A DNA stretch of 64,000 nucleotides from Methanospirillum sp. (GTDB lineage Archaea; Halobacteriota; Methanomicrobia; Methanomicrobiales; Methanospirillaceae). Each line of letters opens with the position of its first letter. The first letter of the stretch is position 1. The notes below the pieces were generated by a model. The model was not told the DNA's origin, searched no databases, and saw only the letters and a list, made by a program, of their open reading frames with translations. Where the stretch lies: contig JAAYEG010000056.1 of the NCBI GenBank assembly GCA_012728895.1, positions 1-64,000 on the forward strand, written 5' to 3'. Both the position numbers and the translations under genes were made by a program. Below are positions 1 through 64,000 of the stretch, one piece after another.

Positions 1-337
1 CCTCAGACTGGTCAGAAAGATAATCTTCGATGATCGATAACGGGATCATGGCCCTGATTCTCCTTGTTGCAAATCCTGGTTGGATCCAGGGCCTCTTCCA
101 CTTTTACAGAACTTTCGCTACACTACCGACATCCTCGCCACGGTGATAGGAAGAGACAATCGCTTCGGGATCGTCAGCCGCCAGCTTCTGCATACACCCC
201 GTCTCATCGGGTGTCAAGTAATTATGAGATCCTACACTCGACCGCTCCCCCGGGGATCCCCGTCCGTCTTATATAGCCGTCGCGTCTCACCATACAGGAA
301 CACCGGCATCGTCGAGCGTGGCCGGCAGGGAGTGAGG
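1..337. other. Upstream region of the beta-helix gene
   Basis: No gene is assigned here. The first 250 bases look clearly less G+C-rich than the rest of the window. The region holds a symmetric TATA-like site (268-276) and an imperfect inverted repeat at 78-93. On the minus strand a short open frame (about 217 down to 104, TTG start, 37 codons) reads as acidic, protein-like sequence. It may be a remnant or a tiny gene, but nothing in it was recognised. Confidence 0.4.
268..276 (+). promoter_or_regulatory. TATA box for the beta-helix gene
   Basis: The site reads CTTATATAG and lies about 65 bp before the ATG at 338. A purine-rich ribosome site, GGGAGTGAGG, sits directly before the ATG. The reverse complement is also TATA-like, so transcription in both directions is possible. 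Confidence 0.5.
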
Positions 338-1819
338 ATGGAGGAGGAGACGCAGCTACCCGTCGAACAGCCGCCGGAGCAGGAACCTGTCCCGGAGACC
401 GGACGGGACGGGCCGTCGCCAGGCGTTCCCGTGCCCGGCGCGGGCGAGGTCGGCGGGTTCCGATTCGACCGGCGGGTGCTCGCGGCGATCGCGGTCACAG
501 CCCTTCTCCTGGCGGGAGCGGGGTTCTTTCTCCTGCTCGCAGGAGACCCGGGCGACGGGGGCGGGACGCCTGGTCCGGGACCGACGGCGAGGCCCGATAA
601 CGCGGTCCTGGTGGCCGCGGCGGACAGCCGGGACCCGGCCGCCTCGGGTGCCGCGTACCGGTGTGACGGCGCCGATGACCACGTCGAGATCCAGCGCGCC
701 CTCGAGGAGGCCGCCGTGACCGGCGGGACCGTGCTGATGCTCGACGGGACCTTCGACTGCACCGAGAAGCTCATGCCCCCCATGGGCACGACTCTCCACG
801 GCCTCGGAGCAGGCCGGACGGTCCTCGACATCCAGGGATATTACCGCCCGATAGAACTCCTCCAGGACCAGGTTACGCTCCGGGAGTTCAGCATAACCGG
901 GCGGGGTTTCATCCTGGTGCGCGCCAGCCGCGTCCTGGTCGAAAACGTCACGATCACCACCATGCAGTCCGGGAAGGTCGAGGCGAACGGAGCCTTCTTC
1001 GTCTACGCCAAGGACTCGGCGCTCCGCGAGATCGAGTTCCGGAACTGCACCGCGGTCGACTGCGGGATCCACGGGTTCAACGTGAACGGCGAGGGCTCGC
1101 CGAAAGAGACGCGCGACCTCAGGTACATCGACTGCGCGGCCATCCGGTGCGGGAACGCGGACTCGAACGCGGTCTGGACGACCGGGTTCGACTTCCACGA
1201 GACCAACGACCTCCGCGGCCTGACGGTCCTGCGCTGCAGGGCCGAGGACAACTGGGAGTCGGGCTTCCATTTCGAGCCGGGCACGCACGTGACGCCGCGG
1301 ACGGAGTCCTCCGACATCCGGATGGAGGACTGCGTGAGCGTCGAGAACGGCCGGCGGAACACGAAGGGATACCCGTACACCGACACCTTCCAGTCCGGCT
1401 ACTACGTCCACCGCGACGCCGTCCTGGTGAACTGCAGCTCGGCCGACAACAGGAACGCCGGGTTCTTCGTCCACGAGGGGTCGAACGTCACGTTCTCGGG
1501 CTGCACGGACGACGGCTCGACCTACGGCTGGAAGGTGGTCAAGAACTCGCGCGACGTGACGCTCCGCGACTGCGAGACGAAAAACAACCTGGAGTGGGGG
1601 CTCTGGGGGGCCTGGACGGACGGGCTCGTCCTCGAGTCGTTCGTGCAGCGGAACGTGACCGGGAAGGACGGGTACCAGTCTATCCTGGGCTGGTACTACG
1701 GGAACGATAAGTTCGAGAAGCCGGTCACCAACTCCCGGTTCGTGATCGCGGCGGACGGGACGTTGCCGGCGATCAACGAGGCCGGGGAGAACAACGTCTA
1801 CGAGGTTACGCGCCTCTGA
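338..1819 (+). CDS. Membrane-anchored right-handed parallel beta-helix protein
   Basis: The 493-residue protein has a short acidic, proline-rich cytoplasmic N-terminus. One transmembrane helix follows at about residues 48-70 (VLAAIAVTALLLAGAG...), then a glycine/proline linker, then a long extracytoplasmic domain. That domain has the short repeated turns of pectate-lyase-like beta-helices: patterns such as 'DCSAVRCGN', 'RCRAEDN' and 'NCSSADNRNAGF' recur about every 22-25 residues, with Asn/Cys at the turns. Such proteins usually bind or cleave polysaccharide, or act as surface structures. No catalytic set was identified, so the substrate is unknown. The ATG at 338 was chosen over a longer open frame from 80 because the ribosome site GGGAGTGAGG directly precedes it and a TATA box lies upstream. 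Confidence 0.75.
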   Translation: MEEETQLPVEQPPEQEPVPETGRDGPSPGVPVPGAGEVGGFRFDRRVLAAIAVTALLLAGAGFFLLLAGDPGDGGGTPGPGPTARPDNAVLVAAADSRDPAASGAAYRCDGADDHVEIQRALEEAAVTGGTVLMLDGTFDCTEKLMPPMGTTLHGLGAGRTVLDIQGYYRPIELLQDQVTLREFSITGRGFILVRASRVLVENVTITTMQSGKVEANGAFFVYAKDSALREIEFRNCTAVDCGIHGFNVNGEGSPKETRDLRYIDCAAIRCGNADSNAVWTTGFDFHETNDLRGLTVLRCRAEDNWESGFHFEPGTHVTPRTESSDIRMEDCVSVENGRRNTKGYPYTDTFQSGYYVHRDAVLVNCSSADNRNAGFFVHEGSNVTFSGCTDDGSTYGWKVVKNSRDVTLRDCETKNNLEWGLWGAWTDGLVLESFVQRNVTGKDGYQSILGWYYGNDKFEKPVTNSRFVIAADGTLPAINEAGENNVYEVTRL

Positions 1820-2292
1820 CGGCCCGGGGGACACGGCTCGCCGTCCGCGAGCTCGAGTCGGGGGAGTTCCCGCTCGCCACCGCGGTCTGGCGCGACTACC
1901 ACCAGACCTGGGGCGACCCGGCCATCGACCGGGTCTTCGCCCTCTTCGCGGGCCCGGCCCTTCGCTCGCTCGCCATGTGCCGGCGCCACCCGGACGGGTG
2001 CGAGGTCGACGCGCTCTTCACGCCGGCCGCGTTCCGGGGACGGGGCTACGCCCGCCGGGTGGTGGCCGGGCTCGTGGACGCCTGCGACGGCGAGGACCTC
2101 TTCATGTACGCGATCGCGGGGCTCGAACCGTTCTACGCCGGCTTCGGCTTCGCCCCGATCTCCGCGGACGAGCTCCCGCCGACGATCCGTGCCCGGTACG
2201 ACTGGACCGTGAACGACCGGGGAGCGGCGCGGATCACGCCCATGTGCCGGCGTGCCACCGCCCGGCGACGGGTACGCCGGCCGGCCGTCTGA
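1816..2292 (+). CDS. GNAT-family N-acetyltransferase
   Basis: This is a small GNAT acetyltransferase that transfers acetyl from acetyl-CoA to an unknown amine. The acetyl-CoA pyrophosphate loop is visible as 'FRGRGYARRVV', following the strand 'CEVDALFTPAAF', and the C-terminal 'LEPFYAGFGF' is the usual GNAT strand 6-7 element. The frame carries fold-like sequence (RLAVRELES...WRDYHQTWGDP) from the end of the preceding gene. No ATG, GTG or TTG is available in frame before 1975. The start given, a CTG at 1816 overlapping the upstream TGA, is therefore an inference. Starting at the ATG at 1975 gives 105 residues and cuts off the first half of the fold. The substrate is not predictable. Confidence 0.65.
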   Translation: MTARGTRLAVRELESGEFPLATAVWRDYHQTWGDPAIDRVFALFAGPALRSLAMCRRHPDGCEVDALFTPAAFRGRGYARRVVAGLVDACDGEDLFMYAIAGLEPFYAGFGFAPISADELPPTIRARYDWTVNDRGAARITPMCRRATARRRVRRPAV

Positions 2293-2719
2293 ACGGGCGC
2301 GGGCCAGTCGCAGGTGGGAGCGCGAAGGGACGGAGCCCCGCGGCGACCCTTCACCGTGAGATTAAACGGGCGCCGCCCGGGCGGGCGTCGTCGTCCCGGG
2401 GACAACGCCCATTCAGATCCCTGGAACGATACGCCGTTCGGGCGCGCGGAGCTTTCGTCGGTTCGACTCTGCCGGCGTACTCGTATCCTTCGTGGATCCC
2501 GCGCCGGTGACCGCGCGCGGTTGAATCCGCGGGACGCGCCAGGGTCCTCGGAGGGGAGCTCGGCCGGCCATACCGCCGGTGTCGTTGCGCGCTCCGCCGA
2601 TTTCGTTCTTTTTCGCCCCCCGATGAGCCGCGGACCGCTGCCCGGGCAACGCGTGCGCGCTGTTCGCGGGTGTGCGAATGCGAAGCTATAACGTATCGTA
2701 TACGAAAGGGCGCATTATC
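2293..2719. other. Spacer before the NHL-repeat gene
   Basis: The 427 bases are G+C-rich in the first 380 and hold no believable gene. The last 40 bases become A+T-rich and contain a TATA-like GCTATAACG at about 2684-2692, which probably drives the NHL-repeat gene starting at 2720. A T-run at 2607-2612 could end transcription from upstream. Confidence 0.4.
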
Positions 2720-5700
2720 ATGACTGGTAGGCATATGCGTGTCTGGGTGGGCGCGCTCGCACTCATCTTGCTCTTCGGGTGCGCCGTCCAGGGCGGGGCG
2801 GCGGTCGAGGAGTACGGGTTCGTCACGAAGTGGGGCAGTTACGGGTCGGTGCGCGTGGTCGAGTCTCCGCACGATGTCGCCGTCGATGCCATGGGCAACA
2901 TCTACGTCCCTGATGTGACGACTGACCAGATTAAAAAATTCGCCGCGAACGGCACCCTCGTCGCAACATGGGGGTCCACCGGCACCGGTGACGGTCAGTT
3001 CAACGATCCGAGTGGGATAGCCTTCGATAGTGCCGGCAACGTCTTCGTCGCCGATGCGGGCAACCACCGGGTCCAGAAGTTTGACATAACTGGGGGGTTC
3101 ATCGCGGCATGGGGAGAACTTGGTTCCGGCGACGGGCAGTTCTCGTACCCTGGTGGCATCGCCGCCGACAGCGCGGGAGACATCTATGTCGTCGACATCG
3201 GGAACTCCCGGATCCAGAAGTTCGATGCGCACGGGACATTCCTGGCGAAGTGGGGCAGCCCCGGCTCCGATCGCGTCGTTGAAGAGCCTCGCATCGCCGC
3301 AACTGACAGCGCGGGCAACATCTACGTCACTGAAATAGACAGTGACTGGATTAAAAAATTCGACACGAACGGCTCACTTGTTGCGAAGTGGGGCGGCTAT
3401 GGATCCGATGACGGTCATTTCGATGGACCCTATGGAATCGCGCTGGACGAGACAGGAAAGGTCTATGTCGTCGACTCAGGCAACAACCGGATCCAGGTAT
3501 TCGATGCGAATGGCACGTTCCTGGCGAAATGGGACGAAGAGAGTGTTGTCGACGGGCAGTTCGATGGTTTGCGCTACATATCCGTTGATGCCGAGGGCAA
3601 TGCCTACGTTACCGACAATAGTTACCATTCGGTCCAGAAGTTCGACACGAATGGAACGTTCCTCGCGAGGTGGGGAAGTTACGGGCCTGGCGACGGCCAG
3701 TACAACAATCCCGACGGGGTCGCTGTGGACGGCGCGGGACACGTCTACGTCGTCGATGCAAACCGGGTCCAGAAGTTAGACGCGAATGGAACGTTCCTCG
3801 CGAAGTGGGGCAAGTACGGGACAGGCGACGGCCAGTTCAGAGATCCGATAGGAATCACCGTTGACGGCGAGGGGAACGTCTACGTCGCTGATACGGGTAA
3901 CAACCGGATCCAGAAGTTCACATCCTCGGGGATACTTCTCGCGAAGTGGGGCAGTCGTGGGGCCGGGCCGGAGCAGTTCAATTCGCCAAATGGTATCGTC
4001 GTCGACAGTGCCGGCACAGTCTACGTTACTGACACGTTCAACGACCGGATCCAGAAATACACGTCGGGCGGAGCTTTCACCGGGTCGTCCGATACCTGGC
4101 CGCTCCTCGAAGTGCAGTTCTCCAATCCCAGGGGTATCGCTGTCGACAGCTCGGGCTATGTCTACGTTGCCGACGACTATAATTGCCGAATCCAGAAATT
4201 CGACGGAGATGGGTCCTTCGTTGGGAAATGGGGGTCCGAGGGCACCGGTGATGACCAGTTTATCAATCCTAGGGGTATCGCCATCGACGGTTCCGATAAT
4301 GTGTATATCACCGATAATGGAAACAATCGGATCCAGAAGTTTACCTCCACCGGGACATTTGTCACCAAATGGGGATCCGAAGGCACCGATGACGGTCAAT
4401 TCAGCAGCCCGGAGGGAATCGCCGTTGATGGTAACGGGAACGTGTATGTTGCTGACGCGTCCAACCAGCGGATTCAGATATTCACGTCGGGCGGTGCCTT
4501 CACCGGGTCGTCCAGGGACTGGTCACCCCTCCCGGGAGGGCGTTTTAACAACCCGGCGGGTATCGCCGTCGACGCCGCCGGCAACGTCTACGTCGCCGAC
4601 GGGAGCAACCACAGGGTCCAGAAGTTCGACGCGGACGGCAACTTCCTGACAATGTGGGGGTCCGAGGGCACCGGCGACGGCCAGTTCCGGCACCCGGAAG
4701 GTATCGCCGTCGATAGCGAGGGCATCGTCTGGGTCACCGACATGGTCAACTGGCGGGTCCAGACGTTTACGTCGAATGGAACCTTCATCTCGACGTGGGG
4801 GACGCCTGGCACCGGCGCCGGACAGCTTGCCGGTCCGGGAGCGATCGCCTTTGACACCTCCGGCCATGTCTACATCGATGACTCGGACGGCGAATACCCG
4901 CGCATCCAGAAGTTCATGACGGACGGCACCTTCCTCGAGAGGCTCGACGTCCCCACGCACGCCTGGATCGCCGTGGACCCCTCGGGCAACGTCTACGCCA
5001 CCGACAGGGGCGACAGCGAGGCGAACACCATCGGGGTCTGGCGGTTCGGACCGGGCGGCGCCCTCATAGAGACGTGGGGGGAGCGGGGGTCCGGCGACGG
5101 GCAGTTCTCGTACCCTCATGGCATCGCCGCCGACAGCGCGGGAGACATATATGTCGTCGACAAACGGAACTCCCGGATCCAGAAGTTCGATGCGCACGGG
5201 ACATTTCTGGCGAAGTGGGGCTCCGCGGGCGCCGGCGACGGGCAGTTCTCGTACCCTGGTGGCATCGCCGCCGACAGCGCGGGAGACATCTATGTCGTCG
5301 ATACGGGCAACCACCGTGTCCAGAAGTTCGCCCCGGTGACCCCGAAGCCCCCCGTCGCCGCCTTCTCGGCGAACGTGACTTCCGGCACGGCACCGCTCGC
5401 CGTCCTTTTCACCGACGAGTCGACGAACGCGCCGACTTCGTGGGCGTGGGAGTTCGGCGACGGCGGGACGTCGGCGGAGCAGGACCCGGTGCACGTCTTT
5501 ACGTCCGCCGGCACCTACACCGTGAACCTCACCGCGACGAATCCGGACGGCTCGAGCGCGGCGACGCGGAACATCACGGTGACCGCCGCCCTGCCGCCCG
5601 TCGCGGACAACCCTGACCCGCCGACGGATATCAACGGCGACGGGTTCTACGACGACGTCAACGGTAACGGGCGGCCGGACTTCGCGGACGTCGTCCTCTA

Positions 5701-5812
5701 CTTCAACCAGATGAGCTGGATTGCTTCGAACGAGCCAACCGCGGCGTTCGACTACAACGGGAACGGGCGGATCGACTTCGCCGACGTCGTCTGGCTCTTC
5801 AACAGCCTCTGA
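2720..5812 (+). CDS. Secreted NHL-repeat protein with PKD and dockerin-like (EF-hand) domains
   Basis: The 1030-residue protein begins with a signal peptide (VWVGALALILLFGCAV). About 18 NHL repeats follow, each of the form WGS-G-GDGQF-P-GIAVD-GNVYVAD-NRIQKF, covering roughly residues 25-875. Eighteen is three times six, which fits three six-bladed propellers in one chain. A PKD domain comes next ('FGDGGTS...HVFTSAGTYTVNLTATN'). The C-terminus has two calcium-loop motifs, 'DINGDGFYDDVNG' and 'DYNGNGRIDFADVV', arranged like a dockerin. It is probably a cell-surface binding or scaffold protein. The ATG at 2720 was chosen because it places the signal peptide at the N-terminus. Two repeats near 3.1 kb and 5.1-5.3 kb are almost identical in DNA, which indicates recent internal duplication or gene conversion. 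Confidence 0.85.
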   Translation: MTGRHMRVWVGALALILLFGCAVQGGAAVEEYGFVTKWGSYGSVRVVESPHDVAVDAMGNIYVPDVTTDQIKKFAANGTLVATWGSTGTGDGQFNDPSGIAFDSAGNVFVADAGNHRVQKFDITGGFIAAWGELGSGDGQFSYPGGIAADSAGDIYVVDIGNSRIQKFDAHGTFLAKWGSPGSDRVVEEPRIAATDSAGNIYVTEIDSDWIKKFDTNGSLVAKWGGYGSDDGHFDGPYGIALDETGKVYVVDSGNNRIQVFDANGTFLAKWDEESVVDGQFDGLRYISVDAEGNAYVTDNSYHSVQKFDTNGTFLARWGSYGPGDGQYNNPDGVAVDGAGHVYVVDANRVQKLDANGTFLAKWGKYGTGDGQFRDPIGITVDGEGNVYVADTGNNRIQKFTSSGILLAKWGSRGAGPEQFNSPNGIVVDSAGTVYVTDTFNDRIQKYTSGGAFTGSSDTWPLLEVQFSNPRGIAVDSSGYVYVADDYNCRIQKFDGDGSFVGKWGSEGTGDDQFINPRGIAIDGSDNVYITDNGNNRIQKFTSTGTFVTKWGSEGTDDGQFSSPEGIAVDGNGNVYVADASNQRIQIFTSGGAFTGSSRDWSPLPGGRFNNPAGIAVDAAGNVYVADGSNHRVQKFDADGNFLTMWGSEGTGDGQFRHPEGIAVDSEGIVWVTDMVNWRVQTFTSNGTFISTWGTPGTGAGQLAGPGAIAFDTSGHVYIDDSDGEYPRIQKFMTDGTFLERLDVPTHAWIAVDPSGNVYATDRGDSEANTIGVWRFGPGGALIETWGERGSGDGQFSYPHGIAADSAGDIYVVDKRNSRIQKFDAHGTFLAKWGSAGAGDGQFSYPGGIAADSAGDIYVVDTGNHRVQKFAPVTPKPPVAAFSANVTSGTAPLAVLFTDESTNAPTSWAWEFGDGGTSAEQDPVHVFTSAGTYTVNLTATNPDGSSAATRNITVTAALPPVADNPDPPTDINGDGFYDDVNGNGRPDFADVVLYFNQMSWIASNEPTAAFDYNGNGRIDFADVVWLFNSL

Positions 5813-5891
5813 GGCCTCGTCCCCTTGATTTTTCGGACGGAACTCCCGGAGGAGTGCCGCGGGTACGAAGGCAGACGGAGCGCGGGGACCG

Positions 5892-7094
5892 TCAGCCGGC
5901 GCCGACCAGGAGCCGCCAGAGGTTCTCCGCGCCCTGCCCGAGCAGGACCGAGGGGTCGACCCCCAGGGCGGGGAAGAGCAGCAGGAAGTACGCGACCGTG
6001 CCGAGCGTCGAGCCGACGTTCGCGAGCGCCGCGACGAGCACGACCATGAAGAGCGGGTTCTGCCGGAGCTCGGAAAAGGAGTCGGCCTCGAGCATCCGCT
6101 TCACGTCCCCCTTCCGGGGCCGGCGGAGCTTCGCCTCGACGATCGCCGAGAACCAGCCGGCGGCAATGAGCGGGTGAATCGCGGTGAGCCAGGAGACGGC
6201 GAAGCCCGTGAGGGCCGAGAGCGGGTGCCCGCCGGCGAGCAGGGTGAAGACCGCCGTCAGGACCCCGTGGAGGAGGACCCAGTAGACCAGGGCCCAGGCC
6301 AGCACGCCCACGCCGACGCCCGAGAACGCGATCAGGACCAGGATGCTGACGAAGAGTGCCCCCACCCCCACCTCGATCACCTTGAGCCAGGGAAACGGCT
6401 TCGCCGTCTCGTTCAGCCCGGCGAGCGGAGGGAGCGACGCCGGGTCGTCGAGGTACCGCCGGATCCCCGCGACGTGGCCGGCGCCGACGACGGCCAGCAC
6501 GCGCTCGTGCACCATCGAGAGCCCGAGGATCTGGTGCGCGAGGTACGCGTCCCGCTCGTCGATCAGCGCCCGCGCCCCGTTCGGGCTGAACCGCCGGAAC
6601 TCCTCGAGCGCCATGTCGATCACGTCCTGCCGCTTGAGGGCCTCGACGTCGATCTCCTCGTCCCCGCCGCCCAGGTGAAAGACCGAGAGGAGCAGAGCCC
6701 AGGCCATCCGGAGCTTCTCGCGCAGGGTCATCAGGCCCAGGAACCGCTGGAGCGTGACCCTGATGTCGCGGTCGATCAGCCCGACCCGGATCCCGCGCTC
6801 CTCGGCCGCCTCGCACGCGGCCTTCATCTCGGCCCCGGGCTCGACCCCGACGTCCATCCCGATCTTCTTCTGGACGTAGGCGAGGCCCCACTGGAGCAGG
6901 AACATCGAGAGGTTCCCGCTCCTGAGGATGTCGGCGATCTCCGGTTCCTCGGCCCCGTACTTCAGGACGTGGTAACGGTTCTGGTCGAGTTCGACCGCGA
7001 CGATGGTGGGCTCGAAGCCCTCGATCTCGCGCCGGACCTCGTCGACCGACTCGGCCGAGACGTGGGCCGTCCCGACGATGCGGACCTCGCTCAC
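5892..7094 (-). CDS. TraB/PrgY (GumN-like) family membrane protein
   Basis: The N-terminal 220 residues carry the TraB/GumN signature: 'VGTAHVS' near residue 6, 'VAVELDQNRY' near 35 and 'AVVGAGHVAGI' near 195. Four or five hydrophobic helices follow in the C-terminal half. In bacteria, PrgY/TraB homologues are thought to be membrane proteases or chelators that inactivate peptide pheromones; the role in methanogens is unknown. The start is a GTG at 7094 that overlaps the stop of the upstream YkgJ gene by four bases (GTGA), so the two are probably translationally coupled. A much longer in-frame reading upstream is a shadow of the YkgJ and guaA genes. Confidence 0.85.
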   Translation of the reverse strand: MSEVRIVGTAHVSAESVDEVRREIEGFEPTIVAVELDQNRYHVLKYGAEEPEIADILRSGNLSMFLLQWGLAYVQKKIGMDVGVEPGAEMKAACEAAEERGIRVGLIDRDIRVTLQRFLGLMTLREKLRMAWALLLSVFHLGGGDEEIDVEALKRQDVIDMALEEFRRFSPNGARALIDERDAYLAHQILGLSMVHERVLAVVGAGHVAGIRRYLDDPASLPPLAGLNETAKPFPWLKVIEVGVGALFVSILVLIAFSGVGVGVLAWALVYWVLLHGVLTAVFTLLAGGHPLSALTGFAVSWLTAIHPLIAAGWFSAIVEAKLRRPRKGDVKRMLEADSFSELRQNPLFMVVLVAALANVGSTLGTVAYFLLLFPALGVDPSVLLGQGAENLWRLLVGAG

Positions 7095-7630
7095 GCCCGG
7101 GTCACCCCCTCGGCGTCGATGACGACCGTGCCCTCCCCCTCCGGCAGGTCCGCGGTCTCCAGGACCGCCCGGACCCGCTCCGCCTCGTCGTCCTCGAACG
7201 CCCGGCGCCGGACGAGGTCGGTCGCGATCGACCGGGCGGTGTCCATGGATATGGGGCCGCCGAGCCCCCGGCACCTCGAGACGACCAGCCTCTCGCCGTC
7301 GAGCATGAACGGGTACGTCCGGCAGATCCAGGGACGGGCCGCGTAGACCGCGCACCGCCCCCGCTCGTGGAACCGGCAGGCGCCGGCCCCGGTGCGGGCG
7401 ACGGCCCACCCGAGCCGGCAGGAAACGCCGCGGACCCGCACATCCCCGGGGTACGGCTCGACGGCCTCCGGGAACGCGACCCGGGCGGCCAGGGCGATCC
7501 TTCGCGCCTCGTCCCGCCCGACCATCACGAGCGACCCGTCCTCGCCCGTGCCCGCGCAGCACTCCCCGCAGTCGATGCACGAGAAGCCGATCTCCGTGAT
7601 CTCCCGGGCCAGGTCTTCGACAGGTGGCAT
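7091..7630 (-). CDS. YkgJ-family Fe-S cluster protein
   Basis: The 179-residue protein has the cysteine pattern of the YkgJ/CxxCxxCC family: 'CIDCGECC' at about residues 18-25, 'CRFHERGRC' near 86-94 and 'RPWICRTYP' near 99-107. These cysteines probably hold a metal centre or Fe-S cluster. No specific reaction has been settled for the family. It sits nine bases downstream of guaA and overlaps the TraB-like gene, so the three form a minus-strand operon. Confidence 0.8.
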   Translation of the reverse strand: MPPVEDLAREITEIGFSCIDCGECCAGTGEDGSLVMVGRDEARRIALAARVAFPEAVEPYPGDVRVRGVSCRLGWAVARTGAGACRFHERGRCAVYAARPWICRTYPFMLDGERLVVSRCRGLGGPISMDTARSIATDLVRRRAFEDDEAERVRAVLETADLPEGEGTVVIDAEGVTRA

Positions 7631-7639
7631 GGCGCCGTC

Positions 7640-8200
7640 TCAGGCCTCTCCCCGGCAGACCGCATCGAAGTTCTCGTAGACCCGCCGCCCGTCGAGGGAG
7701 TGGCTGACCTCGGGGTGCCACTGGACGCCGAAGATCGGGCGGTTGCGGTGGGCGATCGCCTCGGCCGGGCAGACCGAGGATCTCGCCAGGAGCGTGAACT
7801 CTTCGGGGACGACCGAGACCTCGTCCTGGTGCGAGGCCCAGGCCGGGATCCGGGAGGGATACCCGGCGAGGATGCGGCCGGGGTCGAGGACCTCGACCTC
7901 GACCGCCCCGTAGCCGCCGAGCCTTCCCGGCTCGACCTCGCCCCCGAACGCCCGGGCGATGACGTGCAGCCCGAGGCAGACGCCCAGGACCGGCAGGTCC
8001 AGGCCGCAGTACTCCGCGCATCGCCCGGCACGGTCGAGGGAGGGGCCACCGCCGAGCACGATGCCCCGGCAGCCCGCCGCCACCTCGTCCGGGGGGGTCG
8101 TGTTCGGCACCATCCGCGCCTCGATCCCGAGGTCGCGGAACATCCTGAGGATCAGGTGGTTGAACTGCCCGTGATTGTTGACCACGAAGACGGGGGGCAT
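7640..8200 (-). CDS. guaAA: GMP synthase, glutamine amidotransferase subunit
   Basis: The 186-residue class I glutaminase releases ammonia from glutamine for XMP amination to GMP by a separate ATP-pyrophosphatase subunit, as is usual in archaea. The catalytic cysteine is in 'VLGVCLGLH' (about residue 74). The His-Glu pair is in 'FGVQWHPEVSHS' near the C-terminus, and the oxyanion loop is 'VLGGGPS'. Length matches the archaeal stand-alone A subunit. The synthetase subunit is not in this window. Confidence 0.9.
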   Translation of the reverse strand: MPPVFVVNNHGQFNHLILRMFRDLGIEARMVPNTTPPDEVAAGCRGIVLGGGPSLDRAGRCAEYCGLDLPVLGVCLGLHVIARAFGGEVEPGRLGGYGAVEVEVLDPGRILAGYPSRIPAWASHQDEVSVVPEEFTLLARSSVCPAEAIAHRNRPIFGVQWHPEVSHSLDGRRVYENFDAVCRGEA

Positions 8201-8235
8201 CCGGGATCAGGTGCGCCCCGCGAGGGGATAGCCTT

Positions 8236-9246
8236 TTAGCCGAACCTCCGGGCCGTCTCGAGGACGGCCCGTCGGACGGCGTCGGGGGAGTACCCGAGGA
8301 GCGCGGCCAGGACCATCGCGCCGCCCGCGCCCGTCCCCTCCTTCACCTCGCCCGCGCAGTACCGGGCGAGCCCTTCGTGCCCGAGGTCGCCGAAGCCCGG
8401 GTCGACGTAGAGGGGTCCGGCCCCGACGGCCTCCGCGATCCCGGAAAAGTTCGCCGACGGGTCGTCCCTGACGTAGACGGTCGTGACGACCCGGGGGACG
8501 GGGAGGCCGAGCGCCCGGAGCAGCGCGGCGACCGCGAGCTGCTGCGTCCCCCCGGCCAGGAGCAGCGTGCCGGCGTAGGACGCCGCGATCCCGGCCGTCA
8601 CCGCGAGCATCGGGTCGCCGGCCTCGCGCAGCACGCCGAGCGGCCCGCCCGGGGGCGACCGTTCGAGCCGGGCGAGCACGTCGCGGACGACCCGCTCTTT
8701 CTGCGCGGTCGGGTTCTCGACGGAGGCCGACGAGGTGTGGGCCGGGTAACCCAGCGCCCTGAGCACGCAGAGCGCGGTCGACGTCCCGCCGGGGACGCAC
8801 TCGCCGAGCACGAGCAGGTCCGAGAGAGGGGAGAGGAGCCGGCCGATCTCACGCCCCGCCCCGAAGAGCCGTTCCGCGTCGGGTACGGCCGTGCCGAACC
8901 GGGGATCGCCTCCGGGGGCGCCGTGGACATCCATGCACGGGACGGCCGGGGGCTCGGCGAGGCCCGCGTTCACGAAGAGCGGGACGAGCCCGGCGAGCGC
9001 GGTGGCCGCCCGGGTGATCACGGCCGGCGTCGGGCATCCCGTCGGGGTGTTCGGCGTCGCATCGCGGCTCGTGATCGCGCCGGTGAGCACGAGCTCGGCG
9101 TCGAGGGCCGGCACCAGGAGCGAGCCCTCCGGGGAGGGGCCTGCGCCCGAGAGCCCGGGGACGGTCGAGAGCAGGGTGTTTGCGAGCACCACGGCGAAAA
9201 GGGGTCGCTCGGACCGGATCCCGGGCCTCTCCGAGAGGAACGGCAT
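8236..9246 (-). CDS. cobT: Archaeal CobT-type nicotinate-nucleotide phosphoribosyltransferase
   Basis: The 336-residue protein matches the archaeal CobT-like family (TIGR00303). It has 'ATPNTPTGCPTPAVITRAA', 'CVPGGTSTALCVLRALGYPA', 'GTLLLAGGTQQ' and a C-terminal 'EGTGAGGA'. It is expected to activate the lower-ligand base to alpha-ribazole phosphate for cobamide assembly. It is divergent from cobZ-cobS across only 43 bp, so both promoters must lie in that short gap. This supports a shared role in nucleotide-loop assembly. Confidence 0.88.
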   Translation of the reverse strand: MPFLSERPGIRSERPLFAVVLANTLLSTVPGLSGAGPSPEGSLLVPALDAELVLTGAITSRDATPNTPTGCPTPAVITRAATALAGLVPLFVNAGLAEPPAVPCMDVHGAPGGDPRFGTAVPDAERLFGAGREIGRLLSPLSDLLVLGECVPGGTSTALCVLRALGYPAHTSSASVENPTAQKERVVRDVLARLERSPPGGPLGVLREAGDPMLAVTAGIAASYAGTLLLAGGTQQLAVAALLRALGLPVPRVVTTVYVRDDPSANFSGIAEAVGAGPLYVDPGFGDLGHEGLARYCAGEVKEGTGAGGAMVLAALLGYSPDAVRRAVLETARRFG

Positions 9247-9289
9247 GGGATCTCACTTTTCTTTCTGCCGCGATAAACGATCCGGTACC

Positions 9290-9730
9290 ATGTTCGAGAT
9301 CGAGGAGCGGCTCGCCGCTCGTGGGATCACGCGGGAGGCGCTCGTCGAGGCCGGGATGGCGCTCTACGTCCCGCACGGCCTGGAGGCGGGAGCGGCCCGT
9401 GCCCGGCTCGACGCACTGATCGCCCGCCACCTTCGCGACCCGAACGTCGCGGCCCTCCTGGTCGGGGCGCTCCTCCTCGAGGAGGAACTGGTGGAGCGGC
9501 GGCGCGCGTCGGAGCTCGGGAGCGACCCCGTCTTCCTCGTCGCGGACGAGATCTTGGGGATGGCCGTGGCCGAGGTGATCGCCGGGACCTACGCGCGTTT
9601 CGAGTTCTCGCGCTACGACAGGGCGAAGCCCGGCATCCTGGGGACGCTCGGCCCGTTCCTCGACGACGCGGCCGCAGGCCTGGTCGCGGGCTGCACCTCG
9701 CGCCTCTACTCCGAGCAGGTCGAGGGATGA
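9290..9730 (+). CDS. cobZ: CobZ-type alpha-ribazole phosphatase (PgpA-like)
   Basis: The 146-residue protein resembles the phosphatidylglycerophosphatase A/YutG-like family. In methanogens this family includes CobZ, which dephosphorylates alpha-ribazole phosphate. Conserved elements are 'RHLRDPNVAALLVGALLLEEE', 'GSDPVFLVADEILGMAVAEVI' and 'RYDRAKPGILGTLGPFLDD'. The gene overlaps cobS by four bases (ATGA). This placement is the main reason to prefer CobZ over a lipid phosphatase. The start ATG was chosen after the divergent promoter gap; a longer in-frame reading would run back across cobT. Confidence 0.82.
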   Translation: MFEIEERLAARGITREALVEAGMALYVPHGLEAGAARARLDALIARHLRDPNVAALLVGALLLEEELVERRRASELGSDPVFLVADEILGMAVAEVIAGTYARFEFSRYDRAKPGILGTLGPFLDDAAAGLVAGCTSRLYSEQVEG

Positions 9731-10443
9731 TCCGGCCAGTCCTGGCCCTCCTCCAGTTCACGACGGTCCTTCCGCTCGGCCGGCCCGTCGACTTCGACGA
9801 GTTCGCGGACCACTCCTACCTCTACCCGCTCTCGGGCTACGTCACCGGGGGCCTCGCCGGGCTCGCGGCCGCCGCCGTCCCGGACCCGGCCATCGGGGCC
9901 GCGGTAGGCCTGGGCGCCGTCCTGCTGGTGACCGGCGCCCACCACCTGGACGGCCTCCTCGACCTGGGGGACGGGCTGATGGCCCACGGGGGCCGCGGAG
10001 TCCGGGTCCGCGCGCTCCTCGACCGGCAGGTCGGCGCGGGGGGCTTCGCCATCGGCACGACCGTCCTGCTCTCCGCGTTCGCCGGTCTCTCGTCGGTCCC
10101 GTCCCTCCTCTGGGCCCTGGTGGCGGCCGAGGTCCTGGGCCGTTTCGGGATGGCCCTCCTGACCGCGGTCGGCCAACCGTTCAGGGAGGGGATCCACGGC
10201 TATCTCTACGGGCGGGCGAAGAGGTGGTTCTGGATCCCCGCGGCCCTCCTCTGCACGCCGCTCGTTCTACTCCCGCTCCCGCTCCCGGCCCTCGCGGGGG
10301 CCGCGGGGGTCGCGCTCCTCGTCCCCCTCGGCGTGCTCGCGCTCGGCCAAAGGCTCTTCGGCGGGCTCAACGGCGACCTGGTCGGGGCGTCCCACGAGGT
10401 CTGCCGTGCCGCAGTCCTCTGCACCCTCTCCCTGCTCGCCTGA
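9727..10443 (+). CDS. cobS: Adenosylcobinamide-GDP ribazoletransferase (cobalamin synthase)
   Basis: The 238-residue multi-pass membrane protein joins adenosylcobinamide-GDP and alpha-ribazole, the last step of cobalamin assembly. CobS hallmarks are 'FTTVLPLGRP' at the start, 'GAHHLDGLLDLGDGLMAHGGR' (the metal-binding HxDG...D motif) near residues 76-95, 'DRQVGAGGFA', and 'GGLNGDLVGASHEV' near the C-terminus. It is coupled to cobZ by an ATGA overlap. Confidence 0.93.
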   Translation: MIRPVLALLQFTTVLPLGRPVDFDEFADHSYLYPLSGYVTGGLAGLAAAAVPDPAIGAAVGLGAVLLVTGAHHLDGLLDLGDGLMAHGGRGVRVRALLDRQVGAGGFAIGTTVLLSAFAGLSSVPSLLWALVAAEVLGRFGMALLTAVGQPFREGIHGYLYGRAKRWFWIPAALLCTPLVLLPLPLPALAGAAGVALLVPLGVLALGQRLFGGLNGDLVGASHEVCRAAVLCTLSLLA

Positions 10444-10497
10444 CGTTCGAGCCGACGCGAACCGTTATCCGGGGGGGCGGCTAACCATACCGGCACG

Positions 10498-11373
10498 ATG
10501 GAACTGATGCAGGCGAGCGTGCAGGACCGCGGGGGGGTGATCACCCAGGAGGACCCCGACCGGGTCACGATCCGGACCCGCCTCCCCGCCGGCGTGCTGG
10601 ACGTCGCGCAGCTGAGGGGGCTCGGCGATATCGCCGAGCGCTACGGCGCCCCCCACCTCCACCTGACGACCCGCCAGGCGATCGAGCTCCCCCACCTGGA
10701 GGCGGCGCGGATCGTGGAGATCGCGCGCGATCTCGAGGCGAACGGCACCCCGGTGGGCGCCGAGAAGCACGAGGTCGTGAACGTCGTGGCCTGCCCCGGC
10801 ACGGACCGGTGCAAGCTGGCCAACATCGAGACGATCGACCTCGCCCGTGAGATCGACGGGCGGTTCTTCGGTAGGGACATGCCGGTCAAGGTCCGGATCT
10901 CGATCGCCGGCTGCCCGAACGGCTGCAACAACGCGCTCCTGAACGAGATCGGGATCATCGGGCGGATCAGGCCCGTCAGGACGCCGGGGCTCTGCACGGG
11001 CTGCGGCACCTGTGTCGAGTACTGTCCCGAGCAGGCCGTCACGATACGGAACGGGGTGTCCGTCCTCGACGAGAGCCGGTGCGATCTCTGTGGGCTCTGC
11101 ATCAAGTCCTGCCCGTACCGCCTGATCCAGTCCGCCGACCGGCACTACCAGATCCTGGTCGGGGGCATGAGCGGCCGCCACCCGACGGTGGGGCGGGAGC
11201 TGATACTCGTCGACACCCCCGAGAAGGTGATCGGCGTGGTCGAGAAGGTGATCTACTGGATCTACCGGCGTGCTCGCGCGAGACGTCTCCTCGGGCAGCA
11301 GCTCGACGAGATGGGTTTCGACGACCTGAAGCAGAGGCTCGCCGGGGAGTTCGGGCCCGCTCAGGCCCCGTAA
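10498..11373 (+). CDS. Minimal siroheme sulfite/nitrite reductase-like protein with two [4Fe-4S] ferredoxin motifs
   Basis: The 291-residue protein has an N-terminal ferredoxin-like half-domain ('HLTTRQAIELPHL'), then the siroheme-[4Fe-4S] ligand pattern CPGTDRC (C-X5-C) and CPNGC (C-X3-C). Two ferredoxin clusters follow ('CTGCGTCVEYCPE' and 'CDLCGLCIKSCPY'). This is the compact dissimilatory sulfite-reductase-like protein found in many methanogens. The reaction in vivo is not established; sulfite, nitrite or another siroheme-linked reduction are possible. It follows cobS by 54 bp, and siroheme and cobalamin share precursors, but co-transcription is only inferred. Confidence 0.85.
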   Translation: MELMQASVQDRGGVITQEDPDRVTIRTRLPAGVLDVAQLRGLGDIAERYGAPHLHLTTRQAIELPHLEAARIVEIARDLEANGTPVGAEKHEVVNVVACPGTDRCKLANIETIDLAREIDGRFFGRDMPVKVRISIAGCPNGCNNALLNEIGIIGRIRPVRTPGLCTGCGTCVEYCPEQAVTIRNGVSVLDESRCDLCGLCIKSCPYRLIQSADRHYQILVGGMSGRHPTVGRELILVDTPEKVIGVVEKVIYWIYRRARARRLLGQQLDEMGFDDLKQRLAGEFGPAQAP

Positions 11374-11663
11374 CGCGGGCTGTATCCCTCGCCCTCGTCG
11401 TCGTCGCACTCGATCGCGGTGCCGTCGCGCACGTAGGTGTTGAACATCATCGCGGCCTGCATCAGGTTCTCGTCGGGGGCAGTACCGCGCCGGATCTCGT
11501 CGGCCGCCCGTCCGTGGGGGTTGGGGATCGTCCGCCGGCCGACCCGGATCCCCGTGCAGTGGCGGCAGTAGCCGCAGTAGCGGTGGACCGAGCGCACGGT
11601 TCCCGCGCAGTCGACGGTGGCCCGGTCGACCCCGGATTCCTTGTTCATCACGAGCGTCTTCAT
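11361..11663 (-). CDS. Small cysteine-containing hypothetical protein
   Basis: The 100-residue protein has a central 'YCGYCRHCTGI' cluster preceded by 'DCAGTVRSVH', which could bind zinc or an Fe-S cluster, and an acidic C-terminal tail (ECDDDEGEG). Its stop overlaps the convergent sulfite-reductase-like gene by 13 bases. The ATG at 11663 is the first methionine after the divergent EF-1alpha promoter; a longer reading in this frame would only shadow EF-1alpha. Function not recognised. Confidence 0.6.
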   Translation of the reverse strand: MKTLVMNKESGVDRATVDCAGTVRSVHRYCGYCRHCTGIRVGRRTIPNPHGRAADEIRRGTAPDENLMQAAMMFNTYVRDGTAIECDDDEGEGYSPRYGA

Positions 11664-11752
11664 GAATGGGGATATTGTGACCCGGGCCGATAATATCCTG
11701 CCGTCGGTTACTATAGACGCGGCAGAATCGAAAAACGAGCGCATTGGACAGA

Positions 11753-11761
11753 TTTTATATA
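11753..11761 (+). promoter_or_regulatory. TATA box of the EF-1alpha operon
   Basis: TTTTATATA lies in an A+T-rich stretch 74 bp before the ATG at 11835. Transcription should start near 11785 and give a leader of about 50 bases with a strong ribosome site, GGAGG, at 11823-11827. Confidence 0.75.
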
Positions 11762-11834
11762 GGTTGTTCTCGAATATGGTATACTCGCGTAGACCGGGCA
11801 GGATGCTGCACCGTTCACGAATGGAGGAAATATA

Positions 11835-13115
11835 ATGGCAGCTGACAAGCCTCATCTGAACCTGGCCGTCATCGGCCACATCGACCACGGTAAGTCGACC
11901 ACGGTCGGACGCCTGATGTTCGAGACCGGTGCGGTTCCGCCCCACATCATCGAGAACTACCGCAAGGAGGCAGAGTCGAAGGGCAAGGGCTCGTTCGAGT
12001 TCGCCTGGGTGATGGACAACCTCAAGGAGGAGCGCGAGCGCGGCATCACCATCGATATCGCGCACAAGCGGTTCGACACGCCGAAGTACTACTTCACGGT
12101 CGTGGACTGTCCCGGGCACCGGGATTTCGTCAAGAACATGATCACCGGGGCCTCGCAGGCCGACGCTGCAGTCCTCGTCGTCGCCGCCCCTGACGGCGTG
12201 ATGGAGCAGACCAAGGAGCACGTCTTCCTCTCGCGCACGCTCGGGATCCAGCAGCTGATCGTGGCCGTCAACAAGATGGACATGATCAACTACGACGAGA
12301 AGCGATTCGAGGAGGTCAAGAAGGACCTCGGCCAGCTGATGCAGATGGTCGGGTACAAGCCCGCCGAAACGCTCTTCATCCCGATGTCCGCCTTCAAGGG
12401 GACCAACATCTCGAAGAAGTCCGAGGAGACCCCCTGGTACACGGGCCCGACCCTCCTCGAGGCGCTCGACACGCTCAAGGAGCCCGAGAAGCCCACCGAC
12501 AAGCCGCTCCGCGTCCCGATCCAGGACGTCTACTCGATCTCCGGGATCGGTACCGTGCCGGTCGGCCGCGTCGAGACGGGCGTCATGAAGAAGGGGATGA
12601 AGGTCTCGTTCATGCCCGCCAACAAGGACGGCGAGGTCAAGTCCATCGAGATGCACCACGAGGAGCAGCCCCAGGCGCTCCCCGGCGACAACATCGGCTT
12701 CAACGTCCGCGGCGTCGGAAAGAACGACATCCGCCGCGGCGATGTCTGTGGCCCCGCCGACGCCCCGCCCACGGTCGCGAACACGTTCACGGCCCAGATC
12801 GTCGTGCTCCAGCACCCGTCCGCGATCACGGTCGGCTACACCCCGGTCTTCCACTGCCACACGGCGCAGATCGCCTGCACGTTCATCGAGCTCCAGAAGA
12901 AGCTCGACTCGCGCACCGGCCAGACCAAGGAGGAGAACCCGACGTTCCTGAAGAGCGGGGACGCGGCCATCGTCAAGGTGCAGCCGTCCAGGCCCATGGT
13001 GATCGAGAACGTGAAAGAGCTCCCGCAGCTCGGGCGTTTCGCGATCCGTGACATGGGCTCGACGATCGCCGCCGGCATGTGCATCGCGATCGAGCCCAAG
13101 CAGATCATCCGCTGA
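11835..13115 (+). CDS. tuf: Translation elongation factor EF-1alpha (aEF1A)
   Basis: This 426-residue GTPase delivers aminoacyl-tRNA to the ribosome. G1 is 'GHIDHGKST' (residues 12-20), the switch II box is 'DCPGHRDF', and G4 is 'NKMD'. The beta-barrel domains 2 and 3 follow, with the archaeal '[12 protein letters not shown]' region. Rps12, rps7 and fusA, common upstream partners in archaea, are absent here; tuf has its own promoter and is followed only by rpsJ. Confidence 0.97.
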
Positions 13116-13119
13116 TCCC

Positions 13120-13125
13120 TTTTTT
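13120..13125 (+). terminator. T-run between EF-1alpha and rpsJ
   Basis: Six T residues directly follow the EF-1alpha stop and precede the rpsJ ribosome site (GGTGA). In archaea, T-runs alone can end transcription in part. This could lower rpsJ transcription relative to EF-1alpha, but it is a weak signal. Confidence 0.3.
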
Positions 13126-13136
13126 GGTGAACGTTG

Positions 13137-13445
13137 ATGCAGAAGGCACGCATTCGTCTCACAGGGACCGATTACGCGAAGGTAGAGATGGTCTGCGACC
13201 GGATCCGCGAGATCGCGGAGCGCACGGGCGTGAACCTGGCCGGCCCCATCCCGCTCCCCACGAAGAGGCTCGTGGTCCCGATCCGCAAGAGCCCCGACGG
13301 CGAGGGGACAGCCACCTGGGACCGCTGGCAGATGCGTGTCCACAAGCGCCTGATCGACATGGATGCCGACGAGCGAGCGCTCCGCCAGCTGATGCGCATC
13401 CAGGTGCCGAAGGATATCGGCATCGAGATCGTCCTGGAGAGCTGA
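13137..13445 (+). CDS. rpsJ: Small ribosomal subunit protein S10
   Basis: The 102-residue protein is archaeal S10 (uS10): '[21 protein letters not shown]', '[20 protein letters not shown]' and '[17 protein letters not shown]' are typical. It follows EF-1alpha by 21 bases, the standard archaeal arrangement. ATG at 13137 is preferred to the adjacent TTG at 13134 because of the GGTGA motif upstream. Confidence 0.97.
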
Positions 13446-13455
13446 GAGGGTCGGC

Positions 13456-15126
13456 GTGCCTGCCGATGCGGTCGTCTCGACCATCCGGCGTTATCTCTCT
13501 TTTGAAGCCCTCTTCGCACTAATCGTGCTGGGGACCGCCATCACCCGGTTCTTCCTGCTGAACCTGAAACTCTACCACCACGACGAGGCGATCCACGCCT
13601 GGTTCAGCTGGGAGCTGCTGACCAAGGGGACGTACTCCTACGACCCGATGTACCACGGGCCGATCCTCTACTACGTCACGGCGGGGATGTTCCGGCTCTT
13701 CGGGGACTCGGACCTGGTGGGCCGCCTGGTGCCTGCCCTGCTCGGCGTTCTGATCGTCGTGCTCGTCTACTTCGTCTACCGGCTCGGCTACCTCGACCAG
13801 CGCCAGTCCCTCCTCGCCGGGGTGCTGATCATGCTCTCGCCCGATCTCGTCTACTTCTCCCGCTTCCTGCGCCACGACATCTTCATGCTCTTCTTCACGT
13901 TCCTGCTCGTGGTCGCGGTCCTCTACTACATCGAGGGCAAGCAGCTCCGGTTCGCCGCGCTCGCGGGCCTGGGGGCCGGACTCGCGCTATCGTGCAAGGA
14001 GGAGATGCCGCTCATCATCATCCTGTTCGGCGCGTACTTCCTCTTCCTGGTGGCGAAAAAGACCGTCAGGTTGCCGCCCCGACGGACCTTTCTCCGCGAC
14101 CTCGCGGTCGCGGTGGTGATCGGTGCCGGGGTGATGGCGGTCCTTTACTCGTTCTTCGGGTTCCAGCTCGACACCATCTGGACCGGCCCGTTCGAGGCGA
14201 TCGAGCACTGGCTCTCCATGCACAACCAGCAGCGGCTCGGCGGGCCGCCGTACTTCTACGTCCTCCTCTTCGGGTGCTACGAGGTGCCGATCGTGATCCT
14301 GGCCGGCGCCTCGGTCGTCTCGTACGCGGCTCTCCGGCTCCGCGGACGCCGCCGCGACCGGGTGGCCGAGGTCTCGACCGAGATTGACGCCCTGGCCGGC
14401 GTCGTTCCCGCGGTGCCCCCGCGCCCGGCCATCGATCGGCGAAACGAGTTCCTGAAATTCTGCCTGGTCTGGATGGCGGGGACCATGGTGATGTACGGCT
14501 ACATCGGCGAGAAGGTGCCCTGGCTGATCATCCAGCAACTCCTGCCCATGTGTCTGGCGGCCACCTGGTGCCTGCGCGAGAAGCCCCCGGAGGACCGGCT
14601 GATCCGCCACGATGCCTGGCGCTACGTGACGGTCGCCTTCATCCTCTTCAGTCTGTTCGTCCCGATATACGGGTTCGGGATGCTTTACACGACCCACCAC
14701 GTCCAGTTCGTGAGGGAAGACATCTCGGACCCGATCGTCCAGGTCCAGAACTCGGAGGAGATGCGCCACGTCTTCGCCGACATGGACGGGGCCGACAAGG
14801 TCGTGATCGCGAGCCAGAACTACTGGCCGCTGCCGTGGTATTACCGCGGGGACCGGTGGAACACCATCCAGTTCTACGGGTCCCGGATCGACCTGGACGC
14901 CGTTATCGTGCAGGACCCGGACGTTGTGCTGACCGATTCGGGCCAGACCTACGACTACCTGCCCGGGTACGACCGGCGGACCGTCCGGCTCAACTACTGG
15001 TTCAGCTGGTACGACAACCAGGACCGTATCCCCGCGTGGTACTTCGCCCGGGACGGGAATCTGGGGTCGATGAACCTGGACGTCTTCACGCGCGTCGGGC
15101 CGCTCGACGAGGCAGCACCCGGATAA
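13456..15126 (+). CDS. TIGR03663-type (Agl23-like) GT-C membrane protein
   Basis: The 556-residue protein has about 10 transmembrane helices followed by an extracytoplasmic C-terminal domain. The early acidic motif 'YHHDEAIHAWFSW' near residue 40, with 'DPMYHGPILYYV', is the loop pattern of GT-C fold glycosyltransferases and of the TIGR03663 family, which is associated with archaeal protein glycosylation. It probably acts on a lipid-linked sugar, but the reaction is unproven. It starts with GTG ten bases after rpsJ, with ribosome site GAGAGGG, so it is likely co-transcribed with tuf-rpsJ. Confidence 0.8.
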   Translation: MPADAVVSTIRRYLSFEALFALIVLGTAITRFFLLNLKLYHHDEAIHAWFSWELLTKGTYSYDPMYHGPILYYVTAGMFRLFGDSDLVGRLVPALLGVLIVVLVYFVYRLGYLDQRQSLLAGVLIMLSPDLVYFSRFLRHDIFMLFFTFLLVVAVLYYIEGKQLRFAALAGLGAGLALSCKEEMPLIIILFGAYFLFLVAKKTVRLPPRRTFLRDLAVAVVIGAGVMAVLYSFFGFQLDTIWTGPFEAIEHWLSMHNQQRLGGPPYFYVLLFGCYEVPIVILAGASVVSYAALRLRGRRRDRVAEVSTEIDALAGVVPAVPPRPAIDRRNEFLKFCLVWMAGTMVMYGYIGEKVPWLIIQQLLPMCLAATWCLREKPPEDRLIRHDAWRYVTVAFILFSLFVPIYGFGMLYTTHHVQFVREDISDPIVQVQNSEEMRHVFADMDGADKVVIASQNYWPLPWYYRGDRWNTIQFYGSRIDLDAVIVQDPDVVLTDSGQTYDYLPGYDRRTVRLNYWFSWYDNQDRIPAWYFARDGNLGSMNLDVFTRVGPLDEAAPG

Positions 15127-15177
15127 CCCTCCTTTTAACCTCAATCGTTTAATACGGGGCGCGCCCACCTCTCCGTG

Positions 15178-15831
15178 ATGGCGGTGGACCCGTTCAGCTT
15201 CGTCCTGCTCTCGTTCACCTCGGTCTTCGTGATCATCAACCCCCTGGGCGCGGGGATCATCTACGTCTCGATGACCGACGCGTTCGACCGGGAGATCCGG
15301 CGACGGATTGCGCTCGAGGCCTGCTGGACCGCTTTCATCGTCCTGGTCGTCTTCGCTCTCCTCGGGGGGCTGATACTCCAGCTCTTCGGGATCACGCTCG
15401 CCGCCTTCCGGATCGGCGGCGGGATCCTGCTCTTCCTGATCGGCCTGGACATGGTCTTCGCCAAGGTCTCCCGCGCGAAGATGACCGCGACCGAGCGCTA
15501 CGAGGGGGAGCCGGAAGACGTCGCGGTCATGCCGCTCGCGATCCCGATGATCGCCGGCCCGGGGACGATCACCACCGTGATCGTGCTGATCGCCAGGGGC
15601 GAATCGGAACTCGGCCTCGGGTCGTACGCGGTCGTCGTCGCCGCGATCGCGTTCACGGTGGGGATCACCTGCCTGGTCATGCTGAACGCCGACCGGGTCG
15701 TCTCGAGGATCGGCCAGCGCGAGTTTCGGGCGGTCAACCGGATCATGGGGATCCTGATGGTCGCGATCGCGGTCGAGTTCGTGATCAACGGGCTGAAGAC
15801 CGCGTTCCCGGTTCTGGCGGCGGCCGTATGA
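15178..15831 (+). CDS. MarC-family integral membrane protein
   Basis: The 217-residue protein has six predicted helices and MarC features: 'FVIINPLGAGIIYVSMT' near the N-terminus, 'FRIGGGILLFLIGLDMV' in the middle, and 'VMPLAIPMIAGPGTITTVIVL' in the second half. The transported substrate of MarC proteins is not settled. ATG at 15178 was preferred to the GTG three bases earlier. Its stop overlaps the nitrilase gene start by four bases. Confidence 0.88.
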   Translation: MAVDPFSFVLLSFTSVFVIINPLGAGIIYVSMTDAFDREIRRRIALEACWTAFIVLVVFALLGGLILQLFGITLAAFRIGGGILLFLIGLDMVFAKVSRAKMTATERYEGEPEDVAVMPLAIPMIAGPGTITTVIVLIARGESELGLGSYAVVVAAIAFTVGITCLVMLNADRVVSRIGQREFRAVNRIMGILMVAIAVEFVINGLKTAFPVLAAAV

Positions 15832-16595
15832 CCGGCCCGCTCCGCATCGCCCTCGCTCAGGTCCTCCCTGTCCCCGAGGACCCCGGCGCGAACCTTGCGA
15901 TGGTCGACCGTTTCGCACGAATGGCCTCCGACCAGAACGCCTCGCTCGTCGTCTACCCCGAGCAGGTGCTCCTCGGGTGGGACCCCCGCTCGACCCGTGC
16001 CGCGGAGCCGCTCGGCGGCCCGCTGACGGGGGCACTGCAGGGGGTCGCGCGGGACCGCTCTATCGGCCTGGTCGGGTCGATCCGGGAAACGACGGCGGGC
16101 GGGATCCGGAACACCGCGGTCGCGATCGACCGCCGGGGCGGGATCGCGGCGGTCTACGCGAAGCAGCACCTCTTCACCCCGGGGGGAGAGGAGTCCTCCT
16201 TCGTGGCCGGCCCGGGCCCGGCCACGTTCCCGTGCGGCGACTACCGGCTCGGTCTCGCGATCTGTTACGACCTCCGTTTCCCCGGGGTCTTCGCCCGGTA
16301 CCGGGCCCTCGGCGCCGACGCGGTCCTGGTCTCGGCGGCCTGGCCCTGCGCCCGCATCCGCCACTGGCGGCTCTTTCTCCGGGCCCGCGCGCTCGACAAC
16401 CGTCTCTACCTGGCGGGCGCCTCCTACGCCGCCGGCACCACCCCCGCCGGGTCGTACTGCGGGGGCTCGATGGGGGCCGATCCCGAGGGAGAGGTGGTGG
16501 TCGAGGCCGGGAGCGGGCCGGAGGTCGTCGTCGTCGAGGTCGATCCCGGGGTGATCGCGTCCGCGCGCGCCGGGGTGGACCCGGCAGGGGGCTGA
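15828..16595 (+). CDS. Carbon-nitrogen hydrolase (nitrilase superfamily)
   Basis: The 255-residue enzyme shows the Glu-Lys-Cys triad of the superfamily: Glu in 'LVVYPEQVLLG' (about residue 45), Lys in 'AVYAKQHLF' (about 109) and Cys in 'GLAICYDLRFP' (about 144). This suggests amide hydrolysis, for example an omega-amidase or N-carbamoyl-type substrate. The exact substrate cannot be read from sequence. The ATGA overlap with the MarC gene suggests coupled translation. Confidence 0.85.
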   Translation: MTGPLRIALAQVLPVPEDPGANLAMVDRFARMASDQNASLVVYPEQVLLGWDPRSTRAAEPLGGPLTGALQGVARDRSIGLVGSIRETTAGGIRNTAVAIDRRGGIAAVYAKQHLFTPGGEESSFVAGPGPATFPCGDYRLGLAICYDLRFPGVFARYRALGADAVLVSAAWPCARIRHWRLFLRARALDNRLYLAGASYAAGTTPAGSYCGGSMGADPEGEVVVEAGSGPEVVVVEVDPGVIASARAGVDPAGG

Positions 16596-16599
16596 CCCG

Positions 16600-17328
16600 G
16601 TGCGCGGCGACCAGCACGTGCTGATCACGCTCTTCTCGGGGGGTTTGCTCTTCGTCCCGCACCTCGCCCTCCTCGCCCCCTGGGAACTCGGGGCGCTCAC
16701 CTTCGGGCTCTTCGTCGGGTCTCTCGCTCCCGACGCCGACGCGACCGACGCGGCCATCTTTCACACGCGGGTGCCGGGCCTGCCGGCTCCCGTCCGGCGG
16801 CTCGTCGACGGGTTCTCCCGCGTGCTCCCCGTCTTCGGCTACGTGATCCGCTACTGCGAGTACTACCCTGCCGCCGGCGTCTTCTGGCTCCTCTCAGCCG
16901 GGAAGCTCCGGGCCGGGCACCGGGGGATCCTCCACTCGCTCCTCGGGATCGGGCTCTGCACCGCGATGACCGGGCTGTACCTCCTCCTGGGGCTCCACCT
17001 TCTCGGGTGGTCGGCGCCCGGGCTGCTCGTCTTCGGCGTCGCCGGGTTCGGGGCGGGGACGTTCCTGCACCTGGCCGAGGACTCCTGCACCCCCCGCGGG
17101 ATCGCGTGGCTCTACCCCCTCTCGCACCGGCGGGTGAGGGGGCGGGTCCGGTCGGGTTCCCGCCGCGACCCGCGCCCCGGTCTCTTCGCGGGCGCGCTCG
17201 GCTGCGCCACGGGGGTCTGCCTGGTCCTCGAGTTCCTGCTCGGCACCCCTGTTGCCACGATCCAGCACCTCTCGGTCTTCCTCTTCGTCGGGCTCTGGAC
17301 CACCTTCCGGCTCTCCGTCCGCTCCTAG
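16600..17328 (+). CDS. YdjM-like membrane-bound metal-dependent hydrolase
   Basis: The 242-residue membrane protein carries the conserved histidine and aspartate motifs of the YdjM/DUF457 family: 'VGSLAPDADATDAAIF' near residue 40, 'GHRGILHSLLG' near 105 and 'FLHLAEDSCTPRGIAWLYPLS' near 155. The family is predicted to be metal-dependent hydrolases acting at the membrane, without an assigned substrate. It starts with GTG four bases after the nitrilase gene and is probably in the same transcript. Confidence 0.8.
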   Translation: MRGDQHVLITLFSGGLLFVPHLALLAPWELGALTFGLFVGSLAPDADATDAAIFHTRVPGLPAPVRRLVDGFSRVLPVFGYVIRYCEYYPAAGVFWLLSAGKLRAGHRGILHSLLGIGLCTAMTGLYLLLGLHLLGWSAPGLLVFGVAGFGAGTFLHLAEDSCTPRGIAWLYPLSHRRVRGRVRSGSRRDPRPGLFAGALGCATGVCLVLEFLLGTPVATIQHLSVFLFVGLWTTFRLSVRS

Positions 17329-17371
17329 GCGGGCAAGGACTCATGCCTCCCGGGCGCACATATCTATCTGC

Positions 17372-18577
17372 ATGCACCGCCTCGTCTGCGTCCACTGCGC
17401 TGCCGAATACCCGGCCGACCAGGTCATCTACACCTGCAGCCGGTGCGGGCACCTGCTCGCCGTCGAGTACCCCCTCGACGAGGTCTCGATCGACCGGTCC
17501 CTATGGCATCGCCGCCCCCTCTCGGTCTGGCGCTACAGGGAGCTCCTCCCCGTCTCGGGCCAGCCGGTGACGCTCCAGGAGGGTGGCACGCCGCTCTACC
17601 GGCTCGAGCGGATCGGGGCAGACCTCGGGCTTCCCCACCTCTACGCCAAGCACGAGGGGATGAACCCCTCGGGCTCGTTCAAGGACCGCGGGATGACGGT
17701 CGGGGTCTCGATGGCGCTCGAGCTCGGCATGACCTCGGTCGCCTGCGCTTCGACGGGGAACACCTCCGCCAGCCTCGCGCAGTACGCGGCCAGGGCCGGC
17801 ATCCCGGCCGTCGTCCTCCTTCCCGCGGGCAAGGTCGCCCTCGGGAAGGTCGCGCAGGCCCTGATGCACGGCGCGCGGGTCATCTCGATCCGGGGCAACT
17901 TCGACCGCGCCCTCGAGATGGTCCACGAGCTCTGCCTCTCGAAAGGGCTCTACCTCCTCAACTCGGTCAACCCGTTCCGGCTCGAGGGGCAGAAGACGAT
18001 CGGGTTCGAGGCAGTCGACCAGCTCGAGGGCGTCCCCGACCGGTTCGTTCTCCCCGTCGGGAACGCCGGCAACATCTCGGCGGTGCACAAGGGTCTCAAC
18101 GAGCTCCTGGCGCTCGGGTTCATCGACCGCCTGCCGATGATGACCGGGGTGCAGGCCGAGGGCTCGGCCCCGGTGGCCCGGGCCATCGCCGAGGGCCTGC
18201 CCGAGGTCGTCCCCGAGCTCCGCCCCGAGACGGTCGCGACCGCGATCCGGATCGGGGCGCCGGTCAACGCCGAGAAAGCGCTCACCGCGATCCGGCAGAC
18301 CGGCGGGACGGCCACGACCGTGACCGATGCCGAGATCCTCGCGATGCAGCGCGATCTCGCCCGGAAGGAGGGGATCGGTGTCGAGCCGGCCTCCGCCGCT
18401 TCGGTGGCGGGGATCCGGCGCCTCTCCGAGGAGGGCGCCATCGACCGCGACGAGCGGATCGTCTGCGTGGTGACCGGGCACCTGCTGAAGGACCCCGAGA
18501 CGGTGATCGGACAGTGCGAGCCTCCAATCGAGATCGACGCGGCTATCTCGTCGCTGCTCTCTGCGCTCTCCTCGTGA
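17372..18577 (+). CDS. thrC: Threonine synthase
   Basis: This 401-residue PLP enzyme converts O-phosphohomoserine to threonine. It has the N-terminal zinc-ribbon typical of the archaeal type (CVHC near residue 6 and CSRC near 23). The PLP lysine lies in 'NPSGSFKDRGM' near residue 100, with 'CASTGNTSASLAQYAARAG' after it and the phosphate-binding 'VGNAGN' loop. The ATG at 17372 follows an A+T-richer stretch (CACATATCTATCTG) and gives the full zinc ribbon. Its last 64 bases overlap the next gene in a different frame. Confidence 0.94.
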   Translation: MHRLVCVHCAAEYPADQVIYTCSRCGHLLAVEYPLDEVSIDRSLWHRRPLSVWRYRELLPVSGQPVTLQEGGTPLYRLERIGADLGLPHLYAKHEGMNPSGSFKDRGMTVGVSMALELGMTSVACASTGNTSASLAQYAARAGIPAVVLLPAGKVALGKVAQALMHGARVISIRGNFDRALEMVHELCLSKGLYLLNSVNPFRLEGQKTIGFEAVDQLEGVPDRFVLPVGNAGNISAVHKGLNELLALGFIDRLPMMTGVQAEGSAPVARAIAEGLPEVVPELRPETVATAIRIGAPVNAEKALTAIRQTGGTATTVTDAEILAMQRDLARKEGIGVEPASAASVAGIRRLSEEGAIDRDERIVCVVTGHLLKDPETVIGQCEPPIEIDAAISSLLSALSS

Positions 18578-19137
18578 TCCCGGCGCTCGCCGGGGCCCTG
18601 CCGGGGGCGGAGTTCGAGATCGCAGCGAACGGCACGGCCTACTCGGCCCGGATCGAGATCGAGGAGACCGACGCGTACATCTTCAGCGAGCCCGGCATCC
18701 TGGGCGAACCGGTCCCCTCCCGCGTCTCCGGGATCCGGCTCGAGGCGCCGAACGGGACCGTCGTGCCGATCAGGGAACAGGGCTCCGGGGTGATCACGTT
18801 TCCCGAGGGGAACTACACCCTCTCGTTCGAGGGCGAGCTCGGCACGCCCCACCTCCAGCACTTCTTCGACGCGGCCCACCGCGCGAACGTCACCGTTCCG
18901 GCCGGGCTGAACGTCACGAACCCGTTCCTCGGCGGCTACTCGCCTGGCGCGGACCTCACCGTTAAACCGGACGGGACGACCCGCCTCTCATGGGACTCGA
19001 CCGGTGAGGTCAGGGTCCGGTTCTACGACGCCGCGCGCGAGGCCATGCTCTGGTTCTTCGCCTCGACCTGGGCCGTGGTAGCCATCGTCCTCCTCTTTCC
19101 CTTCCTGTTCGACCGGTTGAACCGGCACAGGGAGTGA
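18514..19137 (+). CDS. Exported membrane-anchored protein of unknown function
   Basis: The 207-residue protein starts at a GTG inside the end of thrC. That start gives a good signal peptide (basic 'RASNRDRRGY' followed by a hydrophobic run ending near 'ALAGALPGA'). The body is a beta-rich extracytoplasmic domain with N-glycosylation-type sequons (NGT, NVT, NYT). A C-terminal transmembrane helix (WAVVAIVLLFPFLF) ends in a short basic tail. It resembles small archaeal exported proteins of the DUF5803 type, but I am not sure of the family. Confidence 0.7.
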   Translation: MRASNRDRRGYLVAALCALLVIPALAGALPGAEFEIAANGTAYSARIEIEETDAYIFSEPGILGEPVPSRVSGIRLEAPNGTVVPIREQGSGVITFPEGNYTLSFEGELGTPHLQHFFDAAHRANVTVPAGLNVTNPFLGGYSPGADLTVKPDGTTRLSWDSTGEVRVRFYDAAREAMLWFFASTWAVVAIVLLFPFLFDRLNRHRE

Positions 19138-19323
19138 GGAGAGGGGGGGGGAGAGAACACCGCACCCACCGGCACACCCGGACCCCGCGACGTGCTCCCT
19201 CCCGTGCGCTCCGCCCGGGCCCTGCCGCCCGGTCGTGGGCTGGTGCTGCCTCCGTCTCCCGGTCCGTTCGCCCGGTACAGGCGGCTCCATCGAGCGGCGT
19301 CTCCGGGGCGGCTTCTCCTGCAT

Positions 19324-21093
19324 CTACCTCTCCCGGGAATCGCCCCCGGGTCCCCCGCCGGGGTCACCCGGGAGGGTGTCTTCGGGGAGATCGACACTGC
19401 ACTGCTCGCAGATGGCCTCGGTGGTGGTCGTTCGGTCGAGCCGTCCCACCAGTTCCTCGATGCCCGCCGCCCTCAGGAGATCCCGCACCCGCCCCGATGC
19501 GTGCGCAAGGCGGAGCTCGATCCCCCTTCGCCCGAGGTCGGTCGAGAGTCCCCGGATCATCTCGGCGGCCGTCACGTCGATGATCGGGGAACGCTGGAGG
19601 TCGATGATGGCCAGGCGGATCGGCCGCTCTTCCCGTCCGAGTGCCCGTGTGAAACTCTCCCTGAAGCTCTCCGCGTTGGCAAAGATCAGCGGGGCCTCGA
19701 TCCGGAAGATGAAGGTCCCGGGGATCCGTATGTTCTCGGGATGCCGCTCGAGGTCTCCGAAGAGCTTCGTGCCGGGAATCCTGCCGACGGTGACCATGTT
19801 CGGGAAGGTGAAGCGGTACAGGATCTCGAGGAGCGAGAGGCCGGCGCCGATCAGGACTCCCGAGAGGATGCCGAAGAGGAGCACCCCCCCGAGCGTGACG
19901 AGCGCGATGTAGACCTCCGACCTGTTGACGTGCCCGATGCGGGCGAGTCCGGACAGATCGACCATGTGGAAGACCGCGACGATGATCAGCGAGCCGATGA
20001 CCGGCTCGGCGAGATAGTAGAAGGCGCCCGTCAACAACAGCACCACGAGGACGGTCACTCCCGCCGCGACGGCACCGGCCAGCTGCGTCTTCGCCCCGCT
20101 CCGGTCGGTGACCGCGGTCTTCGAGAAGCTTCCGCCGATCGGAAACCCCTGGGTCAACCCGACGGAGATGCTGCTCGCCCCGAGCGCCAGCAGTTCCCGG
20201 TCGACGTCGACCTCGTAGTCGTGCGCCTTCGCGTACGTCCGGGCGATGGAGCTGATCTCGACGAAGGAGAGCATGAAGAGGCCGATCGCGAGCGGGAAGA
20301 CCAGGCTCGGATCACCGAGGGTGAAGGCGGGCAGGCCCGGCGCGGGGAGGCCCGCGGGGATGGTCCCGACGATCTCCACCCCTCGATCCGCGAGGTCGGC
20401 CATCCAGACCAGGGCGATCGAGAGGGCGACAACGACGAGGGATCCCGGCAACCGCGGCACCCGTCGTTCGAGGACGAAGAAGAGGAGGAGAGACCCGAGC
20501 CCGAGGGCGAGGGCGTACAGGTTCGTCTCGGCGAGGTGCTGCAGGATGAAGATGATCTTTCCGAAGAACGACGGTGGAGCCCCCGATATACCCAGGAGGG
20601 AGGGGACCTGGCTCACGATGACCACGATCCCGGTCCCGACCAGGAACCCCTTCATCACCGGTCCCGAGATCAGGTTGACCAGAAAGCCGAGCCGAAACAC
20701 CCAGGCCACCAGCGCGATCACCCCGACCAGCAGGGCCGTCAGGGCGACGACCCCGGCGTATTCCTCGGGGCTCGCGATGGCCAGTCCGCCCAGGAACGAC
20801 GCGACCATGATGGCCTCGGAGGAGCTGGGGCCGACGGAGGCGTGGCGCGAGCTGGCGAAGACGAAGTACGCGAGCGGGGCCATGATTCCCGCGTAGAGCC
20901 CGTACTGGGGGGGGAGCCCTGCCAGGGTGGCGTAGGCCATGTTGTCCGGGATCGCGAACGCGGCCAGGGTCAGCCCGGCGACCAGGTCGAACTTCAGCCA
21001 GCTCCGGTCGTAGGCGGGGAGCCACCGCAGGACCGGCACCAGGTCGAGCAGGCGGTCCCTGACGGCTTCCAGCGGTATCCCCCGAAGATCCAT
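19324..21093 (-). CDS. SulP/SLC26-family anion transporter with STAS domain
   Basis: The 589-residue permease has 10-12 helices starting with 'FDLVAGLTLAAFAIPDNMAYATLAGLPPQYGLYAG', the SulP signature, near residue 30. A C-terminal STAS domain (about 445-560, 'RLAIIDLQRSPIIDVTAAEMI') follows. Likely substrates are sulfate, bicarbonate or another anion. STAS domains usually control transport. The end of the chain has a small cysteine pair (CEQC) beyond the STAS domain. No neighbouring gene fixes the substrate. Confidence 0.92.
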   Translation of the reverse strand: MDLRGIPLEAVRDRLLDLVPVLRWLPAYDRSWLKFDLVAGLTLAAFAIPDNMAYATLAGLPPQYGLYAGIMAPLAYFVFASSRHASVGPSSSEAIMVASFLGGLAIASPEEYAGVVALTALLVGVIALVAWVFRLGFLVNLISGPVMKGFLVGTGIVVIVSQVPSLLGISGAPPSFFGKIIFILQHLAETNLYALALGLGSLLLFFVLERRVPRLPGSLVVVALSIALVWMADLADRGVEIVGTIPAGLPAPGLPAFTLGDPSLVFPLAIGLFMLSFVEISSIARTYAKAHDYEVDVDRELLALGASSISVGLTQGFPIGGSFSKTAVTDRSGAKTQLAGAVAAGVTVLVVLLLTGAFYYLAEPVIGSLIIVAVFHMVDLSGLARIGHVNRSEVYIALVTLGGVLLFGILSGVLIGAGLSLLEILYRFTFPNMVTVGRIPGTKLFGDLERHPENIRIPGTFIFRIEAPLIFANAESFRESFTRALGREERPIRLAIIDLQRSPIIDVTAAEMIRGLSTDLGRRGIELRLAHASGRVRDLLRAAGIEELVGRLDRTTTTEAICEQCSVDLPEDTLPGDPGGGPGGDSRER

Positions 21094-21754
21094 CGGCCCG
21101 GTTCCCGACGGTCCCGGGCCGGGACGGGGCCCGAGCCGTCATGGAGTGCGTGGGAGTGCGGTCCTTATCATCCTGGCGGCCCCTGCAGAGGGTGATTGGG
21201 CCGGCGTCCCGCTTCCTTCCCCGGTTCGCGCCCCCCGGACTTCATCACCACCGGGACGGGCGTGCCGTCACGGGGGGAATGGCCGCCGTCCGTCTCGGGC
21301 TGTGCCGCCCGGACCGGGGCCTGGTGGTCTCGGTCGGCCCCCCCGTCCCGTTTCCGGCCCGGTCATCGCGGTCGAGAGCTCTTGTCTTTCCGGTTCCGCC
21401 GGGGATTTTTTCGCGAGAGACAGGGCCAAGCCCCCCGCTCGAAGAGCCACGCTGCCGGCCCTGATACACCGGGGACGCCCGGGTACCGTCACCCGTCTCA
21501 TGCCCTCAGCCCCCCGAGACTCCATACCGTGCGAGGGCTCTCAGACCCGCCCCGGGTAGGTGGTGCCGGCGTCCCTCCTCTTTTGATGAAGAGCGACACG
21601 ACTCGGCCGGTTCTCTGACGCCGTGTTCCTCCACTGCGCCGGCAAGCCTCACGTTCCCTCCCGTCAGGTCGAGCCCGTGGACTCCTCCCCGTGGACTTCC
21701 GCTCCGCCCGCGCCGTGAGAATTTCGTAAATATAAGAACGATAAACATTGAACG
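21094..21754. other. Spacer between SulP and FprA genes
   Basis: This 661-base, mostly G+C-rich stretch is flanked by divergent genes. It holds no convincing coding sequence; its open frames are Arg/Pro-rich and in several frames at once. The final 40 bases are A+T-rich and contain the fprA promoter. Confidence 0.45.
21728..21736 (+). promoter_or_regulatory. TATA box of fprA, likely leaderless
   Basis: AAATATAAG is centred about 24 bases before the ATG at 21755. Transcription should therefore start at or within a few bases of the start codon, and no ribosome site is present. Confidence 0.6.
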
Positions 21755-23017
21755 ATGAAAGCAGAATCAGTCAAGCTCGGCGACGGCGTCTACTGGGTCG
21801 GGACCCTCGACTGGGATCTCCGGAGCTACCACGGCTACACGCTGACGGGGACGACCTACAACGCCTACCTCGTCTTCGGCGCGGACCGGGTCGCCCTGAT
21901 CGACAACACCTACCCCGGGACGTCGGCCCAGATGTGGGGCCGGATCGCCCACGCGTTCGCCTGCGAGGGGCGCGATCCCGCCATCGACGTCGTCGTCCAG
22001 AACCATATCGAGCGCGACCACTCCGGGGCGCTGGTGGAGGTCCAGCGGAAGTACCCGAACGCGCCCATTTACTGCACCGAGATCGGGAAGAAAGGCCTCC
22101 TGAAACACTATCCATCGCTCGCCGAAGCCGAGTTCGTCGTCTCGAAGACCGGCACGGTGGTCGACCTCGGAGGCCGGACCCTCGAGTTCGTCGAGACCCC
22201 CCTCCTCCACTGGCCGGACAGCATGGAGACCCTCCTCTCGCCGGACGGGATACTCTTCTCAAACGACGCCTTCAGCCAGCACCTCTGTTACACCGGGCGG
22301 TACGACACGGACATCCCGAAGGCCGTGCTGATGGACGCGGCCGCGAAGTTCTACGCGAACCTCCTCGTGCTCCCGTCGAAGATGCTCGTCAAGAAGGTCG
22401 GCGAGCTCGAAAGCCTGGGCGTGCTCGAGAAGACCAGGATGATCGCGCCTGGCCACGGCCAGATCTGGACGGACCCCGCGCCGATCCTCGCTGCCTACAC
22501 CGACTGGGCCACGGGGGTCTGCCAGGAGAAGGTGACCATCGTCTACGACACCATGCACCACTCCACCCAGATGATGGCGCACGCGATCGCCGAGGGCCTG
22601 ATGGCCGGCGGCACGGACGTCAAGATGTTCTATCTCCACGAGGACGAGCGGAGCGAGATCGCGAAGGAGATATTGACCAGCAAGGGCATCTGCGTCGGCA
22701 TCCCGACGATCAACGATGCCCCCTTCCCGAGCGTCGGGGACCTCATCTATTACCTGAAGGGGCTCCGTTTCGACCGCACGGGGAGGAAGCGGGGCGCGGT
22801 CACGTTCGGGTCCATGGGCGGACGGGGCGGGGCGGTCAGGAAGATCGCGGACGAGCTCGTCGAGGCCGGGTTTGACGTCGCCGCGCAGAAAGAGGTCTAC
22901 TTCGTGCCGACCGAGGAGGAGCTCGACGAGCTCTTCGAGATCGGCCGGACGTTCGCTGGGTCCCTCCGGGACCCGCCGGCGGGCTCGCCCGGGGGCGCGA
23001 ACCGCGGCTCCGCCTGA
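21755..23017 (+). CDS. fprA: F420H2 oxidase / A-type flavoprotein FprA
   Basis: The 420-residue flavodiiron protein reduces O2 to water with F420H2 in methanogens. The metallo-beta-lactamase-like domain supplies di-iron ligands in 'NHIERDHSG' (near residue 85), 'LLHWPDSM' (148), 'FSNDAFSQH' (168) and 'IAPGHGQIW' (230). A flavodoxin domain follows ('[16 protein letters not shown]' near 260; '[14 protein letters not shown]' near 345). A longer frame from 21748 is out of phase and not used. The two flavin reductase genes downstream fit an oxygen-defence role. Confidence 0.93.
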
Positions 23018-23087
23018 CCGGGCTCCGTGCGCTCCCCGGTCGCCGCCCCCCGAAACCTTTTTTTCCGGCGGACCCGAACCACGGCCT

Positions 23088-23684
23088 ATGAGCCGAATCG
23101 ACGTCGCGGTGCTCGTCGGCAGCCTGCGCAGGGGGTCGTTCAACCGGCAGCTCGCGGACGCGCTGCCGGCACTGGCGCCGCCGGACTTCTCGTTCCATCG
23201 GGTCGAGATCGGGGACCTGCCGCTGTACAACCAGGACGACGACGAGCACCAGGCCGAACCCGTCAGGCGCATGAAGCGTGAGATCGCGGAGGCCGACGCG
23301 CTCCTGTTCGTGACCCCCGAGTACAACCGCTCGGTCCCGGGCGTGCTCAAGAACGCCATCGACCACGCCTCGCGGCCCCACGGCCAGAACGTCTGGGCCG
23401 GCAAGCCGGCCGGTGTGCTGGGCGTCTCGCCCGGGGCCGTCGGAACGGCCGTGGCCCAGGGGCACCTGCGGAGCATCCTCGCGGTCCTGGACGTGCACGT
23501 GCAGGGCCAGCCCGAGGCGTATCTCCAGCTGCGGGAGGGCATGTTCGACGAGGACGGACAGATCGGCGAGGCGAGCCGGCCGTTCCTGCAGAGGTGGATG
23601 GACGGCTACGTCGAGTGGGTGACGAAGGGTATGGTGCTCCGGGAGCACGCGGCGAAAAACGGCGCCGGGCCGACGACGACGTGA
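23088..23684 (+). CDS. NADPH-dependent FMN reductase family protein
   Basis: The 198-residue flavodoxin-fold protein has the FMN phosphate loop 'LVGSLRRGSFNRQLADAL' near residue 9 and 'FVTPEYNRSVPGVLKNAIDHAS' near 75, the signature of the ChrR/SsuE-type quinone and FMN reductases. It probably reduces free flavin or quinones with NAD(P)H. It lies 70 bases after fprA and may serve the same redox defence. The ATG at 23088 is the first in phase after the G+C-rich spacer. Confidence 0.87.
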   Translation: MSRIDVAVLVGSLRRGSFNRQLADALPALAPPDFSFHRVEIGDLPLYNQDDDEHQAEPVRRMKREIAEADALLFVTPEYNRSVPGVLKNAIDHASRPHGQNVWAGKPAGVLGVSPGAVGTAVAQGHLRSILAVLDVHVQGQPEAYLQLREGMFDEDGQIGEASRPFLQRWMDGYVEWVTKGMVLREHAAKNGAGPTTT

Positions 23685-23742
23685 CCCCCGCCGGCACGGA
23701 CCGGCGAAACAGGGAAGACGTGAGCGGCGAAAGTAGGGGCAC

Positions 23743-24393
23743 ATGAGGGTCATCGGCATCAACGGGAGCCCGCGAAAGGCCTGGAACACCGCGACGCTGC
23801 TCGGGAAAGCGCTCGAGGGGGCGGCGTCTCAGGGCGCGGAGACCGAACTCGTCCACCTGTACGACCTGGACTTCCAGGGCTGCATCAGCTGCTTCGCCTG
23901 CAAGCTCCGGGATGGGAAGAGCTACGGGCGGTGCGCCGTCCGGGACGACCTGGCCCCGGTCCTCGACGCGATCGCCGGCGCGGACGCCCTTGTCCTGGGC
24001 TCGCCGATCTACTTCGGGTGCGTCACCGGGGAGATGCGGTCGTTCCTGGAGCGGCTCCTCTTCCCGTACCTGGTGTACACGAACCCCACGTCATCCCTCT
24101 TCGGGCGCCCGCTGAGGACGGCCTTCATCTACACGATGAACGCCCCGGAGGAGTACGTGGAGGCGATCGGCTACGGGCAGTTGTTCCGTGCCAACGAGCA
24201 GGCCCTGGGCCTGATCTTCCGGCAGCCGAGCGAGTCCCTCTGCTCGTTCGAGACGCTCCAGTTCGCGGACTACTCGAAGGTCGTCTTCGACTACTCCGAC
24301 CCGGAGGTGCGAAGGGAGCGGCGGAGGACCGTCTTTCCCCAGGACTGCGAGAACGCGTTCGACCTGGGCGCCCGGCTCGCGGCGCCGCGGTAG
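23743..24393 (+). CDS. Iron-sulfur flavoprotein (flavodoxin-like)
   Basis: The 216-residue protein has the FMN loop 'GINGSPRKAWNTATLL' at residue 5 and a cysteine cluster 'CISCFAC' followed ten residues later by another Cys. This resembles the compact Cys motif of archaeal Isf, but the last spacing is longer than usual. 'VLGSPIYFGCVTGEMRSFLERLLFP' is the flavin-binding second motif. Isf proteins move electrons from ferredoxin to O2 or peroxide. The altered spacing leaves open whether a [4Fe-4S] cluster forms. Confidence 0.82.
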   Translation: MRVIGINGSPRKAWNTATLLGKALEGAASQGAETELVHLYDLDFQGCISCFACKLRDGKSYGRCAVRDDLAPVLDAIAGADALVLGSPIYFGCVTGEMRSFLERLLFPYLVYTNPTSSLFGRPLRTAFIYTMNAPEEYVEAIGYGQLFRANEQALGLIFRQPSESLCSFETLQFADYSKVVFDYSDPEVRRERRRTVFPQDCENAFDLGARLAAPR

Positions 24394-25419
24394 TCACCCG
24401 AGGCGGTACCGGAGGAGGGCGGCCACGCCGCCCAGGGCGTCGAGCCGCTCGCCCGGCTCGAACGTGGACGAGAGGACGGCCACGCTCGCGCCGAGCTGCT
24501 CGGCCCCCTCCATGAGGGCCTGGGCCGCGTGGTCCCGGAGGAGCCGGTCCACCACGAGCACCTGCTCGGCCGCACCGTACTCGACGGCCCGCCGGGTCTC
24601 GGCCATGCCGTACGCGACCGCGCCGTCGGTCGCGATCCGGCGCATCACCTCCTCCATCAGGGTCACCTCGCGGGCGAGCTCGGCGTCGCCGGCGAGCCGC
24701 TCGAGCACGCCCTGGCCGATCGCCTCCTGGACCGCGCCCTTCCCGACTCGCCGGGTCTCGGCGAGGGTCGTGCGGAGCCCGAGCGCCGGCACTGCCGACC
24801 GGAGCCGGGCCGCGAACTCCTCTTTCACGAACCCCGGCCCGGCCACGACCAGCGGCCCGTCGACCTGGCCCAGGAGCTCGATCAGCAGGTCGTAGAAACC
24901 CTCCCGGCCCCCGCCCCCGTCGCCCTTGCCGGACCCGGTCGTGACCCCGGTCACGAACTCGGGACCGTACTGCCGCACCCGGTAGAGCTCGGCCTCTCCC
25001 TCCTCGAGCGCCAGGACGTGGACCAGGGACGCGGTCGAGGCCCGCACGGCCCGCTCGATCCGCTCGAAGTCCGGGGCGCGCCAGGTGCGCAGGACTGAGA
25101 CCTCGGTGTCGGGCTCCAGGTTGAAGGTGTGGTAGGCCCCGGGCTCGGGGCCGTACACGATCGGCCCGGCGACCCGGAGGCGGACCGTGCTCTCGTGGAA
25201 CTCCACCCGCTCGGCCCGTAGGCCGATCCGGACAGGCTTCTTCTCGGGCTTCTCGGGCCTGAGCTTGTCGGTCGGGACCTCGACCGCGCGGAACGTGGTC
25301 GCGTAGACGAGCGCGCCGGGAACGATGAGGTGCGAGAGGTGCCAGAGGTCGTCGAGCGTCTGGGGGGTGAACCGGCACTCGCCGAAGCCGCGCCGGAGCT
25401 CGGCGCACTCAGCCCGCAT
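24394..25419 (-). CDS. pelA: Pelota, mRNA surveillance / ribosome rescue factor
   Basis: The 341-residue archaeal Pelota binds the empty A site of stalled ribosomes and works with aEF1A and ABCE1 to split them. The N-terminal Sm-like domain has 'PQTLDDLWHLSHLIVPGALVYATTFR'. The central and C-terminal eRF1-like domains include 'VVAGPGFVKEEFA' near residue 190 and 'VAYGMAETRRAVEYGAAEQVLVVDRLL' near 265. It lacks the GGQ motif of eRF1, as expected. It overlaps rqcH by 11 bases and lies downstream of it. Confidence 0.93.
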   Translation of the reverse strand: MRAECAELRRGFGECRFTPQTLDDLWHLSHLIVPGALVYATTFRAVEVPTDKLRPEKPEKKPVRIGLRAERVEFHESTVRLRVAGPIVYGPEPGAYHTFNLEPDTEVSVLRTWRAPDFERIERAVRASTASLVHVLALEEGEAELYRVRQYGPEFVTGVTTGSGKGDGGGGREGFYDLLIELLGQVDGPLVVAGPGFVKEEFAARLRSAVPALGLRTTLAETRRVGKGAVQEAIGQGVLERLAGDAELAREVTLMEEVMRRIATDGAVAYGMAETRRAVEYGAAEQVLVVDRLLRDHAAQALMEGAEQLGASVAVLSSTFEPGERLDALGGVAALLRYRLG

Positions 25420-27283
25420 GGACCCCGGCGATCTCGGAACCGCCCGGCGGCACGAACCGGGCCACGGCCTCGGTGTTCAGCATGCTCCTCGCGGACCGCC
25501 CCCCGTCGCCGCCGAGGTGCTCCCGCAGCGCGCGGAGCACCCGCCGCGCCGTGTCGTTCGGCTCGAACGGGCCGGGCCGGAGGAGGACGGCGACCTCCGA
25601 ACGGGGCATCACCGCCGCCGGCGGCCCGCCGATCACGCCGGACGGGCCGTAACCGATCGCGACCCCCACGGGGGTGGACCGGAACCAGGTCCGCTCGCCG
25701 CGGACGATGAACGAGCCGCGCCCCACGTACTCGCCGGCAGCGGGGGTCTTCGAGACCTGGTCCGGCCTGGCCGCGTAGACGTCGGCCTCGAGGTGGCCCG
25801 CCCGCCATGCCCCCGAGAACGAGGCCGCGAACTGCGCGACCTCGTCCCAGCGCTCGGTCGAACCCTTCACGATCACGACCGAGGCGCCGTGGACGTCCGC
25901 GTGGACGAAGGTGTCATTCCCCTCCATGTAGCGCTTGACCAGCTCCTCGTTCTGGCCCGCGTCGCGCCCCCCGAGGACGAGCGTCCTGTCCGATGTCTCG
26001 AACCAGCGGAAGCGGTGGTACCAGCGCGGTTTTACCCGCTTCGTCCCCGCCGCGGTTTTCGGAGCCTCCTTCGGGGGCGGCGCTGCCATCGCGGCGAGGG
26101 CGCCCGCCCGCTTCTTCTTGAACTTCCGGGCCTGGGAGTACAGCCGGTCGACGTTCTGCTCAACCGTCTCGTGGATAAAGAGCGTGACCCGCTCGCCCCC
26201 GAGGTCGACCTCGACCGAGGCCGTGGACGGGTCGACACGGATGATCCGCCGTGCCACCGGGTTGTCGGAGGCCTTGAGCACCCGCGCGATCTCCTGCCAG
26301 GAGCGCGTCTCGGCAGCGGACGCGAGGGTCGTGATAACCTCGGACGCGAGCGGGTACTGCTCGTAGACGAGCTCGGCCAGCCGCTCGTAACGGGCGATCT
26401 TCTGCTCGAATCCGGCCAGCGCCGCGGATTGCTGCCGCCTTATCCGTTCTTCGCGCGAGAGCGTCTCCTGCTTCTTTACGACCTTCGGCAGGGGGGCGAG
26501 GGGATAGATCGATTCGAGGCACGCATCGAACGTGGGACACCCGGTCTCGACCTCCATCCCCGCGAGGGGTATCGGCCAGGCACCCCTCCCGCCGAGGACC
26601 GGCCTGGGAGACCCAGCCACCTCACCGACGAGGGACTGGAGGGCCGCGTAGATGGGTGCCGGGTCCGCGGCATTCGCCATCGCGGCACGTTCGACGCCGG
26701 CGCGGACGCAGATCTCCTCGGCGAAGGGCCCGCCGAGCCGGAGGCCGACCGCGAGGGTCCTGACCAGGTCCCGGTCCGAGCCGGCCAGGAGGCCTGCGAA
26801 CGCGTCGGGGCAGGGGAGCGGTCCGGGACGGTCCCGGAGGGTGTACTCCGCGCCCGGCACGACCTCCCGGTCTCTGAACCGGTGGTGCCAGAGTGGTTTT
26901 ATGATCCGCCAGTCCTCGTCGCAGAGGACCACGTTCCCCTCGTCGAAGACCTCGAAGACGAGGTGATAACTCGTCTCCCTCCGCCCGACCTCGAGCGAGA
27001 CGATCCGCTCGAGCCCGTGCTGCTCGATGGCGAGGACGCGCCCGTTCTCGAGGTGCTTCCTGAGGAGCATCGCGAACGACGAGGGCAGCTTCGGGGGCTC
27101 CGGGAGCGCAGCGACGCGGTGAAGCCGCCGGCCCGACTCGACCAGCAGGTGATGGCGCGCGTGCTCCTGGCCGTTCAACCGGATTCCGAGCAGTTTCTGG
27201 TCGTACTGGTAGACCTTTCCGATCCAGAGCGGGAGAGCATCTTTAAGGCCCGCGACCACCGCGAGGAGGTCGATCCCGCTCAT
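25409..27283 (-). CDS. rqcH: RqcH / NFACT ribosome quality-control protein
   Basis: This 624-residue NFACT-family protein binds 50S subunits that carry blocked peptidyl-tRNA and recruits tRNA to add C-terminal tails. The NFACT-N domain starts with 'SGIDLLAVVAGL' and includes 'YQYDQKLLGIRLNG'. A coiled-coil middle includes 'SREERIRRQQSAAL'. The NFACT-R domain has 'WYHRFRWFETSDRTLVLGGRDAGQNEELVKRY' and 'HADVHGASVVIVKG' near residue 450. The ATG at 27283 is preferred to one at 27301 because a TATA-like site at 27300-27309 would start transcription near 27279. Confidence 0.93.
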   Translation of the reverse strand: MSGIDLLAVVAGLKDALPLWIGKVYQYDQKLLGIRLNGQEHARHHLLVESGRRLHRVAALPEPPKLPSSFAMLLRKHLENGRVLAIEQHGLERIVSLEVGRRETSYHLVFEVFDEGNVVLCDEDWRIIKPLWHHRFRDREVVPGAEYTLRDRPGPLPCPDAFAGLLAGSDRDLVRTLAVGLRLGGPFAEEICVRAGVERAAMANAADPAPIYAALQSLVGEVAGSPRPVLGGRGAWPIPLAGMEVETGCPTFDACLESIYPLAPLPKVVKKQETLSREERIRRQQSAALAGFEQKIARYERLAELVYEQYPLASEVITTLASAAETRSWQEIARVLKASDNPVARRIIRVDPSTASVEVDLGGERVTLFIHETVEQNVDRLYSQARKFKKKRAGALAAMAAPPPKEAPKTAAGTKRVKPRWYHRFRWFETSDRTLVLGGRDAGQNEELVKRYMEGNDTFVHADVHGASVVIVKGSTERWDEVAQFAASFSGAWRAGHLEADVYAARPDQVSKTPAAGEYVGRGSFIVRGERTWFRSTPVGVAIGYGPSGVIGGPPAAVMPRSEVAVLLRPGPFEPNDTARRVLRALREHLGGDGGRSARSMLNTEAVARFVPPGGSEIAGVHAG

Positions 27284-27299
27284 GCCCTGTGCAGTCGCC

Positions 27300-27309
27300 A
27301 TTAAATACC
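27300..27309. promoter_or_regulatory. Shared TATA-like site between rqcH and the EMC6-like gene
   Basis: ATTAAATACC (plus strand) reads GGTATTTAAT on the other strand. It sits in the centre of the 70-bp divergent gap and is correctly spaced for a near-leaderless rqcH transcript. It is also about 45-50 bp before the EMC6-like ATG. Use in both directions is an inference. Confidence 0.35.
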
Positions 27310-27353
27310 AAGGTACATATGCCCTGACGGCAAAAAATAGGTTCACTGGATTC

Positions 27354-27719
27354 ATGACTAAAACCACTCTCGATACGCCGAGATCCGGACCCACCGCCAA
27401 GGCGGAACTCGTCCGCTCCGAGAAGCAGCGGGCCCACCTGGTAAAGCTCCTCCGGACGCTCGCCGCATGCTTCCTGGGCCTGATCGCCGGCTGGGTCTCG
27501 TTCATCCTCGGCGGCACGCCCGACGCCAACGGTATCCAGCCGCTCGCCCTGCTCGGACTCGTCATCCTCGGGGCCGCGATCGTCGTGCAGAGGCACCTCT
27601 TCATCCTGCTCGGTCTCGACAGACCGCCGCTCGGCGGCAAGGACTGGTTTTACCAGGGCTTCATGACCTTCGCGCTCTGGTTCATCACGCTCACGATCCT
27701 TCTCACGACCTCGGTGTAG
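27354..27719 (+). CDS. EMC6-like membrane protein
   Basis: The 121-residue protein has a charged N-terminal segment and three hydrophobic helices (about 35-57, 62-82 and 98-118). The ending 'GGKDWFYQGFMTFALWFITLTILL' and the polar residues within the first helix match archaeal proteins related to EMC6, the small subunit of the ER membrane insertase complex. The archaeal homologue is thought to pair with an Oxa1-like insertase. It lies six bases before ABCE1 and is almost surely co-transcribed with it. The family call is from pattern only. Confidence 0.6.
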   Translation: MTKTTLDTPRSGPTAKAELVRSEKQRAHLVKLLRTLAACFLGLIAGWVSFILGGTPDANGIQPLALLGLVILGAAIVVQRHLFILLGLDRPPLGGKDWFYQGFMTFALWFITLTILLTTSV

Positions 27720-27725
27720 TCCGCC

Positions 27726-29507
27726 ATGCGGATCGCTGTCGTTCACCAGGAGCGGTGTCACTCCAGGAAATGCGGCACCGAGTGCATCGCCTACTGTCCC
27801 CGCGTCCGGACGGGGGACGAGACCGTCGTTCTCGGCGAGGACGGGAAGATCGTCATCTCCGAGGAGCTCTGCGTCGGGTGCGGGATCTGCGTCAAGAAGT
27901 GCCCGTTCGACGCGATAGAGATCGTCTCCACCCCCGAGGAACTCGACCAGCCGACCCACCGCTACGGGCAGAACGGTTTCGTCCTCTACGGGCTGCCCAC
28001 GCCGGTGGAAGGCAAGGTGACCGGACTGCTCGGCCCGAACGGGATCGGGAAATCGACATCGGTCAAGATCCTCTCCGGCACGCTCAGGCCGAACCTCGGG
28101 GTCTTCGACCGCGAGGTTGGCTGGGACGAGGTCCTGCGGGGTTTCGCCGGAACCGAGCTCTTCGAGTACCTCTCGCGGATCACGTCGCAGCGGATGAAAG
28201 TCGCTGTCAAGCCCCAGTACATCGACCAGATCCCCAGGGTCTTCTCGGGCACGGTCGGCGAACTGCTGCGGACGACCGACGAGCGTGGGGCCCTGGCGGG
28301 GTACATGGAGGCGCTCGGGCTCGGCCCGATCGAGGACAGGACGATCGGCACCCTCTCCGGTGGCGAGCTCCAGCGGGTCGCGATCGCGGCCTGCCTGGCC
28401 CGGGAGGCCGACTTCTACTTCCTGGACGAGTGCACGCCGTTCCTGGACGTCTACCAGCGGATGGTGACGGCGCGCCTCGTCCGCGACCTCGCTGCCTCGC
28501 GCCCGGTCGTGATCGTGGAGCACGACCTCGCGATCCTGGACATGCTCGCCGACACGGTCCACGTCGGGTACGGGACGCCCGCCGTCTTCGGGGTCGTGAC
28601 CAGGCCGAAGGGAGTCCGGGTCGGGATCAACCAGTACCTCGAAGGGTACCTCGCCGAGGAGAACGTCCGCTTCCGCGATCACTCAGTGATCTTCGAGAAG
28701 CGGGCGCACACCAAGGGGAGCGAGCGAGAGGTCCTGTTCGCGATTCCCGGGATGACGAAGTCGTACCCGGCCTTCCGGCTCGTGGTCGGCGGCGGCGATA
28801 TCCGGCGGGGGGAGGTGCTGGGGGTGGTCGGCGCGAACGGGATCGGGAAATCGACCTTCGCCCAGCTCCTGGCCGGGGTCGAACCTCCCGACGGCGGGCC
28901 GCTCGACGCGTCGATCAGGATCTCGTTCAAGCCGCAGTACCTCAAGGGGGACACGTCCGTCCCGGTGGAGTTCCTGCTCCGGGGTGTCACGAACCGGTTC
29001 GATTCCTCGCAGTTCCAGCACGATATCCTGGAGCCGCTCGCTCTCAGGCCCATCCTCCAGTCCCCCGTGGACACCCTCTCCGGGGGCGAGCTCCAGCGGG
29101 TCGCGATCGCGGCCTGCCTGGCCCGGGACGCCGACCTCTACATCCTGGACGAGCCCTCGGCCCACCTGGACGTGGAGCAGCGTGTCCGCGTGACCCGGTT
29201 GATCAAGCGCCACGCCGAGGGGCGCGAGGCCGGCGTGATGGTTATCGACCACGATATCTACCTGGTCGACATGGCCTCGGAACGGATACTCGTCTTCGAG
29301 GGGGAGCCCGGCGTCTCCGGGACGGCCGCCGGGCCTTTCGGGATGCGCGAGGGCATGAACCGGTTCCTCAGGAACCTCGGAGTCACGTTCCGCCGCGACC
29401 AGACGGGGCGGCCGCGGATCAACAAACCCGGGTCGTTCCTCGACCGCGAGCAGAAGGCGAGCGGGGAGTACTATTACCACACTGCCGGGGATGACCAGGG
29501 AACCTAG
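27726..29507 (+). CDS. ABCE1 / Rli1 ribosome-recycling ATPase
   Basis: This 593-residue protein splits ribosomes after termination or Pelota-dependent rescue. The N-terminus has the Fe-S domain ('CHSRKCGTECIAYCP' and 'CVGCGICVKKCPFDAIEI'). Two ABC domains follow. The first has Walker A 'GPNGIGKST' (about 100) and signature 'LSGGELQRV' (about 210); the second has Walker A 'GANGIGKST' (about 375) and an identical signature (about 455), with 'LDEPSAHLD'. Length and domain order match archaeal ABCE1. Confidence 0.97.
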   Translation: MRIAVVHQERCHSRKCGTECIAYCPRVRTGDETVVLGEDGKIVISEELCVGCGICVKKCPFDAIEIVSTPEELDQPTHRYGQNGFVLYGLPTPVEGKVTGLLGPNGIGKSTSVKILSGTLRPNLGVFDREVGWDEVLRGFAGTELFEYLSRITSQRMKVAVKPQYIDQIPRVFSGTVGELLRTTDERGALAGYMEALGLGPIEDRTIGTLSGGELQRVAIAACLAREADFYFLDECTPFLDVYQRMVTARLVRDLAASRPVVIVEHDLAILDMLADTVHVGYGTPAVFGVVTRPKGVRVGINQYLEGYLAEENVRFRDHSVIFEKRAHTKGSEREVLFAIPGMTKSYPAFRLVVGGGDIRRGEVLGVVGANGIGKSTFAQLLAGVEPPDGGPLDASIRISFKPQYLKGDTSVPVEFLLRGVTNRFDSSQFQHDILEPLALRPILQSPVDTLSGGELQRVAIAACLARDADLYILDEPSAHLDVEQRVRVTRLIKRHAEGREAGVMVIDHDIYLVDMASERILVFEGEPGVSGTAAGPFGMREGMNRFLRNLGVTFRRDQTGRPRINKPGSFLDREQKASGEYYYHTAGDDQGT

Positions 29508-30306
29508 GACACCCCCCCGAACCCTCCCGCTCGCAGCGGGACGGTGCGGTCGGGCAGATGACCGTCTCGCTCCCGGCCGCTGCACGCCCCGTGGGGACCG
29601 ACTGGGGTCCGGAGACGTGGAATTCTCCAGGTCCGGTTGGGTTTGATTCCGGACGGCCCGACGATGGCTCCCTTTCGACAGCGGGCGCCCCCGGCGGGTC
29701 TGGCAGGCCGTTTCCCGCGCGGACCGCCTGCCGCGCGCATCTGGCCCTCTCCGTCACCGCACGATGCGGGCCCGCGCCGCAGGGCCCCCGTCCACGGAGC
29801 GTGACAGGGGCGGAGTCGCCCGGCTCTCCCCGCAACGGTCACAGCTCGGGTGGGGTGTACGGCAGCCGTCGTGCACCGAACCGGTCCTGTGTCGCTGGAG
29901 TGGCTGTCCTCACGCCCCCGGGTGCCGTTGACATCCTGGAATCACCGCCCGGAAACGACCTCCCGTCACCCCGCCCCATTTCCCCCCCTCCTCGCCGCGG
30001 GCGGCACGGTCCAGAGCCACCCCGCCCTTCCCGGCGCGGGGAAGGGGGACAGGCACCTCCCGGTCCCGACGCTGGACCGGGCGCGTGGCACCGTGATAAT
30101 CGTCGGCGCTCTCGCCAGGGACCGCCGGGTGGTACCACGGGACGGGGACGGGGCACCCGGCACCGGGCCCCGCCCGTCTCCCTGTTGCCGGGCGCAGCGA
30201 CCCTGGCACCACCGCTGTTCCGCGTCCCCGGCGTGAACGTTCCCGTGCCGGCGCATCGGCGGGGACTTTCCCGGTCGGGACCGTATCATCCGGGAGGCGA
30301 GCGGCG
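29508..30306. other. G+C-rich spacer between ABCE1 and mntP
   Basis: These 799 bases lie between convergent genes. Open frames exist in most phases but are rich in Arg, Pro, Gly and Ser with no recognisable domain. No promoter-like A+T stretch, tRNA or repeat array was seen. It is the first of a series of long spacers that continues to 43.5 kb. Confidence 0.45.
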
Positions 30307-30873
30307 TCAGCCGTTCAGGTTCGAGACGAGGATCCGGAGGCCGATGGCGACCAGCACGATCCCGCCGAGCGCCTCCATCGACCGGCCGAACCGTTCGCCG
30401 AGCCGGCTCCCGGCGAGACCTCCCGCGAGCGAGAGGGCGAAGGTGACGAACCCGATCATCAGGGCAGCCCGCACGATCGATGTCGCGGGATCCGCGAGCC
30501 TCAGCCCGACGCCGGCAACGAGCGCGTCGATACTCGTCGCGAGGGCGAGAAGCAGCAGCAACCTCGCGGAGAGCACCGGTTCCGTGCTCCCGCGATCCGC
30601 GGAGAACGAGTCGTGGACCATCCGACCACCGATCCCGGCGAGGAGCAGGAACGCGATCCAGTGGCCGATCTCCCCGAAGATCCGGGCGACCCCCGATCCC
30701 ACATACCAGCCGGCGAGGGGCATCAGGGCCTGGAAGGCTCCGAAGGCGAGGGCCATCGCGAGCGCTCCCCGGACCCGGTTCCCGCGCGAGATCACGGTCC
30801 CCCGACCGATCGCGACCGCGAACGCGTCCATCGACAGTCCGATCGCCACCAGCAGCAGAGAGTTCGTGTCCAC
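30307..30873 (-). CDS. mntP: Manganese exporter MntP-like protein
   Basis: The 188-residue protein has six helices arranged as two DUF204 repeats. Each carries the acidic motif of the family: 'GLSMDAFAVAIGRG' near residue 12 and 'ATSIDALVAGVGLRL' near 112. MntP exports Mn2+ to prevent toxicity. The start is GTG at 30873 with a good ribosome site, GGAGGATAA, upstream. No recognisable manganese riboswitch or operator was seen in the 1 kb before it. Confidence 0.9.
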   Translation of the reverse strand: MDTNSLLLVAIGLSMDAFAVAIGRGTVISRGNRVRGALAMALAFGAFQALMPLAGWYVGSGVARIFGEIGHWIAFLLLAGIGGRMVHDSFSADRGSTEPVLSARLLLLLALATSIDALVAGVGLRLADPATSIVRAALMIGFVTFALSLAGGLAGSRLGERFGRSMEALGGIVLVAIGLRILVSNLNG

Positions 30874-31945
30874 CGCCGTTATCCTCCGCGGTTCGGGTCC
30901 CCGGTCCGCCCGGGCGCCTCGCCCGGAGACGAGTCCCGGACAACCGGGGGTGGGGGGGTGTCGATCGACCGCGGGGTCCGATCCGGCTCATCGGAAAGAG
31001 AGGAGGGCGTCCCGCAGGTACCGCATCTTCGCCCTTCCGGTCGCTTCCCCGGGGCGCGGCGCACTGCCCGGGGAATCATGCGCTCCCGGTCCGAACTGCT
31101 CCCGGCAGCCCCCCTCGACCGGTCTGCCCGCCCGTCAGGTTCATCGGGGAATTTTCGGCGGACTGAACCGCCCGTCGGATCCGTCTCTGTTGGACGCCCG
31201 GCCCGGGGCGTCCCCGCGAATGTCCGGTTCACCGGGATCCCTGTGTTTTTGACCTCGACGGCCGAAATATCCTGCGACCGCGACGATGCCCGTCCCCCTA
31301 CACGCGGAGCGGCGGGTTGGCAGATCGGGCCACGGATCACCCGGGGATCAAGAGCCCGGAGACCGCGAGATGGATTACACGTGCGCCGGGCAGCGTCCCC
31401 TGACCGGAGCTGGCCATGCGCGCATGTCCCCGGGAAGGGGTGCCGGCCCGGATCCTGGCCGGCTGAATGGCGGAGCCGGGAGCGGCGACGGAGGAACCCG
31501 TTCGCCGCACCTCCCCTGCCGGCGGCGGAACCGGCGCCCTGTCAACGGGGCCCCGGGGGCTCCCGCGCGGCGTTCGGGGATCGCCAAGGAGGGGTCGACG
31601 AGGACGCCCGGAGTCCCCCGGGACAGGGATCATCCGGGACTCCCCGGGTTGAGGGAGACCTCGGCGATCGATCCGGGACGCACCGTCATGGCTCCTCCCG
31701 GCAGAGAGGTCGTGGCCTCACCCGCAACCGCGGTGCGCCGCGACCGTGCCACGAGGCGATCGGGTTCCGTTGTTCATCCTTCACCGGGAATTCCCCCGTA
31801 GGCTTTTCGCGAGCGCTCCGGGCCGGCTCGCCCGCGTCGCAGTTCGGCCGGGTGTGCGGGGTGAGGCCCGGCCCCCCGTCGCTCCGCGGCGGGGTCGATA
31901 GGTTGAGGATTAATACTTCATCTCTCCCAAATAGCTCCCTGCGGA
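30874..31945. other. G+C-rich spacer between divergent mntP and AI-2E-like genes
   Basis: This 1072-base stretch contains no supported gene. Overlapping Arg/Pro/Gly-rich frames appear on both strands without domain features. Shorter A+T-richer islands near 31240-31270 and at 31905-31945 could hold promoters. The latter holds ATTAATACT about 30 bases before the AI-2E-like ATG. Confidence 0.45.
31909..31917 (+). promoter_or_regulatory. Probable TATA box of the AI-2E-like permease gene
   Basis: ATTAATACT lies 29-37 bases before the ATG at 31946. No ribosome site is present, so the mRNA is probably leaderless or has a leader of only a few bases. Confidence 0.45.
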
Positions 31946-33043
31946 ATGGCCTCATCTGATACTGGCGGTGCTCAGCGGAAGATCCTGAGAACCATCGTCA
32001 TCATCGCGGGGGGCGTGGTGATCCTCGCGGGAGTGAAGGGGGCGGCCCCTGTCGTCGGACCCCTGCTGGTCGCTCTCTTCATCTCGGTCCTGCTCGGGAT
32101 GCTGATGCGGTGGCTCGAGACGAGGGGGGTCCCTCACTGGCTGGCGGTCACGATCGCCATCGGCGTCTTTTTCGCCGTGATCGCCGGTTTCATCCTTCTG
32201 ATCGCCGCCTCCTTCATAGAGCTCGTGGCCCAGATTCCCGCCTACCAGGAGAGTGTCGAGGAGACCCTGGAGACCACCTTCCTGGGAATCGGCGTCCCCC
32301 TCCCCTCTCTCTCCGATCTCCTGTCGGCGTTCTCGGACTATTCGATCCGGCTCCTCTCGGGACTGATCACCGGCATCACGACCCTGGGGCTCATCATCAT
32401 CACCACCCTCTTCTTCCTGGTCGAGGCGGACAGTTTCGTGGCGAGGATAGGCGGTATGCTCCGTGGCGACCCCGACGTGCTGGAACGGCTCTCCTCGCTC
32501 GCGCGGATGGTCATCGAGTACATGGTCCTCAGGACCGAGGTCAACCTGATGACCGGGGTCGGCACCGGACTCCTCATCGCCGGGGTTGGAGGAGCGTACG
32601 CGGTCTTCTGGGGCTTCCTCGCGTTCTCGCTCAGTTACATCCCCTACCTGGGGTTCTGGCTCGCGGTGATCCCGCCGATCCTGATCGCCTGGGCCGAGCT
32701 CGGGCCGATCCCCGCGCTGATCATCCTGGTCGGGGCCGCCATCGTCGACTGGGTCGCCGAGAACATCCTCTTCCCCCAGGTGGCCGGAAAGGGGCTCGAC
32801 CAGTCTCCGGCCGTCGTTTTTGTCTCGCTCATGCTCTGGAGCTACGTCCTGGGGGGGGTCGGGGCGCTGCTCGCCGTTCCCCTGACCCTCTCGCTCCTCA
32901 CGGTGCTGCAGTGCTTCGAGGAGACCCGGTGGATCTCCGAACTGCTCAGCCCCCGAGGTTTCGTCCAGCCGCTCGAGGGGGGTGGCGACCCGGGAGATGG
33001 CCCCCCGGGCCACGACTCCCCGGACGGGCCCGGGGTGCGGTGA
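31946..33043 (+). CDS. AI-2E family (TqsA/YdiK-like) transporter
   Basis: The 365-residue membrane protein has about eight helices with family features: an N-terminal pair of helices ending in 'LLVALFISVLLGMLM', a soluble insertion around residues 95-175, and the conserved C-terminal 'YIPYLGFWLAVIPPILIAW' and 'LFPQVAGKGLDQSPAVVFVSLMLWSYVLGGVGALLAVPLTL' regions. Family members export varied small molecules; some act as Na+/H+ or Li+ antiporters. Its place beside osmotic genes supports an ion role, but that is inference. The C-terminal tail is Pro/Gly-rich and probably disordered. Confidence 0.87.
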   Translation: MASSDTGGAQRKILRTIVIIAGGVVILAGVKGAAPVVGPLLVALFISVLLGMLMRWLETRGVPHWLAVTIAIGVFFAVIAGFILLIAASFIELVAQIPAYQESVEETLETTFLGIGVPLPSLSDLLSAFSDYSIRLLSGLITGITTLGLIIITTLFFLVEADSFVARIGGMLRGDPDVLERLSSLARMVIEYMVLRTEVNLMTGVGTGLLIAGVGGAYAVFWGFLAFSLSYIPYLGFWLAVIPPILIAWAELGPIPALIILVGAAIVDWVAENILFPQVAGKGLDQSPAVVFVSLMLWSYVLGGVGALLAVPLTLSLLTVLQCFEETRWISELLSPRGFVQPLEGGGDPGDGPPGHDSPDGPGVR

Positions 33044-33500
33044 CCGGGTCGGCCCCCGTGCTGCGCGGGGACGGTCCTCGACCCCTCCCGGGGATATACT
33101 CACTGGTAAAGGGGACCGGTCTATCGCGGCCTGGCCAGCCGGGATTCCTCGTTCTGCTCACGGACGTGGCCCCCCGGAACCGGCATTCCCGGTCCATCGC
33201 GCCTGCCCGGGACCGGGGGCAAAAGAACGGGACGGCCGAACGCGTGTTCCTGGACGGCGACCGGTCGACAGCGGTCTGCATCGCCTTCGATGGTACCCCC
33301 GACCGTTGAACCATCGAGGGACTAACCGCTGCCCTTCAGGATACCGGGCCCGGGACAGCCCTCGCCGGACGAATCCCTGTCGTTTCGTGAACGCACGGAG
33401 GAGGGTTGGTCTGCCGGGACCATCCGGGGGTCGCCACGCTCCGCACCAGGGGCATACGTTTTTATATCGGATTAACGGAGATCACGTGGAGACGGAAATT
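33044..33500. other. Spacer before the small membrane protein gene
   Basis: The 457 bases hold no supported gene. The last 45 bases carry a TATA box (33460-33467) and a ribosome site for the gene at 33501. Confidence 0.5.
33460..33467 (+). promoter_or_regulatory. TATA box of the small membrane protein gene
   Basis: TTTTATAT lies about 37 bp before the ATG at 33501. Transcription should start near 33488, close to the ribosome site GTGGAGA (33486-33492). Confidence 0.6.
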
Positions 33501-33767
33501 ATGTGGTTTTACATCCTCGTGATCCTCCTCGGGCTGGCCTTCGGATTCATGCGCCCGGGCAAGGAGAGTAAGATGGGGCTGCTCAAGAACGGGGTCATCA
33601 TCGGGATCGTCCTGGGGGTCGTCCTCGGGCTGATCGGCTGGTTCCTGAACATATCCTTCTTCGGGACGTCCTCCTGGCTGGGTATCATCTGGGATGTCAT
33701 CATCCTCACGATCCTCTTCATCATCGGGGTCTTCATCGGGGACCTTCTCGAGGGCATGAGGTCGTGA
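33501..33767 (+). CDS. Small three-helix membrane protein, unknown function
   Basis: The 88-residue protein is almost entirely hydrophobic, with helices at about residues 2-15, 28-50 and 60-80. A basic loop (RPGKESK) lies between the first two and a short charged end (DLLEGMRS) closes the chain. Glycines are regularly spaced in the second helix (GIVLGVVLGLIGWF), which suggests tight helix packing or oligomer formation. It sits between an AI-2E-like permease and the DUF432-MscS pair and has its own strong promoter. Family not recognised. Confidence 0.7.
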   Translation: MWFYILVILLGLAFGFMRPGKESKMGLLKNGVIIGIVLGVVLGLIGWFLNISFFGTSSWLGIIWDVIILTILFIIGVFIGDLLEGMRS

Positions 33768-34000
33768 GTGGGGGACTCCCCTCCCCTCACCCCGGGTTCC
33801 CGGCTTGGCACGGGCCCGGTCTCGATTCTTCTTTTCTGCAGGTTCATCCGCAAACCGCCCTTCGCGTGACACCGCGGTGCGCCTTCCGGTGACAGGCAAC
33901 CGGGGGACGGAACGAGCCCCACCGCTCCCAGGTCCTCGGCGAGACGGCAGATCGTCCCTCACCGGGCAGGGAATAACGAAAACGCCCATGAAGCGGGGGA

Positions 34001-34008
34001 AAATATAT
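34001..34008 (+). promoter_or_regulatory. TATA box of the DUF432-MscS operon
   Basis: AAATATAT lies about 30 bases before the GTG at 34035. This points to a very short or absent leader. Confidence 0.55.
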
Positions 34009-34034
34009 CTGATTCATCGCTCCACGTCATTCCA

Positions 34035-34748
34035 GTGTTCGGGGTATATGATTACTCGTTTCAGTGGGAGGATGACCGGGGCTCCCTCGGAGTAGAAAGA
34101 AGAGGGTCGCTGTATGTGTATTACAGGACCACGGCGTCCAGGTCCATCGAGAAGATCCTCGGGAGCAGGGGGGGTAGAATCATCGTCAACCCCGTCGAAC
34201 CCCTCAACCTGCCGCAGGAGGTCACCAGGTACCTGGAGTTCCACTTCACTCCCATCGTCGTACCGTCTGAATCGGAGCAGAGGATCTTCCTCACGTTCCC
34301 GGTCGAGATCGGTGTTTTCCTGCAGGACAAGAGGGGTTTCACCGTTATCGATATCTTCAGTTTCGCCCCCCAGAAGTATTCTCTGTACGGAACCCCCGAC
34401 GATGGGGTGATCACCCGGCACGTGGACTCGGATGTCTTCGACTCGGTGCCGTACCTGGTCGATCCGCTGGCCACCGGCGTGATGGAGCTCACCATATTCA
34501 ACGCTTCCAGGACACAGGTCGAGGTGACACGGGCGGTCTTTGAGAATGCCTCCCTGAACGTCTACTACGGGGATTTCGTGGCCATGAAGGGCCGGATGGA
34601 GGTCTATTCGAAGGCTATCGCCGAGACAACCACGCTCCTCACACCCTTCAGGGAGGGGATGAGGGCGGCCGTGCCGCTCTTCGCATCCCGCCAGATCGCC
34701 CTGGCCGAAGGGCTGAAATATCTGATGGAGCACGGGGTCGGTGGATGA
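34035..34748 (+). CDS. DUF432 domain protein
   Basis: The 237-residue soluble protein shows DUF432 features: 'FFLTF'-like strands such as 'RIFLTFPVEIGVFL', 'FSFAPQKYSLYGTPDDGVITRHVDSDVF' in the middle and a C-terminal helix ending the fold. DUF432 genes are often found beside MscS-like channels in methanogens, and here the stop overlaps the MscS-like start by eight bases. It is probably a partner or regulator of that channel. The start is a GTG at 34035. Confidence 0.78.
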   Translation: MFGVYDYSFQWEDDRGSLGVERRGSLYVYYRTTASRSIEKILGSRGGRIIVNPVEPLNLPQEVTRYLEFHFTPIVVPSESEQRIFLTFPVEIGVFLQDKRGFTVIDIFSFAPQKYSLYGTPDDGVITRHVDSDVFDSVPYLVDPLATGVMELTIFNASRTQVEVTRAVFENASLNVYYGDFVAMKGRMEVYSKAIAETTTLLTPFREGMRAAVPLFASRQIALAEGLKYLMEHGVGG

Positions 34749-35559
34749 GATGGAATGGCTTGATACGGTCGTGTACGGCGAGGTGACCTACTATCACCTG
34801 CTGATCTTCGTCATCGACGTCATCGTTGCAGTCGTCGTGGCCAAGGCAATCTCGGTCTATCTCAAGAAGTACCTGAGTGACAGGATAGAGAAAGCGGAAC
34901 TGGACATCATCATCAGGATCCTCCAGGTCGTCGTCATCCTGATCGGTTTCTACATCGGTCTTCCCCGTTTCGAGTTCAACCTCGCCGATCTCATCCTCGT
35001 CGGCGGGACGCTCACCATCGTGATCGGTCTGGCCACCCAGAAGATGGGCTCGAATTTCGTCTCCGGTCTCTTCCTTCTCATCGAGAGGCCGATCAAGCCC
35101 GGCGATACCGTCCAGGTCGAGAGCGTGACGGGGGTCGTCCAGAAGATACACATCCTCTCGACGATCATCAAGACCTTCGAGGGTATTTACGTCAGGATTC
35201 CCAACGAGACGGTGTTCACCTCGGAGATCGTCAACTACGTCGCCAATGTGGCCCGGCGGTTCGAGTACGTGGTCGGGATCAGCTACCAGGACGACGCAGG
35301 ACGCGCCATCCGGGTGATCCAGGACCTGCTCGAGGCTCACCCCTTCGTCCTGAAACACCCGTCGCCGTCCGTCTTTCTGGACGAGCTCGGGGACTCGAGC
35401 GTCGTGCTCAAGGTCCTCATCTGGTGCCCCTCCCGGGTCTGGTGGTCCGTCAGGACCGAGCTGCTGCAGGAGATAAAGACCGCGATAGAGGATGCGGGGA
35501 CCGTCATTCCTTTCCCGCAGAGGGTGATCACCCTCCAGGAAGCCCCTCCCGGGAGATAA
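34741..35559 (+). CDS. MscS-type mechanosensitive ion channel
   Basis: The 272-residue protein has three N-terminal helices. The pore-lining third helix and beta domain are seen in 'LADLILVGGTLTIVIGLATQKMGSNFVSGLFLLIERPIKPGDTVQV', the MscS signature, near residues 80-125. The C-terminal alpha-beta domain follows ('EYVVGISYQDDAGRAIRVIQDLL'). It opens under membrane tension and releases solutes on osmotic downshift. GTG at 34741 or ATG at 34750 are both possible starts; the first is given. Confidence 0.93.
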   Translation: MDEMEWLDTVVYGEVTYYHLLIFVIDVIVAVVVAKAISVYLKKYLSDRIEKAELDIIIRILQVVVILIGFYIGLPRFEFNLADLILVGGTLTIVIGLATQKMGSNFVSGLFLLIERPIKPGDTVQVESVTGVVQKIHILSTIIKTFEGIYVRIPNETVFTSEIVNYVANVARRFEYVVGISYQDDAGRAIRVIQDLLEAHPFVLKHPSPSVFLDELGDSSVVLKVLIWCPSRVWWSVRTELLQEIKTAIEDAGTVIPFPQRVITLQEAPPGR

Positions 35560-36260
35560 CGGGAAGCCCGGTCGTGCCCGCCCCGGCGCATCCCCCGCGC
35601 GTCCCGGAGGGCCGATCGGCTCGACCGGTCCCCCTGCGGGTGGACCTGGACTTCTGGTGTACCCGGGAGGGTCGACCCCACCCTCTCCCGGCAACCGTCC
35701 CCGCGCGGGTGGATCGGACCCCTCACGACGACCAGTGTAGACCTTGCCCTCGGCGCACCGCGCCTCGTTGGTCGATCCGCATTCACAGGGCGCTGCAGGT
35801 GACCGGGCCCGGGTTTCACGGCCCTGCCGGTGCCCGGCACTTCCCTGCCGGCGAGATCGAGCCGTCCCCCGCCTTCAGCTCCTTCACGCCCCCGTTACGT
35901 GCCCGTCCTCCCCTTCCGGAATGTCCGGGGACCGGTGCCTGCCCGGTTCTCCACCCTCTCCGACACGGTTCGTCGCGACCTCCCCCGCCGTCCTGCGGGG
36001 CGCCAACCCCGGGGGTTCGCACGTTCGCCGGTCGAGGGGGATGACAGGGACGATGGGCGGTCTCGCGCCAGGATCCGGTTGCCGGGCCTCTTCCCGGACC
36101 GGCGTGTGCAGTTCGAAGAGCCGGGGGGGGCAGGACGGTCGACGACGGACCGCGTGCACGTTCGACGACGTTCCCTGTCCGAACGTACCCTCTCCCTGGC
36201 AGCCATGGGACGTCGAAGCGGCGGCAACGCCGCCCTCCCCGGTGAGGACACCCAGGACGA

Positions 36261-36291
36261 GGGGAGGGGACGGGGACGGGTGAGGACGGGG
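36261..36291 (+). other. Potential G-quadruplex
   Basis: Four G-tracts separated by one, two and two bases (GGGGAGGGGACGGGGACGGG) are followed seven bases later by a fifth tract. This satisfies the usual sequence rule for an intramolecular quadruplex. Chance occurrence in G+C-rich DNA is a real alternative. Confidence 0.4.
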
Positions 36292-37486
36292 TCGCCATTA
36301 CGGGAAGAGAGACCACTGTCGGGACGGGTGACCGCCCACTCCCTCCATCTCTGTCGGGCCGGCAGTGGCGGTCGGAAGAGAGGTATTCCGTCCTCATTCA
36401 CCGGGCGGCACCGCTCGCCGACAAACGGGTTGAACGGGCGCGTGCCCGGGGAGACAGTCCGCCCGGAACAGGAAGACCCTGCCGGGGTACCATCCCGTCG
36501 GACGGCAGGACCGGACTCCCGCGCCGTGCCGGCCGATGGGCACGGAGTCCGGGACGGCCCCTTTCGAACAATCCTCCGGGGCCTGGATCATCGTGTCCGC
36601 ACCGGGGTGCGAACGGTCGCGGGCATGGATCCGGGGCAGCGTACTCTCTCCTGTCCGGCGTTCCGTCGATCGCCCCACCCGGGGTGCAGGAGGACGCTCC
36701 GGGCGGGGGGATGCACCGGGCACCCCGGAAACCCCTCCCCGCAGGGGGCAGCACCAGCCAGGCCCTCCAACTGGCCTCGCGCCGAAAGGCAGGAGACATT
36801 CACCCGGGACTCCCGGTATCGGCCTCCGTTTCCCGAGGGCCTGCGACCGAAAGGACACGGGGTTCGAGGACGGTCCCGATCGTTCGCGGCGTCCTCGCCG
36901 GCCCGCACGGGGCTTCCGGCAGCCGGTTCCTCCCTTCAGAAACCCCGGGATATCGCGGTTGTCGCGGGGTCTTCCAGCCTTCCGGGTACCGGGGCGTGGT
37001 GTTGAACCCCCGCACACCTGTGCACCGATACCGTGCCCCCCCCCAAAACCCGCGGGCGCCGCGGGGGCCGGGGTACCTTCGCGGTCCGAATCCTTGCGTG
37101 TTCGCCCACGACCCCGGTCCAGGGAAGAGAGGGACGACTCCCGGCAGGACCGATCAACCCGACGGACGGAGTGAAACCACAGGAGGCACCGGCTGCACTG
37201 TCTCTGAACGTGCGGATCACTCGGGCGGTGACGTGAGTCGGCCCCATCTGCCGGAAGTCGGGTTCCTGGCCCAGAACGGGATACGAGCGGGGGAGGATAG
37301 AGTTCGACGACACCGGCGAATTGCGAGGGGCAAGGGCGGCGAGCGTTCTTTGGGACGATCGATACCGCATCACGTCACGCCGTTCCATCGTCCAGCGGAT
37401 GCCGCGGCACCGGGTCCTTGCCCTGATATGAAAAAAGCGGACGTGGGATGGACACCCAGGGAGGTGATTCTCCGGATCCGCCGACC

Positions 37487-37498
37487 CCCCTCTCGGGG
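37487..37498 (-). terminator. Weak terminator region after proX
   Basis: Reading the minus strand after the proX stop, a four-base-pair GGGG/CCCC hairpin with loop GAGA is followed about 50 bases later by six T residues (37436-37431). The signal is weak because of the distance. Confidence 0.25.
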
Positions 37499-37503
37499 AG
37501 GGA

Positions 37504-38400
37504 TCAGCCCTCGATCCAGTACTTGACCGTCTCGGGGTTCGCGACGATCCAGGAACGTGCGGCCTCTTCCTCGGGCGTGCCGTCCTCGATGGCCGTCATG
37601 ACGGAATGAATGTCTTCCATCGTCCAGTTGAACCGGCTCAGGATCGCGTACGCGCCGGGGTTATCTTCCTTCAGGCCCTGCCGGGCAACGGTGACGATGT
37701 CCTCGGCGCCGCCATAGGTCCCCTTGGGGTCCTCGAGGAACTTCAGGTCCCAGCGACCGAACTTCCAGTGCGGGGACCAGCCCGTCACCACGATCCACTC
37801 CTCGCCGTTGATGGCCGACCTGAGCTCCGCCGCCATACCGGCACTGCTGCTCGCGACGAGTTCGTAATCGAGGCCGTACTCTTCGATGGCCTTCTCGGTC
37901 GACTGCATGATCCCTGCACCGGGATCGATACCGATGATCTTGCCATCGAATTTGTCGCGCACGTCGTTCAGCTCCTCGATCGAATCGATGGTCACGTACG
38001 ACGGAACCACGAGTCCGATTTTCGCCGATCCCGGGATGTTATCAGCCACGTAGTCGAGTTTGTCTCCGTACTGGTCCCAGTAGGCCTTGTGCGTGTGGGG
38101 GAGCCATGCGGTCGTCGTGACATCGATGTCGCCGTTGGCGAGCCCGGCGAAGAGCGGCCCGGCGTCCACGGCGAGCAGGGTGGCATCGTACCCGGCATCA
38201 TCGAGCACCTGTTTGATTACGTTCGAACTCGAGATGGCACAGTCCCAGGTGACGTACCCGATGGTGATCTCTCCTCCCGTATCGGTAGTGGTTGTGTTGT
38301 CAGCAGGCTGACCGTTCTCCCCGACACATCCCGATACCAGGACAGTGGAGAGGACTGTCATCCCCACGACAAGGAATAGCAGCAAATTTTTCGAATTCAT
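37504..38400 (-). CDS. proX: Glycine betaine/proline ABC importer, substrate-binding lipoprotein
   Basis: The 298-residue protein has a lipoprotein signal (hydrophobic run, then 'VSGC' with Cys at about 25), a Thr-rich linker, and an OpuAC-type binding domain ('EITIGYVTWDCAISSSNVIKQVL', 'DVTTTAWLPHTHKAYWDQYGDKL'). The Trp residues in 'VTWDC', 'TAWLPH' and 'GWSPHWKFGRWDLKFL' fit the aromatic cage that binds quaternary amines. The ATPase and permease genes are upstream on the same strand, but proX has its own promoter after a 1-kb gap. Confidence 0.93.
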   Translation of the reverse strand: MNSKNLLLFLVVGMTVLSTVLVSGCVGENGQPADNTTTTDTGGEITIGYVTWDCAISSSNVIKQVLDDAGYDATLLAVDAGPLFAGLANGDIDVTTTAWLPHTHKAYWDQYGDKLDYVADNIPGSAKIGLVVPSYVTIDSIEELNDVRDKFDGKIIGIDPGAGIMQSTEKAIEEYGLDYELVASSSAGMAAELRSAINGEEWIVVTGWSPHWKFGRWDLKFLEDPKGTYGGAEDIVTVARQGLKEDNPGAYAILSRFNWTMEDIHSVMTAIEDGTPEEEAARSWIVANPETVKYWIEG

Positions 38401-38413
38401 ACATGTTTCTCCC

Positions 38414-38438
38414 GGACCCGTCTCTGGTGGGCGGGTCC
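38414..38438 (-). repeat. Hairpin in the proX leader
   Basis: Perfect seven-base arms (GGACCCG at 38414-38420 and CGGGTCC at 38432-38438) enclose an 11-base loop. In the mRNA the hairpin ends directly before the ribosome site CGGGAGA, so it could influence proX translation. Confidence 0.45.
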
Positions 38439-38443
38439 AAAAC

Positions 38444-38457
38444 GATCTGAACAGATC
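38444..38457 (-). promoter_or_regulatory. Operator-like palindrome at the proX transcription start
   Basis: GATCTGAACAGATC has perfect six-base arms around a central AA. It lies about 30 bases downstream of the TATA box, right after the expected start site, which is a classic position for an archaeal repressor. Confidence 0.5.
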
Positions 38458-38481
38458 AGGATACCACTTGGAACCCGGTTC

Positions 38482-38492
38482 ATATATATTTT
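38482..38492 (-). promoter_or_regulatory. TATA box of proX
   Basis: AAATATATATG on the minus strand, with a G+C-rich surround, gives an expected start near 38462 and a leader of about 60 bases. Confidence 0.7.
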
Positions 38493-39407
38493 AGGGATTG
38501 TGACAACCCGGTCCCGGCCACGCTTCACGGGGTATGAAAAAGGACCCGAGAAATACCTCGAAAAGGCAAATGGAGCCCTTTAGGTTCTATCGTCTCATCC
38601 AAATACATATCTCGACGGGCGTCCTCGCGCACGACCATCCGCCACCGGGTTCGCCGGCCCCGACCGGCCGCGATGACCGTCCCGGCGAGATCGGATCGCC
38701 GTCGAGAGGTTCCCGTCCTGTCCCGTCCCGGTATCCGCGTCCCCACCGTTTCGAACCGGGGACAGATCTTCATGCCGTGGTGCCCACCTGCCCGCGAGCC
38801 CTCCCGTGCCGTCGCGCAGCACCGGCCCTCCAGCGACGACCTCGAACGGCGGGCCGGGATCTGGCCTCGTCTCGCCGATCCCTCCCGCGTCCCGTCACGA
38901 CCTCGACCATTTGGGCCGTCGGGACGCGGTCGGTGTCGCCGGTTCAGCACGCACACACCCCGGACCCCGGCTTCCCGCGGGATCGATTCCCATCCACCCC
39001 CCTACCGCCTATCCCGTGACTCCATTCAGATCTCCGGATGACACCCCGTCCGGCCGGAGGGGGACGAGGTTCTTGAACCGGACACGTTCCGCCGAAGTCC
39101 GTCCTCCCCGGGTCCCCTGGTTCTCCGCTCCGTTCTGTTCGCCGGAAAACCGTCGCGGACCCGGCGTGAGCTCGTGGCGATGCTCGGCGGTCCCGGGAGA
39201 GAACGTTTCCCGGTCTTTCTCCCGGTCTTCGCGCGCCGGGTTGTAAGGTGGGGGTCTGCTCGCCCGTGACAGCCCGCCGGAGAAGGAGGTTACCCGTCTC
39301 TGGCCCGGTGTGCCCCGGCGCGGGGAGATCACGGTCGTGTGATCCGCGCGCTGGCCACCCCGTCCCGTGATCGGAATCGTGTGGCAGTCGGATGGGGAAA
39401 AGGGGGG

Positions 39408-40232
39408 TTACCTGACCACGCTCTGCGTCACCCGGTCGAGGATGATCGCGAGGATGACGATGGCGAGCCCCGCTTCGAAGCCCATGGCGATGTTGACCCG
39501 CTGGATGCCGACCAGGACCTGGTACCCGAGTCCCGCCGCACCGATCATCGAGGCGATCACCGCCATCGAGAGGGCGAGCATGATGCACTGGTTCACCCCG
39601 GTCATGATCGTCGGGAGCGCTCCGGGGAGCTGGACCTTGAGCAGTTTCTGCCGCGGCGTGGCGCCGAACGCGTCGGCCACCTCGATCAGTTCGGTCGGGA
39701 TTTGCCGGATCCCGAGGTTCGTCAGCCGGATGGCCGGCGGCATCGCGAAGATGACCGTCGCGATCATGCCCGGGACATTCCCGAGGCTGAAGAAGATCAC
39801 CGCGGGGATCAGGTAGACGAACGGGGGCATCGTCTGCATGAAATCGAGGAGCACCCGGATGACCGCGTCGAACGTGTCGTTGCCCGACGCGAGGATCCCG
39901 AGTGGCACGCCGATCAGGAGCGCGATGAACGTCGACGCGATCACGAGGGCGAGCGTCATCATCGAGAGGTCCCAGAGCTGCAGGTTCCAGATCAGGAGGA
40001 GACCCGCGATCGAGAGAAGTGCCAGGCGCAGGTTGCGGTGGGAGACGAGGTAGACGAGGATCGCGAGGATGGGGATGAAGATCAGCGGAGGGATGATCAT
40101 CAGGATATCCGCGAACCCGTTCAGGACGGTCTTGAAGCCGGCGGTGATGATATCGAGGAGCCAGCCGAGATTGAACTCGATCCAGTCCACCAGGTCCGCG
40201 ACGAGATCTCCGATCGGCAGCTTAGGAATCAT
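39408..40232 (-). CDS. proW: Glycine betaine/proline ABC importer, permease
   Basis: The 274-residue permease has six or seven helices and the ABC coupling loop 'EVADAFGATPRQKLLKVQLPGALPTIMTGVNQ' near residue 180, typical of OpuAB/ProW. An N-terminal segment before the first helix (PKLPIGDLVADLVDWIEFNLG) is also characteristic. It overlaps proV by 11 bases. Confidence 0.93.
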   Translation of the reverse strand: MIPKLPIGDLVADLVDWIEFNLGWLLDIITAGFKTVLNGFADILMIIPPLIFIPILAILVYLVSHRNLRLALLSIAGLLLIWNLQLWDLSMMTLALVIASTFIALLIGVPLGILASGNDTFDAVIRVLLDFMQTMPPFVYLIPAVIFFSLGNVPGMIATVIFAMPPAIRLTNLGIRQIPTELIEVADAFGATPRQKLLKVQLPGALPTIMTGVNQCIMLALSMAVIASMIGAAGLGYQVLVGIQRVNIAMGFEAGLAIVILAIILDRVTQSVVR

Positions 40233-41442
40233 TGGTTTCAGGCTCCTTCCGTGCCAGCGCGAGGAGCACGGAGCTCCGCATGATCATACCTTTAAGCCTC
40301 GCGTCCTCGTCGAGCACGGGGAGCGGGTACCTGCTGTCCGCGATCACCGGGATGATCTCGGAGATCGGGGTGTCGAGCTGGACGAAGGGGATGTCCTGGA
40401 TGGTGGTCTCCTCCAGGGTCTTCTTGTCGTGTTTCACCGCCTCGACCACATCTTCGAGCATGACGATCCCTCTCAGGATACGGTGCTGACTGACCACGAA
40501 GAGGCTCGAGATGCCGAACTCTTTCATGAGGCGTGCCGCATGGTGCGGGCCGCTCTTGCAGTAGATGACCGGGTCGGCCTTCATCATGATGTCCTTCGCC
40601 GTCAGCACCTTGGTCATGTCCACGTCCGCGACGAACCGCTCCACGTACTCGTTCTCGGGGTTCATCAGGATCTCCTCCGCGGTGCCGACCTGGATGATCT
40701 TCCCATCCATCATGAGCGCGATGCGGTTCCCGATCTTGAGGGCCTCGTCCAGGTCGTGGGTGACGAAGATGACCGTCTTGTTCAGCCTCTCCTGGAGGTC
40801 GATCAGCTCGTCCTGCATGTCCCGGCGGATCAGGGGGTCGAGGGCGCTGAAGGCCTCGTCCATCAGCAGGATCTCCGCGTCGCCGGCCAGAGCCCGTGCG
40901 AGGCCAACCCGCTGCTTCATCCCCCCGGAGAGCTGGTCCGGCATGCTCGTCTCGTAGCCCGAGAGCCCGACCAGTTCCAGGGCCGCCCGTGACTTCTCGT
41001 GGCGCTCGGCGAGGGGCATCCCCTGGATCTCCAGGCCGAAGGCGACGTTGTCGAGGATGGACCGGTGTGGAAGGAGCGCGAAGTTCTGGAAGACCATGCC
41101 GATGTTGTCCCGCCGGAACTCCCGGATCTCGTCGTCGTTCATGCCCACGATGTCCCTGCCGCCGATGATGATCTCGCCGGCGGTGGGATGGATCAGGCGG
41201 TTGAGGCTCCGCAGGAGCGTGGATTTCCCGCACCCGGACAGCCCCATCAACACGAACGTCTCTCCCTTCATCACCTCGAACGAGACGTCGTCGAGACCGA
41301 CGATCAGGGAGGTCTTCTCGAATATCTCCTGCTTGGTCCTGCCAGCCCTGAGGTGTTCGACGCCGCGCTTCGGGTCGTTTCCAAAAATTTTGAATAGTTG
41401 GTTGACCTTGATGATCACTTCAGGTTCTTCCTCAAAATCCAC
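40222..41442 (-). CDS. proV: Glycine betaine/proline ABC importer, ATPase with CBS domains
   Basis: The 406-residue ATPase has Walker A 'GLSGCGKST' near residue 60, signature 'LSGGMKQRVGLARAL' near 165 and Walker B 'ILLMDEAFSALDP'. Two C-terminal CBS domains (about 280-400) are known in OpuA to sense ionic strength. The start is GTG at 41442 with ribosome site GGAGGTGA; an ATG two bases upstream is out of frame. Confidence 0.95.
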   Translation of the reverse strand: MDFEEEPEVIIKVNQLFKIFGNDPKRGVEHLRAGRTKQEIFEKTSLIVGLDDVSFEVMKGETFVLMGLSGCGKSTLLRSLNRLIHPTAGEIIIGGRDIVGMNDDEIREFRRDNIGMVFQNFALLPHRSILDNVAFGLEIQGMPLAERHEKSRAALELVGLSGYETSMPDQLSGGMKQRVGLARALAGDAEILLMDEAFSALDPLIRRDMQDELIDLQERLNKTVIFVTHDLDEALKIGNRIALMMDGKIIQVGTAEEILMNPENEYVERFVADVDMTKVLTAKDIMMKADPVIYCKSGPHHAARLMKEFGISSLFVVSQHRILRGIVMLEDVVEAVKHDKKTLEETTIQDIPFVQLDTPISEIIPVIADSRYPLPVLDEDARLKGMIMRSSVLLALARKEPETNDS

Positions 41443-41531
41443 ATCTCACCTCCCGAGAGTCCGTGTCTGCCGGCGCCCTGCGGCCCCTGATATCACGGTA
41501 TCTACGAAAACTGTTCCTGGGATCGTTCGAC

Positions 41532-41550
41532 AAGGGCTCCGACAGCCCTT
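41532..41550 (-). promoter_or_regulatory. Operator-like inverted repeat at the proV transcription start
   Basis: Perfect seven-base arms (AAGGGCT at 41532-41538, AGCCCTT at 41544-41550) surround a five-base centre. They cover the expected start, about 15-25 bases downstream of the TATA box. Confidence 0.5.
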
Positions 41551-41560
41551 TTCAATACCC

Positions 41561-41569
41561 ATTTATACG
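41561..41569 (-). promoter_or_regulatory. TATA box of proV-proW
   Basis: CGTATAAAT on the minus strand gives an expected start near 41538-41540 and a leader of nearly 100 bases. Confidence 0.6.
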
Positions 41570-42154
41570 GAATTATTAAAAAATGGTTCCATGGCTGCAT
41601 CCTCGCGGTCTCTGGGCCGACGCCTCTCCGTGGGCCCTCGGGCGGGCTGCCGCGCGGTGACGCGGCACTGGAACTGCCACCGTTCATTCCCGGCCTCCTC
41701 TGCCGCGCTCCTCTCCACCCGGGGGGTCTTTCGGCCGGTCTGAACTCCTGGAGGAAACCCCGTCCACGACTCGGGGCAAAGGGCGAGCTCTCCGTCAGGG
41801 CCGGGGGTCTCGGTGGTCCGGTTCGATCGGCGTGTGCCGGGTCCGCCGGCCAGGACGCACTCCCCCCCAGGACCGGCGTTCGACCGGGGGTTCGAGTTTG
41901 GGGGGCGTGCATGGCCCCCTGGCGGCGAGCCGGAGCGGCAGATGGACCGGGACGGTGCCCGGGCTCCTGGAGAGGTATACCTCCACGGGACATGGTCTGC
42001 GAAGGGAGCTTTCACCCCCCGTCCTGTCCGGCCTTACCGGGGTTATGGGTGGCGGTCCCCGTCGACCTTCGGTCTCGCCGACCGGATTCACGGGTGACGA
42101 CCTCCGCGAGTCACTCCGGGGGTGCCTCTCACCAGTGCGGTCTTCCCTTTTTTT

Positions 42155-42181
42155 CGGGGGCGGGTGCCCGGCATGCCCCCG
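42155..42181. repeat. Inverted repeat upstream of the flavoprotein gene
   Basis: Perfect seven-base arms (CGGGGGC and GCCCCCG) flank a 13-base centre that itself contains GGG-CCC. A seven-T run precedes it on the plus strand. It could be a regulatory site for the gene at 42226. Confidence 0.35.
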
Positions 42182-42225
42182 GAAACGTTAAGGAAGCAAA
42201 GACCGAGAATTCTGGGAAGAGTGAG

Positions 42226-42873
42226 ATGACGGGTGACGCGTTCGGGGCCCGGGGCGAACTCCGCCCGGGGGTCCTCGGGATCGCCGGCAGCCCGCGGAGG
42301 GGCGGGAACTCGGACCACCTCCTGGATGCGATCCTCGGTGGCGTCCGGACGGTCGTCGGGGAGGTCGAAGCGGTCCGCCTCCGCGACTACAGGTTCGAGT
42401 CGTGCACCGGGTGCGAACGGTGCAGGGTCGACCGGGCCTGCACCGGGCTGCGTGACGGGATGACCCTTCTCTATCCCTCCATCGTCGCGTCGAGGGGGCT
42501 CGTGCTCGTCACGCCGGTTCACAACTACAACGTCTCGGCCCTCGCGAAGGCCTTCATCGACCGCTGCTACTGCTTCTATGACTTCGAAGACCCGCGCCCG
42601 GGGCCATGGTCGAGCCGGCTCGCAGGCCAGGAGAGGAAGGCGGTGGTCGCTGCCGTCGCCGAGCAGCCGGGAGAGGAGGGGATGGGGGTGACCCTCGAGG
42701 CGATGCGACTCCCGCTCGAGGCGCTCGGGTACGAGGTCATCGACGCGCTCGCCGTCCCCGGGATGTTCGACCGGGGGGTCGTCAGACGCCACCCCGAGGT
42801 CATCGATCGGGTAAGGGAAGCGGGGCGGCTCCTCGGGACCTCCCTCCTGCCGGCGACGGGGGACCCCCGCTGA
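42226..42873 (+). CDS. Iron-sulfur flavoprotein / NADPH-dependent FMN reductase-like
   Basis: The 215-residue flavodoxin-fold protein has the FMN loop 'GIAGSPRRGGNSDHLLDAIL' near residue 17 and the compact cysteine motif 'CTGCERCRVDRAC' near 59 (C-X2-C-X2-C-X5-C). The motif is that of archaeal Isf and is more canonical than in the paralogue at 23743. 'VTPVHNYNVSALAKAFIDR' binds the flavin ring. The gene stands alone between long spacers. Confidence 0.85.
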   Translation: MTGDAFGARGELRPGVLGIAGSPRRGGNSDHLLDAILGGVRTVVGEVEAVRLRDYRFESCTGCERCRVDRACTGLRDGMTLLYPSIVASRGLVLVTPVHNYNVSALAKAFIDRCYCFYDFEDPRPGPWSSRLAGQERKAVVAAVAEQPGEEGMGVTLEAMRLPLEALGYEVIDALAVPGMFDRGVVRRHPEVIDRVREAGRLLGTSLLPATGDPR

Positions 42874-43527
42874 GAACCCGGTGCAGACCGCTCGCCCGGC
42901 AACAGCATCCACGCGGCACGAGCCCGTGCACCCCGGTTTTTCGAGGACCGGGGACCCGCCCGTCATCTCTCGTGAACTCATCCATCGGCGTTCCGGGTTC
43001 GCTGCGGGACCCCTGGGTTTCGTCGCGCGAGCGATATCGCCCGGCTTCCTCGAGCACGACTCCGGACGGATTCTGTGAGCTGCCGGCGTTCGACACGTCC
43101 CATAGTTCTCTGTCCCCGATCCGGAAAGAGGACGACCCGGCAGATGGGCCCGTTACCCGGTATCGACGGCCATCGTTTCGACCGGCAGGAGGGCGCCCCT
43201 GTAACCCGTGGTGACCCCCTGGACGGGTTCGGGGAACCGATCGACGGGACCCGTAACGCCCACGGGGCTTCTCCCCCAGAACAGGGCGACGCCGAACCGG
43301 ACGGTCCTCCGCATGCCGGCGTGATCGTCCCCGTGCCCCGGTGGAGGTGCGGCCCCGCCGTCTGCGTCCCCGGACCAACTGTCATGGACCGGGTCCAGGC
43401 GAACCGTATACCTGGCCGTCGTGAACGATCGTCAAAAACGATGCACCCGGCTCTCGCTCGCCGCTGGTTCGAAGCCGGGCCCCGCTCCGTCCCGGGACCG
43501 TCTCGAGCCTGGAAGACCGGGGTCCTG
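42874..43527. other. Spacer between convergent flavoprotein and GTPase genes
   Basis: The 654 bases hold no supported gene, promoter-like A+T region or clear repeat. Composition is G+C-rich, as in the neighbouring spacers. Confidence 0.45.
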
Positions 43528-44535
43528 TCAGGGACCCGTCTCGTCGGCCCCGGAAGGGGGCCGGTAGTGCTCCATCAGGGCGTCGAGGACGGACGCGACC
43601 CCCTCGCCCGTCGCGGTCGACATCCCGATCCCGTCCTCGGAACGGGCGAGATCGGCCTTGTTCGACGCGACGATCACCGGCACCACGACGAGCGACCGGA
43701 CCTCCTCGAGGAGCCTGTGCTGCTCCGCGAGGGAGTAGCCGCAGTGCTCGCTCGGGTCGAGCACGAAGAGGCAGACGTCGGCCACGTCCATCAGGGCCGC
43801 GAGGGCCTGGCGTTCGATCGGGTTCCGATCCTCGGCCGGCCGGTCCAGGATCCCGGGGGTGTCCACGAGCTGGATCCGGCCCAGCGGCGTCTCGCGGTGG
43901 CCGACAATCACCCCCTTCGTCGTGAAGGGGTACCCGGCAACCTCGGGGGCAGCCGACGAGACCGCCCGGATGAACGAGGACTTTCCGACGTTCGGGTACC
44001 CGGCGACGACCACCGTGAACTCGTCCGAGACGTGCGGGAGCTTCCGGAGCACGTTCCGCGCGTCGTTGAGGAACCGGAGCTCCGGGTCGATCTGGTGGAC
44101 GATCGAGGCGATCCGGGCGACCGCCCTCCGCCGCTCCACCGCGGGATCCTCGGCGCGCCGCATCCGCGAGGCGATCGAGAAGCCCTTCTCGCGGACGTGC
44201 CAGGCAGCCCACCCGACGGCCCCCAGGGCCTTCTTCATCCGGGCGGTGCCGTAGAGGATCTCGACGATGTGACGGTAGAACGGCGGGAGGGACTCGATAT
44301 CGGGGAACCGCTGCAGGATGGAGACCAGCCGGTCGTGAACCGAGGCCGTTACGGCCCGGACGAACTCCTCGTTGGCCCTGTCCTTGTTGTGCTTCTCTTT
44401 CCTTTTTGCGGCCGCCCGCCTGAACGAGACGTCCAGGATCTCGTCGGCGGTCGGGATGGTCGGCGTCTTCTCGAACTCGACGCCCTCCGGGGCCCACTCG
44501 GCCGGCAGGTTGTCGTACTCCGTCGCGTAGTCCAC
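43528..44535 (-). CDS. NOG1-family GTPase
   Basis: The 335-residue protein has an N-terminal helical domain ('PTIPTADEILDVSFRRAA') typical of NOG1. A GTPase domain follows, with G1 'GYPNVGKSSFI' near residue 170, G3 'DTPG' near 213 and G4 'NKAD' near 295. NOG1 acts in 60S assembly in eukaryotes; archaeal members are presumed to act on the 50S subunit. The GTG at 44535, with GGAG nine bases before it, gives the usual N-terminus. A longer in-frame ATG at 44697 adds a Pro/Arg-rich segment unlike the family. Confidence 0.88.
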   Translation of the reverse strand: MDYATEYDNLPAEWAPEGVEFEKTPTIPTADEILDVSFRRAAAKRKEKHNKDRANEEFVRAVTASVHDRLVSILQRFPDIESLPPFYRHIVEILYGTARMKKALGAVGWAAWHVREKGFSIASRMRRAEDPAVERRRAVARIASIVHQIDPELRFLNDARNVLRKLPHVSDEFTVVVAGYPNVGKSSFIRAVSSAAPEVAGYPFTTKGVIVGHRETPLGRIQLVDTPGILDRPAEDRNPIERQALAALMDVADVCLFVLDPSEHCGYSLAEQHRLLEEVRSLVVVPVIVASNKADLARSEDGIGMSTATGEGVASVLDALMEHYRPPSGADETGP

Positions 44536-44739
44536 GGTCGATCTGCTCCGGCTCTCTCTATCTCGGGCGGCCCGGGCATAGTTCTTCTGTTCCGTGCCCG
44601 AATCCCTGTTCGCGGGGCAGGGCCGCCCGGAGCCGGCGCCCCGCCCCGCGACAGGAAGAAAGAGGGGGACGGGGGCGATCGTTCCCGGGCAGCGCATCCG
44701 GGACTCGCGGGCGACGGGAGGCTCTCTCCCCGGTGAGCG

Positions 44740-45462
44740 TCACTCCGCTGAGGACGCTCCGGCCGCCTCTTCCTCGACCAGCTCGAGCTCGGGCTGCGGC
44801 TCGGGTCGCTTCATGACCTCGAAGAGCCGGATCTCCCCGATCGACGGGGCGGCCTCGAAGATGTCGCGCACGATCGTCGGCTTCCAGAGCATCCAGCGCC
44901 GGTCGTACCCGATCCCGGGCGGGAGCTCGATGTTCATCGTTCCCTCCTCGATGCTGGGCTCGAGGTCGCGCCCCCCGTAGAGCCGGATCAGGCCCTTCGC
45001 CCGCTTGAGCTCGTCCTCGACCACCTCGACGACCCGGAACCGGTAGTGGAGGGTCTTGCCGGCGAACTCGTTGTTGTAGTCGACGATGGCCCGGGAGCCG
45101 ATGATGTCGCGCACGATCCCCTCGCGGTTCTCGCCCCTCACCCGGGAGCCGACCTGGATCTTCTCGGGGAACTGCTTCAGCGGCACACCCTCCACCAGCT
45201 CGCGGTCGTAGACGCCGAACCCCTTCTCGGGTGGAACGTCGATCTCGGCCTCCTCGTCGACCTCGCGCCCGACGAGCGCATCGTCCAGGCCCGGGATCAC
45301 GTGCCCGCTGCCGACCCGGACCAGGATCGGGCCGTATGTCGCGGACGGGTTCTCGATCCCGGCGTTCTTCGCCTCCTCGGCGCTGGTCGTGTCGAAGACG
45401 ATTCCGTCCACCGAGCCCGTGTACTCGACCCGGATGTAGTCTTTCTCGATAACAGCCACCAT
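44740..45462 (-). CDS. FKBP-type peptidyl-prolyl isomerase (SlyD-like)
   Basis: The 240-residue protein has an FKBP domain with an inserted flap: 'DYIRVEYTGSVDGIVFDTT' at the start, 'VRVGSGHVIPGLDDALVGREV', 'VPPEKGFGVYD', and 'AIVDYNNEFAGKTLHYRFRVVEV'. The last is the archaeal/SlyD pattern in which the insert-in-flap domain binds unfolded chains. A C-terminal extension with a Glu/Pro-rich tail follows, as in many methanogen long-type FKBPs. It catalyses proline isomerisation and acts as a chaperone. Confidence 0.92.
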   Translation of the reverse strand: MVAVIEKDYIRVEYTGSVDGIVFDTTSAEEAKNAGIENPSATYGPILVRVGSGHVIPGLDDALVGREVDEEAEIDVPPEKGFGVYDRELVEGVPLKQFPEKIQVGSRVRGENREGIVRDIIGSRAIVDYNNEFAGKTLHYRFRVVEVVEDELKRAKGLIRLYGGRDLEPSIEEGTMNIELPPGIGYDRRWMLWKPTIVRDIFEAAPSIGEIRLFEVMKRPEPQPELELVEEEAAGASSAE

Positions 45463-45580
45463 GTCACCTTTCTATATCAAATCGCGAGCATCGCAGATAA
45501 GCTTTGACGAGGGACCCGGGGGCGCGGGAAGATCGGGGGAAAAGAAACATCCCTCTCCTCCCACATAGTTCTGGCTGAGG

Positions 45581-46114
45581 ATGATCGAGTACGAGCTGAA
45601 GGCCAGGGTCGACGACCTCGACCCGATCCGCGCAGCCCTCCAGGCCAGGGGGGCGGCCCGTGACGGGGATCGCGACGAGCACGACGTCTACTACAACCAC
45701 CCGGGTAGAGACTTCGCCGAGACCGACGAGGCCCTCCGCGTCCGGTACGCGGACGGGGAGGTCGTGATGACCTACAAGGGAGCGAAGATGACCGGGACCC
45801 GTCTCAAGGCGCGCGAGGAGCTGAACCTCGCCGTCGAGGACGGGCGTGTCCTGGAGACCGTCCTGGTCCGGCTCGGCTTTCGCGTCACGGCGGTGGTCAG
45901 GAAACGGCGCGAGCTCTGGACGTTCGACGGCGCCTCGATAGCCCTGGACCGGGTGGAGTCGCTCGGGACCTTTGCCGAGGTCGAGATCCTCGGGGAGCCC
46001 GGCGACACCTCTGTCGAGGAGCGGGTCGGCGACCTCGCCGAATCGCTCGGGATCACGGGCGAGCCGATCACGTCCTCGTACCTCGAGCTCGTGCTCGGGC
46101 AACGGGAGAGCTGA
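45581..46114 (+). CDS. cyaB: CyaB-type CYTH-domain protein
   Basis: The 177-residue protein starts with the CYTH signature 'IEYELKARV' (ExExK type) and has 'DVYYNHPGRDFAETDEALRVRY', 'MTYKG' and 'LWTFDGASIALDRVESLGTFAEVEIL'. These acidic and basic strands line a tunnel that binds triphosphates and two metal ions. Archaeal members are called class IV adenylyl cyclases but may be triphosphatases. Activity cannot be decided from sequence. Confidence 0.88.
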   Translation: MIEYELKARVDDLDPIRAALQARGAARDGDRDEHDVYYNHPGRDFAETDEALRVRYADGEVVMTYKGAKMTGTRLKAREELNLAVEDGRVLETVLVRLGFRVTAVVRKRRELWTFDGASIALDRVESLGTFAEVEILGEPGDTSVEERVGDLAESLGITGEPITSSYLELVLGQRES

Positions 46115-46200
46115 GAGGGCCGTCGCCGGCAAAGAAGGGTTTCGGGTGCGAGAGACGCCCCCCGGCTCGAACCGCGCCGGGGGCGGGCTGACGACCCTTG

Positions 46201-46842
46201 TCAGACCGCGCTCAGCTCGATCTGGATGTCCTTCGGCTCGATGCCGAAGTGGATCAGGGCGTACTGCCCCTCGGAGGCCATCCCCGGGTTCACCACCTTG
46301 ACCCCGTCCAGCTCGGTCACGCCGCGATGTTCGTGAATGTGGGCACAGCAGACGAGGTCGAACGCCTTCAGGTGGCGCCGGACCGCCGTCGAACCGACGT
46401 GCACGCCGTCGATCTCGTCCAGGGCTCCCTGGGGCGGGCAGTGGCTCAGGAGGACGTTGTGGACCGTCCGGTCCATCGTCTCGACGACCCCGGAGAGCAC
46501 GCTATCGATCTCCTCCTCCGAGAGCTCGCACGGGGTCTGGAACGGGGTCGGGTTCGAACCTCCCAGGCCGGCGAACGTGACAGGGCCCAGCGAGATGTGC
46601 GAGCCGTGGAGCGAGACCGCGTCCGACCGCTCGAGCGCGTCCAGGATGTCGCGGGGGTCGCAGTTCCCCGGCACCGCCAGGCAGGGAATATCGATCCGGG
46701 AAAAGAGACCGCCCACGGCGTCGATCGGGCCGAAGTTGGTGATATCTCCGGCGATGATCATCGCATCGGCACGCACGTCGAGAAACGACTCGAGCTTGCC
46801 GTAGTTTCCGTGGAGATCCGCGATCAGGAGGACATCCATCAT
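46201..46842 (-). CDS. Calcineurin-like metallophosphoesterase
   Basis: The 213-residue protein has metal-binding motifs of the YfcE/MJ0936-like group: 'LIADLHGNY' (residue 7), 'IIAGDITNFGP' (30), 'VPGNCDP' (57), 'LLSHCPP' (128) and 'CCAHIHEHRG' (165). It probably hydrolyses phosphodiesters. ATG at 46842 or 46839 are both possible. It lies divergent from the CYTH gene's end and downstream of the radical-SAM gene. Confidence 0.9.
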   Translation of the reverse strand: MMDVLLIADLHGNYGKLESFLDVRADAMIIAGDITNFGPIDAVGGLFSRIDIPCLAVPGNCDPRDILDALERSDAVSLHGSHISLGPVTFAGLGGSNPTPFQTPCELSEEEIDSVLSGVVETMDRTVHNVLLSHCPPQGALDEIDGVHVGSTAVRRHLKAFDLVCCAHIHEHRGVTELDGVKVVNPGMASEGQYALIHFGIEPKDIQIELSAV

Positions 46843-46876
46843 ACTCCTCTAGTATTCGGGGGGCACCTACTAAACC

Positions 46877-47974
46877 TTAACCGCGTTCCAGGACCGATCC
46901 GGTCAGTCTTCCCTCGAGCGCGAGCCGCCCGAAGACCCGGTAGACCGCCGGCAGGATCGGGCGCGAGGGGTGTCCGGCGAGCGGTGTCCCGGGGAGGGGG
47001 GTGAACCGGTGGGCGTGGATCCGGCACCCCCGGGCTGCGAGGTGGCGGACGAGGTCGAGGGTGGCCTCCTGTTCCTGATCGGTCTCGAACGGGAACCCCA
47101 GGATCACGTCGACCGCCGGTTCGAGCCCGTGGTCCCGGATCCGGTCCACGGCTGTGAGCCCGTCGTCGAGAGTGTGCCCGCGCCCGATGAAACCGAGGAC
47201 GCGGTCGCTCCCGGACTGGATCCCGAGGTGGACCCTGCTGTTCGCGCAGAACTCCCGGACGAGGTCGAGCGCCTCGTCCGTCACGAACTCGGGCCGCACC
47301 TCGCTCGGAAACGTCCCGAACCAGACGCGGGCCCCCTTCCGCGTCACCGCGGTGAGCAGCCGGCGGACCTTCTCGAGCCGCGGGGTGCGACCGCCCGAGC
47401 CGTAGGCCAGGGCGTTGGGGGTGACGAAGCGAACGTCGGTGAGCGCCCGGGCCGCCTCGGCGCAGGCGTCGATCGAGCGGTGCCGCATCCCGCCGGGAAA
47501 GAGGCGCGGGGTCTGGCAGTAGGCGCAGTCGTGGGGGCATCCGCGCGAGCACTCGATATATCCCCGCCGTGGGCCGAACGGGGGGAAGGCGTCGAGCAGG
47601 ACGGCGTGACCCGGGAGCACGAGGCCGTCACGGGCCGTCGCGGTTCCCGGGATCGGCTTCAAGGAGCCGGCCTCGATCGCGTCGAGGAGGAGGGGGAGGG
47701 TCCTCTCCCCCTCGCCGACGACGACGTAATCCGCGGTCCGCGCGACATCGCGCCAGCGTCCCGTCGCCGACGGCCCGCCCGCGATCGTGGTGCAATCAGC
47801 GCTTTCGATCTCGGCGAGGAGCTCCCCTTCGTTCGCCACGTTCAGGCTGTAACAGGTGACCTCGCCGGCCGGCCGGTCCGTCTCGTGGAGCCGCCAGCCC
47901 GCCTGCTCGAGGGCCGCGGAGAGCACCGAGAAGGTGTTCGTGGTTCCGCGTGTGTGCCGCCAGTTCACGCGCAC
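46877..47974 (-). CDS. TIGR04013-type B12-binding/radical SAM protein
   Basis: The 365-residue protein has an N-terminal cobalamin-binding-like domain (weak; 'CTTIAGGPSATGRWRDVARTADYVVVGEGE') and a radical SAM domain with the cluster motif 'CSRGCPHDCAYC' near residue 142. The rest of the TIM barrel follows ('VHLGIQSGSDRVLGFIGRGH'). It matches the methanogen TIGR04013 group, whose substrate is not known. The cobS-cobT genes elsewhere in this window supply cobamides, but no direct link is shown. Confidence 0.87.
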   Translation of the reverse strand: MRVNWRHTRGTTNTFSVLSAALEQAGWRLHETDRPAGEVTCYSLNVANEGELLAEIESADCTTIAGGPSATGRWRDVARTADYVVVGEGERTLPLLLDAIEAGSLKPIPGTATARDGLVLPGHAVLLDAFPPFGPRRGYIECSRGCPHDCAYCQTPRLFPGGMRHRSIDACAEAARALTDVRFVTPNALAYGSGGRTPRLEKVRRLLTAVTRKGARVWFGTFPSEVRPEFVTDEALDLVREFCANSRVHLGIQSGSDRVLGFIGRGHTLDDGLTAVDRIRDHGLEPAVDVILGFPFETDQEQEATLDLVRHLAARGCRIHAHRFTPLPGTPLAGHPSRPILPAVYRVFGRLALEGRLTGSVLERG

Positions 47975-48042
47975 GGGCTCCCTCCGAGGACGGGGATCCG
48001 GGTATATATGCCGAGAGGGAGCATGGAGAAGGTGGAGCAGAC

Positions 48043-48492
48043 ATGGACAAGATCGCCGTCCAGCTCGACGGTCCCGAGCTCGGGGACCAGCATACCTGCC
48101 GGGGCCAGGGCATTACTCCCCGGATCCGTCTCGGCCCCCTCGACCCCCGGGTGCGCTCGCTCGCCGTGGTCGTGATCGACCCGTTCGAACCCGGGTGCTC
48201 GTTCGCGCTCTGGCTCGCGGCCGGGATCCCGCCCGTGCCGGTGATCCCCGCGGGCCTGGAACCGGGCAGGGAGAGCCCCGTCCCGGTGGTCCACGGCACG
48301 AACGACGGGGGGACGTCCGGGTGGCAGCCACCGTGCCCGAAGCCCGGAGACCCCCCCCACCAGCTGACATTCAAGGTCTACGCGCTCGACCACGTCCCTC
48401 TCCTCTCCCCCGGGTTTTCCCGGGCCGAACTCAACGAGGCGCTGCGCGGGCACATACTCCAGTTCGGGACGACGATCGCGCTCGTGCGCTAG
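48043..48492 (+). CDS. YbhB/YbcL PEBP-family protein, degenerate copy
   Basis: The 149-residue protein is a PEBP-like sequence related to the gene just downstream. The ligand-pocket motif DPDAP is changed to 'DPFEP', the histidine of the HW motif is lost ('FALWLAAG'), and the 'GPCPP' loop reads 'PPCPKPG'. 'DHVPLLSPGFSRAELNEALRGHIL' keeps the C-terminal helix. It may have lost ligand binding and act only as a partner. The start ATG follows ribosome site GGTGGAG. Confidence 0.78.
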   Translation: MDKIAVQLDGPELGDQHTCRGQGITPRIRLGPLDPRVRSLAVVVIDPFEPGCSFALWLAAGIPPVPVIPAGLEPGRESPVPVVHGTNDGGTSGWQPPCPKPGDPPHQLTFKVYALDHVPLLSPGFSRAELNEALRGHILQFGTTIALVR

Positions 48493-48546
48493 GGAGACCA
48501 GCACGTTTATCCGCTCCGGGGTGAACCCCTGGAGCGAGGCATCACC

Positions 48547-49002
48547 ATGAAACCACTCGCTGTACGTCTCCCCATCACGCACTTCCCCCCGAACTACACC
48601 TGCGACGGCACCGACATCTCGCCCGCGATCGAGATCCGCGACCTCGAGCACGGGACGAGATCCCTCGCGCTTATCCTCCTGGACCCCGACGCCCCCGGGG
48701 GCAACTTCGTCCACTGGCTCTGCTGGAACATGGAGGTGGTCACGACCGTGCCGGAGAACATCCCGAAGGAGCCCGAGACGACTTTCCCCGTCGCTGCGCG
48801 CCAGGGGACCAACGACTTCGACCGGATCGGCTACGGAGGCCCGTGTCCCCCGCACGGCCATGAACACCGCTACGACTTCAAGGTCTACGCGCTCGACACG
48901 CTCCTGGACCTCGCGCCGGGCGCGCGCCTTCCCGATCTGAACGCTGCAATGCAGGGACACGTCCTCCAGTACGGGGACGCCCAGGCCGTGTACGGGCGCT
49001 AG
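48547..49002 (+). CDS. YbhB/YbcL PEBP-family protein
   Basis: The 151-residue protein shows the full phosphatidylethanolamine-binding protein pattern: 'FPPNYTCDGTDISPAIEI', 'LILLDPDAPGGNFVHWLCWNM', 'GGPCPPHGHEHRYDFKVYALD' and 'LNAAMQGHVL'. Function of prokaryotic members is unclear; they may bind small anionic ligands. It follows its degenerate paralogue by 54 bases and overlaps the convergent tbp gene by four bases. Confidence 0.93.
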   Translation: MKPLAVRLPITHFPPNYTCDGTDISPAIEIRDLEHGTRSLALILLDPDAPGGNFVHWLCWNMEVVTTVPENIPKEPETTFPVAARQGTNDFDRIGYGGPCPPHGHEHRYDFKVYALDTLLDLAPGARLPDLNAAMQGHVLQYGDAQAVYGR

Positions 49003-49553
49003 AGCAGCCCGAGTTTCTTGAGGTCGCTGATGATCCGGGCGACGGCGCGGTTCGCGTCCCCGGTGGTCTTGCCGCCCGTGATGATCAGCTTGCCCGAGCC
49101 GAAGAGGAGCAGGACCACCTTCGGGTCGTCGAGCCGGTAGACGAGCCCGGGGAACTGCTCGGGCTCGTACTCGATCTTGTCGAGGTTGAAGCCCACCGCG
49201 ATCTTGTTCAGGTTGATGGTCGACCCGAGGTCGGCGGAGGTGACGATGTTCTGGATCTTGTAGCTGAGCTCGTTCGGGATCTCGATCTCGAGCTCCCGGA
49301 GCAGGTCCCCGAGGATCGAGAGGCCCCGGTCGAGGCTCTCGACGGACTTGGCGCCGGTCAGCACGACCTTGCCGGAGTTGAAGATCAGGGCCGCGATCTT
49401 GGGGTCCTTCATCCGGATGACGACGCCAGGAAAGCGCTTCTTGTCGTACTCCGCCCCCTCGATGTGAGAGGCGATGCTCGGCAGGTCAAGCGCATCCGCC
49501 ACTTTTGCCGAGGCGACGATGTTCTCGATACGCAGGGACTCCTCCGGCTTCAT
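48999..49553 (-). CDS. tbp: TATA-box binding protein
   Basis: The 184-residue general transcription factor has two direct repeats of the TBP fold (about 5-90 and 96-180). Each contains the DNA-contacting pattern 'FPGVVIRMKDPKIAALIFNSGKVVLTGAKS' / 'FPGLVYRLDDPKVVLLLFGSGKLIITGGKT'. It binds archaeal promoters with TFB. Confidence 0.97.
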   Translation of the reverse strand: MKPEESLRIENIVASAKVADALDLPSIASHIEGAEYDKKRFPGVVIRMKDPKIAALIFNSGKVVLTGAKSVESLDRGLSILGDLLRELEIEIPNELSYKIQNIVTSADLGSTINLNKIAVGFNLDKIEYEPEQFPGLVYRLDDPKVVLLLFGSGKLIITGGKTTGDANRAVARIISDLKKLGLL

Positions 49554-49582
49554 GTCAATATATAAAATGCAAAATTGAGTTT

Positions 49583-49591
49583 AAATATATT
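49583..49591 (-). promoter_or_regulatory. TATA box of tbp
   Basis: AAATATATT on the minus strand lies 30-38 bases before the ATG at 49553. A second TATA-like stretch (TTTTATATAT) lies only 4-13 bases before the ATG and would overlap the initiation region. Confidence 0.55.
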
Positions 49592-49602
49592 TGGGTGGAG
49601 GA

Positions 49603-51498
<1,896 letters not shown>

Positions 51499-51702
51499 CG
51501 GTATTCTACATTATCAATCATGAGTAATACAGATAAGAGTTCCCTCTGCGGGCCGGAGGATCGCCTGTTCACGGTGAGGATCGGGCCGGTCGTCCAGTGC
51601 ACCTGGACCCGCCAATACCCGGGAGGTGCCTCTCTCTCACCGCGGACTTCCCGGGCGCCGGCGATTGCCGGGCGCAGTCACAGGGACGGAGAGACACTGG
51701 CT

Positions 51703-52560
51703 TCACCGGACCGTCTTATCCCCGCGACGACCCAGGGAGGCTTCACGGGGCGCCGGGAGGCGGGAACACCCCGCAGGGGCCCGGTTCGGGGGCTGCGGGT
51801 TCGCCATCCGCCTCCCGTCCGGGGCGACGATCGCCCCGGCGATGGCGACCGTGACGACGGCCTTGCCGTTCTGGACGGCCTGGCGGAGCGACCACCCCCG
51901 GGCGAGGCCTGCGGCGACAGCGGCCGAGAGGCAGCAGCCCGAGCCGTGGACGTCGTACGGGAAACGCGGCGCGGAGAGCGGGAGCGCCCCCCGTTCGTCG
52001 ACGAGCAGGTCGACCACCTCGTCTCCCCGGGCGTGTCCTCCCTTGACCAGCACCGCCCGGGCCCCGAGCGCCATCAGGGCCTCTGCGGCCTCCCGCATCT
52101 CGTCGAGGGTCCGGACCGGGCGGCCCAAGAGGATCGCGGCCTCGGGCAGGTTCGGCGTCAGGAGCGCCGCCCGCGGCACGAGCCGGTCGAGCATGACCGC
52201 GACGGCCTGCGGGTCCGTGAGCCGGCCCCCGCTCGTCGCCGTCATCACCGGGTCGACCACGAGCGGGATGCCCGGAGGCAGGGAGTCCGCGATTGCCCCG
52301 GCGACAGCGGCGGAACCGAGCATGCCCGTCTTGACCGCGCCGACCGGGAAGGCCTCCAGCAGGACCTCGACTTGGGACGCGAGCAGGGCCGGGTCGACCG
52401 GAACCACGGTTCTGACCCGGGAAGGCGACTGGGCGGTCAGGGCCGTGACTGCCGAGAGCCCCCAGGTGCCGAGCGCGGCAAAGGTCCGAAGGTCGACCTG
52501 GATCCCGGCCCCTCCTGAGGGATCGGAGCCGGCACAGGTCAGGGCGTAGGCGACCTCCAT
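51703..52560 (-). CDS. thiD: Hydroxymethylpyrimidine (phosphate) kinase
   Basis: The 285-residue ribokinase-fold enzyme phosphorylates HMP and HMP-P for thiamine synthesis. Features are 'CAGSDPSGGAGIQVDLRTFAALG' near residue 9, 'GAVKTGMLGS' near 73, 'LVVDPVMTATSG' near 100 and the anion-hole 'VHGSGCCLSAAVAA' near 215. A Pro/Arg-rich tail of about 30 residues is longer than usual. ThiE/N domains are absent. The gene is divergent from the PrsW-like gene. Confidence 0.93.
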   Translation of the reverse strand: MEVAYALTCAGSDPSGGAGIQVDLRTFAALGTWGLSAVTALTAQSPSRVRTVVPVDPALLASQVEVLLEAFPVGAVKTGMLGSAAVAGAIADSLPPGIPLVVDPVMTATSGGRLTDPQAVAVMLDRLVPRAALLTPNLPEAAILLGRPVRTLDEMREAAEALMALGARAVLVKGGHARGDEVVDLLVDERGALPLSAPRFPYDVHGSGCCLSAAVAAGLARGWSLRQAVQNGKAVVTVAIAGAIVAPDGRRMANPQPPNRAPAGCSRLPAPREASLGRRGDKTVR

Positions 52561-52613
52561 CCGTGATCCGGTCGGCGGCTGAGAGAATCAAGGTTCGGAG
52601 CGGATCCCGCGTA

Positions 52614-53333
52614 ATGTTGAAATACTCCTCCATGAAACTGAGCTGGATGGTCCCGGACGTGTGGTGGGTGCCGGTTCTGGGACTCGCGCCGGCCGTCTTC
52701 TGGCTCTGGTACTTCTACGTCAAGGACCGGTACGCTCCCGAGCCCCGGAGCTGGATCCTCCGCATCTTCGTGCTCGGCATGGTCTCGACCGTCCCGATCG
52801 CGATCGTCGAGTCGATCGTCGCACTGGCCCTGCCCTCCGACCTCCTGCTCGCCGTCGTCGTGGCCCCGATCGTCGAGGAGATCGGAAAGTTCCTGGTCGT
52901 CTACCGCTACGTCTTCCGCCACCCGGTCTTCGACGAGCCGATCGACGGGATCGTGTACGCCGTCTCCGCCGCTCTCGGGTTCGCGGCGCTCGAGAACGTC
53001 CTCTACCTCTTCGCCGCCTACTCCGAGACCCTGACCCTCCCCCTCGAGCTCTCGTTGCTCCGCGGCGTCCTCTCGGTTCCCGGGCACGCCCTGATGTCCG
53101 CGATGTGGGGCTATGCTCTCGGCCAGGCGCTCGTGACCCCCCACCCGACCGCCCGGCGGCTCGTCTACGAGGGGCTCCTCCTCGCGATCCTCCTCCACGC
53201 CGCGTTCAACCTCCTGGCGAGCGCCGACCTGGCCGGGATCGTCGTGCTCCTCCTGGTGCTGGTTCCGGGCATGTGGCTGATCGCGAGCGCGCGGATCGGG
53301 CGGGCGCTCCGCTCCGGCGCCCCGCCGGAATGA
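52614..53333 (+). CDS. PrsW-family intramembrane protease
   Basis: The 239-residue membrane protein has seven or eight helices and PrsW/CPBP-type motifs: 'APIVEEIGKFLVVY' (EE...K) near residue 83, 'LGFAALENVLYLF' near 122, 'GHALMSAMWGYALGQAL' near 160 and 'LLHAAFNLLA' near 196. PrsW proteins cleave membrane-bound anti-sigma-like substrates in bacteria; archaeal targets are unknown. Starts at 52614 or 52632 (ATG) are possible. It is convergent with the ABC exporter genes. Confidence 0.85.
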   Translation: MLKYSSMKLSWMVPDVWWVPVLGLAPAVFWLWYFYVKDRYAPEPRSWILRIFVLGMVSTVPIAIVESIVALALPSDLLLAVVVAPIVEEIGKFLVVYRYVFRHPVFDEPIDGIVYAVSAALGFAALENVLYLFAAYSETLTLPLELSLLRGVLSVPGHALMSAMWGYALGQALVTPHPTARRLVYEGLLLAILLHAAFNLLASADLAGIVVLLLVLVPGMWLIASARIGRALRSGAPPE

Positions 53334-53342
53334 GACGGGGGG

Positions 53343-54505
53343 TCACTCGTGCCGGAGCGCCTCGATCGGGTTGAGGTTCGCCGCCTTCCAGGCCGGGTAG
53401 AGCCCCGAGAGCAGGGCGGTCACGAGCCCGAAGCCCATGCCGAGCGCGATCGACCCGAGGTTGGACGGGTGGAAGAGATAGTCGGTCGACTGGAGCACCA
53501 GGAGCGAGACCAGGTAGCCCGCTCCCAACGAGAGGAGCCCGCCGATCGAGGACCCGATCGCCCCGAGTATCAGGGCTTCGTAAAGGAACATCTGCCGGAT
53601 CTCGCGCCGCAACGTCCCGATGGAACGGAGGATCCCGATCTCGCGGATCCGCTCGGTCACGGACATCAGCATCACGTTCAGGATCGAGATCCCCGCGACA
53701 ATGAGGGAGATCCCTCCGATCGCGGTCGTGAACGTCGAGATCTGGGAGAAGACCGTGTCGAGGCTTTCCAGGATCATCTTGGACGAGTAGGAGTCGAGGA
53801 CCGTCTCGCGCCGGTTGAAGCGCTGGTCGATCGCCTCCTCGATGGCGTCGATCCGTTCGATATCGCTCACCTTGATGGTCACCTGGTCGTAGCCGCGGTC
53901 GCTGTTCCGGTCCTCGTACCATTTCGGAGAGACGATCAGGGCGAGGTCGGGCTGGATGTCGAACCCGAGCCCGCGCTCCTTGAGGATCCCGACGACGCGC
54001 TGCGTGCTCCCGTCCGAGAACCGGACCTGCGACCCGATCCGGAGGTCGAACTGGTCGGCGATCGTCGGGCCGGCGAGGACCCCGCTGGTCCCCCGGAGCA
54101 GGACCCCCTGGTCGACCTCGACCATGTACCCGATATCATCGGGGTCGATCGCGTAGATCGAGACCGGCCCCTTCGTGGTCCCCACCTCGATCCGGTCGGC
54201 CGTCGAGTAGATGGGGATCACCGGGTCCGTCCCGGCGATCCGCCGCAGGTCCTGCACCTGCCGCTCGGAGATCTTTTCTTCCGCGAGACCCCCGCCGAAC
54301 GCCGCGCCCATGCTGATGTGAGGGGTCACGATCAGCGAGTCGCCGACGGTCGAGAGCTGGTCCTTGACCGAGAGCGTCAGGCTGTTGCCAAGGATGCCGA
54401 GCGACGAGATCGCGAGCACCCCGATCACGATCCCGATGATCGCGAGCATCGACCGCAGGAGGTTCCGCCTCAGGTTCCGCTGCGCGATCTCGAAGAAGGT
54501 CCTGC

Positions 54506-54509
<4 letters not shown>
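53343..54509 (-). CDS. MacB/LolC-like ABC transporter permease
   Basis: The 388-residue protein has one N-terminal helix ('LLRSMLAIIGIVIGVLAISSLG'), a large extracytoplasmic MacB-PCD-like domain (about 45-260) and three C-terminal helices with 'ERIREIGILRSIGTLRREIRQMFLYEALILGAIG' between them, the FtsX/MacB core. Such transporters use ATP to move the outer domain and push substrates such as lipids, peptides or lipoproteins outward. It overlaps the ATPase gene (ATGA) and forms the end of a four-gene operon. Confidence 0.92.
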
Positions 54510-55209
<700 letters not shown>

Positions 55210-55222
<13 letters not shown>

Positions 55223-56430
55223 GAGCGGTAGATCAGGTAGCCGATGACCGCGGCGAGCACGAGGGCCAGGGCGATCACGGGGAGGTTGTTGCTGTCACTC
55301 CCGGTATCCTTCTGCTGGTCCTGGGAGAGCGCGACCCGCGACTCGCTCTCGAACGGGTTGCCGTTCGCGTCCCGGTAACTGATGACGAGCGGGACCGAGG
55401 ACTGGTTCTCGGCCAGGAAGTTCACCTCGAACGAGGCGAAGTCGTCGGGCTCGAGAGAACCGACCACGTACTGCGGGAACGGGTCCGCCGGGGTGGAGGC
55501 CCCGCCCGGCGCGATAACGACCGAACGGGCCGGGGTCAGGCCGGCGTTGGTGATGTCCCCGGTCAGCAGGAAGACGCCGCCGGGTTGACGCTCGACCTCG
55601 AAGTTCGAGAGGATGAGGTCGGGCTCGCGGAGCGACGTGCCGAGAACGAACGGGAGGTCGACGGTGGAGACATGCCGGTTGTGCCCGTTGAACCAGACAA
55701 GCTCGAACGCGACGGTCGCGTTCTGCTCGATGGTCAGGTTGAAGGGGGCCGTCGCACGGGCGTTCGCCGGGAGCCCCCCGATGAACGAGGACGACGGGGT
55801 GGCCGAGAACCCGGTCCCCCGGGGGGTGACCATGACGCCGTCGATCGCGGTCTGCCGCGGGTTGCCGATCGCCAGCACGACGGTCTCGGCGAGCCCCGGC
55901 GAGAAGACGTCGGGCCTCTCGACATAGGAGACGGCGGGCGCCGTGCTGTCGACCCGGACCGGGACCGGGACGCGAAGCCCATGCTCCCCCGGGACCGGGA
56001 GGCTGAAGACGGGGAACGCGACCCCGTCGGGACCGCCCGCCTTTACTGTGAAGGTGAAAGCCATCCGGTTGCCGGCGCCGATCTCCCCGACGGTCGGGTA
56101 CGGGTCGTCCTCGACCGTGACCGGTCCGCTCGAGAGGAGCGTGGCCCTGGACGGTCTGAGCGGGGAGAGGCCGGCGTTCGCGACCTCGACCGTGAGGGTT
56201 CCGACGTCCCCCCGGGCGAGGACGGGCGGGTCGAGCGTCGTCGAGACGACCTGGAGCCGGTTGCCCGCCGACGTGGCGACCGGTACGCCGGTCGCGGGGG
56301 GCGTCTCGTCCCCGGGCGCCGGGAGGGTGACGGTGGTGACCGGGTACGGCAGACCGGTCGGCAGGCTCGCGGACACGCAGGCGGCGCAGGCCAGGAGGGC
56401 GAGGGCCACGAGCAGGAAGCGTCGGATCAT
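55210..56430 (-). CDS. Secreted, membrane-anchored COG1361-like protein
   Basis: The 406-residue protein has a signal peptide ('LLVALALLACAACVSAS'), three or more beta-sandwich repeats typical of COG1361/CARDB-like surface proteins ('LARGDVGTLTVEVANAGLSPLRP', 'LAETVVLAIGNPRQTAIDGVMV', 'LLTGDITNAGLTPARSVVI'), and a C-terminal transmembrane helix with a basic tail ('NNLPVIALALVLAAVIGYLIYRSWKR'). It probably sits outside the cell facing the exporter. Its start abuts the stop of the Yip1-like gene and its end overlaps the ATPase gene, so all four genes form one transcript. Confidence 0.8.
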
Positions 56431-57108
56431 TCAGGTCACCAGCATCGGGACGACCGAGGCGAGGAGGTAGATCAGGACGGGGACGAGGACCGTGATCGCG
56501 GCGTCGCGGGTCGAGAGGTTTCGAGCCTGCCGCACCCCGAAGATCCAGATGTTGGCGGACCAGAGCATGAACAGGAGACTGATGATAGTCGCGGCCTGCA
56601 TGGTGGGGTCCTGCGTGAGGGTGGCGCTCCATTCCTGGACCGCCTCGGGGTCGGTGAGTGTCGGTATGCGGAGGTTCGAGACGAAATTCCAGGTGAGCAC
56701 GGTGCTGACGATCCCGCCGATCACCTGCGGGACGTGGCCGTACCCGACGTAGGAGAGGAGGCGGTTGAACTCGCCGCTTCCGCGGAACGCCATCGAGACG
56801 ACGAAGAAGACCGCGGTGTAGATCACCCAGGCGAGCAGGGTCGTGATCAGGGCGCCGATCGCGCCCACCGCGCCCACGACGCCGCCGAGCCCCTCGATGC
56901 CGGGGAGCGCCATGGCGTCCATTAATACGGCGGACATCTGGTAGGCGGTGACCGCCCCTATCACCCCGGTCACAAGGACGATCAGCCCGGGGAATAGGAG
57001 GTTCACCGGCTTTGGGTCGAGGGCCTCGAAGAAGGCGCGCGGGTTCACCACGAGGTCAACGAACGACGCACGGGCCTCGGAGACGGGCTCGCCCGAAGAC
57101 CCGTTCAT
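56431..57108 (-). CDS. Yip1-domain membrane protein
   Basis: The 225-residue protein has five helices and the Yip1-domain pattern: 'DLVVNPRAFFEAL' before the first helix and 'NRLLSYVGYGHVPQVIGGIVSTVL' in the middle. In eukaryotes Yip1 proteins help vesicle traffic; in prokaryotes the role is unknown, and the gene often accompanies ABC or surface genes. It is the first gene of the cassette; the next start follows its stop directly. Confidence 0.83.
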   Translation of the reverse strand: MNGSSGEPVSEARASFVDLVVNPRAFFEALDPKPVNLLFPGLIVLVTGVIGAVTAYQMSAVLMDAMALPGIEGLGGVVGAVGAIGALITTLLAWVIYTAVFFVVSMAFRGSGEFNRLLSYVGYGHVPQVIGGIVSTVLTWNFVSNLRIPTLTDPEAVQEWSATLTQDPTMQAATIISLLFMLWSANIWIFGVRQARNLSTRDAAITVLVPVLIYLLASVVPMLVT

Positions 57109-57216
57109 CCGGAATCACCCCGGTCACCGATTCGGATTGATTTGCTCATCATGGGGTTACTATCGTTCCAGGTTCTATTTCAGATCTCCTGACTCCGATC
57201 CCGGGAAGAGGGGGGG

Positions 57217-58269
57217 TCACAGGACCTCGTGCCGCCTCGCACCCGAGACCGCGTCCAGCCCGGTCGAGAGGAGGGCGCCGAACCCGAGGCAGACGACCAC
57301 GAACTTGACGAGCCACCCCAGGACCGGGACCAGGTAGACCAGGTTGAGCAGCGCGAAACCGATGGCGAAGATGACCAGGGTCCTCTCGCCGAGCCCCGTC
57401 CTCCCGGCGATCAGGCGCCCGAGCGCCAGCGAGACGACGAGGCCCGCGAGCATGATGCCCGCCGCGACGAAGAGCCACCCGAACACCGCGATGGGGGCCC
57501 CGATCACGGTGAAGACCAGGATGAGGCCGACGATCCCTGCCGCCACCAGGGCGATCAGGCCGATGGCGAACGAGGGGAGCGGCTGCTCGCGGACGCGGGA
57601 CTCGACCGCACCCGCCCACCCGGGGAAGAGGGCGACCAGCAGGAGCCCGAGGAGCAGGAAGCCGATCGTCCAGAGGAGGAAGAGCACGGCCGAGAGCCAG
57701 GAGACCAGGGTCCCGATGCCTCCCGTACCGCCTGAGGCCGTCCAGTTCACTGGTTGCCTCTCCCCGCTGGACGAGTAGCGGAGCGCTCCCTCCGACCCCT
57801 CGTCGACGACGGACGCGGATTCGATCCAGAGCGTCCCGTTCACGTCGCCGCGGTGGGTGAAGGTGCCCGCCGAGACCCGGGCGTCGCGCCCGATCCGCGC
57901 TCCGGGCCCGAAGAGAACCTCGCCCCCGCTCACCAGGGCGTTCCGCTCCACCGTGCCGTTCAGGTCGACCCGTCCCCCAACCAGGACGACCTTGCCGCCG
58001 ACCGGGCCGTCGATCCGGACGGTGCCGCCGGCCGCGATCACGTCTCCGGCGACGGGGGCATGGACCCCAATCTCTCCGCCGACCGCGATCAGCGACCCGA
58101 TGGGCGCTTCGACAGAGACCTGGCCGCTTGCCGCGACGACGTCGTCGTCGACCGGCTCCGCGATCACGGTCATGCCCCCTTCCTCGCCGCCGAGGACACG
58201 GATCGCTCCCGCACCGTCCGCTATCACGAGGAGGAGGACGAGGACCGCGACGATCCGTTCGCCCTTCAT
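57217..58269 (-). CDS. Bactofilin-like (polymer-forming) membrane protein
   Basis: The 350-residue protein begins with a signal-like helix. A right-handed beta-helix of bactofilin type follows (about 35-150: 'GQVSVEAPIGSLIAVGGEIGVHAPVAGDVIAAGGTVRIDGPVGGKVVLVGGRVDLNG', with regular Gly/Val periodicity). Four helices come after that (about 185-330: 'AVLFLLWTIGFLLLGLLLVALFPGW', 'GLIALVAAGIVGLILVFTVIGAPIAVFGWLFVAAGIMLAGLVVSLALG', 'VIFAIGFALLNLVYLVPVLGWLVKFVVVC'). It may polymerise on the outer face and anchor in the membrane. The leaderless promoter and palindrome are described separately. Confidence 0.83.
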   Translation of the reverse strand: MKGERIVAVLVLLLVIADGAGAIRVLGGEEGGMTVIAEPVDDDVVAASGQVSVEAPIGSLIAVGGEIGVHAPVAGDVIAAGGTVRIDGPVGGKVVLVGGRVDLNGTVERNALVSGGEVLFGPGARIGRDARVSAGTFTHRGDVNGTLWIESASVVDEGSEGALRYSSSGERQPVNWTASGGTGGIGTLVSWLSAVLFLLWTIGFLLLGLLLVALFPGWAGAVESRVREQPLPSFAIGLIALVAAGIVGLILVFTVIGAPIAVFGWLFVAAGIMLAGLVVSLALGRLIAGRTGLGERTLVIFAIGFALLNLVYLVPVLGWLVKFVVVCLGFGALLSTGLDAVSGARRHEVL

Positions 58270-58271
58270 GC

Positions 58272-58285
58272 CGGTGCATGCACCG
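58272..58285 (-). promoter_or_regulatory. Perfect palindrome between TATA box and start codon of the bactofilin-like gene
   Basis: CGGTGCATGCACCG is a 14-base perfect palindrome. It begins three bases from the start codon and ends six bases from the TATA box, covering the DNA between TATA and the expected transcription start. A protein bound there would block RNA polymerase. Confidence 0.6.
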
Positions 58286-58290
58286 ATCTG

Positions 58291-58300
58291 GTATTTAAGA
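58291..58300 (-). promoter_or_regulatory. TATA box of the bactofilin-like gene, leaderless
   Basis: TCTTAAATAC on the minus strand is centred about 26 bases before the ATG at 58269. No ribosome site is present, so the mRNA should be leaderless. The element lies directly after the stop of the upstream oxidoreductase gene. Confidence 0.65.
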
Positions 58301-59641
58301 CTAGTCCCGGGCGGTGTCCGTGAGCCGTTCCCCGAGGTACCGGATCAGGCCGTGGAGCCCGTCGGCCACCGGGTGGATCTCGTAGAAGTCCGAGAGACCG
58401 TCGACCCGGAGCCCGTGGCGGATCATCTCCGCGATGTACATGACGGGGAGGGCCGCCTCCGGGGCGGAGGCCGCGATCCCGGTGACCCGGGCCCCGCTCT
58501 CGTCGACGAAGACCTTCGCGACCCCGGTTCCACGGTCCGGGACGGCGAAGAACGAGCCCGGCCCGGCAGGGGCCGGGACCGCGTACGACCCGGTGGTCGC
58601 GCTCTCGTCGATGGCCCAGGCGTACTGGTTCCCGAGCCGGAAACCCCGGGGGACCAGCCGTCGGTCGGTCCGGGCCTCCCGCCCGAGGATGTTCTCTGCC
58701 GCGACCCGCCCCTCCTGCCGCGAGACCGGGGTGAGATAGGGCGGGCCGGTGACATCCCCGCAGGCGTAGACGCCGGGCACCGAGGTCCGCTGCCGGTCGT
58801 CCACGACGATCGTCCCGTCGCTTCTCTTCTCGACCCCCGCGCAGACCTCGCTGTTCGGTTCGAGGCCGATCGCTGCGATTACCGCGTCGACGGGGAACCC
58901 CTCCTCCTCTCCGCCCGACGAGACCGTCACGCCGTTCACCCGGCGCCCGCCGTCGACCGAGACCAGGCCGGTCTCCTCCCGGATCCTGACGTTCTCGAGC
59001 TCCCTGCGCGCGCACCGGTCGAGGTGGGGGTCGAGCCCCCGGAGTAGCCTGCTCCTGACGAGCAGGTCGACCTCGGCGCCGAACGCGGCGAAGATCCAGG
59101 CGAACTCGACGGCCTGGATCCCGCCCCCGACGATCGCGACCCGCCCGGGCACCTCCCTCATCGTGGCGATCGTGGCGGCCGTGTAGACCCCCTCGCGCGA
59201 GATCCCGGGGACCGCGGGGAGGGCAGGGCGGGAGCCGGTGGCGATGATGACGGCCCCGGACTCGACCGGCCGACCGTCGATCACGGCGCGCGTCCCGTCG
59301 AAACCGGCCGAGACACCGGAGACGACCTCCACCCCGGTCCCCTCCGTCTCGTCGGAGAGGACCCCGGTGATCGTCGACTGGATCCCGGCCATCGACCGGA
59401 AGAGGCCTTCCAGGTGGACCGACGGCTGGCCGGCGAGCACGCCGAGGGAGGCGAGCCGCCGTGCATCCACGACAGCCCGGGCGGCATCGTTCATCGCGTT
59501 CACGAGCATGCACCCGTAGAGCAGGCACTGCCCCCCGAGATTCCGCCTCTCGACCAGCCTGACCTGCCGGCCGGCGTTCGCGAGGTGCATCGCGGCGAAG
59601 CGACCCGCGGGCCCGCCGCCGATCACGGTGACCGGGTCCAT
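58301..59641 (-). CDS. FAD-dependent pyridine nucleotide-disulfide oxidoreductase family protein
   Basis: The 446-residue flavoprotein has the FAD dinucleotide fold 'VIGGGPAGRFAAMHLANAG' at residue 6, a disulfide-like redox pair in 'GGQCLLYGC' near 40 (C-X4-C), the NAD(P) fold 'VAIVGGGIQAVEFAWIFAAFG' near 170, and 'GVYACGDVTGPPYLTPVS' near 300. It is dihydrolipoamide-dehydrogenase-like, but its own partner is not identified. The start overlaps the stop of the unknown gene upstream (ATGA), so the two are co-translated. Confidence 0.9.
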   Translation of the reverse strand: MDPVTVIGGGPAGRFAAMHLANAGRQVRLVERRNLGGQCLLYGCMLVNAMNDAARAVVDARRLASLGVLAGQPSVHLEGLFRSMAGIQSTITGVLSDETEGTGVEVVSGVSAGFDGTRAVIDGRPVESGAVIIATGSRPALPAVPGISREGVYTAATIATMREVPGRVAIVGGGIQAVEFAWIFAAFGAEVDLLVRSRLLRGLDPHLDRCARRELENVRIREETGLVSVDGGRRVNGVTVSSGGEEEGFPVDAVIAAIGLEPNSEVCAGVEKRSDGTIVVDDRQRTSVPGVYACGDVTGPPYLTPVSRQEGRVAAENILGREARTDRRLVPRGFRLGNQYAWAIDESATTGSYAVPAPAGPGSFFAVPDRGTGVAKVFVDESGARVTGIAASAPEAALPVMYIAEMIRHGLRVDGLSDFYEIHPVADGLHGLIRYLGERLTDTARD

Positions 59642-60579
59642 CAGAGGATCTCCACGCCCTCGTCCATCGGGGAAGAGAGCGTCTCGCCCGAGTAGGCGTT
59701 TATCTCGACGATCGACCCCCCCGTGACCTGCCAGACCGGCACGAAGACCCGGGAGAGGTCCGTGCGGATCGAGCGGGGGTCGGGGCGGAAGACCTTCTCC
59801 TCGTAGAAGATCGCGTCGCGCCGCTCCTGGCGGATCCTGACCTTCTTGGTCAGGCTCCGGACGACGTGCTCGACGACCCTCTCCCCCGCGTCCTCGCGCG
59901 GGATCAGGGCTTCCATCACCTCCGTCCCGTCCGGCAGCCCCCCCCGCACGACGGGGAGCTCCTCGACCGCCTCGATCTCGCCGTTGATCGCGTTCAGCGC
60001 GAGCAGTCCCTCGTCGTCGAAGAGGATCGTATGGTTCTTGTAGGTCGTCCCCCCGGACGAGGAGTAGCGCGCGCACCAGAACGGGATCAGGCGGAGCCGG
60101 ACCGCCCCGTCGCTCCGGGCGAGCATGGAGGCCTCGCTCCCGGAGATCCGGACCGGGAGGTGGGGGATGCCGCCGGCCCCGGCATCTCTCTCCGGCTCGC
60201 GGAGCACTACCGGGGGCAGGGGGAGCGAGAGGTCGAGCGCGAGCTCCCGGCCGGTCACCCGGGCGCAGGCCGACCTCCCCGCGTAATCGACCAGGGCCGG
60301 GAGCCCCCAGGCGACACAGTGCTCCGCCCTTACCCGGTCGGAGGTCGAGAAGAGGATCTTTCGGCAGACGACCTCGCTCCCACCCGCCCTGACGCGGTAG
60401 ACGGTCTGGTCGAACGCGCTCCAATCGGCCTCGTCATCGCTGCAGAGCACGAGCACGCACTCGCCCCCGCGTATCGCCGAGAGGTCGAGTGGCGGGTCCA
60501 TCGGCGCCACGTCGAACGAGGCGGATTCCAGGATCCGGCCGATCTCCTCACGTGCACGCTCGCGGACCAGCTTGTCCAT
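59641..60579 (-). CDS. Conserved-looking protein of unknown function, coupled to the FAD oxidoreductase
   Basis: The 312-residue soluble protein has no recognised domain. The N-terminal 100 residues look like a small alpha/beta domain ('GGECVLVLCSDDEADWSAFDQTVYRV', 'GGSEVVCRKILFSTSDRVRAEHCVAWG'). The C-terminal 200 residues contain basic and aromatic segments such as 'RLRLIPFWCARYSSSGGTTYKNHTILFDDEG' and end with 'VFVPVWQVTGGSIVEINAYSGE', a pattern reminiscent of PepSY-like endings. Several cysteines could make it a redox partner of the downstream flavoprotein, but this is inference. Confidence 0.7.
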   Translation of the reverse strand: MDKLVRERAREEIGRILESASFDVAPMDPPLDLSAIRGGECVLVLCSDDEADWSAFDQTVYRVRAGGSEVVCRKILFSTSDRVRAEHCVAWGLPALVDYAGRSACARVTGRELALDLSLPLPPVVLREPERDAGAGGIPHLPVRISGSEASMLARSDGAVRLRLIPFWCARYSSSGGTTYKNHTILFDDEGLLALNAINGEIEAVEELPVVRGGLPDGTEVMEALIPREDAGERVVEHVVRSLTKKVRIRQERRDAIFYEEKVFRPDPRSIRTDLSRVFVPVWQVTGGSIVEINAYSGETLSSPMDEGVEIL

Positions 60580-60637
60580 CGATCTAACTTTGACGGCCAG
60601 CTATAGAACAATTTTTCTATCGCCAGGAGGATTAGAG

Positions 60638-61417
60638 ATGATGACCCCGTTCCTCATGTTCGTCAACCACCAGATCGAGAATTACGCGATGCAGGTCACG
60701 TACGACCCGGTCAGTGGAAAGGGACGGGTGGTCTACAACCTCTCGCTCGTTCGCGCGGGCGACCTGCCTGCCGTCCTCGAGGTGATCCGGGTCACCTGCC
60801 TCTCGGGGGTGAGCTCCTCCGACCTGGTCCGGGTCGTCCGCGGCGGGGAGTCGATAGACGGCTACACGGTTCCCGAGGGCCAGGCCGGGATCTGCACGGT
60901 CTGTTCGGTCACGCTCGACGGGATCCTCCTGCAGCGCGGCATCCCGTTCCACCCGATCGGCGGCGGTGTCGTCGAGATCGTCGACCGTATCCCGCGCCGG
61001 TTCACGCACCTCATCCACTTCGACGAGACGACGATCGACCCGACCCAGGTCCTGATCGCCGACGAGATCTCCTCGGTCGGCGAGGTGATCCGGACCGGGA
61101 ACGGCACGGTCCTCGCCAACATCCGCGAGTGCCACATGGAGGCGGAATCGGCGGTCGCCGAGCTGCTCGACGACCTGGCGGGGAGCCGGTTCATGGGTGT
61201 GCTCGAGGTCGGGCTTCCGAACAGCCCGATACTCGGAGTCCCGGTCAGCCCGCAGTACATGGGGGTGATCGCGCTCGGGGGCACCAATCTCATCGCGGCG
61301 GTCCGCGAGGCCGGATACCCGGTCTCGTTCCTCGCCATGAGGGGTGTGATGGAGGTCGAGGAGATGATCGCCATCGAGCAGCAGGTCGCCGTCCTCGAAC
61401 CCGGGACGGCAGGTTGA
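60638..61417 (+). CDS. NrpR regulatory-domain (DUF128) protein, NrpRII-like
   Basis: The 259-residue protein is a single NrpR/DUF128 domain: 'VTYDPVSGKGRVVYNLSLV', 'GICTVCSVTLDGILLQRGIPFHPIGGGVVEI', 'GEVIRTGNGTVLANIRECHMEAES' and 'LGGTNLIAAVREAGYP'. NrpR represses nitrogen genes in methanogens and senses 2-oxoglutarate. Here no helix-turn-helix is present at the N-terminus, as in NrpRII of Methanosarcina, which works with a separate DNA-binding NrpRI. The start follows a strong ribosome site (AGGAGG at 60625-60630). Confidence 0.85.
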   Translation: MMTPFLMFVNHQIENYAMQVTYDPVSGKGRVVYNLSLVRAGDLPAVLEVIRVTCLSGVSSSDLVRVVRGGESIDGYTVPEGQAGICTVCSVTLDGILLQRGIPFHPIGGGVVEIVDRIPRRFTHLIHFDETTIDPTQVLIADEISSVGEVIRTGNGTVLANIRECHMEAESAVAELLDDLAGSRFMGVLEVGLPNSPILGVPVSPQYMGVIALGGTNLIAAVREAGYPVSFLAMRGVMEVEEMIAIEQQVAVLEPGTAG

Positions 61418-61557
61418 CGGGCAGGCGGGCCCGGCGCCCGTGCCCGGACAGAGATCCTCCAGGTGTGAACGCCCCCTCTTCGCGACGCCTCGAAGGACCC
61501 GGCACCCTGCCGGCGCGGGTGCGGGGTTTATCTGAGCCGCGCGCGAAAGAGGTCGTC

Positions 61558-62259
61558 ATGATACCAGGCTGGCCAGAGGCCGACCTCCCCGTGCCGGTGG
61601 CGAGGGACGGGTCCGAACTCGACGGGATGACCGCCGACCCGGACTGCCTGATCCCCGGCCCGATCTACTTCATGTACCGCGACCTCGCCCGCACCGATGA
61701 AGACCGGCGGTGGCTGGAGTCCCGGCACATCCGGTACGACATCACGCGGATACCCCCGGGTACCTTCTGCAACGAGTACGTCAAGACCAAGGGGCACTAC
61801 CACCCCCCGGCCCCGTCCGGGATCCCCTACCCCGAGGTCTACGAGGTGATGGCCGGCCGGGCGCACTACCTCCTCCAGCGGCCCGACCTCTCGGACGTTG
61901 TCCTGGTCGAGGCGGACGCGGGGACGGTCGTGCTGATGCCGCCCGGGTACGGGCACGTCACGATCAACCCCGCCGGAGACGACCTCGTGATGGCGAACCT
62001 GGTCTCGCGCTCGTTCTCGAGCGATTACCGGCCGTACGAGGTCTCACGGGGGGCGGCCTACTACGAGCTCGCCGACGGCGGCTTCGTTCCGAACCCTGCC
62101 TACGCCGAGGTGCCGCCGCTCCGCCGGTGCCCGCCCCCGGACCTCCGGCAGCTCGGGGTCACCCCGGGGAGCACCCTCTACGACCTGGTCGAGCAGCGTC
62201 TCCCGCTCGACTGGCTCGACAACCCCGGGGCGTTCGCCGGCATCCTCCAATTCCCGTGA
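61558..62259 (+). CDS. pgiA: Cupin-type glucose-6-phosphate isomerase
   Basis: The 233-residue enzyme interconverts glucose-6-phosphate and fructose-6-phosphate with a metal ion. The archaeal cupin PGI motifs are 'EYVKTKGHYHPPAPSGIPYPEVYEVMAGRAHYLLQ' near residue 80 (His-His-Glu metal ligands) and 'VVLMPPGYGHVTINPAGDDLVMANL' near 125. It is unrelated in fold to the bacterial Pgi. The ATG at 61558 is preceded by 'GAAAGAGGTCGTC'. Confidence 0.95.
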   Translation: MIPGWPEADLPVPVARDGSELDGMTADPDCLIPGPIYFMYRDLARTDEDRRWLESRHIRYDITRIPPGTFCNEYVKTKGHYHPPAPSGIPYPEVYEVMAGRAHYLLQRPDLSDVVLVEADAGTVVLMPPGYGHVTINPAGDDLVMANLVSRSFSSDYRPYEVSRGAAYYELADGGFVPNPAYAEVPPLRRCPPPDLRQLGVTPGSTLYDLVEQRLPLDWLDNPGAFAGILQFP

Positions 62260-62402
62260 GGGGGACGGGGTACCGCCTCCCGGTTCGCGCCCTCCTCTTT
62301 TTGTCGGGTATCCGGGCCGATCGGAGGGTTATCCCCGGACTCGGAATGTAAACGAGGGCCGCCCGTCTCCCCGTGAGCCCGGGAAGGGCCCTCCGCGGGA
62401 TC

Positions 62403-63161
62403 CTAGAAGCCCGGGGAGTCCCCGAAAAGGGAGATCGGCGCTCTCCGCTTGTGGCCGGCGGCCCGCACCCGGGCGAGCACCTGCTCCTCGACCGGCGTCC
62501 GGGCAGTCCACCCGCCCGACTCGAGCTCCTCGAGCGCGCCGTCGATCTCGGCGTAGGTGAGGCCGAGCTCGTCCTCGTCCCGCTGTCCCGGCCAGAGGCC
62601 GGCCGTCGGCGGCTTCTCGATGATCCGTTGGGGGAGCCCGAGCTCGCGGCCGAGCCGGCAGACATCCCGCTTGTAGAGGTGGAGGAGCGGCTGGACGTCG
62701 GCAGCGCTGTCGCCCCACTTCGTCGAGTAGCCGAGCAGGTACTCGGTCCGGTTCGAGGTGCCGCAGACGAGCCGGCCGTCGCGGTTCGCGACGTGGTAGA
62801 GCACGGTCATCCGCGTCCGGGCCATCACGTTCCCGAGCAGGACCGGACCCGGGTCGAACCCGGGCAGTCGCCGGTAGCTGTCGAGCACGGGCTCGATCGA
62901 GACCACCCGGTGTTCGCACCCGAGAAGGCGGCAGAGTTCGGCCGCGTCCTCGAGGTCGGCGGGGTCGCTCACACCGGTCGGGAGCGAGAGGGCGAGCACG
63001 CTCCCGGGCCCGAGCGCCCGGGCGCAGACTGCAGCGGCCACGGACGAATCGATCCCCCCCGAGACCCCGATCACGACGCCCCGTGTTTCGCTCTCCCAGT
63101 AGATGTGCCGGATCATCTGTTCGATCCGGTTCAGCTCGCAGCCGCACCCACCCCCGGTCAT
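62403..63161 (-). CDS. nadE: NH3-dependent NAD+ synthetase
   Basis: The 252-residue ATP-pyrophosphatase has the PP-loop 'GVSGGIDSSVAAAVCARALG' near residue 33 (SGGxDS). Substrate-site segments are 'VANRDGRLVCGTSNRTEYLLGYSTKWGDSAADVQPL' near 125 and 'KRDVCRLGRELGLPQRIIEKPPTAGLWPGQRDEDELG' near 165. It amidates deamido-NAD with ammonia. The ATG at 63161 removes an implausible Pro/Arg-rich extension. A cysteine pair near the start (GGCGCE) is unusual. Confidence 0.95.
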   Translation of the reverse strand: MTGGGCGCELNRIEQMIRHIYWESETRGVVIGVSGGIDSSVAAAVCARALGPGSVLALSLPTGVSDPADLEDAAELCRLLGCEHRVVSIEPVLDSYRRLPGFDPGPVLLGNVMARTRMTVLYHVANRDGRLVCGTSNRTEYLLGYSTKWGDSAADVQPLLHLYKRDVCRLGRELGLPQRIIEKPPTAGLWPGQRDEDELGLTYAEIDGALEELESGGWTARTPVEEQVLARVRAAGHKRRAPISLFGDSPGF

Positions 63162-63201
63162 CGGTTCCACACAGAGTGATCGGGGTTGAAACCTTAACTC
63201 G

Positions 63202-63987
63202 TTACCTCCGGCAGGCGCGGCGCGGAGCGTCCCGGGCAGGGCCGGGGGGCCGGGGTCCGGGACGGGCGTCACCGGCCGTCCCCCGGACTCCGCGGTCCCC
63301 GGACCCGAGTTCGGTTATCGCGCCCGCGACCCTGACCAGCGCGAACGGCGCGGAGGGGTGGGCCGCGGCGTGCCTCGCGAGCTCCTCCGCCGCGAACGCC
63401 AGGACGGGGTCGGGAGCCCCCCTCGGCCCGCCGGCCGGAGGGACCGCCTCTCCCGAGACGAGGGCGAGGTAGAGGCCCACCTCGGTCGCGGGGACGTGCT
63501 GAAACGGGCGGACGACCCGGAGACCGTCCTGCACCCTACCGTCGGCGAGTGTCGCCTGCCGGCCCGCGAGCACCGCCCCGAGCACGGAGGACGCCATCTC
63601 CTCGAGCGTGGTGGGGAGGGCGAGCACGTTGCACCCCAGGCCGGCGGCCGCACTCTCCGGGCCACGGTCGCCGATCGCGGCCACCTCCACCCCCTCCGGG
63701 AGGCCCGGCGGGGCCGACTCCCCGGGGAGGAGGGCGACGAGAACCGTGTCCCGGCGCCGGCCGAACTGCCGCACCGCGAACCAGAGGAGGGCCGCTCCCG
63801 CGCCCCCCTCTTCAACGAACACGCCGACCCGCTCCCGCGTCCCGAGACCGCCCTGCTGCCGGATCGCCCGCTTTCCACGCGCCTCGATATCGCGGAGCAG
63901 GTGCTCCGCGCAGAGCGCGCGGCCCGAGTACGCCTGGAACGCGACCGCCTCGCGCCGGCACCGGCTGCACCGTGCGAACTCCATCAC
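63202..63987 (-). CDS. Degenerate TtuA/Ncs6-like protein lacking the ATP-binding motif
   Basis: The 261-residue protein begins with the zinc-binding start of the TtuA/Ncs6 tRNA-thiolation family ('CSRCRREAVAFQAYSGRALCAEHLLRDIEARGKRAIRQ'). It keeps a late family segment ('VRPFQHVPATEVGLYLALVSGE' near residue 165). In TtuA, the SGGKDS PP-loop follows the first region; here that position reads 'FVEEGGAGAALLWFAV' and the lysine and aspartate are missing. It therefore cannot bind ATP in the normal way. The C-terminus is Pro/Arg-rich and may be extended by frameshift or decay. The start ATG lies at the window's edge with TATA-like TTTTAATG upstream. Confidence 0.75.
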   Translation of the reverse strand: MMEFARCSRCRREAVAFQAYSGRALCAEHLLRDIEARGKRAIRQQGGLGTRERVGVFVEEGGAGAALLWFAVRQFGRRRDTVLVALLPGESAPPGLPEGVEVAAIGDRGPESAAAGLGCNVLALPTTLEEMASSVLGAVLAGRQATLADGRVQDGLRVVRPFQHVPATEVGLYLALVSGEAVPPAGGPRGAPDPVLAFAAEELARHAAAHPSAPFALVRVAGAITELGSGDRGVRGTAGDARPGPRPPGPARDAPRRACRR

Positions 63988-64000
63988 CCATTCATTAAAA

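Follow-up and report, generated by a model that had tools for sequence, protein, structure and literature searches.

A catalytically dead NcsA relative in Methanomicrobiales and its possible pairing with a second, intact NcsA

The window, a 64,000-nucleotide stretch of a Methanospirillum sp. genome (contig JAAYEG010000056.1), carries near its end a gene that is best read as the vertically inherited ncsA of Methanomicrobiales, the gene for the U34-tRNA 2-thiolase, turned into a pseudoenzyme. Its sequence supports a maintained, catalytically dead relative of NcsA and TtuA. We give a probability of about 0.5 to the reading that this protein and the other degenerate copies at its locus act as a non-catalytic subunit, or tRNA-positioning partner, of a second and carrier-fed NcsA, and would thus be an independent analogue of Ncs2/Ctu2. 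In the following, P1 denotes orthologues of the window gene and P2 those of the second NcsA on contig C67 of the window genome. The first set comprised 61 genomes (the window genome and 60 relatives), from which 59 P1 and 32 P2 loci were fetched for protein extraction.

Results

The window gene and its locus

The features of the window gene and its neighbour are collected in Table 1. A Pfam search matched TtuA_LIM_N to residues 6-30 of the window P1 (E 2.9e-10) and returned neither a PP-loop domain nor any further domain, while the NcsA family of NCBIfam covered residues 6-46 only. Alignment showed that the first two [4Fe-4S] cysteines fall inside a deleted segment, that the third is substituted and that the C-terminal zinc ribbon is absent. 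A structure model of P1 built from six sequences (pLDDT 78.5, pTM 0.77) nevertheless had NcsA 6scy as its best structural match in VIA-align (Z 21.2, rmsd 3.0, 215 residues), followed by TtuA (Z 19-20) and then TilS (Z 17.2). Zinc finger and fold of an NcsA are therefore present, whereas PP-loop, cluster cysteines and C-terminal ribbon are not. The adjoining gene encodes a full-length NadE (PF02540, E 3.4e-66), downstream of P1 on the same strand across a gap of 40 bp (63162-63201). A preliminary description of this DNA, made from its letters, had claimed a zinc-binding start, a lost SGGKDS and an adjoining PP-loop ATPase, and all three are borne out by PF22082, by EEGGAGAA in place of the motif and by PF02540, respectively.

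Table 1. Coordinates of the degenerate ncsA copy, its parts and the adjoining nadE in the window
Feature	Position	Strand	Remarks
Degenerate NcsA (P1)	63202-63984	-	260 aa, stop within coordinates; ATG at 63984; from ORF list, families, homologues and model
Alternative start of P1	GTG at 63987	-	frame 63202-63987 open over 261 codons
N-terminal zinc finger (TtuA_LIM_N, PF22082)	63898-63972	-	CxxC...CxxH and QxYSG loop; invariant across degenerate copies
Site of lost PP-loop	63790-63813	-	EEGGAGAA for SGGKDSSA; window residues 58-65; from alignment columns
Approximate junction of deleted segment with first two [4Fe-4S] cysteines	63650-63670	-	gap after window residue 106
Retained His-Pro motif (H209-P210)	63355-63360	-	invariant in 28/28 degenerate and 28/28 intact copies
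nadE, NAD+ synthase, PP-loop intact	62403-63161	-	start picked by eye; longer ORF from 63272

At the corresponding locus, congeners encode a protein of this kind, with a mutual identity of 43-69%. Near relatives that have a name are MAGs of uncultivated Methanoregulaceae/Methanomicrobiales, and plasmid records gave no match. RIO2 diverges upstream of P1 in 57 of the 59 P1 loci. In an NcsA tree, for which 28 of 30 fetched loci served as outgroup (the motif rule gave no row in the other two), intact P1 grouped with NcsA from further lineages within the phylum, while a separate and fully supported clade held P2. The RIO2 synteny and the grouping of intact P1 with other archaeal NcsA together indicate that P1 is the vertical ncsA, and that the window protein stands in its place.

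Loss and retention among degenerate copies

We compared 57 P1 proteins, 28 of them degenerate and 29 intact, after two rows had been dropped (G002, whose contig ends before the PP-loop, and G015, with its N-terminus cut off); G023 and G058 were without P1. Degenerate was defined as any departure from SGGKDS, so that the class also counts the early cases G055 (SGDGDS) and G011 (SGDKNS). The PP-loop lysine was kept in one of the 28 degenerate copies and the PP-loop aspartate likewise in one. All three cluster cysteines were retained in 3/28 (G007, G011, G055), and the four C-terminal ribbon cysteines in 4/28 (G010, G011, G027, G055). Early steps of degeneration are visible in G088, G094, G116 and G127, with graded PP-loop variants (SGSKDS in G088, SGGKNS in G127, SGSKGS in G094) leading to wholesale loss. 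By contrast, an open frame and a zinc finger were present in all 28, and 13 alignment columns were invariant among them. In G039 numbering these are the zinc ligands C3, C6, C22 and H25 together with Q14, Y16, S17, G18, R39, P198, E206, H245 and P246. The H245-P246 pair is the late motif claimed in the preliminary description, which thus proves real and general; the intact rows of the conservation alignment number 28, the G033 fragment being left out. One in-frame TAG interrupts the P1 match of G063. The G100 draft holds two different P1 copies devoid of a PP-loop (L138 and L155), representing either a duplicated pseudoenzyme or contamination.

Codon models gave an omega of 0.129-0.130 for degenerate P1 of the window genus and of 0.177, 0.200, 0.282 and 0.465 for that of genera g20, g12, g22 and g16, respectively, compared with 0.066-0.067 for intact P1 and 0.085-0.097 for P2. 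With the null maximised over ten kappa values, omega = 1 was rejected in every set (p <= 2.4e-8 for the five degenerate genera). The computable pairwise omega values were all below 1, several pairs having failed by saturation. Degenerate P1 is under purifying selection, relaxed relative to the intact copies but not free.

A second NcsA and its putative sulfur carrier

The preliminary description had proposed looking for the functional gene elsewhere, and a second, intact NcsA with SGGKDSS and CTICG motifs was found in the window genome at G000:C67:22794-23909. SGGKDS and the three cluster cysteines were retained in 32/32 P2. The QxYSG loop is a P1-type motif that P2 lacks. We take P2 to be arCOG00042. 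An HGG-ending ORF abuts P2 or lies at most 60 bp upstream on the same strand in 32 of 32 loci, compared with none of 59 P1 loci. Eight of these carrier ORFs were tested against Pfam ThiS and/or SAMP2; four reached the cut-off, three fell below it and one had no match. In passages of an earlier study, several archaeal lineages show ThiS-family genes in association with the PP-loop ATPase of arCOG00042 (PMC2948915). Judged by its motifs and neighbours, P2 looks like a self-contained carrier-plus-thiolase cassette.

Outside the order, locus L198 (G155:C1:957000-961500) holds a P2-like gene with a carrier and with a single TAG inside the ncsA frame. This gene could be a copy acquired by transfer or a pseudogene, or the TAG could be a read-through codon. 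Genes of NAD biosynthesis occur near both ncsA copies, with nadE by P1 and nadA by P2 in 17/32 loci, and we found no reason for this.

Co-occurrence of P2 with degenerate P1

P2 was present with 26/28 degenerate but only 4/29 intact P1 (Fisher p 7e-10), and at a completeness of at least 95% with 19/19 and 3/25, respectively. P1 changed state at least 8 times (bootstrap 7-9) on a tree of 57 RIO2 rows, with 3 changes forced by well-supported branches; RIO2 stands in for the species tree here as one gene with long branches. The loss of the PP-loop, for which the preliminary description had called for a comparison of orthologues, is thus recurrent.

A survey of the order covered 135 genomes of at least 90% completeness among the matches listed. 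P1 was read in 24 of 28 further genomes, most of them picked for having two NcsA matches and hence biased towards P2; the four left unread were G142 and G058, in which no P1 was found, and G063 and G074. In this enlarged set, with the P2 status of added rows taken from survey matches rather than from the tree, P2 accompanied 45/48 degenerate and 8/33 intact P1, and the enlarged RIO2 tree showed 12 state changes, 5 of them forced by well-supported branches. Phylogenetically independent pairs on well-supported branches numbered 3 and 5 in the two trees and were not significant. The genera g11, g20, g21, g25 and g30 each contain P2-bearing degenerate members as well as members with a single full-length NcsA, the single copy in g30 being known from its survey match; classes P1 and P2 were assigned by sequence in the two read sets.

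The association has exceptions in both directions. P2 was not detected with three degenerate P1, those of G005 (66% complete), G053 (91%) and G101 (96%), and eight genomes combine P2 with an intact P1, indicating that P2 does not force loss of the PP-loop. Among the P2 genomes of the first set, 31/32 carry P1. The one without it, G058, has a RIO2 match truncated at its N-terminal end, on the side facing P1, which would fit a contig break. G142, which has P2 and no P1, was rejected as a case of gene loss because RIO2 and the next gene are missing too.

After removal of RIO2 distances, the distances among degenerate P1 correlated with those among P2 (partial r 0.44 for 20 genomes and 0.51 for 25 genomes, p 0.0005). 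The correlation with NadE (partial r 0.32, p 0.02, 20 genomes) also passes p 0.05. The data give weak support for a co-evolution of P1 with P2 that exceeds that with NadE.

Discussion

U34 thiolation has been described to rely on one NcsA in archaea and on a pair in eukaryotes, and recombinant production of the eukaryotic pair did not succeed (PMC10067955). According to passages of the same study, each chain of the M. maripaludis NcsA homodimer has three metal sites, and the terminal zinc domains were suggested to move so as to clamp the tRNA at its anticodon loop. In human Ctu2 the cluster cysteines are missing and the zinc sites retained; modelled in the second dimer position with Ctu1, the protein most likely ensures tRNA orientation (PMC10067955). 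Degenerate P1 fits this description of Ctu2 save for the C-terminal zinc site, and we therefore propose a P1-P2 heterodimer. The window P1 shares fold, N-terminal zinc finger and, through the intact P1 of its relatives, syntenic orthology with archaeal NcsA (M. maripaludis 6scy; H. volcanii), from which it differs in its lost PP-loop, [4Fe-4S] ligands and C-terminal ribbon; the archaeal systems described have one NcsA, compared with P1 plus P2 here. With TtuA, the U54 thiolase with carrier TtuB, it shares the fold and a LIM-type N-terminus (PF22082) but not the catalytic residues, nor does a carrier gene stand at the P1 locus. P2 with its SAMP2/ThiS-like gene belongs to the same family and the same genome as the window P1, but is catalytically intact by motifs and linked to a carrier.

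In the pathway that we propose, P2 behind its own ThiS/SAMP2-like carrier would now perform the U34 thiolation chemistry, as its intact motifs suggest. The old P1 would have lost ATP activation and the Fe-S site first, and then the central segment and the C-terminal zinc ribbon, while keeping the N-terminal finger, the first helix, the core fold and the C-terminal HP motif. It would pair with P2 in an NcsA-type dimer in which P2 is catalytic and P1 helps to hold the tRNA. We infer the dimer, the tRNA role of P1 and the order of P2 gain and P1 loss alike.

Passive decay, in which ncsA became redundant once P2 took over and is eroding towards loss, would account for the graded intermediates in G088, G127 and G094, the raised omega relative to intact copies, the shrinkage of P1 with loss of its ribbon, and the TAG in G063. 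It is, however, at odds with the open frames and zinc fingers that every one of the 28 degenerate P1 in the first set possesses, with the 13 residues invariant across families, with omega below 1 in five genera and with the persistence of P1 in 31/32 P2 genomes of that set, the RIO2 region being incomplete in the exception G058 as well as in the later genome G142. We thus consider decay unlikely, in agreement with the preliminary description, which had argued from the intact frame that the gene is not simply decaying; a maintained dead relative is the better account. An equally improbable alternative is a repurposed zinc-finger protein acting without P2, such as a tRNA- or ribosome-binding regulator near RIO2. 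The RIO2 synteny would suit it, as would a conservation that is strongest at the N-terminal finger and the QxYSG loop, but the whole fold is kept, as are core residues at a distance from the finger (P198, E206 and H245-P246), and this, like the association with P2, points to the thiolase system.

The preliminary description had raised the neighbouring NadE as a possible partner, for which P1 would have a regulatory or structural role. The two genes are co-directional and closely spaced in the window, and the partial distance correlation is in its favour. Within the fetched flank, however, nadE accompanies intact P1 as commonly (24/28) as degenerate P1 (21/28), indicating that the linkage predates PP-loop loss; it is ancestral and no stronger in degenerate copies. 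Moreover, many genomes have a channel/TrkA-like gene between P1 and nadE, among them all five congeners in which nadE is within reach. NadE partnership was accordingly dropped as the main idea and is very improbable, the second NcsA being the better candidate partner. With its cluster cysteines lost, P1 is unlikely to have a sulfur-carrying role, which had also been raised there. It had further been asked whether the lost motif might reflect a sequencing error or a gene without orthologues. Orthologues exist at the RIO2-flanked ncsA locus of Methanomicrobiales, and the intact ones among them are what would lend colour to an intact ncsA that was misread, frameshifted or misassembled; yet the degenerate state recurs in congeners assembled separately, public MAG records among them, and PP-loop, cluster cysteines and ribbon are affected together. 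Sequencing error is thus refuted by the congeners, and an artefact of any kind is extremely improbable.

Like Ncs2/Ctu2, degenerate P1 is an NcsA relative that lost the cluster cysteines and kept a zinc site, with one intact catalytic relative alongside and a ubiquitin-like carrier in the system. Unlike Ncs2/Ctu2, the P1 pseudoenzymes arose several times within Methanomicrobiales from the local ncsA, and the synteny that they share with intact copies from those genera argues for an origin separate from that of eukaryotic Ncs2. The window P1 keeps the N-terminal zinc site and most degenerate P1 lack the C-terminal ribbon, whereas human Ctu2 has both sites; the carrier gene is found beside the catalytic P2, and the P1-P2 complex is a proposal from genes. 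It is a tentative reading, at slightly less than even odds, that the arrangement known from eukaryotes has been rebuilt several times in Methanomicrobiales, with a ubiquitin-like carrier, a catalytic subunit (P2) and a dead one (P1). If the pairing holds, archaea would possess a two-subunit U34 thiolase, of which the natural pair would offer a possible model for the eukaryotic complex. Lineages at each stage of subunit death could then reveal what a dead subunit is for, with intact, half-degraded and dead partners in related species forming a replicated natural experiment on why a homodimer gains one. Among the open-access papers listed, titles and abstract openings held nothing recognisable on dead NcsA copies in Methanomicrobiales.

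Some further genes around the locus deserve mention. The gene found between P1 and nadE in congeners, classed by eye as channel/TrkA-like, is about 1.6 kb long and missing in the window genome. Beyond the window, two adjacent ORFs that by eye resemble YeeE/YedE sulfur-transport proteins lie upstream of P1 on its contig, at a distance of about 4-5 kb (L035 12742-13938). In the window, the NrpR regulatory domains 1 and 2 (PF01995, E 1.9e-83) span the ORF at 60641-61414, a stand-alone regulatory half with no other Pfam domain. A 312-aa ORF at 59641-60579, with no Pfam match at E 0.001, lies upstream of a pyridine-nucleotide-oxidoreductase-like ORF (by eye).
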